A DNA stretch of 46,195 nucleotides from Actinomycetales bacterium (GTDB lineage Bacteria; Actinomycetota; Actinomycetes; Actinomycetales; Actinomycetaceae). The stretch covers positions 1 to 46,195 of the forward strand of contig JAATFD010000026.1 in the NCBI GenBank assembly GCA_015655375.1, in the 5' to 3' direction. Numbering within the stretch: the stretch's first letter is position 1; each line of letters opens with the position of its first letter. A program made the translations under genes and the position numbers. The notes below the pieces were generated by a model, which was not told the DNA's origin, did no database searches, and saw only the letters and a list, made by a program, of their open reading frames with translations. This document shows, one piece after another, positions 1 through 46,195 of the stretch.

Positions 1-870
1 AACGTCGACCTCGTGACGCTGGGCCTCAACCTATTCAGCCAGGGGATCGACCCTGGCATCGACTTCTCCGGCGTCGACGAGGTTCGCCGCGTCGTCGAGC
101 ACTGTACCCAGATGTCGACCGCGCCGCGCATGCCCTACGTCGGCGACCTCGTCTACACATCCTTCTCGGGGTCTCACCAGGATGCGATCAAGAAGGGTTT
201 TGCCGCCAGGGCCGAGAAAGTCGAGGAAGCCGGCTCCGAGGGCGCGGTCGTCTGGGAGCTTCCCTACCTGCCGATCGATCCGCACGACGTGGGCCGTTCC
301 TACGAGGCCGTCGTGCGCGTCAACTCGCAGTCGGGCAAGGGCGGGATCGCCTACCTCATGTCGACAACACACAGCGTGGATCTTCCGCGCCGCCTTCAGA
401 TCGAGTTCTCTCGCTTGGTCCAGCGGCACACGGACACCTACGGGGGCGAGATCGACGCCGACACGTTGTGGATGATCTTCGCCGACGAGTACCTGCCGAC
501 TGCCGCGGCCGAGGGACTGACTCCCTGGGGGCGTTTCGAGCTGGGAGCCTCGCAGGTGTCCAGCCACGGTGAGGACGAGCACGTCGAGCTGCATGCGACG
601 CTGCGCGACGGGGGAGTACCGGTCGAGATCGATGCGGAAGGATCCGGGCCGATCGATGCATTCGTCTCCGCTTTGCACGATTTCGACCTTGATGTGCGAA
701 TCCTCGACTACTCCGAGCACGCGATGAGCCAGGGACGCGATGCCCGGGCGGCCTCGTACGTCGAGGCGGCGGTCGACGGCCAGATCGTCTGGGGCGTCGG
801 CATCGATTCCTCGATTGCACGCGCGACCTACAAGGCGGTGATTTCCGCGGTCAACCGCGCCCTGCGCTGA
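1..870 (+). CDS. leuA: 2-isopropylmalate synthase, C-terminal part (5' end outside window)
   Basis: This enzyme condenses acetyl-CoA with 2-oxoisovalerate, the first committed step of leucine synthesis in the cytoplasm. The reading frame is open from base 1, so only about 289 C-terminal residues are present; the actinobacterial enzyme is usually 570-640 residues. The first visible residues (VTLGLNLFSQGIDPGIDF, then DLVYTSFSGSHQDAI) are the end of the TIM barrel and the start of the linker typical of the long actinobacterial LeuA. The last 120 or so residues (from about 550) match the leucine-binding regulatory domain, with a final stretch on IDSSIARATYKAVISAVNR. A hairpin follows the stop codon. 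Assignment is firm; the true start cannot be seen. Confidence 0.95.
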   Translation, partial: NVDLVTLGLNLFSQGIDPGIDFSGVDEVRRVVEHCTQMSTAPRMPYVGDLVYTSFSGSHQDAIKKGFAARAEKVEEAGSEGAVVWELPYLPIDPHDVGRSYEAVVRVNSQSGKGGIAYLMSTTHSVDLPRRLQIEFSRLVQRHTDTYGGEIDADTLWMIFADEYLPTAAAEGLTPWGRFELGASQVSSHGEDEHVELHATLRDGGVPVEIDAEGSGPIDAFVSALHDFDLDVRILDYSEHAMSQGRDARAASYVEAAVDGQIVWGVGIDSSIARATYKAVISAVNRALR

Positions 871-876
871 CAACCG

Positions 877-907
877 GAGCCCGTCGGGGCACGCCCCTTC
901 GGGCCTC
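877..907 (+). terminator. hairpin after leuA
   Basis: GAGCCCG at 877-883 pairs with CGGGCCTC at 900-907 with one bulged base, and GGGG/CCCC pairs inside. It lies 7 bases after the leuA stop. No U-run follows, so it could be a weak intrinsic terminator or only an mRNA 3' end stabiliser. Confidence 0.45.
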
Positions 908-1058
908 AGAGGTCATGACACATCACAGCTGAGGGCGTGCTTCGGGGAGGCCATCGGGGTCGGGGTGTGGCGATGGCTCGTTTCGCCCGTGGCGATTAAC
1001 CTCCGCCCGGCCCAGTGTCAATCCGGCCGCGGCCTCGCCCCGGTGCGACAATGTCGAG

Positions 1059-1799
1059 GTGTTGAGGACCTATCGGGATGAAGCCGTCGTCCTGCGCACC
1101 CACAAGCTGGGTGAGGCCGATCGCATCATCACGCTCCTCACTCGCGATAACGGCCAGGTCAGGGCGGTCGCCAAGGGCGTGCGGCGCACGACCTCGAAAC
1201 TCGGTGCGCGCGTCGAGCCCTTCTCCATCATCGATGTGCTCCTGCACCGCGGGCGCAGCCTCGACATCATCACCCAGGTCGAGACGATCACCTCCCACAG
1301 CCGCGCACTGGCCGAGGACTATGACCTCTACACTCCGGGGACCGTCATGGTCGAGACCGCCGAGCGCCTGACCCGCGAGGCCGAGGAAGGCTCCCACGCC
1401 CAATACCTCCTCCTGGTCGGTGCGCTCAACGCGCTCGCCCGACGGCGCCATGCCCCGATGCTCGTCCTCGATTCCTACCTGCTGCGCGCCCTCGCCATCG
1501 CCGGCTGGGCACCCTCATGCTTCGACTGCGCGGTGTGCGGGGCGTCGGGCCCTCACGCGAACTTCTCCATTCCCGAGGGTGGGGCGGTATGTGAGGACTG
1601 CCGTCCGGCCGGGTCCGCGGCGCCCTCATCGGATGCCATGCGACTGCTCGGCGATCTGCTGAGCGGGGATTGGACCGAGGCCGAGGCGACGGACCGCTAC
1701 TGCCGTGTCGAGGTCGTCGGCCTCGTCTCCGCCTACACCCAATGGCACCTCGAGCGTCGGTTGCGGTCCCTCCAGGTGCTCGAGAGTTCGAGGAGCTGA
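1059..1799 (+). CDS. recO: DNA repair protein RecO
   Basis: RecO anneals single strands and loads RecA on SSB-coated DNA together with RecR in recombinational repair. The 246-residue protein starts with the usual N-terminal OB fold (RTYRDEAVVLRTHKLGEADR, GQVRAVAKGVRR) and has a four-cysteine zinc site near residues 151-178 (CFDCAVC ... CEDC). The GTG start at 1059 gives the standard N-terminus. There is no clear ribosome binding site; GACAAT at 1047-1052 sits six bases before the GTG and could be the -10 of a leaderless transcript. The stop lies two bases before uppS, and recO-uppS is a common actinobacterial pair, so the two are probably co-transcribed. Confidence 0.93.
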   Translation: MLRTYRDEAVVLRTHKLGEADRIITLLTRDNGQVRAVAKGVRRTTSKLGARVEPFSIIDVLLHRGRSLDIITQVETITSHSRALAEDYDLYTPGTVMVETAERLTREAEEGSHAQYLLLVGALNALARRRHAPMLVLDSYLLRALAIAGWAPSCFDCAVCGASGPHANFSIPEGGAVCEDCRPAGSAAPSSDAMRLLGDLLSGDWTEAEATDRYCRVEVVGLVSAYTQWHLERRLRSLQVLESSRS

Positions 1800-1801
1800 C
1801 G

Positions 1802-2680
1802 ATGGGTCAGAAGGACCAGGACATCGCAGCTGGTGACGGTGCGGACGGTGCCCACCGGCTCTCCCTCACCCCCATGGACCGGGCGCCCAGTGACCCGGCC
1901 TCTCCCGTTCTCGGACCCCGGCAATGGGACCATGAGGCGCCGCACTTCTCCCGCGGCGAGGTCCCCACCCACGTCGCTCTCGTGATGGACGGGAACGGGA
2001 GGTGGGCGAATTCCCGGGGGCTGCCACGCACCGACGGCCACCGGGCGGGGGAATACGCCCTGCTCGACACGATTGCGGGAGCGATCGACGCGGGAGTCCG
2101 GTACCTCTCCGTCTACACGTTCTCGACTGAGAACTGGAAGCGTTCGCCGGCCGAGGTCCGTTTCATCATGCATTATGCGACCGATGTGCTCCGACGTCGG
2201 ACCGGTCTACTCGACCACTGGGGTGTGCGGGTGCGCTGGTCCGGTCGTGAACCCCGACTCTGGAAGTCTGTCGTCCATGCACTCCAGGAGGCCGAGCGGG
2301 TGACGCGTGCCAACACGACGATCGACCTCGTCATGTGCGTCAACTATGGGGGGCGCGCGGAGATCGCCGACGCCGCTCGCTCGATCGCCCGCGAGGTCGC
2401 CGCCGGTCGGATGAGCCCGAGCGGGGTGACCGAGCGGAGTTTTGCCCGCCACCTCTATCTACCGGACATCCCCGACGTCGATCTGATGGTCAGGACCTCG
2501 GGAGAACAGCGGATCTCGAATTATCTTCTGTGGCAACTGGCCTACGCGGAGATGATGTTCGTCGACACCCCGTGGCCGGCCTTCGACCGGGAAACGCTGT
2601 GGGACTGCTTGCTGGCCTACGCGGGCCGTGACCGTCGCTTCGGAGGCGCACAGGATCGGATTTCCCGGACTGTCGACTGA
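1802..2680 (+). CDS. uppS: isoprenyl transferase (undecaprenyl diphosphate synthase family)
   Basis: A cis-prenyltransferase that extends a short allylic diphosphate with isopentenyl diphosphate to make the C50-C55 lipid carrier for peptidoglycan and other wall polymers. The 292-residue protein has the catalytic block HVALVMDGNGRWAN with Asp63, the FSTENWKRSPAEV segment and the C-terminal RTSGEQRISNYLLWQ substrate-binding motif. The first 50 or so residues are a poorly conserved extension. The ATG at 1802 was chosen because it follows the recO stop by two bases and lies behind a GAGGAG-like site inside the end of recO. Whether the product is C50 or C55 cannot be told from sequence. Confidence 0.94.
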   Translation: MGQKDQDIAAGDGADGAHRLSLTPMDRAPSDPASPVLGPRQWDHEAPHFSRGEVPTHVALVMDGNGRWANSRGLPRTDGHRAGEYALLDTIAGAIDAGVRYLSVYTFSTENWKRSPAEVRFIMHYATDVLRRRTGLLDHWGVRVRWSGREPRLWKSVVHALQEAERVTRANTTIDLVMCVNYGGRAEIADAARSIAREVAAGRMSPSGVTERSFARHLYLPDIPDVDLMVRTSGEQRISNYLLWQLAYAEMMFVDTPWPAFDRETLWDCLLAYAGRDRRFGGAQDRISRTVD

Positions 2681-2828
2681 CTGTCCTACGCTGTCGCGAC
2701 AGTTCCATCTTCTGCGGGACAGGTCGATCGCCGAAACCGTGAAAAGAAACAATGTCGGCAATTGACGAGGGGAGCGAGGTCCCGGGCCTGGCGCCGTGCA
2801 GCGTGGATCGGGAGCTTGGAACCGATTC

Positions 2829-4477
2829 ATGACGAGTGATCAGGCCGCGAAGACAGAGCTCAGTGACCATCCCAGTGACCCGAGGACGCGCGAAGAGGGT
2901 GGTGAGAGCCGGCCCGGACTGGATCGCTGGGTCTTCGGCGCGACAGCCATTCTGGTACTTGCCTTCCTGACCTGGGGCGTCGTGAGTCCCGAGGGCCTCG
3001 GTGCGGTCGCATCCTCCGCCCTGAGTATCGTCATCACGGACTTCGGATGGCTCTTCGTCATCGCGGACACCGTGTTCGTCATCTTCATCCTCGTCGTGGC
3101 ATTCAGCCGCTTCGGCCGGATTCCACTGGGCGAGGACGGAGAGACCCCGCAGTTCCGCACTTCGTCGTGGATCGCGATGATGTTCGCGGCGGGGATGGGC
3201 ATCGGATTGGTGTTCTACGGGGTGGGGGAGCCTCTGTTCTTCTACGTCTCGCCCCCTCCAGGAACGGCGGATGCCGAGACCTCCGACGCAATCAGCACCG
3301 CGATGGGGACGTCGATGTTCCACTGGACCCTCTATCCCTGGGCGATGTGCGCGGTCATGGGACTCGGGATGGCTTATGGAACCTACCGACTCGGCCGTTC
3401 ACGGCTGTTCTCCTCGATGTTTGTGGGGTTGTTCGGTCCGCGTGTCGTCAACGGTGTCGGTGGTCGCGTCATCAACGTGTTGCCGTCATCGTCTTCGTCG
3501 GCGGGCCCACGCTGTTCATCCTCAACATCCTGGCGACCTCAGTGGGTTCCTTCATCGGTGATCTGCCGCGGATGGCCTCGCAGACGGCAGCCAGTGGCGA
3601 CGCGTCGATCACCGTATGGATGTCGAACTGGACCATCTTCTTCTGGGCGTGGTGGATCTCCTGGTGTCCCTTCGTGGGTCTGTTCATCGCGAGGATCTCC
3701 CGAGGGCGTACGATCCGCCAGTTCGTCACGGGCGTGCTCCTGGTTCCCTCTCTGGTGTCGCTGGTCTGGTTCGCCATCCTCGGTGGCGGCGCCATCGGGG
3801 TTCTTGAGCGTGCTCGTGCCCAGGGCGGGGACGCCGGACTTCTGACCACATCGGAGGATGGCTCCGTCACTGTCAACTTCGATGCGGTCCTCTTCAACTT
3901 CCTCGACGCACTTCCCGTTCCCATGTGGGTGACGCTGGCATTGACGGTTCTGTGTGTCGTCCTGGTCGCGATCTTCTTCGTGACGGGTGCCGATTCCGCG
4001 TCGATCGTCATGGCGGGTCTCACCGAGAAAGGGGCAGAGAAACCCTCACGCTGGAACGTGGTCTTCTGGGGAGCGGCGACCGGCAGTGTGGCGGCGGTGA
4101 TGCTTCTGGCGGGCGGTGACCACCCCGACGAGGCACTCAACGGGTTGAAGAACATCACGATCGTGACGGCGCTGCCCTTTGTCGTCGTCATGCTCGTGCT
4201 GTGTGTGTCGATCTGGAAGGATCTGTCCGTCGACCCGATGATCATCCAGAACAGATTGGCGCGTGACGTGCTCGAGCGGACGGTCGCGACGGCCGTCGAA
4301 CGCCACAATGGAGAGCCTTTCGAACTCAGTATCCACGGAACGATCACGTCGCTCGAGGAAGCTGAATTCCGTCAATGGTGGCGCCGACACCAGCGGGTCG
4401 TCCGGACTCTCCGCGCAATCGGATCGGCTCCGAACCGTGCTCGCGCTCTGGTGAGACGGCGCCGGGAAACCGACTGA
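2829..4477 (+). pseudogene. BCCT-family (betaine/carnitine/choline) transporter, broken by internal out-of-frame deletion
   Basis: Intact members import betaine, choline or carnitine through 12 membrane helices. From ATG 2829 the frame encodes a normal N-terminal half: the GMGIGLVFYGVGEP motif, the FHWTLYPWAM helix, and GGRVINV at about 3462-3479. The family then normally continues with roughly 70 residues (the FGTA/LGLGALQ helix and the next one) before FVVGPTxxILN. Here the sequence jumps to VIVFVGGPTLFILN at about 3485, in a different frame (+2 relative to the first part). The second half is well preserved, including TIFFWAWWISWCPFVG and GADSAS, and ends at 4477. About 200 bases seem to be missing and the frame is lost. 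Both halves keep good codon use, so the event looks recent or is an assembly error. No alternative start would restore a full transporter. Confidence 0.85.
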
Positions 4478-4585
4478 TCGGCCGAGTCCGGTGAGGACCG
4501 GCTCGAGGGGAGCGGACTCGTCGGGCTGAAGGGGCAGGGGAGAACATCCGTTTCGGACACCGCCGAGGGGGCCACCCAGCGACAG

Positions 4586-4630
4586 CGACGTGGTCCCGGG
4601 TTCCGATGAACGGAGCCCGGGACCACGTCG
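4586..4630. terminator. bidirectional terminator between the BCCT gene and the DedA-type gene
   Basis: A perfect 15-bp inverted repeat: CGACGTGGTCCCGGG at 4586-4600 and its complement at 4616-4630, with further pairing in the 15-base centre (TCCG/CGGA). It lies between two convergent genes and can serve both strands. There is no strong U-run on either side. Confidence 0.75.
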
Positions 4631-4646
4631 GGAGGCGGAGTGGGGA

Positions 4647-5171
4647 TCAGCGGGCTGCGTCCGCGGGGGAAGCGGCGGAATCGCCCTCGTGATGGGAGCG
4701 GTGGTGCCACACGTAGACGCCGATCCCGACGAGGACAAGGACGATGGCGGCCCAGGCCCACGGACTTCCTGCGACGGCGGCGAGAACGGCCATCCACACG
4801 GCGAGCATCCCGAGCCCGTAGAGGAAGGCCCATGCAAGACACCCGGGGATCATTGCCAAGGTGTACGTGCGCCACTTGAGGCGAACGACGCCTGATCCGG
4901 CGTTGACCGCAGTCTGGACGCCGACAGTGAGGAAGCACAGGGGAATGATGATGAGCCCCCATCGCTCCAACAGGGCCGCGCCTCTGTGGGGGACCGGGCC
5001 GTCGAACCAGCGGGCAATGCGTCCGCGGAATCCCTCACGATCGGCACCGGTCAACACGCCGCGTGCGGCAAGTCGGCCGAGCCAATAGGTTCCCTGGGCG
5101 CGGAAGAAAACCACGAAGAACAGGAAGACGATCAGAGGTGCTCCGGAGGAGGCCCAGTCGGGTGCCGGCAT
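4647..5171 (-). CDS. DedA/VTT-family-like small membrane protein
   Basis: A 174-residue protein with about four membrane segments (APLIVFLFFVVFFRA near the start; LLERWGLIIIPLCFLTVGVQTAVNAGSG; MIPGCLAWAFLYGLGMLAVW; a C-terminal AWAAIVLVLVGIGVYVW). The G-V/T-QTAVNAGSG...PGxLAWA pattern resembles the VTT domain of DedA proteins, which flip lipids (undecaprenyl phosphate or phosphatidylethanolamine) in known cases. It is shorter than most DedA proteins. The ATG at 5171 lies five bases after the zur stop, with GGGGAGAG inside the end of zur as ribosome binding site, so it is probably translated with zur. A link to zinc is suggested only by this neighbourhood. Confidence 0.7.
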   Translation of the reverse strand: MPAPDWASSGAPLIVFLFFVVFFRAQGTYWLGRLAARGVLTGADREGFRGRIARWFDGPVPHRGAALLERWGLIIIPLCFLTVGVQTAVNAGSGVVRLKWRTYTLAMIPGCLAWAFLYGLGMLAVWMAVLAAVAGSPWAWAAIVLVLVGIGVYVWHHRSHHEGDSAASPADAAR

Positions 5172-5176
5172 GACAG

Positions 5177-5632
5177 TCAGTTCTCTCCCCGTGCGCTGGG
5201 GGCGCCAGTGCTGACCGATGGGGGAGTCCCTGCCGTTTCGGCGGCCAGCTCTGCGGTGCAGTCGGCGCACAGACCGAACAACTCAATCGAGTGCTCGACG
5301 GCGGTGTAGCCGTGGGAGCGGGCGATCTCGGTCACCCAGGACTCGACGTCGGCCATCGAGATCTCCTCGGTGTGTCCGCAGTTTCGGCAGACCAGATGAT
5401 GGTGATGCCCATGTGCCGCGCACAGGCGGTAGAGGCATTCGCCATCGGCCGCGCGCAGGACGTCGACCTCATCCGACTCGGACAGGGATTGGAGATTGCG
5501 GTAGACCGTGGCGAGGCCGACGCGGTGTCCCTGGCGTTGAAGATCGTCGAAGATCTGTTGGGCCGAGCGGAAGTCGTCGAGGCGTTCAAGTTCCTCGTAG
5601 ACCGACTGACGCTGGCGCGTCATGCGCTGCAC
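5177..5632 (-). CDS. zur: Fur-family metal regulator, probably zinc uptake repressor Zur
   Basis: A zinc-binding repressor that shuts zinc uptake genes when zinc is plentiful. The 151-residue protein has the Fur winged helix (LDDFRSAQQIFDDLQRQGHRVGLATVYRNLQ) and the metal sites HGHHHHLVCRNCGH and LCADC, giving two CxxC pairs for structural zinc. The GTG at 5632 was chosen because GGAGGAACC precedes it directly; ATG 5623 is an alternative giving 148 residues. It is divergent from znuACB, and a Fur/Zur-like dyad overlaps the znuA promoter, which is the main reason to call it Zur rather than Fur. Confidence 0.85.
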   Translation of the reverse strand: MQRMTRQRQSVYEELERLDDFRSAQQIFDDLQRQGHRVGLATVYRNLQSLSESDEVDVLRAADGECLYRLCAAHGHHHHLVCRNCGHTEEISMADVESWVTEIARSHGYTAVEHSIELFGLCADCTAELAAETAGTPPSVSTGAPSARGEN

Positions 5633-5965
5633 GGTTCCTCCCATCGCCGACGGGTCACCATGACCCGCTGCTGGATCGGACGCTCGGGTCGGGGCCTCGT
5701 GCCGTCATTTTCTGACATGAGATCCGTATCACGGCGAGCGGCCGGCCCTCAGTGTACACAGCAGAATCCTGTCGTCCGTGTGAGCCGAGGCACGTCAGGA
5801 TCGAGCTCGAGAAGGGCTCGGAGCCCGTGTCTCCATCGCGATTTCTCGCTGCGGAAGAGCCTACGCACGCTTTTGACAATGCTTCTCATTAAGAATAGCC
5901 TATCCAGCGCTGCTGTGAGGCAGCGGTCGCCGTTGGAGGCGACCCGATCACTAGATGAGGTATCG
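5633..5965. other. divergent zur / znuA intergenic region
   Basis: This 333-base gap has no gene that I can support. It holds the znuA promoter and the Zur-like operator at 5873-5901. On the zur side, the sequence CATTTTCTGACATG near 5706-5719 is AT-richer than its surroundings and may contain a weaker regulator site or the zur promoter, but I could not define a -35/-10 pair there. Confidence 0.5.
5873..5901 (+). promoter_or_regulatory. znuA promoter overlapped by Zur-like operator
   Basis: TTGACA at 5873-5878 and TAGCCT at 5896-5901 are spaced by 17 bases. The 18 bases at 5874-5891 (TGACAATGCTTCTCATTA) form an imperfect dyad AATG-n5-CATT and resemble the TGAAAATCATTTTCATTA-type Zur sites of mycobacteria (14 of 18 positions by my comparison with the remembered consensus). 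Binding here would block RNA polymerase, fitting zinc-dependent repression by the divergent zur product. Confidence 0.7.
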
Positions 5966-6916
5966 ATGAACACACGATTTGCTCCAACCACGGCGGCCGT
6001 GGGCGCCTTGGCCATCATCGGGCTCTCCGCCTGCGCGACCTCCACGGGCGCGCAGTCCGCGGCCGACGAATCGAGCAGTGCGAGCGCCTCGACCCTTGCA
6101 CCGTCGACTGTGGTGATCGTCGCCTCCACGAATGTCTGGGGCGACATCGCCTCGACGATCGGCGGCGACAAGGTCGAGGTCACGAGCCTCATCTCCGACC
6201 CCGATCAGGATCCTCACGAATACGAGGCGAACTCGCGCAACCAGCTGGCGCTGTCCTCCGCCCAGATCGTCATCGAGAACGGTGGCGGCTACGACGACTT
6301 CGTCGACACGATGCTCTCCTCGGCGAAGAACACCTCGGCGGAGGTCATCAACGCGGTCGACATCTCGGGGTTCGCGGCTTCCGAGGGCGATGAACTCAAT
6401 GAGCACGTCTGGTACGACTACGGCACGGTCGCCAAGGTGGCCGATGCGATCTCGGCGGCTCTGACCACGGCCGATCCGGCCGATGCGGAGACCTTCACCC
6501 AGAATGCGACGACCTTCAAGCAGGGCCTCGACACCCTCAACGACTCGGCCGCGAAGGTGAAGGCCGCGCATGCGGGTGCGGGAGTCGCGATCACCGAGCC
6601 CGTTCCGCTCTACCTTCTGGAGAACATGGGTCTGGACAACAAGACTCCCGGTGAGTTCTCCGAGGCGATCGAGGAGGAGACCGACGTGCCGGCCGACGTG
6701 CTCAAGGAGACGACCGACCTGTTCGCCAACCACGAGGTTTCCGTGCTCGTCTACAACGAACAGACCTCCGGTCCCCAGACCGAGGCCGTCCTGACGGCAG
6801 CGAAGGACGCCAACGTCGCCGTCGTCCCCGTTCAGGAGACCCTCCCCGAGGGGACCGACTACCTGGGCTGGCAGAGCACGATCATCGACGAGATCTCCCA
6901 GGCGCTCCAGGGCTGA
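5966..6916 (+). CDS. znuA: zinc ABC transporter substrate-binding lipoprotein
   Basis: Captures extracellular zinc (possibly manganese) for the ZnuCB permease. The 316-residue protein starts with a lipoprotein signal peptide ending in the lipobox LSAC (residues 19-22), then a serine/alanine-rich linker, then the cluster A-I fold with likely metal ligands in DPDQDPHEYE and NEHVWYDY and a C-terminal VYNEQTSGPQTEAV segment. The usual His of the third ligand region is replaced by ITEPVPLYLLENMGL, a variant often seen in actinobacterial members. ATG 5966 has GAGG six bases upstream. It is the first gene of znuACB under the Zur-like operator; a strong hairpin separates it from znuC. Confidence 0.9.
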   Translation: MNTRFAPTTAAVGALAIIGLSACATSTGAQSAADESSSASASTLAPSTVVIVASTNVWGDIASTIGGDKVEVTSLISDPDQDPHEYEANSRNQLALSSAQIVIENGGGYDDFVDTMLSSAKNTSAEVINAVDISGFAASEGDELNEHVWYDYGTVAKVADAISAALTTADPADAETFTQNATTFKQGLDTLNDSAAKVKAAHAGAGVAITEPVPLYLLENMGLDNKTPGEFSEAIEEETDVPADVLKETTDLFANHEVSVLVYNEQTSGPQTEAVLTAAKDANVAVVPVQETLPEGTDYLGWQSTIIDEISQALQG

Positions 6917-6935
6917 TCCACTAGCATTGCCGACA

Positions 6936-6986
6936 CGCCACGACGGTCGCGGCACCTCCACATCGGGGGCCGCGACCGTCGTGGCG
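6936..6986 (+). terminator. perfect 17-bp hairpin between znuA and znuC
   Basis: CGCCACGACGGTCGCGG at 6936-6952 is exactly complementary to 6970-6986, with a 17-base loop. No U-run follows, and znuC starts 56 bases later. It may be a partial terminator or an mRNA-stabilising end that yields more substrate-binding protein than permease. Confidence 0.7.
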
Positions 6987-7042
6987 TGAGCGCTCCACCG
7001 GGGCCGACCCCGCGAGCGCAGGCTCCATCTCAAGGAGGTTTC

Positions 7043-7918
7043 GTGTCCGACATCGCGCAGACGGGATCATCGTCGCTGGCGACGCCCGATCCGTCGTCGG
7101 GAGATCCCGCACAGGCACCGGTCCTGAGTCTGAGGGGGGCGACCCTGACGCTCGGCGGGCGCACCCTCTGGTCCGACCTCGACCTGGAGGTTGCACCGGG
7201 GGAGTTCATCGCCGTTCTCGGCGCCAATGGAACGGGAAAGACCAGCCTCCTGCGCACGGTTCTGGGCGAGCACGACCTCGACTCGGGGTCGATGAGGTTC
7301 CTCGGCGCCGAGCTGCGTCGAGGCAATCACCGGATCGGATACGTGCCTCAGCAACGTCTGTCGGACCAGGACCTGCCGGTTCGCGCTCGCGACCTGGTGA
7401 CAATGGGAATCGACGGGCACCGGTGGGGAACGGGTCTGCCCTCTGCTCGGCGACGGGCCCGTGTCGACGAGTTGCTCGACTCGGTGGGGGCCCGGCACCT
7501 GGCCGGCATGCGGATCGGGCTGCTCTCCGGCGGTGAGCAGCAGCGGGTCCGGATGGCGCAGGCACTGGCTGGTGACCCGAAGCTCGTCTTGGCCGACGAG
7601 CCCTTCCTCTCTCTCGATCTGCGCAGACAGGGTGAGATCTCTGCCCTCATCGAGGACAAGCGCCGGCAACTGGGATTTGCGGTGCTGCTCGTCACCCATG
7701 ACGTCAATCCGATCCTCGATGTCGTCGACCGCGTCCTCTATCTGGCCGAGGGCAGCGCGAAGCTGGGAACCCCCGACGAGGTCCTGCGTTCCGACGTTCT
7801 CACCGATCTCTATCACTCTCCGGTCGAGGTGATCCGGCAGGCCGGGCGCGTCCTCGTCGTCGGGATCCCCGAGTCGCCACAGGACGCCCAAGCCCATCAC
7901 GAGGAGGCCCACCGATGA
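7043..7918 (+). CDS. znuC: zinc ABC transporter ATP-binding protein
   Basis: The ATPase that powers ZnuB. The 291-residue protein has Walker A GANGTGKTS, the Q-loop region YVPQQR, signature LSGGEQQR, Walker B LVLADEP and the switch His in VTHD. The start is GTG 7043, preceded by a near-perfect AAGGAGG seven bases upstream; the first 30 residues are a variable extension. Its last codons overlap the znuB start by four bases (ATGA), so the two are translationally coupled. Confidence 0.92.
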   Translation: MSDIAQTGSSSLATPDPSSGDPAQAPVLSLRGATLTLGGRTLWSDLDLEVAPGEFIAVLGANGTGKTSLLRTVLGEHDLDSGSMRFLGAELRRGNHRIGYVPQQRLSDQDLPVRARDLVTMGIDGHRWGTGLPSARRRARVDELLDSVGARHLAGMRIGLLSGGEQQRVRMAQALAGDPKLVLADEPFLSLDLRRQGEISALIEDKRRQLGFAVLLVTHDVNPILDVVDRVLYLAEGSAKLGTPDEVLRSDVLTDLYHSPVEVIRQAGRVLVVGIPESPQDAQAHHEEAHR

Positions 7919-8784
7919 CATCTCTGCTCCTTCCGGCGGGGAACGCGTGGTGGAACGACATCGTCAACTTCTCCGACTACGGGGACCTGGTCGTCCTTCT
8001 GCGCAACTCGATCCTTGCCGGTGCGGTTCTGGCGGTCATCGGTGGCCTGATCGCCGTCTTCGTCGTCCAACGCGACATGGCCTTCGCCGTGCACGGCATC
8101 TCCGAGCTGTCCTTCTCCGGGGGTGCTGCGGGGCTGCTGCTGGGTATCGGCGTCGTGCCGGGGGCACTGCTCGGCTCGATGCTCGCGGCGTTGTTGATCG
8201 GGTTGATGGGGACCAAGGAACGGGAGCGGAACTCGGCGATCGCGGTCATCATGCCGTTCGGCCTGGGCCTGGGAATCCTCTTCCTCAGTCTGGCTCCGGG
8301 ACGCACGGCCAATAAATTCGGCCTGCTGACGGGCCAGATCGTCGCGATCGACGATCCGCAGCTCACGGCGATGACGATGATTGCGGCCATCACGCTGGTC
8401 GGGATTCTTCTGATCTGGCGCCCGCTGTCCTTCGCGAGCCTCGATCCGCAGGTTGCACGTGCGCGGGGGCTGCCGATGATGGGCCTGTCCCTGGCCTTCA
8501 TGGCATTGCTCGGGCTCACCGTGGCCGTCAGCGTCCAGATCGTCGGCGCCCTGCTGGTCATGTCGGTCCTTGTCACGCCGGCCGCGGCGGCGATGCGGCT
8601 GTCGGCCTCGCCCGTCGTTGTCCCGATCCTTTCCGTGGTCTTTGCCCTCGTCTCGGTGGTCGGGGGGATCCTGCTCGCTCTGGGATCCGCGGTCCCGATC
8701 AGCCCCTTCGTCACGACGATCTCGTTCATCATCTACGTCATCGCGCGTGTCGTCGAACGGCTGCGGGCCGACGTCCGCCACTGA
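7915..8784 (+). CDS. znuB: zinc ABC transporter permease
   Basis: An integral membrane permease of the ABC-3 family, 289 residues with about eight hydrophobic segments. Family signs are RDMAFAVHGISELSFSGGAAG near residues 47-67, where the His-containing H(x)ISE element is conserved, and LVMSVLVTPAAAAMRLS near residue 220. It starts at ATG 7915, overlapping the end of znuC, and ends the znu operon. glyS begins 142 bases downstream behind its own promoter. Confidence 0.92.
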   Translation: MTSLLLPAGNAWWNDIVNFSDYGDLVVLLRNSILAGAVLAVIGGLIAVFVVQRDMAFAVHGISELSFSGGAAGLLLGIGVVPGALLGSMLAALLIGLMGTKERERNSAIAVIMPFGLGLGILFLSLAPGRTANKFGLLTGQIVAIDDPQLTAMTMIAAITLVGILLIWRPLSFASLDPQVARARGLPMMGLSLAFMALLGLTVAVSVQIVGALLVMSVLVTPAAAAMRLSASPVVVPILSVVFALVSVVGGILLALGSAVPISPFVTTISFIIYVIARVVERLRADVRH

Positions 8785-8866
8785 GCGGGTGATCCGATCT
8801 GGGGCTGGCCGATGACGCGCCGTGCATGTCCCGTGGGCCTCGGACGGCGCGGTCGGCCGACGCCGG

Positions 8867-8872
8867 TAGAAT
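8867..8872 (+). promoter_or_regulatory. glyS -10 box
   Basis: TAGAAT lies 54 bases before the glyS start and fits the actinobacterial TAnnnT -10. No clear -35 is visible. It implies a 5' leader of about 47 bases. Confidence 0.5.
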
Positions 8873-8926
8873 CGCTCACGATGCGCCGCGCCAGCCAGGT
8901 GCGGCGACCCATACAAGGAGCACACA

Positions 8927-10318
8927 GTGGTACAGGGAGCGTCCCGCCTCGATTCCGTCATCAGCCTGGCCAAACGGCGAGGTTTCGTCTTTCCCTCCGG
9001 TGAGATCTACGGCGGTACCCGTTCCGCGTGGGACTACGGCCCTCTGGGCGTCGAGCTCAAGGAGAACATCAAGCGCGAGTGGTGGAGCCGCATCGTGCGC
9101 CGTCGCGAAGACGTCGTCGGTCTGGATTCCGCCGTCATCCTGCCGCGCAAGGTGTGGGAGGCCTCCGGCCACGTCACCGCGTTCACGGACCCGCTCATCG
9201 AGTGCCTGAGCTGCCACAAGCGTCTGCGCGAGGACGATCTGATCGAGGCCTACGCCACCAAGCACGGTGTCTCTGAGGATGACGTGTCGCTCTCCGATGT
9301 GCCCTGCCCGAACTGTGGGGTGCGCGGACAGTGGACCCAGCCCAAGCCGTTCTCCGGACTGCTCAAGACCTACCTCGGTCCCGTTGACGACGAAGCAGGC
9401 CTGCACTACCTGCGTCCCGAGACCGCCCAGGGCATCTTCACGCAGTTCGCCAACGTCATGGCGGCTTCGCGCAAGAGACCCCCGTTCGGGATCGGCCAGA
9501 TCGGCAAATCCTTCCGCAACGAGATCACTCCCGGGAACTTCATCTTCCGGACCCGTGAGTTCGAGCAGATGGAACTCGAGTTCTTCGTCAAGCCCGGTAC
9601 CGACGAAGAATGGCACCAGTACTGGATCGACGAGCGCTTCGCTTGGTACACGGACCTCGGGATCGACCCGGAGCACCTGCGCCTGTACGAACACCCGAAG
9701 GAGAAGCTCTCCCACTACTCCAAACGCACCGTCGACATCGAGTACACGTTCGGATTCCAGGGGTCGCAGTGGGGCGAACTCGAGGGCATCGCGAACCGCA
9801 CGGATTACGATCTGTCGGTCCACGCGGCGGCCTCGGGCCAGAAGCTTGACTACTTCGATCAGGCCAGCGGGGAGCGGTGGACGCCCTACGTCATCGAGCC
9901 CTCTGCCGGTCTGACCCGCTCGCTCATGGCCTTCCTCGTTGACGCCTACACCGAGGACGAGGCGCCCAACGCGAAAGGTGGGGTCGACAAGAGGACGGTT
10001 CTGCGCCTGGACAAGAGGCTCTCGCCGGTCAAGGTCGCGATCTTCCCGCTCTCGCGCAAGGATGAACTGACCGGACCCGCCCGCGAGCTCGCCCAGGACC
10101 TGCGCGGTCTGTGGAACGTCGACTATGACGACGCGGGTGCCGTGGGTCGCCGCTATCGTCGTCAGGACGAGGTCGGAACCCCCTACTGCGTGACCTATGA
10201 CTTCGACTCGGTCGAGGATCACGCGGTGACGGTGCGCGATCGTGACACGATGGAACAGGTGCGTGTTCCCCTCGATGAGGTCCGCACCTGGCTCATCGAG
10301 CATCTGGGGGCCTGCTGA
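8927..10318 (+). CDS. glyS: glycyl-tRNA synthetase (single-chain, dimeric type)
   Basis: Charges tRNA-Gly with glycine in the cytoplasm. At 463 residues it is the alpha-2 type, not the alpha2-beta2 type. Visible class II motifs are [20 protein letters not shown] near the start, [13 protein letters not shown] (motif 2 region), [27 protein letters not shown] and the motif 3 block [14 protein letters not shown], followed by the anticodon-binding domain (KVAIFPL ...). Two CxxC pairs (CLSCHK, CPNCG) form a zinc ribbon insertion. The GTG start at 8927 is preceded by AAGGAG. dusB begins directly after the stop. Confidence 0.97.
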
Positions 10319-11626
10319 GTGGTCGATCCGCTTCTCCGTCGCAGCGACCCGGCCCCCGTCCTGGAGGTTGGGCCGCTGCGTCTGTGGTCCCCGGTCATCC
10401 TTGCGCCGATGGCCGGGGTGACCGACGCGCCGTTCCGCAGGCTCTGCCGCCTCTTCGGCGAGCACGGACTGCCGACGGGACTGCGCCCGCAGGACGAGGC
10501 CAGCCAACGCATGATGGAGCCCACTGCGGACGTCGTCGAAACGCTGAACGGCGGGACCAGCGTGCGCGGCCTCGATGCACCCGCGGGTCTGTACGTGACG
10601 GAGATGGTCACGTCGCGAGCCCTCGTCGAACGCAATGCGGAGACGATGCGGATGGTGCGCACCGATCCGAGTGAGCGCGTGCGTTCGATCCAGCTCTACG
10701 GCGTGGATCCCCGAATCATGGCCGAGGCGACGCGAATCCTCGTCGAAGAGGACTTGGCGGACCATATCGACCTGAACTTCGGGTGCCCGGTCCCCAAGGT
10801 CACCCGCAAGGGCGGGGGAGCGGCCCTGCCGTGGAAGCGCGACCTGTTGGAGGACCTGTTGCGCGCCGTCGTCGGCGCGGCGGATGCTACTGGCCGAGCA
10901 GCCGGACGCGAGGTTCCAGTCACGATGAAGATGCGGATTGGTATCGACGACGAGCACCTGACCTATCTCGATGCCGCCCGGATCGCGCAGCGCAGCGGAA
11001 TCGCCGGGATCGGTCTGCACGCGCGCACCCAGGCCCAACATTATTCGGGTCGCGCCGATTGGACGGCGATCGCCCGTCTGCGCGACGAGGTGTCGGTGCC
11101 GGTCTTCGGAAACGGCGATGTCTTCTCCGGCGAAGATGCCGTGGCGATGATCGATCAGACGGGCTGCGATGCGGTCGTCGTTGGTCGCGGATGCCAGGGC
11201 AGGCCGTGGCTCTTCCGCGACCTCGTCGCCGCTACCCACGGGGAGTCGATTCCTGCAGGTCCGAATCTGCGCGAGGTCGTGCATATCATCGAAACCCACG
11301 CAGCCTGGACCGTCGAGGACCAGGGCGATGAGCTTCATGGGATGCGTGAGATGCGCAAACACATCGGGTGGTATCTGCGCGGTTTCGCTGTGGGCGGTCC
11401 GGCGCGGCGGGACCTCAACCTGGTCTCGACACTGGAGGAGCTGCATGAGCGGTTGGGCGCCCTCGACCTCGACCAGGGTTTTCCGGAGGCAGCTGAGGGG
11501 CCACGAGGGCGTGCGGGCGGGGTCAAGACTCCGCATTTACCCGACGGCTGGCTGGATTCGCCCTATCTGGGAGAGGCGGAGCGTTCGCAATTGCATCTGG
11601 CGGAACTGGGGGTCTCCGGTGGCTGA
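10319..11626 (+). CDS. dusB: tRNA-dihydrouridine synthase
   Basis: A flavoenzyme that reduces uridine to dihydrouridine in tRNA D-loops. The 435-residue protein has the Dus barrel: ILAPMAGVTDAPFRR, DLNFGCPVPKVTRKGGGAAL with the catalytic Cys in NFGCP, VTMKMRIG, HARTQAQHYSG and VFGNGDV...VGRGCQGRPWLF. An insertion of about 45 residues lies between LCRLFGE and GLYVTEM, where most Dus proteins go directly from barrel strand 1 to the next helix. The GTG start abuts the glyS TGA, so translation is probably coupled. The actinobacterial enzyme is usually annotated dusB; exact tRNA positions are not known from sequence. Confidence 0.92.
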   Translation: MVDPLLRRSDPAPVLEVGPLRLWSPVILAPMAGVTDAPFRRLCRLFGEHGLPTGLRPQDEASQRMMEPTADVVETLNGGTSVRGLDAPAGLYVTEMVTSRALVERNAETMRMVRTDPSERVRSIQLYGVDPRIMAEATRILVEEDLADHIDLNFGCPVPKVTRKGGGAALPWKRDLLEDLLRAVVGAADATGRAAGREVPVTMKMRIGIDDEHLTYLDAARIAQRSGIAGIGLHARTQAQHYSGRADWTAIARLRDEVSVPVFGNGDVFSGEDAVAMIDQTGCDAVVVGRGCQGRPWLFRDLVAATHGESIPAGPNLREVVHIIETHAAWTVEDQGDELHGMREMRKHIGWYLRGFAVGGPARRDLNLVSTLEELHERLGALDLDQGFPEAAEGPRGRAGGVKTPHLPDGWLDSPYLGEAERSQLHLAELGVSGG

Positions 11627-12491
11627 TCAGGGAAACCCAGGCCGTCCGCACGGCGGGCGCGTGCCGCACGAGGCAGCGAATTCGTCCTCGAAGATGGTTG
11701 CGATCGGGCGTGATCCTCGGGGTCCGCGTGGAAGTGTGATCCTCGGTGGGTCCGCGCGCATCATCGTGCCCGTCACTGCGGCGACGCTGGAGAGCGCGCG
11801 CGCCGAGGTCGAGGCTCTGGCTGGGCACCCGCATGATCTGATCGAGTGGCGAGTGGACCGATTGTCAGCTTTCGCGGACTCGAGTGCGAGCCGTGGTGCG
11901 ACGGAGGGAGGGGAGGTTTCGAGGGAGGCTTCCGTGGAGACGGGATTGGAGTCGCTGCTCAGCGCCGCCGACCGCCCCGTCCTCGCAACCGTGCGGACCA
12001 TTCACGAGGGCGGGGGAGCGGATGTGTCCGATGCGGAGTACGTCCGACTCATTGCACAGCTGTCGACGTGGGCCGACGCCGTCGACGTCGAGGTCAGTCG
12101 CCGGGGTGCGAGCACGCTGATCGAGGTCGCCCACGCGCGGGACGCCCGGGTCGTTGCCTCACACCATGACTTTTCGGGCACGCCGTCCTATGAGCAGATC
12201 GTCGGGATCTTCCATCGGATGGAGTCGGTGGGAGCGGATGTCGCGAAGGTCGCCTACTGGGCGAACGGCCCCGACAACCTGATCGACGTCATGAACGCCC
12301 AGATGTGGGCGCGTGAGGGGCTGCGAATTCCGGTCATCGGGATCTCGATGGGCGTGCCCGGCGCGATCAGTCGGATCGCCGGATCGGCGCTCGGCTCGTC
12401 CGCGACCTTCGCGACGGTCGGTGCGGCAAGCGCTCCCGGTCAGTTCAGCGCCGAACAGGTCCGTGAGGCGCTGGACCTCATGGAGGCGTGA
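11619..12491 (+). CDS. aroD: type I 3-dehydroquinate dehydratase
   Basis: Converts 3-dehydroquinate to 3-dehydroshikimate in aromatic amino-acid synthesis through a Schiff base. Family residues are visible: EWRVD near the start of the barrel, ASHHDFSGTP with the catalytic His, and AKVAYWAN with the Schiff-base Lys, then GISMGVPGAISRI and APGQFSAEQV at the C-terminus. The GTG at 11619 overlaps dusB by eight bases and follows GGGGG, giving 290 residues. ATG 11694 gives 265 residues, nearer to the usual 250, but has no clear ribosome binding site. An Ala/Ser/Glu-rich insertion of about 20 residues follows the first strand. Confidence 0.9.
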   Translation: MADQGNPGRPHGGRVPHEAANSSSKMVAIGRDPRGPRGSVILGGSARIIVPVTAATLESARAEVEALAGHPHDLIEWRVDRLSAFADSSASRGATEGGEVSREASVETGLESLLSAADRPVLATVRTIHEGGGADVSDAEYVRLIAQLSTWADAVDVEVSRRGASTLIEVAHARDARVVASHHDFSGTPSYEQIVGIFHRMESVGADVAKVAYWANGPDNLIDVMNAQMWAREGLRIPVIGISMGVPGAISRIAGSALGSSATFATVGAASAPGQFSAEQVREALDLMEA

Positions 12492-12538
12492 GCAGGAGAC
12501 CTCACGCGTGGATTTCGGGCGCACGAACCGGACCTGGC

Positions 12539-12544
12539 TAGGAT
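12539..12544 (+). promoter_or_regulatory. -10 box upstream of pabC-like gene
   Basis: TAGGAT lies 82 bases before the ATG of the class IV aminotransferase and implies a 5' leader of about 75 bases. No clear -35 is seen. Confidence 0.4.
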
Positions 12545-12626
12545 CGTGACCTGGGTCGGCGGTCTGCTCGCACGGGATTGGGGCGGGGGGACCGCGAAGC
12601 CGAGATGCGAGAGAACGGAGCATTAT

Positions 12627-13607
12627 ATGCCGGGGACGGTTTCCGTGTGGGTCGATGGGCGGTCTGCCAGCGGGGGCGACGGCGATCTGGCTGCCGGGGT
12701 CGAGACCATCCACGTCAATGACGAGCGGTCGCGGACGGTCAGCGTCTATGACCTCGCGGTTCAACGCGGCGACGGCATCTTCGAGGCGACCAGCGTGTGG
12801 CGGGGAATCCCGTTGTCGCTCGAGTCTCACCTGCGTCGCCTGCAACACAGCGCGCGGATACTGGATCTTCCGGCCTTCCGGCTCGATGTCATTCGCGAGG
12901 GCGTCGCAGCCGCGATCGATCGGTACACGGAGCTGTTCACTCCGGCCGACGACGAGGAACAGATGCTCAAGATCCTGATCAGCCGCGGATCCGACCCTCA
13001 GCTGGCCGGCGGGCGTGAACTCGACCCCGGGATCCCACATGTGTGGATTCTGGTCGACCATCGCGACCCCGACGCGCGCGACCCGCAACCTCAGCGGTTG
13101 ATCACCCTGCCGAAGGGAGTGTCCGCCGAGGCGCCCCGGGAGAATCCCTGGATGCTGTGGGGCGCCAAGACCCTGTCCTATGCGATGAACAAGGCCGTCT
13201 ATCGCGAATGCGGCCGGCGGGACGCCGACACAGCGATCTTCACGTCGACTGAGGGCTTGATGTTGGAGTGTCCGACCTCGTCGGTGGTCTTCCGTGTCGG
13301 GGATCGCTTCTTCACGCCGGAGCCGACGCTGGGGATCCTCTGGGGGACCACCCAGCGTGAGTTCTTCGCGTTCGTGCGCGCTCAGGGATTCACGTGCGAG
13401 TACGGCCGCTATCCGATCGAGAAGTTAGGGGAGGCGGACGCGATCTGGACGATGTCCTCCTCCGTCGCGCATCCTGTGGTCGCCTACGAGGGCGTCGAGA
13501 TCGCCTCGGACCCGGATCTGGCGGCCGAGGCGAATCTCTTCGCGCGCGACCACCACGAGAAGATCGCGGCGGAGTCCCTGGCCGAGCTTGATCGATTCCA
13601 GTTCTGA
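12627..13607 (+). CDS. pabC: class IV aminotransferase, probable aminodeoxychorismate lyase
   Basis: PLP enzyme of fold type IV. The 326-residue protein has the N-terminal DLAVQRGDGIFEATSVWRG strand, the PLP lysine in GAKTLSYAMNKAVYREC, the ES/CPTSSVVF substrate loop (usually ExxxSNVF) and the GILWGTTQREFF motif. The pattern fits 4-amino-4-deoxychorismate lyase, which releases pyruvate to give p-aminobenzoate for folate, better than branched-chain aminotransferase, but the two are hard to separate by eye. ATG 12627 has GGAG eight bases upstream. Its position after aroD fits chorismate metabolism. Confidence 0.8.
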   Translation: MPGTVSVWVDGRSASGGDGDLAAGVETIHVNDERSRTVSVYDLAVQRGDGIFEATSVWRGIPLSLESHLRRLQHSARILDLPAFRLDVIREGVAAAIDRYTELFTPADDEEQMLKILISRGSDPQLAGGRELDPGIPHVWILVDHRDPDARDPQPQRLITLPKGVSAEAPRENPWMLWGAKTLSYAMNKAVYRECGRRDADTAIFTSTEGLMLECPTSSVVFRVGDRFFTPEPTLGILWGTTQREFFAFVRAQGFTCEYGRYPIEKLGEADAIWTMSSSVAHPVVAYEGVEIASDPDLAAEANLFARDHHEKIAAESLAELDRFQF

Positions 13608-13868
13608 GGCTCCGGGTGCCGTCGCCGCGCAGCATTGACTCCGTACTCGTCCCGACCTACGCCCGAGGGGATTCGGGAAATGACGGCGGGTCATGGGCAG
13701 GTCGATTGTTGACGAGCGCCATCCTCTGGCGGCACTGCTCCCGGGTTGTTTCCCCGATCATCGTCCACAGGAAGCTGCGGGAGAACAGCGTCCGCTCACC
13801 TGTGCTCTCGGCGGATGAGGTCATCCACGCATTCGCCGCTCGTGGCGAAACCACTGTCGTTCATGTCC

Positions 13869-15131
13869 TCAGTCATGGAAGTGTTCTTCGCGGGGCCGGA
13901 CGATTGCCGTCTCGAACCACGCACAGGTCTCGGGTCGGACGACGGTGGGTTGCCCGTCTTGTGCCTCGGCCTGACCCGAGGACACCATCAACCGATGCTG
14001 CTCGGGCACGATCACTGCCTCATCCGACGTGTTAAGGACGACCAGGACACCGGAGCAGATGTGGACGGCGACGCCCTCGTGGGCCCACTCGAGTGCGTTG
14101 ACGAAACCTAGGGATCCCGATCCGATCGACCGCTCGACCCGGATCCGCAGAGCCTCGGCCAGCAATCGGACGCCACTGCGAGTGGTGGAATCAGGTCCCC
14201 ACGTCCGCCGGTGCTCGGGTGGAGCGTCGCGATCGAGATGACCGCCCAGGGCTCCGAAGGGGACGTGGACCGCACCCGGCAGCGAAAGAACGAACAGGGC
14301 CATCGCCCGGCGGCGTGCGCGGGGTGCGCCATCGGCCCAGGACCCGGTGGGGATGTCCTCGTCGAGACCGGCGTGGCGGGTGTCGGCCCACTGCCAGACG
14401 GCGACCTGTCCCAGAGGATCCCGCCTTTCGAGGGCGAAGCGGACACGGTCGTGCAGTGTGCGTGCGTCCCAGGAGGCGGTGATGAGGGCGTCATCGAGGA
14501 GATGGTGGAACCAGTCCTCCTCGAGGTGACGGGTCAAGGCCGCCTCGTCGTACGCGTGAGCCTCGGCGGTGAGGATCGGGCCGGAGTCGAAGTCGGCCAG
14601 CTCCGCGTGCTCGAGGCGCACCAGCCGGCTGAAACGTCGGGCTGCCTCGGTGGTCCTGCGACGGTCCGCCTTCGAGCGCGGGGGTGGGCCCTCGTCGATG
14701 AGACCGAGGTCGATGCCGTCGGCTCCGGCCTTGAGCGCTGCCCGGGTGCGCACGACCAGCGCTGAGGTTCCGTCCTCGAGGCCGGTGAATGCCCGAGCAC
14801 CCGTCGGATCCACTCCCGCACCCGACAGCCGGACCACCGCTGAGAGTCCAGCCCGGTGCACGCGGGTGATGAAATGCTCGAGCGCCGAATCGCCCAGCGC
14901 AAGGTCGGAGTGGGAGGGCCGCACGATGATTCCCGTGAAGCCCACGCGAGCAAGGTTTATGACGAGGTCTTCCAGATGGGCGAGTTCGGCATCGTCGAGC
15001 TCGCCACCGATGTCGCAGAGCACAGCCCGCCTCCACCACGGGAATGGTCCGTGCTGGACACGATGGACCAGAGTCGTCGTGACGGTCGTGTGAGGCACGG
15101 ATGTGGAATCGGGCACGTTGTCATTGTCCAC
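13869..15131 (-). CDS. GH13 alpha-amylase/alpha-glucosidase-like protein lacking catalytic residues
   Basis: The 420-residue protein starts with PWWRRAVLCDIGGELDD, close to the GPWWRRAVxYQIYPRSF opening of GH13 alpha-glucosidases, and keeps the barrel order, including FVLSLPGAVHVPFGALGG (usually LLTLPGTPFIYYGEEIG) and a C-terminal beta domain (GVLVVLNTSDEAV). The four GH13 signature regions are badly eroded. Region I (DxVxNH) reads VVRLSGAG. Region II (GFRxD, with Arg and the nucleophile Asp) reads GIDLG. Region III keeps a Glu in ILTAEAHA. Region IV (NHD) reads ADT. It is also about 130 residues shorter than active enzymes. It is intact, so it is probably a maintained non-enzymatic or altered-function protein. 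The GTG at 15131 was chosen at the start of homology; it is divergent from dgt. Confidence 0.75.
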   Translation of the reverse strand: MDNDNVPDSTSVPHTTVTTTLVHRVQHGPFPWWRRAVLCDIGGELDDAELAHLEDLVINLARVGFTGIIVRPSHSDLALGDSALEHFITRVHRAGLSAVVRLSGAGVDPTGARAFTGLEDGTSALVVRTRAALKAGADGIDLGLIDEGPPPRSKADRRRTTEAARRFSRLVRLEHAELADFDSGPILTAEAHAYDEAALTRHLEEDWFHHLLDDALITASWDARTLHDRVRFALERRDPLGQVAVWQWADTRHAGLDEDIPTGSWADGAPRARRRAMALFVLSLPGAVHVPFGALGGHLDRDAPPEHRRTWGPDSTTRSGVRLLAEALRIRVERSIGSGSLGFVNALEWAHEGVAVHICSGVLVVLNTSDEAVIVPEQHRLMVSSGQAEAQDGQPTVVRPETCAWFETAIVRPREEHFHD

Positions 15132-15193
15132 CACTCGAGAGCATGGCGTGGAACCATCGGTGACTGGCGGAGATTGCCCTGGTCGGCCCGGGG

Positions 15194-15199
15194 TAGGCT
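15194..15199 (+). promoter_or_regulatory. -10 box of a leaderless dgt transcript
   Basis: TAGGCT ends eight bases before the dgt GTG, so the transcript should start at or next to the start codon. No ribosome binding site is present before that GTG, which fits leaderless translation. Confidence 0.6.
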
Positions 15200-15206
15200 G
15201 GCGAAC

Positions 15207-16520
15207 GTGACAGTGGTGCCCATCCCCGAGAAGCGGGGCGTTCACGCGGAGCCGGATACCCCTTCGGGTGCCTACACCCCGGCTGATCGTGCTCGTTACG
15301 TCAGCGAGGCGCGGAAGAATCCCGCGCGTACCGACTTCGAGCGCGATCGTGCGCGCGTTCTCCACTCGTCGGCGCTGCGGAGGCTGGGGGAGAAGACCCA
15401 GGTGCTCGGGCCGTCCTCGAATGACTTCGTGCGCACCCGCCTCACCCATTCGCTCGAGGTCGCTCAGGTCGGGCGGGAGCTCGGCAAGGAGATCGGGGCC
15501 GATCCCGACGTCGTGGATGCGGCCTGTCTGTCCCATGACCTCGGCCATCCGCCGTTCGGCCACAATGGGGAGCGCGTCCTCGACGAACTGGCCGCCGACT
15601 GCGGTGGGTTCGAGGGCAATGCTCAGACCTTGCGTATCGTCACGCGGTTGGAACCGAAAGTCCTCTCCCCGACCGGGGGACCCGCCGGGCTGAATCTCAC
15701 GCGCGCGACGCTCGATGCGATTGCAAAGTATCCCTGGCTGAAGAGCCTGGGCCCGAACGCCGAGAAGTCACGGCGCAAGTATTCGGTCTACACCGACGAT
15801 GCTCCCGTCTTCGACTGGGTCCGCGAGGGCGCTCCGACGGGCCGACGATGCCTGGAAGCGCAGATCATGGACCTCTCCGATGACATCGCATACTCCGTTC
15901 ACGATGTCGAGGATGCGGTCGCGACCGGAAAGATGTCTCTGACACGGCTGCCTGAGTCCGGCGAGGTTGAGGCCATCATCGAGTCGACGCTCAGTTGGTA
16001 TGGCGAGGGCGTGTCGACCGAGGACCTCGAGGACGCTTTGCAGCGCTTGATCGCGCTGCCCGTGTGGCTCGATGACTTCACCGGGTCATACGCGGACATG
16101 GCGCATCTCAAGGATCTGACGAGTCAGTTGATCGGTCGGTTCTGCGCCTCGACCGTGCGGGCGACGACGCAGAAGTTCGGGGCGGGCCCGCATTCCCGGT
16201 TTCGCGCCGACCTCGTCATCCCCGTCGAGACCCGTGCGGAGATCCAGGTCCTCAAGGGTATGGCCGTCCATTACGTGATGACTCCGCGCGAGTCCGAGCC
16301 GGTCTACTACCAACAGCGTCAGTTGCTCGCGGATCTCGTCGAGGCGCTTCTCGAGGCCGGTCCCTCCGCGTTGGAGGAGCCATTCGCCACCGCTTGGCGC
16401 GAATCCGAGGACGATGCGGGCACGTTGCGTGCCGTCATCGATCAGGTGGCGACGCTGACCGATCCGTCGGCCTCACGCTGGCATGCGCGGTGGTGCGGGA
16501 TGCTGTCTTCCCAGCTGTGA
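15207..16520 (+). CDS. dgt: deoxyguanosinetriphosphate triphosphohydrolase (dGTPase family)
   Basis: An HD-domain hydrolase that removes triphosphate from deoxynucleotides (dGTP in known cases), balancing nucleotide pools. The 437-residue protein has HSSALRRLGEKTQVLGPSSN, THSLEVAQVGRE and the HD motif SHDLGHPPFGHNGE, later DLSDDIAYSVHDVED, all in the order of the family. The GTG at 15207 gives the standard length, has no ribosome binding site and follows a -10 box, so it is probably leaderless. dnaG follows 112 bases downstream with its own promoter; dgt-dnaG is a conserved actinobacterial order. Confidence 0.93.
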   Translation: MTVVPIPEKRGVHAEPDTPSGAYTPADRARYVSEARKNPARTDFERDRARVLHSSALRRLGEKTQVLGPSSNDFVRTRLTHSLEVAQVGRELGKEIGADPDVVDAACLSHDLGHPPFGHNGERVLDELAADCGGFEGNAQTLRIVTRLEPKVLSPTGGPAGLNLTRATLDAIAKYPWLKSLGPNAEKSRRKYSVYTDDAPVFDWVREGAPTGRRCLEAQIMDLSDDIAYSVHDVEDAVATGKMSLTRLPESGEVEAIIESTLSWYGEGVSTEDLEDALQRLIALPVWLDDFTGSYADMAHLKDLTSQLIGRFCASTVRATTQKFGAGPHSRFRADLVIPVETRAEIQVLKGMAVHYVMTPRESEPVYYQQRQLLADLVEALLEAGPSALEEPFATAWRESEDDAGTLRAVIDQVATLTDPSASRWHARWCGMLSSQL

Positions 16521-16619
16521 GACGGAGTCTCCGCGGCACCCGAGTGAGTGGGATGTGGAGTTCGCCATTGGCGCATTCACAGATTCGGGTCGAGCGGGGG
16601 CCGGGCCGTGCCCCGCAGA

Positions 16620-16625
16620 TAGACT
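16620..16625 (+). promoter_or_regulatory. -10 box of a leaderless dnaG transcript
   Basis: TAGACT ends eight bases before the dnaG ATG at 16633. The spacing equals that at dgt and implies a transcript beginning at the ATG. No ribosome binding site is seen. Confidence 0.6.
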
Positions 16626-16632
16626 GTGCGCC

Positions 16633-18636
16633 ATGGCTGGACTGATCCGACGTGAGGACATCGCGGCAGTGCGCGATGCCATTCGGATCGAGGACATCGT
16701 CGGTGAGCATGTCGCTTTGAAACCCGCTGGTGTCGGCTCCCTGAAGGGGCTGTGTCCTTTCCATGACGAGCGCACGCCGTCCTTCCACGTTCGCCCTCAG
16801 CTGGGCCTGTGGCACTGCTTCGGGTGCGGCGAGGGCGGAGACGTCATCAGCTTCGTCCAGAAGATCGATTCCTTGGGCTTCTCCGAGGCGGTCGAGATGC
16901 TCGCCCAGCGTGCGGGCATCGCCTTGCATTACGAAGAGGGTGGGCGCCAGGTCCACCACGAGGAGCCGGGTAAGCGCCAGCGTCTGCTCGACGCCCACCG
17001 TGTGGCCGAGGAGTACTACCAGACCCAGTTGGCGACCCCTGAGGCCCACCTCGGGCGTGCCTTCCTGGCAGGTCGGGGCTTCACCGAGGCCATGTCGCGT
17101 CACTTCGGCGTCGGCTACTCGCCGAAGGGGTGGGATCATCTGACCCGCCACCTGCGCTCCCGTGGTTTTACGGATGCTGAGATCCAAGCTGCCGGCCTCG
17201 CCTCGCAGGGCAGCCGTGGCCTCTATGACCGTTTTCGCGGCCGGCTGGTGTGGCCGATCCATGACATCACGGGGGCGACCGTCGGTTTCGGCGCGCGTCG
17301 CCTGGACGAGGACGAGGACTCCCCGAAATACCTCAACACCCCTGAGACTGCGATCTACAAGAAGTCCCAGGTCCTCTATGGGCTTGACCTCGCCAAGAAG
17401 GACATCACCCGCCAGCGCAAGATTGTCATCGTCGAGGGCTACACGGACGTCATGGCCGCCCACGTCGCCGGAGAGACGACGGCGGTGGCGACATGCGGAA
17501 CAGCCTTCGGGTCCGACCACGTTCGCATTGTGCGCCGTCTGCTGGGCGACGCCGCGGACCCGGCTGCGGGAGTCGTCCTGTCTTCGGGGCGGGCGCACGG
17601 CGGCGAGGTCATCTTCACTTTCGATGGCGATGCTGCTGGGCAGAAGGCAGCGCTGCGTGCGTTCAATGAGGATCAGAACTTTGCCTCGCAGACCTTTGTC
17701 GCCGTGGAGAAATCCGGCATGGACCCGTGTGAGCTGCGCATGGCGCGCGGCGATCAGGCGGTGCTCACATTGGTGGCGTCGCGTACGCCGCTGTTCCAGT
17801 TCGTCATCCGCTCCGTCCTCGCCCAGGTCGACCTCTCCACGGCGGAAGGCCGGGTCGCCGCCCTGCGGGGGGCGACCCCCGTGGTTGCGGGGATCAAGGA
17901 CCGGGCGTTGCGCCGCGAGTACACGCGGTCGCTGGCAGGGTGGCTGGGGATGGACGTGCCCGAGGTCTCCCGCGCTGTCCATCAGGCCGAACGAGGGCGC
18001 CGCACTGAGGGCGGGCCTGGATACGCCGGGCCGAGCATGCCCAGCGGCCGTGGGGGAATCGACGGCGCCGAGCCGATGGCCGGTGCCGGTCGGCCGGGTC
18101 CGGCGCGCAGGCGTGGCCCCGAGGACCCGGTGGCCCGAGTCGAGCGGTTGGCTCTGGAAGCGTTGCTGCAACGGCCGATGGACGTCATTGGGACGGGATT
18201 CGAGGACCTCGACGGTGCCTCCTTCACCGTCCCGTCCTATCGCGCGGTCCACGACGCAGTGCGCGCGGTCGGAGGGCTTGATGCCTTCGTCCAGGTGCTC
18301 GGTGCAGCGGAACAACGACTCGGTACAGGCGAGGAGGCAACGCGGGCGGCGACACGATCCTTCGACGAGGACGTGCGCGAGACCGCCGGCGAGATCGTCG
18401 GGGGGATCGTCACCGAGTTGGCGGTCGCGCCTCTGCCCCAGGACAAGGCCGACGGAATGCGCGCCTACTCACGCGGGGTGATGACGGCGCTCGTGCGGAT
18501 GGACCTCACCCGGCGCACCGGTGAGGTGCGAGCCCGGGTCCAACGCATGGATCCGGACGATCCTGAGTACCAGAAGACATTCCAGGAGCTCATCGGTCTG
18601 GAAGAACGGCGCCAGGCTCTGGCCCAGACCGAATAG
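16633..18636 (+). CDS. dnaG: DNA primase
   Basis: Synthesises RNA primers at the replication fork. The 667-residue protein has the N-terminal zinc finger (CPFH ... CFGC, residues about 40-64), the catalytic core with YDRFRGRLVWPIHD and GFGARRL, the TOPRIM acidic motifs VIVEGYTDVMA and FTFDGDAAGQKA, and a C-terminal helicase-binding region after a Gly/Pro-rich linker near residue 460-500. An insertion (ADPAAGVVLSSGRAHGGE) precedes the DGD motif, as often in Actinomyces. ATG 16633 gives the canonical MAGLIRREDI start behind a leaderless-type -10. Confidence 0.97.
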   Translation: MAGLIRREDIAAVRDAIRIEDIVGEHVALKPAGVGSLKGLCPFHDERTPSFHVRPQLGLWHCFGCGEGGDVISFVQKIDSLGFSEAVEMLAQRAGIALHYEEGGRQVHHEEPGKRQRLLDAHRVAEEYYQTQLATPEAHLGRAFLAGRGFTEAMSRHFGVGYSPKGWDHLTRHLRSRGFTDAEIQAAGLASQGSRGLYDRFRGRLVWPIHDITGATVGFGARRLDEDEDSPKYLNTPETAIYKKSQVLYGLDLAKKDITRQRKIVIVEGYTDVMAAHVAGETTAVATCGTAFGSDHVRIVRRLLGDAADPAAGVVLSSGRAHGGEVIFTFDGDAAGQKAALRAFNEDQNFASQTFVAVEKSGMDPCELRMARGDQAVLTLVASRTPLFQFVIRSVLAQVDLSTAEGRVAALRGATPVVAGIKDRALRREYTRSLAGWLGMDVPEVSRAVHQAERGRRTEGGPGYAGPSMPSGRGGIDGAEPMAGAGRPGPARRRGPEDPVARVERLALEALLQRPMDVIGTGFEDLDGASFTVPSYRAVHDAVRAVGGLDAFVQVLGAAEQRLGTGEEATRAATRSFDEDVRETAGEIVGGIVTELAVAPLPQDKADGMRAYSRGVMTALVRMDLTRRTGEVRARVQRMDPDDPEYQKTFQELIGLEERRQALAQTE

Positions 18637-18876
18637 TGAGTGGGTCGGAGCGGCACTCGGCTGCGTCTGCTCCAAACGGTGAGAGTCCATAGCTGCCCGA
18701 CGTCGCCGACTAGGTAGCCATTGCTGCTCATCGGTATCCGAACACGTCGGTGGAGGCCCGGAGAGCTGCGCTGACGAGGTCGTGAGTGCTGAAGGAAATC
18801 GATCGGTCGTTTCCTCTCTCGACGATTCGGGGGTCCCGCTCTTCGATCCGCGGAAGACCTCCTCGGGCTGATCGGC

Positions 18877-18882
18877 TATGGT
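18877..18882 (+). promoter_or_regulatory. -10 box of the cysteine leader transcript
   Basis: TATGGT fits TAnnnT and ends seven bases before a GTG at 18889, nearly the same geometry as the leaderless dgt and dnaG promoters. No convincing -35 is seen. Confidence 0.5.
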
Positions 18883-18888
18883 GGTCCT

Positions 18889-18918
18889 GTGACACTCTCT
18901 CTGTGTTGTTGTCGCTGA
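18889..18918 (+). CDS. putative leaderless cysteine-rich leader peptide (9 residues)
   Basis: GTG ACA CTC TCT CTG TGT TGT TGT CGC TGA encodes MTLSLCCCR: three consecutive cysteine codons in a nine-codon frame. The start codon sits at the expected +1 of the TATGGT -10 box, with no ribosome binding site, so translation would be leaderless. Leaderless polycysteine short ORFs are known in mycobacteria as cysteine-responsive attenuators ahead of sulfur genes. Here the gene downstream is a cystathionine beta-synthase/cysteine synthase-type enzyme. Ribosomes slowing at the Cys codons when Cys-tRNA is low would cover the 5' arm of the first hairpin and change the folding of the leader. Confidence 0.6.
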   Translation: MTLSLCCCR

Positions 18919-18993
18919 CCGTTGACGGCCAGCGCGCTCGGTTGCGCTGACTTGTCGGCTCCGTCCTGTGAGGCCTGACGGCCCCGGCGGAGC
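18914..18993 (+). promoter_or_regulatory. candidate attenuator hairpins downstream of the Cys leader peptide
   Basis: Hairpin A pairs GCTG 18914-18917 with CAGC 18930-18933 and CCG/CGG inside. Hairpin B pairs CAGCGC 18930-18935 with GCGCTG 18944-18949. A and B share 18930-18933, so only one can form. Hairpin C pairs GCTCCG 18958-18963 with CGGAGC 18988-18993 and GGCC/GGCC inside. None is followed by a U-run, so control would be Rho-dependent or act on mRNA folding. Confidence 0.4.
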
Positions 18994-19150
18994 ATTCCGG
19001 TCGGATCCGCGACACACAGATCTCGGACAGGCCCGAATTCCCATTCCTCGGGTGAGACGCCACCGTGTCCAGCACGTGCGGCGGTCACGTCGACCTTGTG
19101 AGGGACGCGATCCGGCCGGAACCCACCCACTGATCTTCTGGAGGATTCCC

Positions 19151-20350
19151 ATGCCCACGTCCACTCGTCTCACGTCCATGCCCGAGGCCGTCTCCGTATC
19201 CACCCAGGCAACCGCTGTCCCCACCGCCCCGCTGACCGCCATCGCGACGGACATCCACCGCACGATGACCTATGCCGACCACGTCACCGACCTGATCGGC
19301 GGTACACCCTTGGTCCGCCTGCATCACGTCACCGAGGGAATCGCTGCGACCGTCCTCATCAAGGTCGAGTACTTCAACCCCGGTGGGTCTGCGAAAGATC
19401 GCATTGCGTCGCGTATCATCGCGGACGCGGAGCGGAAAGGCCAGCTGCGCCCAGGCGGTACCATCGTGGAACCGACCTCGGGCAACACCGGCGTCGGCTT
19501 GGCCTTGGTCGCACAGAAACGCGGGTATCGCACCGTCTTCGTCGTGCCGGACAAGGTCGGTGCCGAGAAGCGCAACGTTCTACGGGCCTACGGCGCCCAG
19601 GTGGTCGTCGCTCCGACCGCAGTCACCCCGGACGACCCGCGCTCCTACTACTCGGTGGCCCGTTTGCTCGAGGCCTCGATTCCCGGTGCCTACGTTCCCA
19701 ACCAGTACGACAACCCGAACGGCCCGGCCGCGCACTATGCGACGACGGGACCGGAGATCTGGCGCGACACAGCGGGAAAGATCACTCATCTAGTCGCGGG
19801 CGTTGGCACCGGCGGAACGATCACGGGGACAGGTCGTTACCTCCACAACGTCTCCGACGGGCTCGTGCAGGTCATCGGTGCCGACCCCGAAGGCTCGATC
19901 TATTCGGGTGGCCCAGTCCACGGATATGACGTCGAGGGCGTGGGGGAGGACTTCTGGCCGGGCACCTACGACCGCACCGTGCCCGATCGAATCGAGCGGG
20001 TCGACGACGCCGAGTCCTTCGCCATGACTCGCCGTCTGGCGCGCGAGGAAGGCCTGCTGGTCGGCGGCTCTTCGGGAATGGCGGTCGCAGTGGCTCTACG
20101 CGTGGCGCGCGAGCTTTCCAAGGAGGCGGTGGTGGTCGTCATCGCTCCTGACTCCGGGCGAGGCTACCTCGACAAGATCTTCTCCGACGACTGGATGAGT
20201 GGGCATGGTCACTTTGGGTCGCATTCCATGGACGAGGTCGGAACAACAGCCGGGCCCGGGGACGTGTCCGGCAGCGCAGCGGCGGCCGGCGATCGTGTCG
20301 ACTGGATGCCGTGGGAGGCGCTTGACGCCTTGGAGTTGCCTCCCCAGTGA
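19151..20350 (+). CDS. cystathionine beta-synthase / cysteine synthase family enzyme without CBS domains
   Basis: PLP enzyme of fold type II joining serine or O-acetylserine with homocysteine or sulfide. The 399-residue protein has YADHVTDLIGGTPLVRL, the PLP lysine in NPGGSAKDRIA, EPTSGNTGVGLA and GTGGTITGTGRYL. Its central sequence (PDKVGAEKRNVLRAYGAQ, PNQYDNPNGPAAHY, VEGVGEDFWPGTYDR, GRGYLDKIFSDDWM) is much closer to actinobacterial cystathionine beta-synthase (Rv1077 type) than to CysK. After SDDWM, however, only about 55 unconserved residues follow instead of the two CBS domains. ATG 19151 follows GGAGG by six bases; the first 38 residues are an extension. It probably serves cysteine or cystathionine formation, with control by the upstream leader rather than by ligand binding. 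Confidence 0.85.
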   Translation: MPTSTRLTSMPEAVSVSTQATAVPTAPLTAIATDIHRTMTYADHVTDLIGGTPLVRLHHVTEGIAATVLIKVEYFNPGGSAKDRIASRIIADAERKGQLRPGGTIVEPTSGNTGVGLALVAQKRGYRTVFVVPDKVGAEKRNVLRAYGAQVVVAPTAVTPDDPRSYYSVARLLEASIPGAYVPNQYDNPNGPAAHYATTGPEIWRDTAGKITHLVAGVGTGGTITGTGRYLHNVSDGLVQVIGADPEGSIYSGGPVHGYDVEGVGEDFWPGTYDRTVPDRIERVDDAESFAMTRRLAREEGLLVGGSSGMAVAVALRVARELSKEAVVVVIAPDSGRGYLDKIFSDDWMSGHGHFGSHSMDEVGTTAGPGDVSGSAAAAGDRVDWMPWEALDALELPPQ

Positions 20351-20364
20351 GCTCCCGGTCGTGG

Positions 20365-20400
20365 CGGGCGGAACCTGAGCGTTGGTGCTCACCTCGCCCG
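20365..20400. terminator. imperfect bidirectional hairpin
   Basis: CGGGCG 20365-20370 pairs with CGCCCG 20395-20400, and GAGC 20377-20380 with GCTC 20387-20390. It lies between the convergent CBS-type gene and the NmrA-like gene, with no U-run. Confidence 0.4.
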
Positions 20401-20420
20401 TCCACCCCTGGCTGTCGTTT

Positions 20421-21074
20421 TCAGTCGTCGAGGATGTTGAGCGCGACTGCGATCGGAACGTCGCCGGAGTTGAAGCGGATCGTCCGATGGACCGTCGCAG
20501 GCTCGTCGAGGGCGAGCACGATCGTCTGGGCGACGTCCGCCCGATCGACAGACGTTGATTGTGTGGCGTCGACGTCGATGAGGCCGGTCGGCGCGCCCAG
20601 GGTCAACGCGCTCGGCGCGAGGATCGTCCAGTCCAGATCGGTATTGCGCAGATAGACATCGGCGGCGGCCTTCGCCTCGGCGTAGGAAAAGAACGGATCG
20701 TCCTCGGGAACTCCGTGGTCCGGTCCTGCGCCGAAGTAGGACACCATGAGGAACCGAGTGATCCCGACGTGGGTGGTGGCGTTGATCGTGCGGATCGCTG
20801 CGTCGCGATCGACCGCATAGGTGCGGGCTGCGTCTCCGCCGCCGGCTCCCGCCGACCAGATGACCGCGTCGTGGCCCGCGAGCAGAGAACCGATCTCGGC
20901 CTCGTCCAGGGCCTCCAGGTCGGCGACGATGGGCGTCGCGCCGGCGCGTTCGACGTCTGACGCCTGTGCAGGATTGCGGATGATGGCGCTGACGCCGTAG
21001 CCGGACTCGACGAGCGAGGGCTCGGCGAGAAGGGCGACCTTTCCGTGTCCCCCGATGAGTGCAACGCGTGGCAT
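20421..21074 (-). CDS. NAD(P)-binding oxidoreductase, atypical SDR / NmrA-like
   Basis: A 217-residue cytoplasmic protein with an N-terminal Rossmann motif GGHGKVA (usual GATGxxG/GGHGxxG) and the family sequence YAEAKAAADVYLRNTDLDWTILAPSALT, where YxxxK and the LDWTILRP motif mark atypical SDRs of the YwnB/BVR-B type. Known members are NAD(P)H-dependent reductases or redox sensors; the substrate is unknown here. ATG 21074 has AAGGAG seven bases upstream. It stands alone between the CBS-type gene (convergent) and the 962-base gap, transcribed away from the met operon. Confidence 0.85.
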   Translation of the reverse strand: MPRVALIGGHGKVALLAEPSLVESGYGVSAIIRNPAQASDVERAGATPIVADLEALDEAEIGSLLAGHDAVIWSAGAGGGDAARTYAVDRDAAIRTINATTHVGITRFLMVSYFGAGPDHGVPEDDPFFSYAEAKAAADVYLRNTDLDWTILAPSALTLGAPTGLIDVDATQSTSVDRADVAQTIVLALDEPATVHRTIRFNSGDVPIAVALNILDD

Positions 21075-21389
21075 GAGTGGCTCCTTCGACTCCAAGCGGT
21101 TGATACCCGTCCAACGCTACGGCCTGGGACGACGCCCGGCGCGCGGTGAGCCCGTTCCAGTCCTCGCCCGTAGTCACGGCCTCACGCAGCTGGACGCGGG
21201 GTCCCGTCCGCAGCGGGGAATACCGGTAGATCCGCGCGTCCACCGCGATGGTGAGGATCGTCCTCGCGGATGGCGAGTCGTTCGGTCATGACGGTACGAG
21301 CCGGAAGCCGATGCCGTTCGCGCGGTGTCACCGCGTGACGGGCTGCCTCGGCCCACCAGCGCTGACGTGATCCCATGAGAGGAGGCCAG

Positions 21390-21440
21390 ATGACTGCCCT
21401 CGCGCTCATTCCTGCCCTTCCTTTCGTTCGGGCACTCTAA
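21390..21440 (+). CDS. candidate 16-residue peptide behind a strong ribosome binding site
   Basis: ATG 21390 is preceded by GAGAGGAGG with good spacing and encodes MTALALIPALPFVRAL before TAA. A 7-bp hairpin (CCGCCTC 21444-21450 with GAGGCGG 21471-21477) begins three bases after the stop. It has no obvious regulatory amino-acid run. It could be a leader peptide or chance. Confidence 0.25.
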   Translation: MTALALIPALPFVRAL

Positions 21441-21500
21441 ACTCCGCCTCAGACACGCTGCACCGCTGCCGAGGCGGGACGCTCCTTTTCAGGAGATCTC

Positions 21501-21563
21501 ATGGATTCCCCCCATGGACTGGGATGCCATTGCTCTGTCTTTTTCCCAGACCGCCGATCTTGA
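21501..21563 (+). CDS. candidate 20-residue peptide with two cysteines
   Basis: ATG 21501 follows AGGAG by five bases and encodes MDSPHGLGCHCSVFFPDRRS. The ribosome binding site is the 3' arm of a small hairpin (CTCCT 21482-21486 with AGGAG 21491-21495). The CxC pair and position ahead of a methionine operon make a leader role thinkable, but evidence is weak. Confidence 0.2.
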   Translation: MDSPHGLGCHCSVFFPDRRS

Positions 21564-22036
21564 CGCTGACCAGCGCTGGTCGACATGGGAGCAGACCGCC
21601 TGCGAGTCCGACACCATGGGCGCGCCCCAGCGTCCGACCTCGTTCGGATGTGCCATCGCCTGCGAAGAGACACTGCCATATGGAGGCGAGGAAAAGCACG
21701 ACCGCGAGGAGCGCATCAACCTGGATCTCTGCACGGGGACGGTCGGGCCGTTGCCATCCGATGTCCTCGATTCCTCCTCGCACACGCGCACACGTCATGA
21801 GAGCGTCGTCGCCGGGCGACCTGTCGCCTCCGTCTCCAGGGGGAGAAGAGCCGGACGGTCTTTCCCTTTTGCCCCCGACCTGTGAGCTGGAAGTCATCGT
21901 GTTACACAGTCTCGGATCGCGCAGTTTTCCTGTGCATGGCAAACCCAAGACCGACACTTTCCCATGCCAGTGCGTTCTCATCTGAGAGGACGTCGAGTCG
22001 GGCGGACACGTCACTCGTGACACGGAGGAGAAGTTC

Positions 22037-22915
22037 ATGCGAGCAATTCGACGGATCGGACGAGTGAGCCTCCTCCTTGTTGCAGGAGCTCTCGGCCTCG
22101 GTGCGTGCTCAGGGTCGACATCTGGCGGTGCCACTCAAGCAGGGACGTCTTCCGATGCAGACTCATCGGCCGATTCATTGACGACAATCACCGTCGGATT
22201 CAATTCTGGTCCCTACGAGCAGATGTTCACCGAGGGGATCGAACCCATTCTCGAATCTGAGGGCTACACGCTGAAGACCCAGTCCTTCTCCGACGGGATC
22301 CAGGTCAACCAAGCGCTCAATGATGGCGAGATCCAAGCCAATATCATGCAACACCAGGTGTACCTCGACTACGTCAATCAGCAGCGCGGATTCTCGAATG
22401 TCTCCCTCGTTCAAGTACCCGGACCTCCGATGGGCCTCTTCGCGGGGAAGTCCGATTCGCCGGAGCCTGCCGATGGCGCGTCGGTTGCTCTCCCGAACGA
22501 GCCGTCGAATCTTTACCGCGCTTTGCTCCTTCTCCAGGACGCAGGATGGATCACGGTCTCAGAGTCAATCGATTCCGGGACGGCTTCTCTCAACGACGTC
22601 ACTTCCAACCCGCACGATCTCAAGCTGACTCTGTTGGAGAACTCCCAAGCTGTGCGTTCTCTTGAGGACCTTGACTATGCCGTCGTCCAGGGCAATTTCG
22701 TTGTGTCTGCAGGACTCGATCTGACCTCCGCCATCAAGTTGGAGGATCTCCAGGATGAATTCTCAGTGATCGTCGCAGTGGCGGATGGCAACACCGAAAC
22801 TGCGTGGGCAAAAGCGATTGTTGAGGCTTACCAGTCGCAAGAATTTGCCGACTACATCCATTCCAATTCACAGTACGACGGGTACCACTTGCCCTCTTAC
22901 ATGGACAGCGAGTGA
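22037..22915 (+). CDS. metQ: methionine ABC transporter substrate-binding lipoprotein (first copy)
   Basis: NlpA/MetQ family lipoprotein that delivers methionine to the MetNI importer. The 292-residue protein has a signal peptide with lipobox LGAC (cleavage before Cys24), a Ser/Ala-rich linker, then the MetQ fold: ITVGFNSGPYEQM, QANIMQHQVYLDYVNQQRG, the binding-site region VALPNEPSNLYRALLLLQDAGWI and YAVVQGNFVVSAGLDL. ATG 22037 follows CGGAGGAG. It opens the operon and is highly similar to the next gene, of equal length; codon use is slightly less GC-rich here than in the second copy. Confidence 0.93.
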   Translation: MRAIRRIGRVSLLLVAGALGLGACSGSTSGGATQAGTSSDADSSADSLTTITVGFNSGPYEQMFTEGIEPILESEGYTLKTQSFSDGIQVNQALNDGEIQANIMQHQVYLDYVNQQRGFSNVSLVQVPGPPMGLFAGKSDSPEPADGASVALPNEPSNLYRALLLLQDAGWITVSESIDSGTASLNDVTSNPHDLKLTLLENSQAVRSLEDLDYAVVQGNFVVSAGLDLTSAIKLEDLQDEFSVIVAVADGNTETAWAKAIVEAYQSQEFADYIHSNSQYDGYHLPSYMDSE

Positions 22916-22941
22916 CCGATGCAACCGACCGGAGAGACATC

Positions 22942-23820
22942 ATGTCATCCACTCATTCCATTCGCCACGCAGTAGTGAGCGTGGTCGCTGCGATCTCAGC
23001 CTTCGCCCTCGTCGGCTGCTCGACAGGGGGATCCTCGTCCGCTCAGTCATCGGGTGCGAGTGCGGATCCGTCGACCACGACGATCACTGTTGGCTTCACC
23101 GCAGGTCCCTATGAGGACGAGTGGAACGATGCGATCGCGCCTCAGCTGGAAAAGAAAGGCTACACGGTCAAGACGCAATCCTTCACCGATTACATCCAGG
23201 CCGACGCCGCCCTCGCTGAGGGATCGATTCAGGCGAACATCATTCAGCACACGACGTACCTCGATTATGTCAATGGCCAACGCGGATTCTCCAATGAGCC
23301 GCTCGTCCAGGTGCCTGGCCCGCCGATGGGTCTCTTCGCCGGGAAGTCATCATCGCTGGATGTGGCGGACGGGGCAAGTGTGGCCGTCCCCTCCGATCCA
23401 TCGAACCTCTATCGGGCGCTCCTGCTGTTGCAGAAGGCTGGGTGGATCACGGTCTCGGACACCATTGATTCGGGAACGGCATCACTCAATGACATCACGG
23501 CGAACCCGCACAACCTGTCCATCACCCTGATGGATTCCTCCCAGGGAATCAGGGCTCTGCAGGATCTCGATTATGGCGTGGTGCAGGGGAACTTCGCGGT
23601 CTCCGCAGGCCTGGATCTGACTTCGGCACTGTCCCTGGAGACACTGGAGGATCGATTCAAAGTGGTTGTTGCCGTGGGACAGGACCAGAGCTCGACCCAA
23701 TGGGCGACGGACATTGTCGAGGCGTATCACTCGTCCGAGTTCACGGACTACATTCGCTCGGACGATCGCTACAAGGGCTACGATCTCCCCGACTATTTCG
23801 GTGCGGAGTCGGGTCAGTGA
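22942..23820 (+). CDS. metQ: methionine ABC transporter substrate-binding lipoprotein (second copy)
   Basis: Tandem paralogue of the preceding gene, also 292 residues, with lipobox LVGC and the same order of conserved blocks (ITVGFTAGPYEDEW, QANIIQHTTYLDYVNGQRGFSN, VPGPPMGLFAGKSS, VPSDPSNLYRALLLLQKAGWI, YGVVQGNFAVSAGLDL). ATG 22942 was preferred over GTG 22912 because GGAGAG lies just upstream and it gives a normal signal peptide. Two receptors for one permease may differ in ligand (for example L- and D-methionine, sulfoxide or peptide forms); sequence does not say which. Confidence 0.92.
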   Translation: MSSTHSIRHAVVSVVAAISAFALVGCSTGGSSSAQSSGASADPSTTTITVGFTAGPYEDEWNDAIAPQLEKKGYTVKTQSFTDYIQADAALAEGSIQANIIQHTTYLDYVNGQRGFSNEPLVQVPGPPMGLFAGKSSSLDVADGASVAVPSDPSNLYRALLLLQKAGWITVSDTIDSGTASLNDITANPHNLSITLMDSSQGIRALQDLDYGVVQGNFAVSAGLDLTSALSLETLEDRFKVVVAVGQDQSSTQWATDIVEAYHSSEFTDYIRSDDRYKGYDLPDYFGAESGQ

Positions 23821-24911
23821 GTTTCAGGGTGCCCACGTCGGGAGTCAGCGACGTCAACGACCAGGTCGGTGTGGACCCCGAACATGCGATCCGCTTCGTC
23901 GGCGTCAGCAAGGACTTCGGCTCCGGGGCCCATTCGGTCCATGCGGTGCGGGACGTCTCCCTGGACGTCGTGAGTGGTGGGGTCCAGGGCGTGATCGGCT
24001 ATTCCGGCGCGGGCAAATCCACATTGATCCGCATGGTGAATGGTCTGGAGATCCCGACCTCGGGACGGGTGTGGGTTGAGGGAAGTCAGGTCAGCGCTGC
24101 CCGTGGGAAGGCGCTGCGGGATCTGCGGAAGACCACCGCGATGATCTTCCAACATTTCAACCTGCTCGAGACGCTGACGGTCGCGCAGAACGTGGCACTG
24201 CCGTTGATGCTTGACGGCGTGGATTCCGCGACTCGGACCTCTCGGACACGTGAGGTCCTCGATTTTGTCGGCCTGGGGGATCGGGCGGATCACCATCCCG
24301 CCCAACTCTCCGGCGGGCAGAAGCAACGGGTCGGTATCGCCCGCGCCCTGACTCGCAACCCGTCGATCCTGTTGTGCGACGAGGCGACGAGCGCCCTCGA
24401 CCCAGCGACAACCGCTCAGATCGTCTCCCTGTTGCGTCGCGTCAACGCGGAACTGGGGACGACGATCCTGGTCGTCACCCATGAGATGGACGTCATCAAG
24501 GATCTGTGTGACCGCGTTGCGGTCATGGAGGACGGGCGCATCATCGAGCGCGGCGACGTCATGGACATCTTCACGGCACCCACGCACCCGACAACCGAGC
24601 GCTTTGTCGAGACTGTCGTTCCGCGCAGACCTCCGTCCAGCCTGATCGAGCAACCGGCCGAAGGGGAAGTGTGGACCCTCGTGTACTCCGGCGAGGAGGC
24701 GGGCCGTCCGCTGCTGTCCCGTCTGGTCAGCGAGGTCGGAGTCGAGTTCAACATCCTCGCGGCCACGGTCACCGAGATCCACGCGCAGCCCGTGGGCTAC
24801 ATGGTCGTGCGGGTGACTGGATCCGCTGACGCCTTGGAGAGAGGGCGAGCCGAGCTCGCCGATCATGGTGTCTTCGCCACCATTCAGCACGAGGAAGAGG
24901 CCGGACGATGA
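23817..24911 (+). CDS. metN: methionine ABC transporter ATP-binding protein
   Basis: ATPase of the D/L-methionine importer. The 364-residue protein has Walker A GYSGAGKST, signature LSGGQKQR, Walker B ILLCDEAT, and VTHEMD. The C-terminal 90 residues form a NIL-type domain (EGEVWTLVYSG ... GVEFNILAATVTEIHAQPVGYMVVRV), which in E. coli MetN binds methionine and causes trans-inhibition, so uptake is probably also limited post-translationally. GTG 23817 overlaps the metQ2 stop (GTGA); GTG 23829 is an alternative. Its end overlaps metI by four bases. Confidence 0.94.
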   Translation: MSFRVPTSGVSDVNDQVGVDPEHAIRFVGVSKDFGSGAHSVHAVRDVSLDVVSGGVQGVIGYSGAGKSTLIRMVNGLEIPTSGRVWVEGSQVSAARGKALRDLRKTTAMIFQHFNLLETLTVAQNVALPLMLDGVDSATRTSRTREVLDFVGLGDRADHHPAQLSGGQKQRVGIARALTRNPSILLCDEATSALDPATTAQIVSLLRRVNAELGTTILVVTHEMDVIKDLCDRVAVMEDGRIIERGDVMDIFTAPTHPTTERFVETVVPRRPPSSLIEQPAEGEVWTLVYSGEEAGRPLLSRLVSEVGVEFNILAATVTEIHAQPVGYMVVRVTGSADALERGRAELADHGVFATIQHEEEAGR

Positions 24912-25570
24912 CAATGATTGGCATTGTCCCGCTGCACCAATTCTTGGATGCGATTGTCCAGACGCTCTACATGGTCTTCGCGTCCCTGGCCATCGGCGCG
25001 GTGCTCGGGATCATCCTCGGCGTCGTTCTGGTCGTGACGCGTCCGGGAGGAGTGCTCTCGAATCGGCTCGTCTTCGGCGTCCTCAACCCGATCATCAACA
25101 TCGTGAGGTCGGTGCCGTTCATCATCCTCATGGTTGCGGTTCTTCCGTTCACCCGACTGTTGGTGGGCACCACCGTCGGAACGAACGCCGCCATCGTCCC
25201 GCTGGTGATCTACGTCGGCCCCTACATTGCGCGCTTGGTCGAGAACTCGCTCCTCGAGGTCCCCCAGGGAATCATCGAGGCCGCGCAATCCATGGGAGCA
25301 ACGTCGTGGCAGATCATCCGCCGGTTCCTTATTCCCGAGGCACGGGCCTCGTTGATTCTGTCGTTGACCACCGCGACGATCGGATTGATCGGAGCCACCG
25401 CGATGGCGGGCACTATTGGAGCCGGCGGTCTGGGCGACCTCGCGATCACCTATGGCTATCAGCGTTTCGACACGGTTGTCATGGTTGTCACCGTTGTGGT
25501 CCTCGTCGTCATCGTTCAGCTCATCCAGGGACTGGGCAACGTCCTCGCCCGTCGATTCCGAGCACAGTGA
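24908..25570 (+). CDS. metI: methionine ABC transporter permease
   Basis: Membrane subunit of the MetNIQ importer, 220 residues with five predicted helices. The ABC coupling motif is EAAQSMGATSWQIIRRFLIPEA, and the family sequences NIVRSVPFIILMVAVLPFTRLLVGT and AMAGTIGAGGLGDLAITYGYQRF are clear. It starts in an ATGA overlap with metN and its stop overlaps the aminotransferase start by one base, so translation of all these genes is probably coupled. Confidence 0.95.
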   Translation: MTMIGIVPLHQFLDAIVQTLYMVFASLAIGAVLGIILGVVLVVTRPGGVLSNRLVFGVLNPIINIVRSVPFIILMVAVLPFTRLLVGTTVGTNAAIVPLVIYVGPYIARLVENSLLEVPQGIIEAAQSMGATSWQIIRRFLIPEARASLILSLTTATIGLIGATAMAGTIGAGGLGDLAITYGYQRFDTVVMVVTVVVLVVIVQLIQGLGNVLARRFRAQ

Positions 25571-26754
25571 TGGTCACTTCGGCGCGAGTGCGTGCCCTCG
25601 GGCAGAACTTTTTCGATCGTCTTGACCGGCAAGTGGCCAGTGCGCGAGCCACCGGCAGAGACATCCTCGATCTGTCCAAGGGCAACCCGGACCTTGCGAC
25701 GCCACCCCACATCGTCGAGGCACTCCGACAGGCTGTCGGACTGTCCGAGAACCAGGCGTACCCACCCTTCCGTTCCAAGAGATCGGTCCGCGAGGCAATC
25801 GCGTTGCGCTACCGCGAGGACTATGGCATCGATCTTGATCCCGACACCCAGGTGACGGCCTTTCACGGGGCCCATGAAGCATTGATGGCGCTTCCGCAGG
25901 CGCTGCTCAATCCCGGCGATGAGTTGATCGTCGCTGATCCGTGTTACCCGCCCTACCTCGATGCGGCCAGACTGGCGGGCGTTCGAGTGAGGCGTCTGCC
26001 CGTGGAGGAGACCGCAGGTTTCCTTCCAGAGGTGACTCGGCCCGACGTTGTGGGGGACGCGGGTGTCATCCTTCTCAACTACCCGAACAATCCGACCGGA
26101 GCGGTTGCGGATGAGGGATTCTGGGCCGCCGTGGTGGCGGCCGCCGGGCCGGCGCGCGCGATCGTCGTCAACGACTTCGCCTACAGCAGTCTGGACTTTG
26201 GCCGTCAACGGGCCGTATCCGTCTTTTCGGCGGATCCGAATGCGGACCTCAGCCTTGAAATCGGAACGCTGTCGAAGACCTATTCGATGGCGGGCTGGCG
26301 TTTTGGATATGCCGTGGGAAATGCCGATGCCATTGACGCGCTCGTTCGCTATCAAACCGTCGTGTATTCGACGATTTTCGGTGCGGTTCAAGATGCAGCG
26401 GAGGTCGCGTTGCGATCGGACCAGTCCTCGGCGAGGGCGATCGCTGAGGAATATCGCGTTCGGCGCGACGCCGTCGCGGTCATTCTGCGAGAGGGCGGAT
26501 GGCACGTGGGCGAGCCGAAGGGGACGTTCTTCCTGTGGGTGCATTCTCCTCGTGGCTGTGACGGAGAGACCTTGGCCGGACATTTGCTGGATGATGCCGG
26601 TGTTGTCGTGGCTCCAGGAATTGGATTTGGCGAGGCCGGGCGTGACTGGGTTCGGATCAGTTTGGTTCACGATCGACCAACGCTTGAGCATGCGGCGCAC
26701 AGACTGGCGGACTGGCTGAGAGTAGCCGGTGAGGATGCGTACACAGATGAATGA
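25570..26754 (+). CDS. class I/II PLP aminotransferase (YbdL / DapL-like), possible methionine aminotransferase
   Basis: Fold type I aminotransferase, 394 residues. It has the Gly-rich N-terminal LSKGNPDLATPPHIV, the NYPNNPTG substrate/PLP motif, NDFAYSSLDFG, the PLP lysine in GTLSKTYSMAGWRFGY, and the carboxylate-binding Arg near WVRISLVHD. This type includes LL-diaminopimelate aminotransferase, YbdL-type methionine aminotransferase and enzymes that transaminate 2-oxo-4-methylthiobutyrate. Its place in the methionine operon, and next to an HcxA/YbdH-like gene as in E. coli ybdL-ybdH, favours methionine/keto-methylthiobutyrate exchange. ATG 25570 overlaps the metI stop. Substrate is inference. 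Confidence 0.82.
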   Translation: MVTSARVRALGQNFFDRLDRQVASARATGRDILDLSKGNPDLATPPHIVEALRQAVGLSENQAYPPFRSKRSVREAIALRYREDYGIDLDPDTQVTAFHGAHEALMALPQALLNPGDELIVADPCYPPYLDAARLAGVRVRRLPVEETAGFLPEVTRPDVVGDAGVILLNYPNNPTGAVADEGFWAAVVAAAGPARAIVVNDFAYSSLDFGRQRAVSVFSADPNADLSLEIGTLSKTYSMAGWRFGYAVGNADAIDALVRYQTVVYSTIFGAVQDAAEVALRSDQSSARAIAEEYRVRRDAVAVILREGGWHVGEPKGTFFLWVHSPRGCDGETLAGHLLDDAGVVVAPGIGFGEAGRDWVRISLVHDRPTLEHAAHRLADWLRVAGEDAYTDE

Positions 26755-28021
26755 AACACAGGAGAACTCCACCGGGCGTGGGACGGGATCGGCCGAACTG
26801 ACTCGTCGGGCGAGGTGTATTCCGCAGCTCATTCACGACGAGCCAGGCCTGGTCGCCCACTCCGGTCCGCAGCAATATGTCTTCAGGCCCGGCGCTTATG
26901 ACGATCTGCCACGGTTGCTTCGCGTGGGTGGGTATTCGCGAGTGGCGATCCTCCATGGTCGGATCGGCTGGTCAAAGGCACGGGTCTATCTGCCGGATTC
27001 GAGTGACCTCGTCGGGCCGAATGGGTCGATTCTCGACATTCCCTTCTCGGGTGAATGCTGCATCGAGGAGATCGAGCGTGTACGGGCGCTGGTGGTGGAT
27101 CGCGACATCCACGCGATTCTTGCTATCGGTGGCGGCAAGGTCCTGGACACGGCGAAGGCGGCGGGACTGAGGGCCGGAGATATCCCGGTCATTCTCCTGC
27201 CGACACTTGCCTCGAATTGCTCAGCGTGGGCATGTCTGAGCGTCCTCTACGAGGCAGACGGGACGCCCGTCGGCCACGAAGTCCATCCCACCCAGGTCGC
27301 CGCGGTCGTCATCGATCCGCGCGTCCTCGTTGATTCGCCCGTTGAGTATTTGCGGGCCGGAATCGCTGACACCCTGGCCAAGTGGTACGAGTGCTCGGGG
27401 GCGCTCGACGATGCTCCCTCCTGGGACCTGTCGGCGGGACTTGCCCGCCACGCGGCGCTCCAATGCCGGAATCTGCTCACCGCACACGGGGTCGCTGCCC
27501 TGCGAGACCTCGAAGCGGAACGGGCCACGGACTCGTTGCTGACCGTCTTCCAGGTCAACATTCAGATCGCTGGCCTCGTCGGCAGCTTTGGCGGCGCCTA
27601 TGGGCGAGCGACGGCCGCCCACGCGATTCACGATGGACTGTCTGTCTTGCCCTCTCAACAGGGGGCGCTCCACGGCATCAAGGTGGCCTATGGGACCTTG
27701 GTCCAGCTGGCCCTCGAGAATCGCTGGGAGGAGCTCGATGAGCTCGACTCGCTCTACGATGAACTCGGGCTTCCTCACAGCTTGGACGAACTTGGTGTCA
27801 CCGAGGAGAGTGACGAGGCGATCGCCACGATCGCTCGTGTTGCCACCCTCCCGATGAAGACGATTCATCAGTTGGCTGGTCGCACCCGACCGGTTGCAGA
27901 AAAGGAGGTCGACACCGCGATCCGGGCCCTGGAGGACCACGAGCGGGAGCGCGTATCGTCGACGGCCTTGGTGCCGGTGGCATCGTCCGTTCCCGTGCCA
28001 CTTGCACATCCCGGGATCTGA
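26747..28021 (+). CDS. hcxA: HcxA (YbdH)-like hydroxycarboxylate dehydrogenase, GldA family
   Basis: A metal-dependent NAD(P)-linked dehydrogenase of the glycerol dehydrogenase-like family; E. coli HcxA reduces 2-oxo acids such as 2-oxobutanoate. The 424-residue protein has the dinucleotide motif [12 protein letters not shown], then [34 protein letters not shown] with the metal Asp, and [13 protein letters not shown]...[16 protein letters not shown] with metal His residues, all matching E. coli HcxA closely. ATG 26747 overlaps the aminotransferase end by eight bases; ATG 26735 is possible. An uncommon Ser/Pro/Val tail of about 20 residues ends the protein. With its neighbour it may reduce keto-methylthiobutyrate; that is inference. 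Confidence 0.8.
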
Positions 28022-28079
28022 GGCCCGGGGAAAGATGACCCGCGGGTCTGCACCCGTTACCCATTCAGGAGGACATGTC

Positions 28080-28559
28080 ATGGCAGAAGTCGAGAGCTTC
28101 ACGCTGGATCACACCGCAGTCAAGGCGCCCTATGTGCGTCTGATCACCCGTGAACAGGGGCCGTCGGGGGACACGATCTCGAACTTCGATCTGAGATTGG
28201 TCCAGCCCAACGAGAACGCGATTCCCACCGCCGGTCTGCACACGATCGAGCACTTGCTCGCCAGTCTGTTGCGTGACCGCATGGACGGTGTCATCGACTG
28301 CTCGCCCTTCGGCTGCCGTACCGGTTTCCACTTGATCACGTGGGGCGAGCCGTCCGTGGAGACTGTCACGCGAGCGTTGACCGGGTCACTGCAGGCCATC
28401 GCCGATGAGGTCACCTGGGAAGATGTGCCAGGCGTCGATATTACGAGCTGCGGGAACTATCGCGACCACAGCCTGTTCTCGGCCAAGGAATGGTCGAAGC
28501 TCATTCTCAGTAAGGGCATCTCCACGGATCCGTTCGTGCGCACGCCATTGGCCGATTGA
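28080..28559 (+). CDS. luxS: S-ribosylhomocysteine lyase (AI-2 synthesis)
   Basis: Cleaves S-ribosylhomocysteine to homocysteine and 4,5-dihydroxy-2,3-pentanedione, the AI-2 precursor, as part of the activated methyl cycle. The 159-residue protein has the metal ligands His54 and His58 (HTIEH) and Cys124 (SCGNYRDH), and the catalytic Cys79 in FGCRTGF. ATG 28080 is preceded by AGGAGG. It lies 58 bases after hcxA in the same direction, inside the methionine operon. No Pfs/MTA-SAH nucleosidase gene is in the window, so the substrate must come from elsewhere in the genome. Confidence 0.96.
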
Positions 28560-28578
28560 GAACAAGGCGAGGATCCCG

Positions 28579-29433
28579 ATGACGAACTCGACCGACCCGG
28601 TGCTCGACGCTTCGGGCCACTCCACGAGTGCTCCCGACGCCGAAGCGCTTCTGGATCCTTTTGCGGTGCTCTCCGGCGAAGTCGTCCTCGTCACGGGTGG
28701 GCGCCAGGGGATCGGGGAGGCGGTGCGTGATGCATTCCTCGCTCATGGGGCGCGGGTGGTCGCGGCGGACCTGGCCTGGGAGGATCCGATTCCGGTGCGT
28801 GACGAGGCCGGATACTGGCGGGTTCACGTTGACGTGTCCGACGAGCAATCGGTCGATGGGCTCGTCAGCGCCGTCGAGGCCGACTCCGGCCTGGGGACCG
28901 TCGGCGTCCTCGTCAACTGCGCAGGGACCTCGACGATGTCGCGTGTCGTGGACACGAGCGTGTACGACTGGCAGATCGACCAAGATGTCAACGCCAGGGG
29001 ATCGTTTGTGGTCGCGCGGGCTGTCGCCCGGGGTCTTGAGGCGGTCGGCCGACCCGGTCGGATCATCCTCATTGCCTCACAGGCTGCGAAGAACGGGTAT
29101 CGCTGCATGGGCGCTTATGTCGCGTCCAAGCACGCGGTGCTGGGGCTGACGAAGACGCTTGCCCTCGAGGAGGCGCCCTTCGGGATCACCGTGAACGCGG
29201 TGTGCCCGGGGATCATTGAGACCGCGATGAAACGACGCGAACGGGTCGAGGGCGGCGCACTGCGGGGAATGAGCGTGGAGGAGATCGAGGCGGAGGACAA
29301 CTCTCAGGTGCCGTTGGGACGGACGGGAACCCCGCAGGACGTGGCAGGCGTGGCGCTGTTCCTTGCGTCCTCGTTGGGGTCCTATCTGACGGGGCAGGGG
29401 ATCAACGTCACGGGCGGCATGACGATGCAGTGA
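28579..29433 (+). CDS. short-chain dehydrogenase/reductase
   Basis: Classical SDR, 284 residues. It has the NAD(P) motif VTGGRQGIGEA, the D in VAADLAWED that favours NAD(H), VLVNCAGTST (NNAG), the catalytic Ser in ILIASQAA, YVASK as the YxxxK motif, and the VCPGIIETAM and GINVTGGMTMQ end of the family. About 30 extra N-terminal residues precede the fold. It begins 19 bases after luxS and is the last gene of the run. SDRs of this sort act on sugars, sugar acids or polyols; the substrate cannot be named, but being beside luxS raises the possibility of a pentanedione- or ribose-derived product. Confidence 0.85.
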   Translation: MTNSTDPVLDASGHSTSAPDAEALLDPFAVLSGEVVLVTGGRQGIGEAVRDAFLAHGARVVAADLAWEDPIPVRDEAGYWRVHVDVSDEQSVDGLVSAVEADSGLGTVGVLVNCAGTSTMSRVVDTSVYDWQIDQDVNARGSFVVARAVARGLEAVGRPGRIILIASQAAKNGYRCMGAYVASKHAVLGLTKTLALEEAPFGITVNAVCPGIIETAMKRRERVEGGALRGMSVEEIEAEDNSQVPLGRTGTPQDVAGVALFLASSLGSYLTGQGINVTGGMTMQ

Positions 29434-29488
29434 TCTGCGGATCGGACCTGGAGGGATCGGTTTGCCGATGTCGCATTCGCTCGGTTCG

Positions 29489-29857
29489 TCACGCCCCGGT
29501 CATTGCAGACAGGTCCACGTCGAGGACGGCGCGCTCGCCCTCGGCCTCGACGATGACCAACATCGACGCGGGGACTCGGAACACGTGGAAGAACCGGAAT
29601 GCATGGGTCGCGGAGGAGCGCCAGGGCAACCAGTGGTCGACGCATCCGTACTCCCGGTCCTCCGGGTTGCCGGCCGAGTCCGCCTCCATTGATCCCTCGA
29701 GCTCGGTCGATCCGAGGAGGTCGGCGTCCATGCGAGCCAGGCCGGCGATGAAGCGCACCCGTGTCGGGCGCATGCTCGTGTTGCGAACACGGATCGCGAG
29801 GTCGACGTCGCCGCCGCCCAGCCAGCGGGCCGAGGTCGCCCGAGCAGTGAGCGTCAT
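29489..29857 (-). CDS. small protein of unknown function
   Basis: A 122-residue protein that I do not recognise. It looks like an all-beta domain: alternating hydrophobic strands (DVDLAIRVRN, RVRFIAGL, HAFRFFHVFRV, SMLVIVEAEGERAVLDVDL), with no signal peptide or membrane segment. ATG 29857 is preceded by GGGAGA. It lies 14 bases downstream of the DUF1345 gene and is probably co-transcribed with it. Confidence 0.65.
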   Translation of the reverse strand: MTLTARATSARWLGGGDVDLAIRVRNTSMRPTRVRFIAGLARMDADLLGSTELEGSMEADSAGNPEDREYGCVDHWLPWRSSATHAFRFFHVFRVPASMLVIVEAEGERAVLDVDLSAMTGA

Positions 29858-29871
29858 GTGTGTCTCCCTTC

Positions 29872-30552
29872 TCAGCTTGTCATCCCGAGGAGCAGGTTGA
29901 CGACTGAAGCGAGGACCCCGGTCCCGTAGACATAAGCGAGCAGGGAGTGTTGCAGAGCGAGGCGTCGGAAGGCGCTGGTGGTGAGCGCCGTGTCGGCCAC
30001 CTGATACGTCATTCCGATGCCGAAGGCGACGTAGGCGAAGTCAATGTAGGGCGGTGGTTCGTTCGTGGGCTGGAACTCCACGCCGCCGACGGGATCGGCG
30101 TAGTACTCGCGGGCGTACCGCAGCGTGAAGAGAGTGTGGACGAGGAACCACGAGCAGGTCACGCCGACGAAGGCGATGAGTCCGGTGATGATCTGGGAGT
30201 GTTTGTCGTCGTTGCTGGCCGAGATCACCAGCAGGATCACCGCAGCAAGGCTGATGAGTGTGGCGACGATGACGAGGACCTCCGAGGTCCTGAGCCCCGG
30301 ATCCTCACGTCGGGCGTGAAGGCGCGTGCTGGGGCCGTCCATGCGCAGCACGATCACCCACACCATGACGCTGTAGACAGCTGCGGCAGCGGTCCATCCC
30401 ACGACGATGCTGGCGAGCCAATTGGTGGCGAATGACGCGATGGCCGCTGCAACGATGCCGATGGCGCACATCGCTGTCAGCCGTGTTCCCGCTGAATCGC
30501 GGATAGGACCCCGTGGGTGATTCACCGTTCGATCATGCGCTTGAGAGGACAT
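29872..30552 (-). CDS. DUF1345 family membrane protein
   Basis: A 226-residue membrane protein with five to six hydrophobic segments. The family signature is the YIDFAYVAFGIGMTYQVADTALTTSAFRRLALQHSLLAYVYGTGVLA stretch (residues about 170-215) and the LVHTLFTLRYAREYY motif before it. DUF1345 has no established biochemical role. ATG 30552 was preferred over an upstream TTG at 30561; neither has a strong ribosome binding site. It is divergent from tRNA-Met. Confidence 0.82.
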   Translation of the reverse strand: MSSQAHDRTVNHPRGPIRDSAGTRLTAMCAIGIVAAAIASFATNWLASIVVGWTAAAAVYSVMVWVIVLRMDGPSTRLHARREDPGLRTSEVLVIVATLISLAAVILLVISASNDDKHSQIITGLIAFVGVTCSWFLVHTLFTLRYAREYYADPVGGVEFQPTNEPPPYIDFAYVAFGIGMTYQVADTALTTSAFRRLALQHSLLAYVYGTGVLASVVNLLLGMTS

Positions 30553-30597
30553 CGAAGCCAAACCTGGAAGCCAGGCTTTTGCCTCTCTCGAGACAGC

Positions 30598-30603
30598 TAT
30601 CCT
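30598..30603 (+). promoter_or_regulatory. -10 box of tRNA-Met
   Basis: TATCCT lies seven bases before the first base of the tRNA and matches TAnnnT. The -35 is not clear. Confidence 0.45.
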
Positions 30604-30609
30604 TGATCT

Positions 30610-30683
30610 GCCCCGATAGCTCAGTCGGTCAGAGCAGCGGACTCATAATCCGTCGGTCCCGGGTTCAAGCCCCGGTCGGGGCA
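30610..30683 (+). tRNA. tRNA-Met (CAT), elongator type
   Basis: Full cloverleaf of 74 bases: acceptor GCCCCGA/TCGGGGC (7 bp), D-stem GCTC/GAGC, anticodon stem GCGGA/TCCGT with loop CTCATAA and anticodon CAT at 30644-30646, T-stem CCGGG/CCCGG with loop TTCAAGC, discriminator A. CCA is not encoded. The first pair is G-C, so it is not the initiator tRNA. The ACTCATAATC loop resembles actinobacterial elongator Met; tRNA-Ile2 with lysidine-modified CAT is the alternative. Confidence 0.9.
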
Positions 30684-30706
30684 CTGTGTTCACGACCGCT
30701 CAAGGG

Positions 30707-30941
30707 CTATTCGCAGGCAACGCCGTCACCATCGCGATCGAGTCCTGAGCGGTCACCAGGAGACCCTCGATGAAGAGGAGCCGCTCGCGTCGACATGGCC
30801 CTGTGGCTGTGAGGTCGCTGACACAGTTTCCGTCACTGTCGGAGCAGGCGCAGGACGTTCCGTGATGGTGATGGTGGGCGTCGGTGATGCAGTAGTGGGC
30901 GCGGTGTCTTCTTTCGAGGTTCGGAGCCTTCGGCTTGTCAT
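30707..30941 (-). pseudogene. remnant of an Excalibur-domain protein
   Basis: The minus-strand frame ending at 30707 reads APLHRGSPGDRSGLDRDGDGVACE, a clear C-terminal Excalibur motif (calcium-binding-like DxDxDGxxCE, found at the end of secreted actinobacterial proteins and nucleases). That frame is closed by a stop at about 30833. A Thr/Pro-rich linker of the kind that usually precedes it (APTTASPTPTITITERPAPA) is in another frame, from ATG 30941 down to a stop at 30753. The Cys and Arg region expected between them seems split over a third frame. At least one, probably two frameshifts are needed to join the parts, so the gene looks decayed. Confidence 0.6.
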
Positions 30942-31025
30942 TCCCTCCGTCTTTTGGAGTTGAGCAAGCCGATCACTCGTCAATGCAAAGGAATAGCACG
31001 AAAGTGCGCTTCGACGCGACATGGC

Positions 31026-31031
31026 TACGCT
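31026..31031 (+). promoter_or_regulatory. -10 box of a leaderless transcript
   Basis: TACGCT ends eight bases before ATG 31039, the same geometry as at dgt and dnaG. This decides ATG 31039 over the in-frame ATG 31021, which would lie upstream of the transcript start. Confidence 0.5.
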
Positions 31032-31038
31032 GGAACGC

Positions 31039-31530
31039 ATGGCCAAGCAATCCCGTGTCCCTGACGCCCTCGTTCGCTTCCTGCCACGAGGGGATCATCG
31101 TGCCCAGGCGCTCGCGGTGGACCACGACCGCTGGCTCGTCGCGGCGCGTTACGCCTTGATCCTGGTGGGCGCCGAGGGCGTCGAGGACTCTGGCATGTGG
31201 TATGAGGTCCAGCACGTGCGCTGGGAAGGCGAGACACAGCTTCTGCGGGTCGCCTGGGTCGATCCCGGGCGCACTCCGTTGGAGGTTCGCACCGAGACCA
31301 CGGAACCCTCGGACTTCATGGCTGACGTCACCGCGAAGGTCACGCACGCCCTCGTGGTTCAGAAGACTGCTATCACAGACATCGGGACCCGGGTGACGGC
31401 TTCGGTGCGCCGCCGCGAGGATGACGAGCTGTTCTCGACGCTGGTTGCGGACGGACCCCTGGACGCGCAGGGTAAGACGCTCGCGGACGAGCTTGAGCGC
31501 ACGGTGCGCGAGGGCGTCGGCCTCGAGTGA
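31039..31530 (+). CDS. conserved actinobacterial hypothetical protein
   Basis: A 163-residue soluble protein that begins RVPDALVRFLPRGDHRAQALAVDHDRWLVAARYALILV and continues with short strands (WYEVQHVRWEGETQLLRVAWVD, PLEVRTETTEPSDFMADVTAKVTHALVVQ). It has no signal peptide or membrane segment. The pattern recalls the small PH-like or beta-barrel proteins found upstream of tRNA-Asn in related genomes, but I cannot name a family. The start at 31039 is supported by a leaderless-type -10 box. Confidence 0.7.
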   Translation: MAKQSRVPDALVRFLPRGDHRAQALAVDHDRWLVAARYALILVGAEGVEDSGMWYEVQHVRWEGETQLLRVAWVDPGRTPLEVRTETTEPSDFMADVTAKVTHALVVQKTAITDIGTRVTASVRRREDDELFSTLVADGPLDAQGKTLADELERTVREGVGLE

Positions 31531-31591
31531 TCCCGGAATGAGTCGGGGACCACGCCGGTAGGATTTGCCCGGCTCGGACCGGCCTCGGTAC

Positions 31592-31597
31592 TATCGT
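31592..31597 (+). promoter_or_regulatory. -10 box of tRNA-Asn
   Basis: TATCGT lies 13 bases before the first base of tRNA-Asn and matches TAnnnT. Confidence 0.45.
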
Positions 31598-31609
31598 TCA
31601 CGCACGCAT

Positions 31610-31684
31610 TCCCGCGTAGCTCAACGGCAGAGCATCCGACTGTTAATCGGACGGTTACTGGTTCGAATCCAGTCGCGGGAGCCA
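31610..31684 (+). tRNA. tRNA-Asn (GTT)
   Basis: Cloverleaf: acceptor TCCCGCG/CGCGGGA, D-stem GCTC/GAGC, anticodon stem TCCGA/TCGGA, loop CTGTTAA with anticodon GTT at 31642-31644, T-stem ACTGG/CCAGT with loop TTCGAAT, discriminator G, and an encoded CCA at 31682-31684. A U-rich terminator follows at once. Confidence 0.97.
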
Positions 31685-31688
31685 GATG

Positions 31689-31719
31689 TCCTCAATCCCC
31701 TAAGGATTGGGGACTTTTT
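31689..31719 (+). terminator. intrinsic terminator of tRNA-Asn
   Basis: A 10-bp stem, TCCTCAATCC 31689-31698 with GGATTGGGGA 31704-31713 (one G-U pair), loop of five, followed by CTTTTTG. This is the clearest intrinsic terminator in the window. Confidence 0.85.
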
Positions 31720-31759
31720 GCTGCTCGCTCACGCGTGACGGAGACGCCTGCGTCGGGAA

Positions 31760-32914
31760 TCAGTTCGTCGCCGGTACCGCGCTCAGTCCGCTGTCTCCGA
31801 GGTCGAGCCAGGTCTGGACGTCCTCGGAGATCATCTGGACCCCGATGGCCCGCACCGCCGTGGAGTCCGAGGTGAAGAGATCGAGGTCTGCGCCGAGAAT
31901 GTCGGTGTCGACCCCTGCGGCGTCGATGGCGTTGAGCCGGCATCGCTGCTCGCGGGTGTCTGCAACACCGACCGCCAGGACCGACGTCGCGCGCGTCAGC
32001 AGGACGTCCGACCTCGTGGAAGCATCCTGGATCGCATTGTCGACGACCTGGAGACTCGGTAGCGTCTGGGCTGCGCAGTCCCACGTCCGCACGGCTTCGG
32101 AGAGCTGCTCAGACGAGGAAACGTCATCGGAGTCTGATGGCAGGGGAGAGGGTGAGGGCGTCGATGCCGCGCCCCCATCGAGGTTCCATCCCGCATTCTG
32201 TCCGGCGTTGGCGCTCGTGACGCTTGCAGACGAGGACGACTCCGGTGACGACTGGGCTCCGGCTTCCGCTCCGAATGACATCGCCCGAGAGGCCCCTGTT
32301 AGCGCCACACGCATTCGCTCGATCGCGGCGTTGACCTGGTCGGATCCGTCCTCGATCGTGACGCCGTAGGCGGCGGCCAGCTTCTCGGCAGAAGCCAGGC
32401 GGCCGGTTGCAACGGCGGCGATCCCTCGCGCCTCGTCGCCGGAAATGTCCCGGTCCGAAGCAACCGCCTCGAGGTCGCGCGTCGCACTGGCGGCCAACCA
32501 TGCGGCCAGGGTCGAGGGATCGACTGGAGCATCTGCGACGGGAGCAGGGGACTCGGCCCCCTCGGGAGTCTCTCCGTTCCAGGGATCCCACAGCCCGCCC
32601 AAAGCTGTCAGCCGGGTTGTGGAGTCCGCGGCCAGTGAATCCAGTGCGCTCCGGCACTGTTCGCAGGCCGTGGCCTTCGCGGACAGCTCTTCTGCGCGGC
32701 TCGCGGCGGCAGCGTCGGTGCGAGCCGCGACGTCGCGGATCCGGGCCAGTCCGGTCAGCGTGGGCAGGGATCCCGGCGCCGTCGCCACATGGACGTTGCA
32801 TCCGCTCAACAGCCCGACGACGGCCACGAGGCCCACCGCAGCGATGGACGTGCGCATCCGCAGGCGAGGTGCACGCGAACTGGGAGGGGTTGGCGAAGAC
32901 TGGGCTGGACTCAC
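31760..32914 (-). CDS. secreted lipoprotein, unknown function (ferritin-like DUF4439 type possible)
   Basis: A 384-residue lipoprotein: signal peptide IAAVGLVAVVGLLSGC with lipobox LSGC, then mostly Ala-rich helices (RAEELSAKATACEQCRSALDSLAADSTTRLTALGGLW; PSTLAAWLAASATRDLEAVASDRD; ARGIAAVATGRLASAEKLAAAYG), a Ser/Pro-rich linker near residues 235-275, and a further helical part. A lipoprotein or ferritin-like protein is often encoded divergently from rimP in actinobacteria (Rv2843/Rv2844 region), which suggests DUF4439, but the match is only by position and helix pattern. GTG 32914 was chosen; ATG 32857 is the minimal start. Confidence 0.7.
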   Translation of the reverse strand: MSPAQSSPTPPSSRAPRLRMRTSIAAVGLVAVVGLLSGCNVHVATAPGSLPTLTGLARIRDVAARTDAAAASRAEELSAKATACEQCRSALDSLAADSTTRLTALGGLWDPWNGETPEGAESPAPVADAPVDPSTLAAWLAASATRDLEAVASDRDISGDEARGIAAVATGRLASAEKLAAAYGVTIEDGSDQVNAAIERMRVALTGASRAMSFGAEAGAQSSPESSSSASVTSANAGQNAGWNLDGGAASTPSPSPLPSDSDDVSSSEQLSEAVRTWDCAAQTLPSLQVVDNAIQDASTRSDVLLTRATSVLAVGVADTREQRCRLNAIDAAGVDTDILGADLDLFTSDSTAVRAIGVQMISEDVQTWLDLGDSGLSAVPATN

Positions 32915-32941
32915 CCCCTGATCATCCCATGCTGCTCCGGG

Positions 32942-32947
32942 TACGAT
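32942..32947 (+). promoter_or_regulatory. -10 box of rimP-nusA-infB operon
   Basis: TACGAT matches TAnnnT and implies a leader of about 80 bases before rimP at 33034. No clear -35. Confidence 0.45.
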
Positions 32948-33033
32948 GGCGCCTGCGCCCGTGTCGGTCCGGAAGACGTGATTCTCCGGGCGTGGCTCGG
33001 GGACGACAATCGATCGACAAGAGGAGAGAGACC

Positions 33034-33504
33034 GTGGCTGCATCGGAGGAATCTGCGGAACTTCGCTCCCTGCTGGAGGATTCCGTCACCGGCACCGGAC
33101 TCGAACTGGAATCCGTGGTCCTCAATCCACGGACAAATCCTCCTCTGCTGACGGTCACTGTCGATGCGCCGGAGGGGTCACGGGGCGTGGACTCAGACAC
33201 ATTGGCCGAGGCCTCGCGCGCGGTCTCTGCCACACTCGACAAGGCCGACCCGATCGATTCGGAGTACCTGCTCGAGGTCTCAACCCCCGGAGCTGAGCGG
33301 GAGTTGACCGAGCCACGCCACTGGCGGCGTGAGATCGGTCGCTTGATCCGAGTCAAGCTGCGCGAGGGAGGAACGGTGACGGGGCGTCTTACGGAGGCCA
33401 CTGACGAGACCGCCACGCTCAAGGTCGACGGCGAGCCGACTACCATCTCTTACGCACATGTGAAGAAGGCGCGTCCTCGCGTTGAATTCGGCTCGAAGGA
33501 GTGA
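33034..33504 (+). CDS. rimP: ribosome maturation factor RimP
   Basis: Needed for 30S subunit assembly. The 156-residue protein has the two RimP domains: the N-terminal alpha-beta domain with LLEDSVTGTGLELESVVLN and LAEASRAVSATLDKADPIDSEYLLEVSTPGAERELTEP, and a C-terminal SH3-like barrel (GRLIRVKLREGGTVTGRLTEATDETATLKVDG). GTG 33034 follows GAGGAGAG. nusA begins seven bases after the stop codon. Confidence 0.95.
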   Translation: MAASEESAELRSLLEDSVTGTGLELESVVLNPRTNPPLLTVTVDAPEGSRGVDSDTLAEASRAVSATLDKADPIDSEYLLEVSTPGAERELTEPRHWRREIGRLIRVKLREGGTVTGRLTEATDETATLKVDGEPTTISYAHVKKARPRVEFGSKE

Positions 33505-33511
33505 AGCGACC

Positions 33512-34573
33512 GTGGAAATCGACATGACGGCCCTGCGCGTGGTGGAGCAGGAGAAGGGCGTCGATCTCGAGACCTTGGTCGACGCCATTGAGGAGGCCTT
33601 GCTCAAGGCTTATCACAACATCCCTGGTGCGATCTCTCGCGCGCGCATCGAGATCGACCGGCGCACCGGCCGCATCACGGTGATGGCCACCGAGGAAGAC
33701 GACGATGGAAATCCCATTGGGGAGTTCGACGACACTCCCTCGAACTTCGGACGGATCGCTCAAGCGACGGCGCGTTCGGTCATCGCTCAGCGTCTTCGCG
33801 ACGCGGACGACGCCCGAGTGCTCGGTGACTTCGCCTCCAAGACAGGCCAAATCGTCACTGGAATCGTCCAGCAGACCCGCGAGGGGCGCGTGACCCTGGT
33901 GAGGCTCTCCGACGATTTCGAGGCGATCCTGCCGGACTCGGAGAAGGCTGCCGGCGAGCAGTATCACCACGGCGATCGGATCCGTGCCTACGTCGTGTCC
34001 GTTGAGCGCACCGAGCACGGGGCCCGTATCACTTTGTCGCGCACTCACCCCGGACTGGTTGTCGGGCTCTTCCAGCGCGAGGTTCCCGAGATCCAGGACG
34101 GCCTCGTCGCCATCAAGGCGATCGCCCGCGAGGCCGGGCACCGCACGAAGATCGCAGTGTCGGCCGAGCGTGATGGCGTCAACGCCAAGGGTGCGTGCAT
34201 CGGCCCGATGGGCTCGCGCGTGCGCACCGTGATGACTGAGCTCAACGGGGAGAAGATCGACATCGTCGATTGGTCCGCAGACCCCGCTCATTTCGTTGCC
34301 AATGCATTGTCGCCTGCGCGCGTCAATCGTGTCGTCGTGCATTCGGTCGAGAACCGCACTGCCACGGCGATCGTCCCAGACTTCCAGCTCTCGCTGGCGA
34401 TCGGCAAAGAGGGCCAGAATGCCCGCCTTGCTGCGCGCCTGACGAACTTCCACATTGACATCCACTCCGACACCGAGACCGGGGACGACGCGCGTGCTTC
34501 GCGCACCTCGATGCCCGATGACGTGATCAGTCGCTCACAGGCGCCCGACGTTGATCCCGACACACTCGGCTAG
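33512..34573 (+). CDS. nusA: transcription termination/antitermination factor NusA
   Basis: Binds RNA polymerase and nascent RNA and modulates pausing and termination. The 353-residue protein has the N-terminal RNAP-binding domain (to about residue 110), an S1 domain (GQIVTGIVQQTREGRVTLVRL), and two KH domains (GACIGPMGSRVRTVMTELNGEKIDIVDW and LAIGKEGQNARLAARLTNFHIDI). As usual in actinobacteria, the C-terminal acidic repeats of E. coli NusA are absent. GTG 33512 is preceded by AAGGAG; ATG 33524 would be four codons shorter. Confidence 0.96.
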   Translation: MEIDMTALRVVEQEKGVDLETLVDAIEEALLKAYHNIPGAISRARIEIDRRTGRITVMATEEDDDGNPIGEFDDTPSNFGRIAQATARSVIAQRLRDADDARVLGDFASKTGQIVTGIVQQTREGRVTLVRLSDDFEAILPDSEKAAGEQYHHGDRIRAYVVSVERTEHGARITLSRTHPGLVVGLFQREVPEIQDGLVAIKAIAREAGHRTKIAVSAERDGVNAKGACIGPMGSRVRTVMTELNGEKIDIVDWSADPAHFVANALSPARVNRVVVHSVENRTATAIVPDFQLSLAIGKEGQNARLAARLTNFHIDIHSDTETGDDARASRTSMPDDVISRSQAPDVDPDTLG

Positions 34574-34576
34574 ACT
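34571..34576 (+). promoter_or_regulatory. possible internal -10 box at the nusA stop
   Basis: TAGACT overlaps the nusA TAG stop codon and matches the -10 boxes of dnaG and the gene at 44251. It could supply extra transcription of ylxR-infB. Confidence 0.35.
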
Positions 34577-34622
34577 GGGCGGGTCGTCGCGTCGCGCGGA
34601 TGCAGGCGGGACCGGGAAGAAT

Positions 34623-34967
34623 TTGATTCCTGGGCCGGTCCGTACCTGCGTAGGATGCGGCTCACGGGCCTCGCGAGCGGACCTTGTCCGCATCGTCGCG
34701 GCCCCCGACGGGTCCGCTTCGGTGGACCTCACTGGTGATCGTCCCGGCCGGGGCGCATGGATCCATCCGGATTCCAGATGCGTCTCGCGTGCCCGCTCCC
34801 GGCGGGCCTTGGTCCGCGCTCTCCGCCTTTCCCACGATGTGGGTGAGACCGTGTGGGAGGACCTGGCGGGAATGATCGGACCGACAGTAGTGCGCTCGTC
34901 GCACTGGACAACAAGTAATGGAAGCGGGTTGGAAGCCGATGGGCACCCGATGAGTACCCAGCGATGA
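34623..34967 (+). CDS. ylxR: YlxR family RNA-binding protein (DUF448)
   Basis: A small protein that binds RNA or DNA; in some bacteria it modulates RNase P or acts as a nucleoid-associated regulator. The 114-residue protein has the family core VRTCVGCGSRASRADLVRIV, GDRPGRGAWIHPDSRCVSRA and RRALVRALRL. No ATG or GTG is available at the right place; TTG 34623, preceded by GGGAAGA, gives MIPGPVRTCVGC, which fits the family. Homology stops near residue 85, and the last 30 residues are unconserved. It lies between nusA and infB as in most bacteria. Confidence 0.88.
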   Translation: MIPGPVRTCVGCGSRASRADLVRIVAAPDGSASVDLTGDRPGRGAWIHPDSRCVSRARSRRALVRALRLSHDVGETVWEDLAGMIGPTVVRSSHWTTSNGSGLEADGHPMSTQR

Positions 34968-34989
34968 GCTGCCAGCAAGATCAGTAATC

Positions 34990-35010
34990 CCGCCTCCCGT
35001 TCGGAGGCGG
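34990..35010 (+). promoter_or_regulatory. hairpin just upstream of the infB ribosome binding site
   Basis: An 8-bp stem (CCGCCTCC at 34990-34997 with GGAGGCGG at 35003-35010, loop CGTTC) lies between ylxR and the infB ribosome binding site. There is no U-run. It may be a weak terminator/processing site. Confidence 0.4.
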
Positions 35011-35027
35011 ATCCGAACAGGAGAAAT

Positions 35028-37886
35028 GTGGCAAAGTTGCGTGTCCACGAGCTCGCCAAGGAGCTCGGAATCACCAGCAAGGAACTCTTGACGTACCTCC
35101 GTGACAACGGTGAGTTCGTCAAGGCATCGGGCTCTGCTCTTGAGCCCCCAGTCGTGCGTTCAGTGCGCGAGCACTACCACGCGTCGGCACCAGAGAAGTC
35201 TTCGACTGCGCAGAAGCCGAGCACAGCCAAGGGCGGAGAGAGCAAGCCGGGCCACGTGCCTATGCCGCATGCTCCTCGTCCGGCGGCACGCCCAAGTGAG
35301 CATCAGGCTCCTCAGAGCGACTCGCGGTCCTCGAGTAGTCCGCACCCCAGTGTGGATCACCCGGAGCCGGGTGAGCGTCACGAGGACAGTGAGCACCACA
35401 GCGCGCCGCGTCAGGCCCCCGGCCCGGAGCCCGCGCATTCCCAAAGCCAGCAGCCTGAGCGCCAGCAGCATCCGGCACCCGGCCCGCATCCGGCCGGCAC
35501 CGAACGCGCCCAGGGGTCTTCCCATGGGCGCCCAGGGCCCCGTCCCGCTCCGCGTTCGGCTGGTCCGCGTCCGGGCAACAACCCCTATGCGTCAAGCCAG
35601 GGAATGCCTCGGCCCGGTGGGTCCGGTGGTCCGCATCCGGGTCCCCGCCCCGGCGGCCGTCAAGGTCAGCAGGGCAGCGAGCGTTCGGAACGCCCAGATG
35701 GGTCCGGAGGTCCTCGTCCGGGTCGTCCCGGTAACGGAGGTCCTCGTCCGAACCCTGGGATGATGCCCGGGCATGCCAATTTCGCACGCAACGGTGGCGG
35801 AAACGGTGGCGGGAATAGTCGTGGCGGTCGTCCCGGAGGGGGCGGCGGTCGCGGTCGCGGGACCCCCAACCGTCCCGGCGGTGGCGCCGGAACAGGTGTC
35901 GGCGCTCCGGCCGGGGGCTTCACAGGTCCTCGTGGCGGTGGCCGCGGTGGACGTGGCTCCACGCCGGGTGCCTTCGGTCGTGGCGGCGGTCGTTCCCAGA
36001 GGGGACGCAAGTCGAAACGAACGAAGCGCCAGGAGTTCGAGCAGCAGAGCGCACCCGCCATCGGCGGCGTGTCGATCCCGCGCGGCAATGGGCAGGAAGT
36101 CCGGATCCGCCAGGGGGCATCTCTGGCCGACCTCGCGGACAAGATCAACGTCAATCCTGCAGCATTGGTGACGGTCCTCTTCCACCTCGGTGAGATGGCG
36201 ACTGCCACCCAGTCCCTTGACCAGGACACCTTCGAGGCCCTGGGTGCGGAGCTCGGTTACGACGTCAAGCTCGTCTCGCCCGAGGACGAGGATCGGGAGT
36301 TGCTCGAGTCCTTCGACATCGACCTGGACGCCGAGGAGATCGACGACGAGGAGCACCTCAAGCCCCGTCCGCCGGTCGTCACGGTCATGGGCCATGTCGA
36401 CCACGGCAAGACAAAGCTGCTGGATGCGATCCGCCATACCGATGTCGTCGACACCGAGCACGGCGGGATCACCCAGCACATCGGCGCCTATCAAGTGGCG
36501 GTCGATGTCGAGGGCTCGACCCGGCCGATCACCTTCATCGATACCCCCGGTCACGAGGCGTTCACCGCCATGCGTGCCCGTGGCGCCGATGTCACCGACA
36601 TTGCGGTCCTCGTGGTCGCAGCCGATGACGGTGTCATGCCACAGACGGTCGAAGCCATCAACCACGCCCAGGCTGCTGGCGTGCCGATCGTGGTCGCGGT
36701 CAACAAGATTGACAAGGAAGGGGCGAATCCGCAGAAGATTCGTTCTCAGCTCACCGAGTACAACTTGGTGGCCGAGGAGTTTGGCGGCGACGTCATGTTC
36801 GTCGACGTATCGGCCAAGCAGCGCATTGGCATCAAGGAACTGCTCGAGGCCATCCTTCTGACGGCTGACGCTGCCCTCGACCTGCGGGCGAACCCTGACA
36901 CGGCCGCACGTGGTGTCGCCATTGAGGCGAACCTCGACAAGGGCCGCGGCGCCGTGGCGACCATGCTCGTCCAGCGCGGCACTCTCAACGTCGGTGACGC
37001 GATCGTCGTGGGAGCGGCCCATGGCCGTGTCCGCGCGATGTTTGATGACTCGGGTGAGGAAGTCGCGGCGGCGCTCCCGGCTCGGCCGGTCCAGGTCATC
37101 GGTCTGACTTCGGTGCCGCGAGCTGGTGACTCGTTCCTTGTGGCCACCGACGATCGCACGGCTCGCCAGATCGCTGACAAGCGTGCCGCAGCCGACCGTC
37201 AGGCGATGTTGGCAAAGCGCCGCAAGCGCGTTTCCCTGGAGGACTTCGACAAGGTCCTCAAGGAGGGCGAGGTCGATACCCTCAACCTCATTATCAAGGG
37301 CGACGTATCCGGTGCAGTCGAGGCTTTGGAGGACTCCCTCTTGCGCATCGATGTGGGCGAAGAAGTCGCGCTGCGAATCATTCATCGCGGTGTCGGCGCC
37401 ATCACCCAGAACGATGTCAACCTCGCCACGGTCGACAATGCGGTCATCATCGCATTCAACGTCCGTCCGGCCGAGCGCGTCGCGGAAATGGCCGAGAACG
37501 AGGGCGTGGAGATCAAGTACTACAACGTGATCTACTCCGCCATCGACGATGTCGAGGCCGCCATGAAGGGCATGCTTAAGCCCATCTACGAGGAGGTCGC
37601 GCTTGGTTCGGCGGAAGTCCGTCAGGTCTTCCACTCGGGCAAGTTCGGCAACATCGCCGGCTCGATCATCCGCTCCGGCACCATCCGGCGTGGGTCGAAG
37701 GCTCGCCTGGTGCGCGACGGTGTCGTGGTGGCAGATAACCTGGAGATCCAGTCCTTGCGCCGTGAGAAGGACGATGTCACCGAGGTCCGCGAGGGCTACG
37801 AATGCGGTATCACCCTGGGCTTCAGGGATATCGCTGAGGGCGACGTCATCGAGACCTGGGAGATGAAGGAGAAGGCCCGCGACTGA
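35028..37886 (+). CDS. infB: translation initiation factor IF-2
   Basis: GTPase that places initiator tRNA on the 30S subunit and promotes subunit joining. The 952-residue protein starts with the IF2 N-terminal helical domain ([22 protein letters not shown]), followed by a very long Pro/Gly/Arg-rich unstructured region (about residues 50-330; Gly-Arg-rich after 240) typical of actinobacterial IF-2. A second IF2N-like part ([23 protein letters not shown]) comes next, then the G domain with GHVDHGKT from residue 455, DTPGHEAF and NKID, and the C-terminal fMet-tRNA-binding domains. GTG 35028 follows AGGAG. A strong terminator follows. Confidence 0.97.
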
Positions 37887-37916
37887 GTTGCGCGGCTTGA
37901 CCCACTGAGGCATGAA

Positions 37917-37956
37917 GGCGCCCCGGCGCTGATCTTTGGATCGGTGCTGGGGCGCC
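37917..37956 (+). terminator. strong hairpin after infB
   Basis: An 18-bp stem with three G-U pairs (arms 37917-37934 and 37939-37956, tetraloop TTTG). It starts 31 bases after the infB stop. No long U-run follows, but stem strength makes termination likely, ending the rimP-nusA-ylxR-infB unit. Confidence 0.75.
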
Positions 37957-38162
37957 CTCACGTGTGCAGAGCTACGGGCGAGAGTATGTCCTTGGACGCC
38001 GAGGACATCTGATCCGCCCACCCTTCGGGGCGGAGAGGGCCGCTCGACGGCGTTCCAGTTGGGATCGCGGCGAACTGGCGGGCCTCGTGCTCTCATCGGT
38101 GAGTCACGAGAGCTCAAGATTGCGAGTGACGTTGAACGAAGGTGAGTCGGGGTAAAGCCGCA

Positions 38163-38245
38163 CCAAAACGCCATGCTCCAGTCGACGACGGAGTGGTCCC
38201 CGCGCATGCGGGGGTTCTTGGTTTGGGCTCCTGACGGCGTTTTGG
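38163..38245. repeat. inverted-repeat element enclosing two hairpins
   Basis: CCAAAACGCC at 38163-38172 is exactly complementary to GGCGTTTTGG at 38236-38245. Inside lie CTCC/GGAG (38177-38180 with 38190-38193, approximately) and the CRISPR-like palindrome CCCCGC-GCAT-GCGGGG. If transcribed it could fold as a three-way junction; as DNA it resembles a small terminal-inverted-repeat element. No target duplication was found. Confidence 0.5.
38193..38220 (+). repeat. solitary type I-E CRISPR-like repeat
   Basis: The 28 bases begin GTGGTCCCCGCGCATG and end CGGGGGTTCTTG: length, CCCCGC/GCGGGG hairpin position, GTGxTCCCC opening and purine-poor GGGGxTT end match actinobacterial type I-E repeats. 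Only one copy is present and there are no cas genes, so it is not an array. It may be an array remnant, a decoy or a chance hairpin terminator. Confidence 0.35.
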
Positions 38246-38456
38246 CTGTGGATCCGCTCGGAAGCGGCGTTGAGAGCCCAGCTCAGGTTCGGTGGGAGAC
38301 CACGGTCTCTGCCCTCCAAGCAGATCACGGCGGACGAGAACAAAAACAACAGGGGTCGGCCCACGTCGGGCGCTTTCGCGCCCGCTGTCTTCCGTCCGTC
38401 TCCTGCGTCACAGCGCTCGCGCGTGCTCGGCTCTGCCGTCCTCGGTCGCCGCCAGC

Positions 38457-38462
38457 TAGGAT
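38457..38462 (+). promoter_or_regulatory. -10 box of rbfA-truB-ribF
   Basis: TAGGAT matches TAnnnT and lies 66 bases before the rbfA ATG, giving a leader of about 60 bases. It fits a separate unit downstream of the infB terminator. Confidence 0.5.
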
Positions 38463-38528
38463 TGCCGATGGTCGTGGTGCGATCTCCGCATTCGCGAGGC
38501 TCTGGACACAGACGAAGGAGGCGGCCCG

Positions 38529-39017
38529 ATGGCCGACGAGGCACGCGTTCGTAAGGTCGAGGACCGGATCCAGGAGACGGTTGCGCAGCTCCTCGGGCGA
38601 CGGATCAAGGATCCACGCCTGGGCTTCGTCACCATCACGGACGTTCGGGTCACCGGCGACCTCCAGCACGCGTCCATCTTCTACACCGTTCTCGGAGACG
38701 AAACCGATCGTGAGAACGTGGCTCGCGCCTTTGCTTCGGCCAAGGGTCTTATTCGCTCCGAGGTCGGCAAGGCGCTTGGCATTCGCCTGACGCCGACGCT
38801 CGAGTTCATTCCCGACGCGCTCCCAGAGACCGCCGCTTCCCTCGAGGATGCTCTGACTGCTGCCCGGGCTCGCGATGCGGACATCGCGAAGTATTCGCAG
38901 GGTGCGTCCTACGCCGCGGGGGAGGACCCTTACCGCCACGATGAGGACGACGAGAACGAGGCTTTCTCAACAGATTCCGATCTGTCCGCCCCCACCGCGG
39001 GAACGGACGAGCACTGA
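38529..39017 (+). CDS. rbfA: ribosome-binding factor A
   Basis: Late 30S assembly factor that binds 16S rRNA helix 1. The 162-residue protein has the KH-like fold: RVRKVEDRIQETVAQLLGRRIKDPRLGFVTITDVRVTGDLQHASIFYTVLG, then SAKGLIRSEVGKALGIRLTPTLEFIPD. An acidic tail of about 45 residues follows. ATG 38529 is preceded by AAGGAGG. truB starts two bases after its stop. Confidence 0.96.
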   Translation: MADEARVRKVEDRIQETVAQLLGRRIKDPRLGFVTITDVRVTGDLQHASIFYTVLGDETDRENVARAFASAKGLIRSEVGKALGIRLTPTLEFIPDALPETAASLEDALTAARARDADIAKYSQGASYAAGEDPYRHDEDDENEAFSTDSDLSAPTAGTDEH

Positions 39018-39019
39018 CA

Positions 39020-40051
39020 ATGCCGGGCGACGATTCGCGCACCGCCGACGTCTCGGCCCACACTCTCGACACGTCGGGCCCGGTCCCTTCGGCCACGACC
39101 TTTCCAGCGCCGTCGGGGCTCCTGGTCGTCGACAAGGACGCGGGGATGACCAGCCACGATGTCGTCTCCAGGGTCAGGCGTTTGGCCCACACCCGCAAGG
39201 TCGGCCACGCCGGGACACTCGATCCGATGGCCACCGGCGTCCTTGTCGTCGGCATCAATCGTGCGACCAGACTTCTCCAATGGGTCAGCGGGAATTCGAA
39301 GGTTTACGAGGCGACGATGCGCCTGGGCGTGTCGACCTCGACCGATGACGCAGAGGGAGAGACGGCGTCATTGTCGGGGTGCTCCGCTTTGGACGACGAC
39401 GTGCTCGAGGCTGCGTTGGCCCCGTTGCGTGGCGACATCGAACAAGTCCCGTCCTCGGTGTCCGCGATCAAGATCGACGGCCGACGCGCCTACGCCCTCG
39501 CGCGGGAGGGCCAGGACGTTGAGCTCCCGGCTCGCCCCGTCCATGTCGAGCGTCTCGAGGTCGTGGGGATTCCTCGCGAAGAGACCATCGCCCCCGATGC
39601 GCATCCCCTGACGGTCACCGACGTCGACCTTGTCGTCGAGTGCTCATCCGGGACCTACGTGCGGGCATTGGCGCGTGACATCGGTACAGCTCTCGGGGTG
39701 GGTGCCCATCTGACGGCACTGCGGCGCACGGAGGTCGGGGCCTTTACCCTCAGTGATGCCTCGACGTTGGGTGACCTGGAAGATGGGCTCGCACACGGCC
39801 AAGATCTGCCGATCATCGATTTGGGCACTGCCGTGCGCGCGATGTTTGCTGACCTCGTGCTCACCGAGGCCGAGGCCGCCCGCTTCGTCCACGGCCAGGC
39901 GCCTGGGCGCACTCCGGCGGAGATCGACCAGCTGCGGGAGGGCCTGGACGCGGAGGACTCGCCCCTTGGTGTCCTGGCGCCCGACGGATTGACGGTGCTG
40001 GGACTGGCACGGATCACCGACGACAAGCTGAAGACGGTCCTGGTCTTCTGA
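39020..40051 (+). CDS. truB: tRNA pseudouridine-55 synthase
   Basis: Makes pseudouridine 55 in the T-loop of tRNAs. The 343-residue protein has an N-terminal extension of about 30 residues, then GLLVVDKDAGMTSHDVVSRVRR, the catalytic Asp in GHAGTLDPMATGVLVV, SSVSAIKIDGRRAYALAREGQ, CSSGTYVRALARDIG and a C-terminal PUA-like domain. ATG 39020 lies two bases after rbfA, indicating co-transcription and coupling. The nrnA gene often found between rbfA and truB in mycobacteria is absent here. Confidence 0.95.
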   Translation: MPGDDSRTADVSAHTLDTSGPVPSATTFPAPSGLLVVDKDAGMTSHDVVSRVRRLAHTRKVGHAGTLDPMATGVLVVGINRATRLLQWVSGNSKVYEATMRLGVSTSTDDAEGETASLSGCSALDDDVLEAALAPLRGDIEQVPSSVSAIKIDGRRAYALAREGQDVELPARPVHVERLEVVGIPREETIAPDAHPLTVTDVDLVVECSSGTYVRALARDIGTALGVGAHLTALRRTEVGAFTLSDASTLGDLEDGLAHGQDLPIIDLGTAVRAMFADLVLTEAEAARFVHGQAPGRTPAEIDQLREGLDAEDSPLGVLAPDGLTVLGLARITDDKLKTVLVF

Positions 40052-40078
40052 CTGGGCCGCGGGAAGAGGACAACCACA

Positions 40079-41068
40079 GTGAAGGTGTGGACCAGCCTGG
40101 ACCAGGTTCCCGGTGATGAGCACAGCGTCGTCACGATCGGGAATTTCGACGGCATGCATCAGGGGCACAAGAAAGTCATCGGCGTCTGCGTCGAGCGGGC
40201 CCGGCGACAAGGAGTGGACGCCGTCGCCTGCACCTTCGATCCGCATCCCGTCCAGGTCCATCATCCCGAGGCGCATCTGCAGTTGATCAGCCCCCTGCGC
40301 GATCGACTCGATGCGATGGCCGCGACCGGTCTGGATGCGACGTTGGTTGTTCACTACGACGCGTCGGTCTACATGCTCGAGCCCGAGGACTTCGTCGTTC
40401 AATTCCTCGTCGAGCGCCTGGGAGCTGTCGAGGTCGTCGTGGGGGCGGATTTCCGCTTCGGTCGGCGCAATGTCGGCGATGTCGACCTGCTTCGCGCCCT
40501 GGGGCGACGCCACGGCTTCGAGGTCATCATCGTCACCGACATCGAGGGCCCCGAGGGCCGACGATGGTCGTCCTCGTGGGTGCGGGACCTCCTGGAAGAG
40601 GGGGATGTTGCCGGCGCCGCGCGAGTCCTCGGTCATCTTCACCGGATCCGTGGAGTCGTCGAGCACGGTTTCAAGAGGGGGCGCGCGCTGGGGTTCCCGA
40701 CGGCCAACCTCGAACACGACATCGAGGGCGTCGTCCCTGGTGATGGTGTCTATTCCGGATGGTTGGTGCGCGAGGTCCCGGGGACCGAGGCGGGGGAGTT
40801 TCTCCCAGCCGCAATCTCGGTGGGCACGAACCCGCAGTTCGACGGGGTGAGGCGCACGGTCGAGGCCCACGTCCTCGGTCGCGGTGACCTCAACCTTTAC
40901 GGTGAGCGCATTGCGATCACTTTCGTGTCGCGGATCCGCCCGATGATGACCTTCGGCTCGGTCGACGAGCTGACCGCGCAGATGGACGAGGATCTGAGGA
41001 TCACGGCGCAGGCGCTGGGCGTCGGCGTGCCGGTGCGGGTCGACCCCGCAGCTGTGACCGCGAACTAG
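40079..41068 (+). CDS. ribF: bifunctional riboflavin kinase / FAD synthetase
   Basis: Converts riboflavin to FMN and FAD. The 329-residue protein has the N-terminal nucleotidyltransferase (GNFDGMHQGHKKVI, FDPHPVQVHHP, VGADFRFGRRNVGDVDLL, SSSWVRDLL) and the C-terminal flavokinase (GRALGFPTANLEHD, GVYSGWLVRE, AAISVGTNPQFDG, VEAHVLGRGDLNLYGERIAITF). Both domains look complete. GTG 40079 follows GGAAGAGGA. truB-ribF-rpsO is a widely conserved order. Confidence 0.95.
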   Translation: MKVWTSLDQVPGDEHSVVTIGNFDGMHQGHKKVIGVCVERARRQGVDAVACTFDPHPVQVHHPEAHLQLISPLRDRLDAMAATGLDATLVVHYDASVYMLEPEDFVVQFLVERLGAVEVVVGADFRFGRRNVGDVDLLRALGRRHGFEVIIVTDIEGPEGRRWSSSWVRDLLEEGDVAGAARVLGHLHRIRGVVEHGFKRGRALGFPTANLEHDIEGVVPGDGVYSGWLVREVPGTEAGEFLPAAISVGTNPQFDGVRRTVEAHVLGRGDLNLYGERIAITFVSRIRPMMTFGSVDELTAQMDEDLRITAQALGVGVPVRVDPAAVTAN

Positions 41069-41156
41069 GGTTTGTCACTCCGGGACGTGCGCGATCTCAC
41101 CCGCGACGGAGACCGTCGTGCCGCCGGGCACCACGGGACCACGGGGCGCCACGTGT

Positions 41157-41162
41157 TAGCCT
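41157..41162 (+). promoter_or_regulatory. -10 box of rpsO
   Basis: TAGCCT matches TAnnnT and lies 85 bases before the rpsO GTG, implying a leader of about 78 bases, long enough for the S15 autoregulatory structure known in other bacteria. I did not find a convincing S15-binding fold by eye. Confidence 0.45.
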
Positions 41163-41246
41163 GTTGGAGCCGTTCGATCGGCCGCGGAACAGTCATGCCC
41201 GGGGACAGCCCCGGTGCTCCGCGCAACAAGACAAAGAGGAGCTCCA

Positions 41247-41516
41247 GTGCCGCTGGCCAAGGATGTCAAGGAACAGATCATCACCGAGTACGCCACCCAC
41301 GAGGGCGACACGGGCTCTCCTGAGGTGCAGATCGCGCTGCTCACCCAGCGGATCAAGGACCTCACCGAGCACTTCAAGTCCCACCCGCACGATCATCACT
41401 CCCGTCGTGGTCTGATGCTGCTGGTCGGACGTCGCAAGCGCCTTCTCGGCTACCTCGCCGACATCGACATCGAGCGTTACCGCTCGCTCATCGAGCGTCT
41501 CGGCCTGCGCCGTTGA
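41247..41516 (+). CDS. rpsO: 30S ribosomal protein S15
   Basis: Primary 16S rRNA-binding protein that organises the central domain of the 30S subunit. It is 89 residues, the standard bacterial length, with the usual sequence: [49 protein letters not shown] and [15 protein letters not shown] 41247 is preceded by AAGAGGAG. It is followed by a terminator-like hairpin, a 26-base palindrome and pnp, the usual partner gene. Confidence 0.98.
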
Positions 41517-41521
41517 CCCAC

Positions 41522-41553
41522 ACCGGCCCGGTTCCATGAGGATCCGGGCCGGT
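41522..41553 (+). terminator. hairpin after rpsO
   Basis: A 10-bp perfect stem, ACCGGCCCGG at 41522-41531 with CCGGGCCGGT at 41544-41553, five bases after the rpsO stop. It is followed by TCAGTGTGTG, without a U-run. Partial termination or RNase III processing are both possible. Confidence 0.65.
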
Positions 41554-41560
41554 TCAGTGT

Positions 41561-41586
41561 GTGTCCGGATGAATTCATCCGGACAC
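41561..41586. repeat. perfect 26-base palindrome between rpsO and pnp
   Basis: Bases 41561-41573 (GTGTCCGGATGAA) are the exact reverse complement of 41574-41586. There is no spacer at the centre. It may be a protein-binding dyad for pnp control or, in RNA, a long stem for RNase III, which controls pnp in E. coli and Streptomyces. Confidence 0.75.
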
Positions 41587-41758
41587 GTTCGACAACCAGT
41601 GCGCCCGGTCGCGGGCGGTTTTCGACAGTGGCCCACGGACCTCCTCCACAGATTCCCGGGGGGACATGCCGTGAGCTTCGATCGAAGGCCGACGCGGGGC
41701 GCACATCCATCGATTCGCGGGTCATGGGACCCGCACATGACAAGGAGATTCACGCCTC

Positions 41759-44098
41759 ATGATGGAAGGCTCTGACATCGTCGCTGCAGAAGCGACGATC
41801 GACAACGGTCGCTTCGGCAAGCGCACCGTCCGATTCGAGACGGGCCGTCTGGCCCAGCAGGCCGCTGGCTCCGCCGTCGCCTACCTCGATGACGAAACCA
41901 TGGTTCTGTCTGCCACCACGGTGGGCAAGCACCCCAAGGACCAGTTCGACTTCTTCCCCCTGACCGTCGACGTCGAGGAGCGTGCCTACGCGGCCGGGCG
42001 GATCCCCGGATCCTTCTTCCGCCGTGAGGGTCGTCCCGGCACCGAGGCCATCCTCGCCTGCCGCCTCATCGACCGCCCGCTGCGGCCCGGATTCGTCAAG
42101 GGTCTGCGCAACGAGGTCCAGGTCGTCGAGACCGTCCTCGCCGTCAACCCCGATGACGCTTACGACGTCCTGGCCATCAATGCGGCCTCGATGTCCACCC
42201 AGATCGCTGGTCTGCCTTTCACCGGTCCGATCGGCGGTACCCGCCTCGCTCTCATCGACGACCAGTGGGTCGCTTTCCCGCGGTGGTCCGAGCTCGAGCG
42301 CGCAGTCTTCAACATCGTGGTCGCGGGACGTATCGTCACCCACGAGGACGGCACCGATGACGTCGCGATCATGATGGTGGAGGCCGGCGGCGGCGAGAAC
42401 GAGTGGAGCCTCATCCAGGCTGGAGCAACCGCTCCCACCGAGGATGTCGTGGCGGACGGCCTCGAGGCCGCCAAGCCTTTCATTCGCGAGCTGTGCCTGG
42501 CACAGATCAAGATCGCCGAGCAAGCCTCCAAGGAAACGGCGGACTTCCCGCTGTTCCTCGACTACTCCGACGAGCAGTACAAGGCCGTCGAGGATTGGAC
42601 CGGCGACAAGCTCGCCAAGGCCTTGCTCACCGATGGCAAGCTCGCCCGCGACGAGGCCGTCGACACCGTGCGTGCCGAGATGCTCGAAGCTCTTTCCGAG
42701 TCCCACCCGGATGAGGAGAAGGAGCTCAAGGCCGCCTTCCGTTCACTTGAGAAGGAAACGATCCGGCAGCGCACGCTGCGCGACGGTGTGCGCATGGACG
42801 GGCGCACGCCGCGTCAGATCCGCTCGCTGTCCGCCGAGGTCGAGGTCCTGCCGCGCGTGCATGGCTCCGCCCTCTTCCAGCGTGGCGAGACCCAGATCCT
42901 GGGTGTGACGACGCTGGCGATGCTGCGCATGGAGCAGCAGCTCGACAACCTCTCACCGGTCACCTCCAAGCGCTACATGCACCAGTACAACTTCCCGCCC
43001 TTCTCGACCGGCGAGACCGGGCGCGTGGGTTCGCCCAAGCGCCGCGAGATCGGTCACGGCGACCTCGCCGAGCGAGCCCTCAAGCCGGTGCTGCCTGCGC
43101 GTGAGGAGTTCCCCTACGCGATCCGCCAGGTCTCCGAGGCCCTCGGGTCCAACGGCTCGACCTCGATGGGCTCGGTCTGCGCCTCGACGCTGTCCCTGCT
43201 TCAGGCTGGCGTGCCGCTGCGCGCTCCCGTCGCGGGCATCGCGATGGGCCTGATGACCGGCGAGGTCGACGGCGAGAAGCGTTCCGTCACCTTGACCGAC
43301 ATCCTGGGAGCTGAGGATGGCTTCGGCGATATGGACTTCAAGGTCGCTGGCACCTCCGACTTCATCACCGCGCTCCAGCTCGATACGAAACTCGACGGCA
43401 TCGACTCCCAGGTCCTGCGCGGGGCTCTTGCGCAGGCGCGCGAGGCCCGCCTGGTCATCCTCGACCTGATCCACCAGGCGATCGAGGGTCCCGACGAGAT
43501 GTCGGCGACCGCGCCGCGCATCATCACCGTCCAGGTCCCGGTCGACAAGATCGGAGAGGTCATCGGCCCGAAGGGCAAGATGATCAACCAGATCCAGGAC
43601 GAGACCGGCGCCCAGGTCACGATCGAGGACGACGGCACCGTCTACATCGGTGCGTCCGACGGCACGTCCGCCGAAGCGGCCCGCGCGATGATCAACCAGA
43701 TCGCGAATCCGCAGATGCCTGAGGTTGGGGAGCGCTTCGTCGGCACGGTCGTCAAGACCACGTCCTTCGGCGCCTTCGTCTCGCTCACCCCCGGAAAGGA
43801 CGGCTTGCTCCACATTTCGCAGGTCCGTCGCCTCGTGGGTGGCAAGCGCATCGATTCCGTCGACGATGTGCTTCAGGTCGGCCAGCAGGTCGAGGTCGAG
43901 ATCGCCGAGATCGGCGACCGCGGCAAGCTGTCACTGCATGCCGTGGTCGAGGGCGAGGAAGACAACGGCGACTCGGCGGAGTTCAGCTCAGAGGACCAGC
44001 CCCGCGAGGAGCGTCGAGAGCACCGCGATCGTCGTCCGCGCACCCGTACTCGTCGTCACCGTGCTGACGACGAGGATGCGGCTCCGGCCGGAGAGTGA
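41759..44098 (+). CDS. pnp: polyribonucleotide nucleotidyltransferase (PNPase)
   Basis: A phosphorolytic 3'-5' exoribonuclease and, in actinobacteria, the likely RNA 3'-tailing enzyme. The 779-residue protein has RNase PH domain 1 ([21 protein letters not shown]), a helical domain, RNase PH domain 2 ([54 protein letters not shown]), a KH domain ([26 protein letters not shown]) and an S1 domain ([27 protein letters not shown]). It ends in a basic, Arg-rich tail (about residues 745-775). ATG 41759 is the first of two adjacent Met codons; AAGGAG lies 12 bases upstream. Confidence 0.97.
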
Positions 44099-44102
44099 CC
44101 CA

Positions 44103-44121
44103 CCGGCGGGATGACCGCCGG
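44103..44121 (+). terminator. short hairpin at the pnp 3' end
   Basis: CCGGCGG 44103-44109 pairs perfectly with CCGCCGG 44115-44121, loop of five, four bases after the pnp stop. A better terminator follows at 44137. Confidence 0.45.
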
Positions 44122-44136
44122 AACACGCGGATCAGT

Positions 44137-44176
44137 GGAGTGGACCCGTCACGATCGTGGCGGGCCCACTCCTTTT
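44137..44176 (+). terminator. intrinsic terminator of pnp
   Basis: A 12-bp stem with one mismatch, GGAGTGGACCCG at 44137-44148 and CGGGCCCACTCC at 44161-44172, followed by TTTTCT. This is a convincing intrinsic terminator. Confidence 0.8.
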
Positions 44177-44212
44177 CTGCGATGTGACCATGAGGTCGAT
44201 TGACCCGTCCAC

Positions 44213-44218
44213 TAGACT
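44213..44218 (+). promoter_or_regulatory. -10 box upstream of the membrane protein/M16 genes
   Basis: TAGACT matches TAnnnT and lies 33 bases before ATG 44251, implying a leader of about 25 bases. Confidence 0.5.
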
Positions 44219-44250
44219 CAAGCTGTTGCCGACCCGGAGGTGTGGCCATC

Positions 44251-44898
44251 ATGCGCCGCTTCACTGATTCCGTTCTCTTCATTGCGCTCTTCGCCCTTGA
44301 CGTCCTCGCTTGGCTGATTCTGACGGCGACCGGTGGGATCGATACGGCCGATCCGACTCGCATCGCCCCCATGACGGTCGGGACGATCGTGGTCATTGCC
44401 TGCCCGGCGCTCCTGCTCGCTGCTGCGCTCGGTCTGATCCGGGCGTTGGCCAAGACAGAGCCGCGGCGCTTCTATCTCTGGTCGATCGGCGAGGCGATCG
44501 TGGCGGCCGTCTGCGTCGCGCTGGCGAACATCGTCACGTTGTCACAGGGCCTTCAAGTCGGCTTCGGATGGATGGCCTGGTTCTTCGGGATCCTCGCTCT
44601 TGCCTTCGTCATTGCCTTCGTCATTGCGTTGACCGGTGGGATTTCCGGACCGGAGGAAGTCGCGACGGCCTCGCGGAAGGAAACGGAGGGCTCGTCGAAG
44701 AAGCACCTCCAGCCCCGCTCCCACCATGCCCATGACGAGGTGGGCGAGACCGCACCGTCGGCCCCCACGAGCACGACGACGCCGAGCGTCCCCAGCGTTC
44801 CTTCGACGGGCCCGGACACCACATCGACAACCGGTGCGGGAACCGGCACGACCTCATCCCCATCCTCACCTTCGTCAACGGATGGATCTCAGGCGTGA
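44251..44898 (+). CDS. small four-helix membrane protein, unknown function
   Basis: A 215-residue protein with four hydrophobic segments (SVLFIALFALDVLAWLILTA; TVGTIVVIACPALLLAAALGL; SIGEAIVAAVCVALANIV; MAWFFGILALAFVIAFVIAL) and a Ser/Thr/Pro-rich hydrophilic C-terminal tail of about 75 residues. I do not recognise the family. ATG 44251 has GGAGG ten bases upstream; GTG 44242 is an alternative start three codons longer. The stop overlaps the M16 peptidase start (GTGA), so the two are coupled. Confidence 0.75.
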   Translation: MRRFTDSVLFIALFALDVLAWLILTATGGIDTADPTRIAPMTVGTIVVIACPALLLAAALGLIRALAKTEPRRFYLWSIGEAIVAAVCVALANIVTLSQGLQVGFGWMAWFFGILALAFVIAFVIALTGGISGPEEVATASRKETEGSSKKHLQPRSHHAHDEVGETAPSAPTSTTTPSVPSVPSTGPDTTSTTGAGTGTTSSPSSPSSTDGSQA

Positions 44899-46195
44899 AG
44901 AACCGCTCGGACGCGGAGCGCACCGATCACTCCCGCGAGGGGGTCACCGCACGACCCGACGGCGCGGCGATCGATCTGCCTCTGGTCGTCACCGGCGCCG
45001 ACGGATCCATCCTCGACATCCCTGACGGAGACACCCGGGTGCGGCGCTCGATCCTGCCCGGTGGGGTGCGCGTCCTCAGTCAAGAAGTTCCCGCGACCCG
45101 ATCCGTCGGAGTGAGCATTTCGGTACCGGTCGGCTCCCGCGATGAGATCCCCGTCCACGCCGGGTCGACCCACTTCCTTGAGCATCTGCTGTTCAAGGGC
45201 ACGTCGCGGCGCAGTGCGCTCGACATTGCGTCCGCCTTCGACGCCGTCGGTGGTGAATCGAACGCGGAGACCGGCAAGGAATCGACACAGTACTGGGCCC
45301 GCGTGCTCGACTCCGACCTGCCGATGGCGATCGACGTGCTGACCGACATGGTCACGTCCTCCGTCCTCGATCCCGAGGCTTTCGACCTGGAGCGGGGGGT
45401 CATCCTCGACGAGCTCGCGATGGCTGAGGACAGTCCCACCGAGGTCGTCCATGACGCCTTCTCCCTGGCCGTCCACGGGGACACTCCGCTAGGACGGCCC
45501 GTCGGGGGAACCCCGGAGGCGATTCGTGCCGTCGGACGCAACGATGTCCGGGACCATTACCGGTCCTTCTACGCGCCGGATTCCTTGATCGTCGCCGTCG
45601 CCGGACACATCGATCACGATCGATTGGTCGAGGTCGTCGAGGAGGCGCTCGCACGGGCCGGTTGGTCAACCTCTGAACGCGTCGTGCCGCGAGCCCGGCG
45701 TTCGGAGGCCCCCGTGCCGCGTCCCGAGGACGCCGCGGACGAGGTCGTGCGTCACCGCGAGGTCGAGCAGGCCCACGTCATCGTCGGAAGCCCGTCGATG
45801 GCGCAGAACGATCCGCGCCGTCCGGTGATGTCCGTCCTCCAGGGGATCTTGGGTGGATCGATGTCCTCGCGTCTCTTCCAAGAAGTCCGGGAGAAGCGGG
45901 GACTGGCGTATTCGACCTATGCCTTCGACTCGCGCTACGCGGGTGCTGGAGCCTTCGGCATGTATGCCGGGACATCGGCTGCCCATGTCGGCGAGGTCGA
46001 GACGATCATGATCGGCGAACTCGAGGCCCTGGCAGCAGAGGGGCCGACCGAGGAGGAGATGACCCGCGTGCGCGGTCAGCTCCGCGGCGGCATGGCACTC
46101 GGTCTCGAGGACAATTGGTCGCGGATGAGTCGTCTTGCCCATGCGGAGGCGCTTGGGCGATACACAACGGTGGCGATGGTGTTGGAGCAGATCGA
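44895..46195 (+). CDS. M16 family zinc metallopeptidase (3' end outside window)
   Basis: A pitrilysin/processing-peptidase-type protease. About 433 residues are visible before the window ends. The zinc motif is HxxEH in STHFLEHLLFKG (residues about 94-98), with the downstream Glu expected in the AETGKESTQYWARV region. The later part (LFQEVREKRGLAYSTYAFDSRYAGAGAFGMYAGTS) is the second, inactive-type domain. GTG 44895 overlaps the upstream stop. A peptidase of this family directly after pnp is a conserved actinobacterial arrangement. The family is usually 420-460 residues, so little is missing. Confidence 0.93.
   Translation, partial: MKNRSDAERTDHSREGVTARPDGAAIDLPLVVTGADGSILDIPDGDTRVRRSILPGGVRVLSQEVPATRSVGVSISVPVGSRDEIPVHAGSTHFLEHLLFKGTSRRSALDIASAFDAVGGESNAETGKESTQYWARVLDSDLPMAIDVLTDMVTSSVLDPEAFDLERGVILDELAMAEDSPTEVVHDAFSLAVHGDTPLGRPVGGTPEAIRAVGRNDVRDHYRSFYAPDSLIVAVAGHIDHDRLVEVVEEALARAGWSTSERVVPRARRSEAPVPRPEDAADEVVRHREVEQAHVIVGSPSMAQNDPRRPVMSVLQGILGGSMSSRLFQEVREKRGLAYSTYAFDSRYAGAGAFGMYAGTSAAHVGEVETIMIGELEALAAEGPTEEEMTRVRGQLRGGMALGLEDNWSRMSRLAHAEALGRYTTVAMVLEQI

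Follow-up and report, generated by a model that had tools for sequence, protein, structure and literature searches.

A candidate cysteine-responsive leader peptide, presumed leaderless, in front of a cystathionine beta-synthase-type gene in Actinomycetaceae and its counterparts in other Actinobacteria

In the genome of a bacterium of the family Actinomycetaceae, a gene for a cystathionine beta-synthase (CBS)-type enzyme is preceded by a nine-codon frame with three consecutive cysteine codons, and it is highly probable that the two together form a cysteine-responsive leader-peptide attenuator. We take this view because the frame, its cysteine run, its distance from the promoter box and its stop codon are conserved elsewhere, the signal is specific for cysteine among the amino acids, all carriers placed in the enzyme tree fall on the same side of it, the folds of the bifidobacterial and Microbacteriaceae leaders agree with it, and the gene downstream is a sulfur gene. 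The analysis started from a sequence-only reading of the whole 46,195-nucleotide stretch (the window), which had proposed cysteine-responsive control at this place and is very probably right on function. To that reading our analysis adds the size of the cbs group and its range on the tree, the fixed leaderless geometry, the preference for TGT codons and a covarying helix in bifidobacteria.

The leader frame and the gene behind it

A -10-type box, TATGGT, lies at 18877-18882 on the plus strand and is also the commonest box among the 48 conserved leaders described below (8/48). The frame MTLSLCCCR-stop follows on the same strand at 18889-18918, with the codons GTG ACA CTC TCT CTG TGT TGT TGT CGC TGA. 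Box, frame, ribosome binding site and CBS-type gene are read directly in the sequence, as had been claimed; the box was said to lie seven bases before the frame, and its presence and closeness are correct, the intervening bases (GGTCCT) being six. The GTG stands at the predicted +1, and from the spacing of the -10 box we infer that transcription starts at or next to position 18889. The frame is thus presumed to be leaderless, on the grounds of its sequence and of the geometry that it shares with loci elsewhere. Any -35 element must be weak, because a search of 18640-19160 gave no two-hexamer promoter of the sigma-70 type. The three TGT codons (18904-18912, plus strand) are the presumed sensor, in view of the TGT bias of the 48 leaders; they stand close to the stop (TGT TGT TGT CGC TGA), and a frame with adjacent cysteine codons in this geometry occurs in 48 of 212 upstream regions.

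The leader RNA between the peptide stop and the ribosome binding site occupies 18919-19139 on the plus strand and is followed by the Shine-Dalgarno sequence GGAGGA (19140-19145, plus strand), for which local pairing with bases in 19122-19129 is predicted; 232 bases separate the peptide stop from the ATG at 19151. No intrinsic terminator was found in 18640-19160, so that the locus does not have the form of a classical transcription attenuator. No Rfam family, and hence no riboswitch or other catalogued cis-regulatory RNA, reached its gathering score in 18600-22100; the sole match there was a sub-threshold SECIS_2 inside the gene (23.8 bits against 70). The sequence TGTTGTTGT has 11 copies on both strands of the 2.77 Mb genome, and among the ten loci inspected by eye, with L271 left out, a short cysteine frame behind a TANNNT box was seen at the window copy only.

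The gene itself is a 399-codon frame on the plus strand, from the ATG at 19151 to 20350, recognised by PF00291, by TIGR01137 and by alignment with loci L004 and L005. TIGR01137 (cystathionine beta-synthase) was the best NCBIfam model, at 488.7 bits slightly below the cut-off of 510.25, and the match spans model positions 2-324 of 457. In the alignment the enzyme consists of the catalytic part without the C-terminal CBS-domain pair that is present in L004 and L005, and, unlike both, it has a 38-residue N-terminal extension. Judged by the TIGR01137 match, the predicted role of the gene belongs to cysteine/homocysteine sulfur transfer. Elsewhere in the genome there are five strong matches to the transsulfuration family PF01053.

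Distribution of the leader and the enzyme tree

We surveyed 450 bases upstream of 212 CBS-type genes. Three of these genes are those of the window, L004 and L005; a further 80 belong to named loci, of which there were at least 594 and the best 80 were taken, and 129 belong to other loci of the order. In the order search 175 of 396 genomes passed E 1e-110 with a CBS-type match, and from these we examined 130 upstream regions, the 129 and that of the window. Two groups of cysK-type loci, 27 and 20 in number (L006-L032 and L142-L161), were excluded from the cbs counts. A region was scored positive if it had TANNNT, 5-8 bases, ATG or GTG and a frame of at most 30 codons with adjacent cysteines. 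Of the 212 real regions 48 satisfied this rule, whereas among the controls a single one of 4240 dinucleotide shuffles did so and none of the 212 reverse complements, the real stretches being 30 bases longer than the controls; the claim that such a frame is unlikely to arise by chance thus holds. An earlier and looser pass, in which TTG starts were allowed and cysK-type loci were included, gave 30/139 and is superseded by this count. The two locus sets may overlap (L132 is almost the same as L036, and the contigs that carry L085 and L261 have the same length), and the 48 leaders should not be taken as a number of independent species.

The 48 leaders share a narrow geometry. The spacer between box and start codon is six bases in 24 and seven in the other 24, though 5 to 8 were allowed. 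When each of the 20 amino acids was considered in doubled form, cysteine gave 48/212 and the runner-up, arginine, 10/212, only 2 of these in frames free of doubled cysteine. The cysteine codons of the leaders comprise 137 TGT and 12 TGC (149 in total), compared with 84 TGT and 241 TGC in the ten leader-bearing named loci, where all stretches without a stop over 350 amino acids or more were counted in all six frames. The chains have 7-14 residues and the last cysteine run two to four; the residue after this run is arginine in 40 of the 48 and histidine in 1, while in the other 7 the stop comes at once, and the stop is TGA in 33, TAA in 9 and TAG in 6. The rest of the peptide drifts while the cysteine run stays (MTLSL, MSSVVL, MTFFS and VLTCR, for example). 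The bifidobacterial leaders resemble MTFFSCCCR-stop and those of Microbacteriaceae VLTCRCCR-stop, with the same spacing, and the two orthologues in the family of the window have MSSVVLLCC-stop and MSSVVRLCCC-stop, each seven bases after TACAGT. Conservation of the cysteine codons, the -10 spacing and the stop among relatives, proposed as a check on the sequence-only reading, is therefore seen in two family orthologues, in bifidobacteria and in Microbacteriaceae. In two groups of leaders an extra early cysteine codon is present, as if there were two stall points: those of the form MVLCTRLCCC (L119, L124, L125 and L128) and those of the form VLTCRCCR (L035, L113, L116, L121, L129, L130 and L138).

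Among the families of the order, the leader was found in 3/3 rows of the window's own family (f1), 11/11 of f3, 19/25 of f19, 4/6 of f13, 1/7 of f8 and 0/80 of the others; six of the 25 f19 rows are without it. From the leaders and the tree neighbours, f3 appears to be Bifidobacteriaceae-like and f19 Microbacteriaceae-like; two f3 rows stand among the Bifidobacterium rows in the tree. The named loci gave 10/80, consisting of all five Bifidobacterium, two Microbacterium, two Agromyces and one Promicromonospora, so that the bifidobacterial rows are positive without exception (16/16, five Bifidobacterium and 11 of f3). Negative among the 80 were other Microbacteriaceae, including one Microbacterium (L039), and all Streptomyces, Nocardia, mycobacterial and Arthrobacter loci.

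A maximum-likelihood tree was built from 112 enzyme rows (100 upstream-only loci were left out); 29 of the 45 rows on one side (support 96/86) carry the leader, and none of the 67 rows on the other. The carrier side thus also contains 16 rows without a leader. The leader state changes 7 times on this tree, against 26.0 times in shuffles, and none of 500 shuffles was as low. The window enzyme groups, on a long branch, with the Bifidobacterium/Microbacterium part of the tree (100/99), apart from L004 and L005. In the family search, which covered 121 genomes, matches of about 70% identity were found besides the window only in G022 and G107 among the matches listed; the other matches listed had 27-53% identity, mostly 37-47%, and are cysK-type by our reading. 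At E 1e-110 a CBS-type gene was absent from all six other genomes of the genus. The tree grouping, together with this absence from the congeners, hints that gene and leader were transferred together into the species of the window. We do not treat horizontal transfer as established: a tree in which the three family members form one clade was not rejected (p 0.15), and the window row has a long branch. On a broader scale it is possible, if somewhat short of probable, that the leader and its helix between the cysteine codons and a downstream segment are an old cassette that travels with the gene in a single lineage of cbs, that of Bifidobacteriaceae, Microbacteriaceae and their neighbours, that the species of the window gained both together, and that TGT was selected over the TGC usual in the hosts, either to slow decoding or to permit the helix. 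A separate peculiarity of the tree is the cbs of L092, recorded as Sporosarcina beigongshangi, which falls among Micrococcaceae; contamination or mislabelling of the record could account for this, and so could transfer of the gene.

Other cysteine-rich frames were seen during the survey. In the same genome, upstream of a cysK-type gene (L142, on G000:C18), a second candidate leaderless cysteine leader lies at locus positions 493-585: TAGTCT, six bases, GTG and then VSTQILTEGGPTVGAHCVGTSVARCCPFCL-stop, with 208 bases between it and the cysK-type stretch that was matched. It is followed by a 10-base GGGCGAATGG/CCATTCGCCC hairpin, and the whole fold is no better than shuffles (z 0.12). More than one gene of this genome may be under cysteine control. 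In other genera of the family, cysK-type genes have upstream frames that end in cysteine clusters, such as MMHATRRPSFCMCCLCL-stop (L007, L020, L021, L023, L025, L027, L028, L151, L156, L158 and L159), and several of these stand behind a Shine-Dalgarno-like GGAGG or GGAAAGGA. A loose rule was satisfied by 21 of 47 cysK-type upstream regions, a count made without a chance control, and to the eye the frames of five congeners resemble out-of-frame readings of an upstream gene. Further along the window, a short frame at 21899-21985 ending in PCQCVLI-stop precedes two metQ-type lipoprotein genes, with 51 bases between it and the first; the region 22037-23820 holds these two adjacent genes for NlpA/MetQ-type substrate-binding lipoproteins, followed by metN- and metI-type genes and an aminotransferase. 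A leader before metNIQ of S. lividans, methionine-dependent according to the authors, also ends in a cysteine-rich stretch in the passages available to us (PMC8079986).

Proposed mechanism and its alternatives

Leaderless initiation is established in actinobacteria, and ribosomes would here begin on the leaderless 5' end without a Shine-Dalgarno sequence. If Cys-tRNA were ample, the nine codons would be read at once and the ribosome released, and the cysteine codons would then be free to pair with a downstream anti-Cys segment, which is predicted in the window. If Cys-tRNA were scarce, the ribosome would wait on TGT-TGT-TGT, the helix would be kept open and the enzyme would be made. Both the stalling and the direction of the response, upward when cysteine is short, are what we infer from this arrangement. 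The pairing step draws its support from conservation and covariation in bifidobacteria.

In the window, the predicted anti-Cys segment (19009-19020, plus strand, core GACACACAG) pairs with 18900-18912 in the free leader, with probabilities of about 0.97 for most pairs and lower values at both ends and at a bulge, and the same pairing is found in the minimum-energy fold. It is no better than chance (p 0.32; z -0.71 for the whole leader), because a leader of this length should offer an equally good partner by chance alone. In the bifidobacterial leaders, a GCAYAA element occurs downstream of the stop in 16/16, and the bases after it can pair with four to six of the six bases that precede the first cysteine codon; the arms covary, as in TCTCA with TGAGA or ATTTCC with GGAAAT. 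There are nine distinct combinations of arms, on which the covariation scored 46/54 (p 0.0024, against a permutation mean of 40.9), with the pairing offset fitted beforehand to each leader's own arm, which favours the outcome; it scored 51/60 when the choice of offset was repeated in each permutation (mean 47.2, p 0.0012) and 47/60 with one fixed offset (mean 42.1, p 0.009), all three comparisons being blind to kinship. The bifidobacterial consensus fold has the cysteine codons in its 5' arm, and none of 60 column shuffles, again blind to kinship, attained its energy. In nine Microbacteriaceae leaders, cut at the start codon, the stretch of the cysteine codons folds onto a downstream CGACNNCCCNGNCAG-like segment, and a G+C-rich hairpin lies between this segment and the ribosome binding site; none of 60 shuffles, likewise kinship-blind, attained this fold. 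The consensus fold of f13 with L004 and L005 was not significant, since 8 of 60 column shuffles did as well. L096, for which our rule gave no start, was omitted from the structure scans. Among these scans, the search for duplexes between the cysteine codons and the downstream leader was weak overall (6/47 at p <= 0.05, 36/47 at p <= 0.5, mean z -0.63), and the bifidobacterial helix stood out by alignment and covariation only.

How the helix would act on the gene is a further question. Release of the ribosome binding site is reportedly the output in mycobacteria (Canestrari et al., 2020), and by that precedent we lean towards it here, with Rho-dependent termination nearly as likely. When a stalled ribosome was represented by a mask, the cost of opening the ribosome binding site of the window fell by 3.9 kcal/mol, compared with 1.2 in shuffled leaders (p 0.066); with a longer 3' end, masking left the GGAGGA of the window paired with 19122-19129 either way, the 3.9 kcal/mol scan having used a shorter 3' end and another measure. 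The fall was strong at three other loci, L065 (18.5 kcal/mol), L216 (12.1) and L004 (5.4). Sequestration of the ribosome binding site found no support as a general rule, since only 4 of 47 transcripts (L065, L216, L108 and L004) reached p <= 0.05 against shuffled leaders, with a mean z of 0.28; in 11 of the 47, masking raised the opening cost by more than 0.5 kcal/mol.

The same sensor could have a transcriptional output, and this is a serious possibility to which we give slightly less than even chances. Rho sites are C-rich and G-poor. Quick translation of the leader would then leave naked C-rich RNA to be bound by Rho, with termination before the gene, and a stalled ribosome would prevent this. 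It would suit such an output that 18640-19160 has no intrinsic terminator and that leader-bearing loci have much C and little G in the tract from the frame to the ribosome binding site: the mean of C minus G is +0.150 in 47 regions with the leader and -0.004 in 164 without, and within f19 +0.194 in 19 with and 0.000 in six without, although the lengths measured differed between the sets and a Rho site cannot be recognised by composition alone. Against it, the leader of the window is hardly skewed (C 0.358, G 0.317). As for earlier work, Rho has been proposed for cysteine leaders by Seliverstov et al. in 2005, a prediction that is rather weak in their own words in the section concerned (PMC1262725), and the mycobacterial case is termed translation attenuation in the relevant passage of PMC13236596, which also speaks against Rho. 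The set of 48 leaders offers comparative material for testing release of the ribosome binding site against Rho termination.

A different sensor is conceivable, in which the nascent cysteine-rich chain itself halts the ribosome as an arrest peptide or thiol sensor, for example under oxidation or metal stress. The position of the cysteine run beside the stop, with arginine after it in 40 of 48 leaders, would suit such a peptide; however, chains of 7-14 residues that carry two to four cysteines and are otherwise unconserved fit a reading of codons better than an action of the chain in the exit tunnel, and we regard arrest by the peptide as unlikely. That the frame with its three cysteine codons is a mere accident is hardly credible: short frames are common, and the window has no close relative for comparison because the six other congeners have no CBS-type gene at E 1e-110, but chance is contradicted by the rarity of such frames in the shuffles and reverse complements, by the confinement of the carriers to one side of the tree and by the spacer of six or seven bases in all 48. 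The attenuator that senses cysteine through its codons remains our preferred reading, and the locus also indicates that promoter spacing and codon content, taken together, can reveal regulatory frames of very small size.

Comparison with known systems

Leader peptides with cysteine runs were described by Seliverstov et al. in 2005 before the cys operons of mycobacteria and P. acnes and before Bifidobacterium longum cbs; in the passages available to us, they report no terminators there and suggest Rho weakly (PMC1262725). The novelty of a cysteine-run leader before cbs is therefore less than the sequence-only reading had supposed. The window leader resembles their candidates, so far as the available text describes them, in being a short frame with a cysteine run near its stop, before cbs and without a terminator hairpin. 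That text names one cbs case and does not use the word leaderless, and although its genome list includes Actinomyces naeslundii, section 6 reports no leader there (PMC1262725). What goes beyond those candidates is the wide distribution before cbs, the fixed -10 spacing and the covarying helix. In the literature searched, which was that outside subscription journals, no report of a leaderless cbs leader was found.

Leaderless polycysteine short frames in mycobacteria are reportedly cysteine-responsive attenuators (Canestrari et al., 2020). Shell et al. in 2015 described leaderless cysteine-rich mycobacterial frames before cysA2, Rv0485 and nirA, with ribosome occupancy at the cysA2 locus, according to the passages available (PMC4633059), and cysteine-responsive attenuation by such frames is cited in the corresponding passages of PMC9094748, PMC9031893 and PMC13236596. 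The window leader is like them in that the start codon lies at the transcript start (here a predicted one), the cysteine cluster is near the stop and a sulfur gene follows. The gene differs, the mycobacterial leaders preceding cysA2, Rv0485, nirA and others and that of the window preceding cbs; no such leader was found at the mycobacterial cbs genes L091, L093 and L110 or at the adjoining record L080. The evidence also differs, since the mycobacterial frames come from mapped transcript starts, with footprints at cysA2, as far as that source goes (PMC4633059), and the frame of the window is known from its sequence. Our results extend cysteine-sensing leaderless leaders, as candidates, from mycobacteria and one bifidobacterial cbs to a whole cbs lineage. 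Unlike the leaders of the trp, his and leu operons, the window has no U-tailed terminator and its peptide presumably starts without a Shine-Dalgarno sequence; like them, it places codons for the end product in a leader peptide, where the position of the ribosome would sense the charged tRNA.
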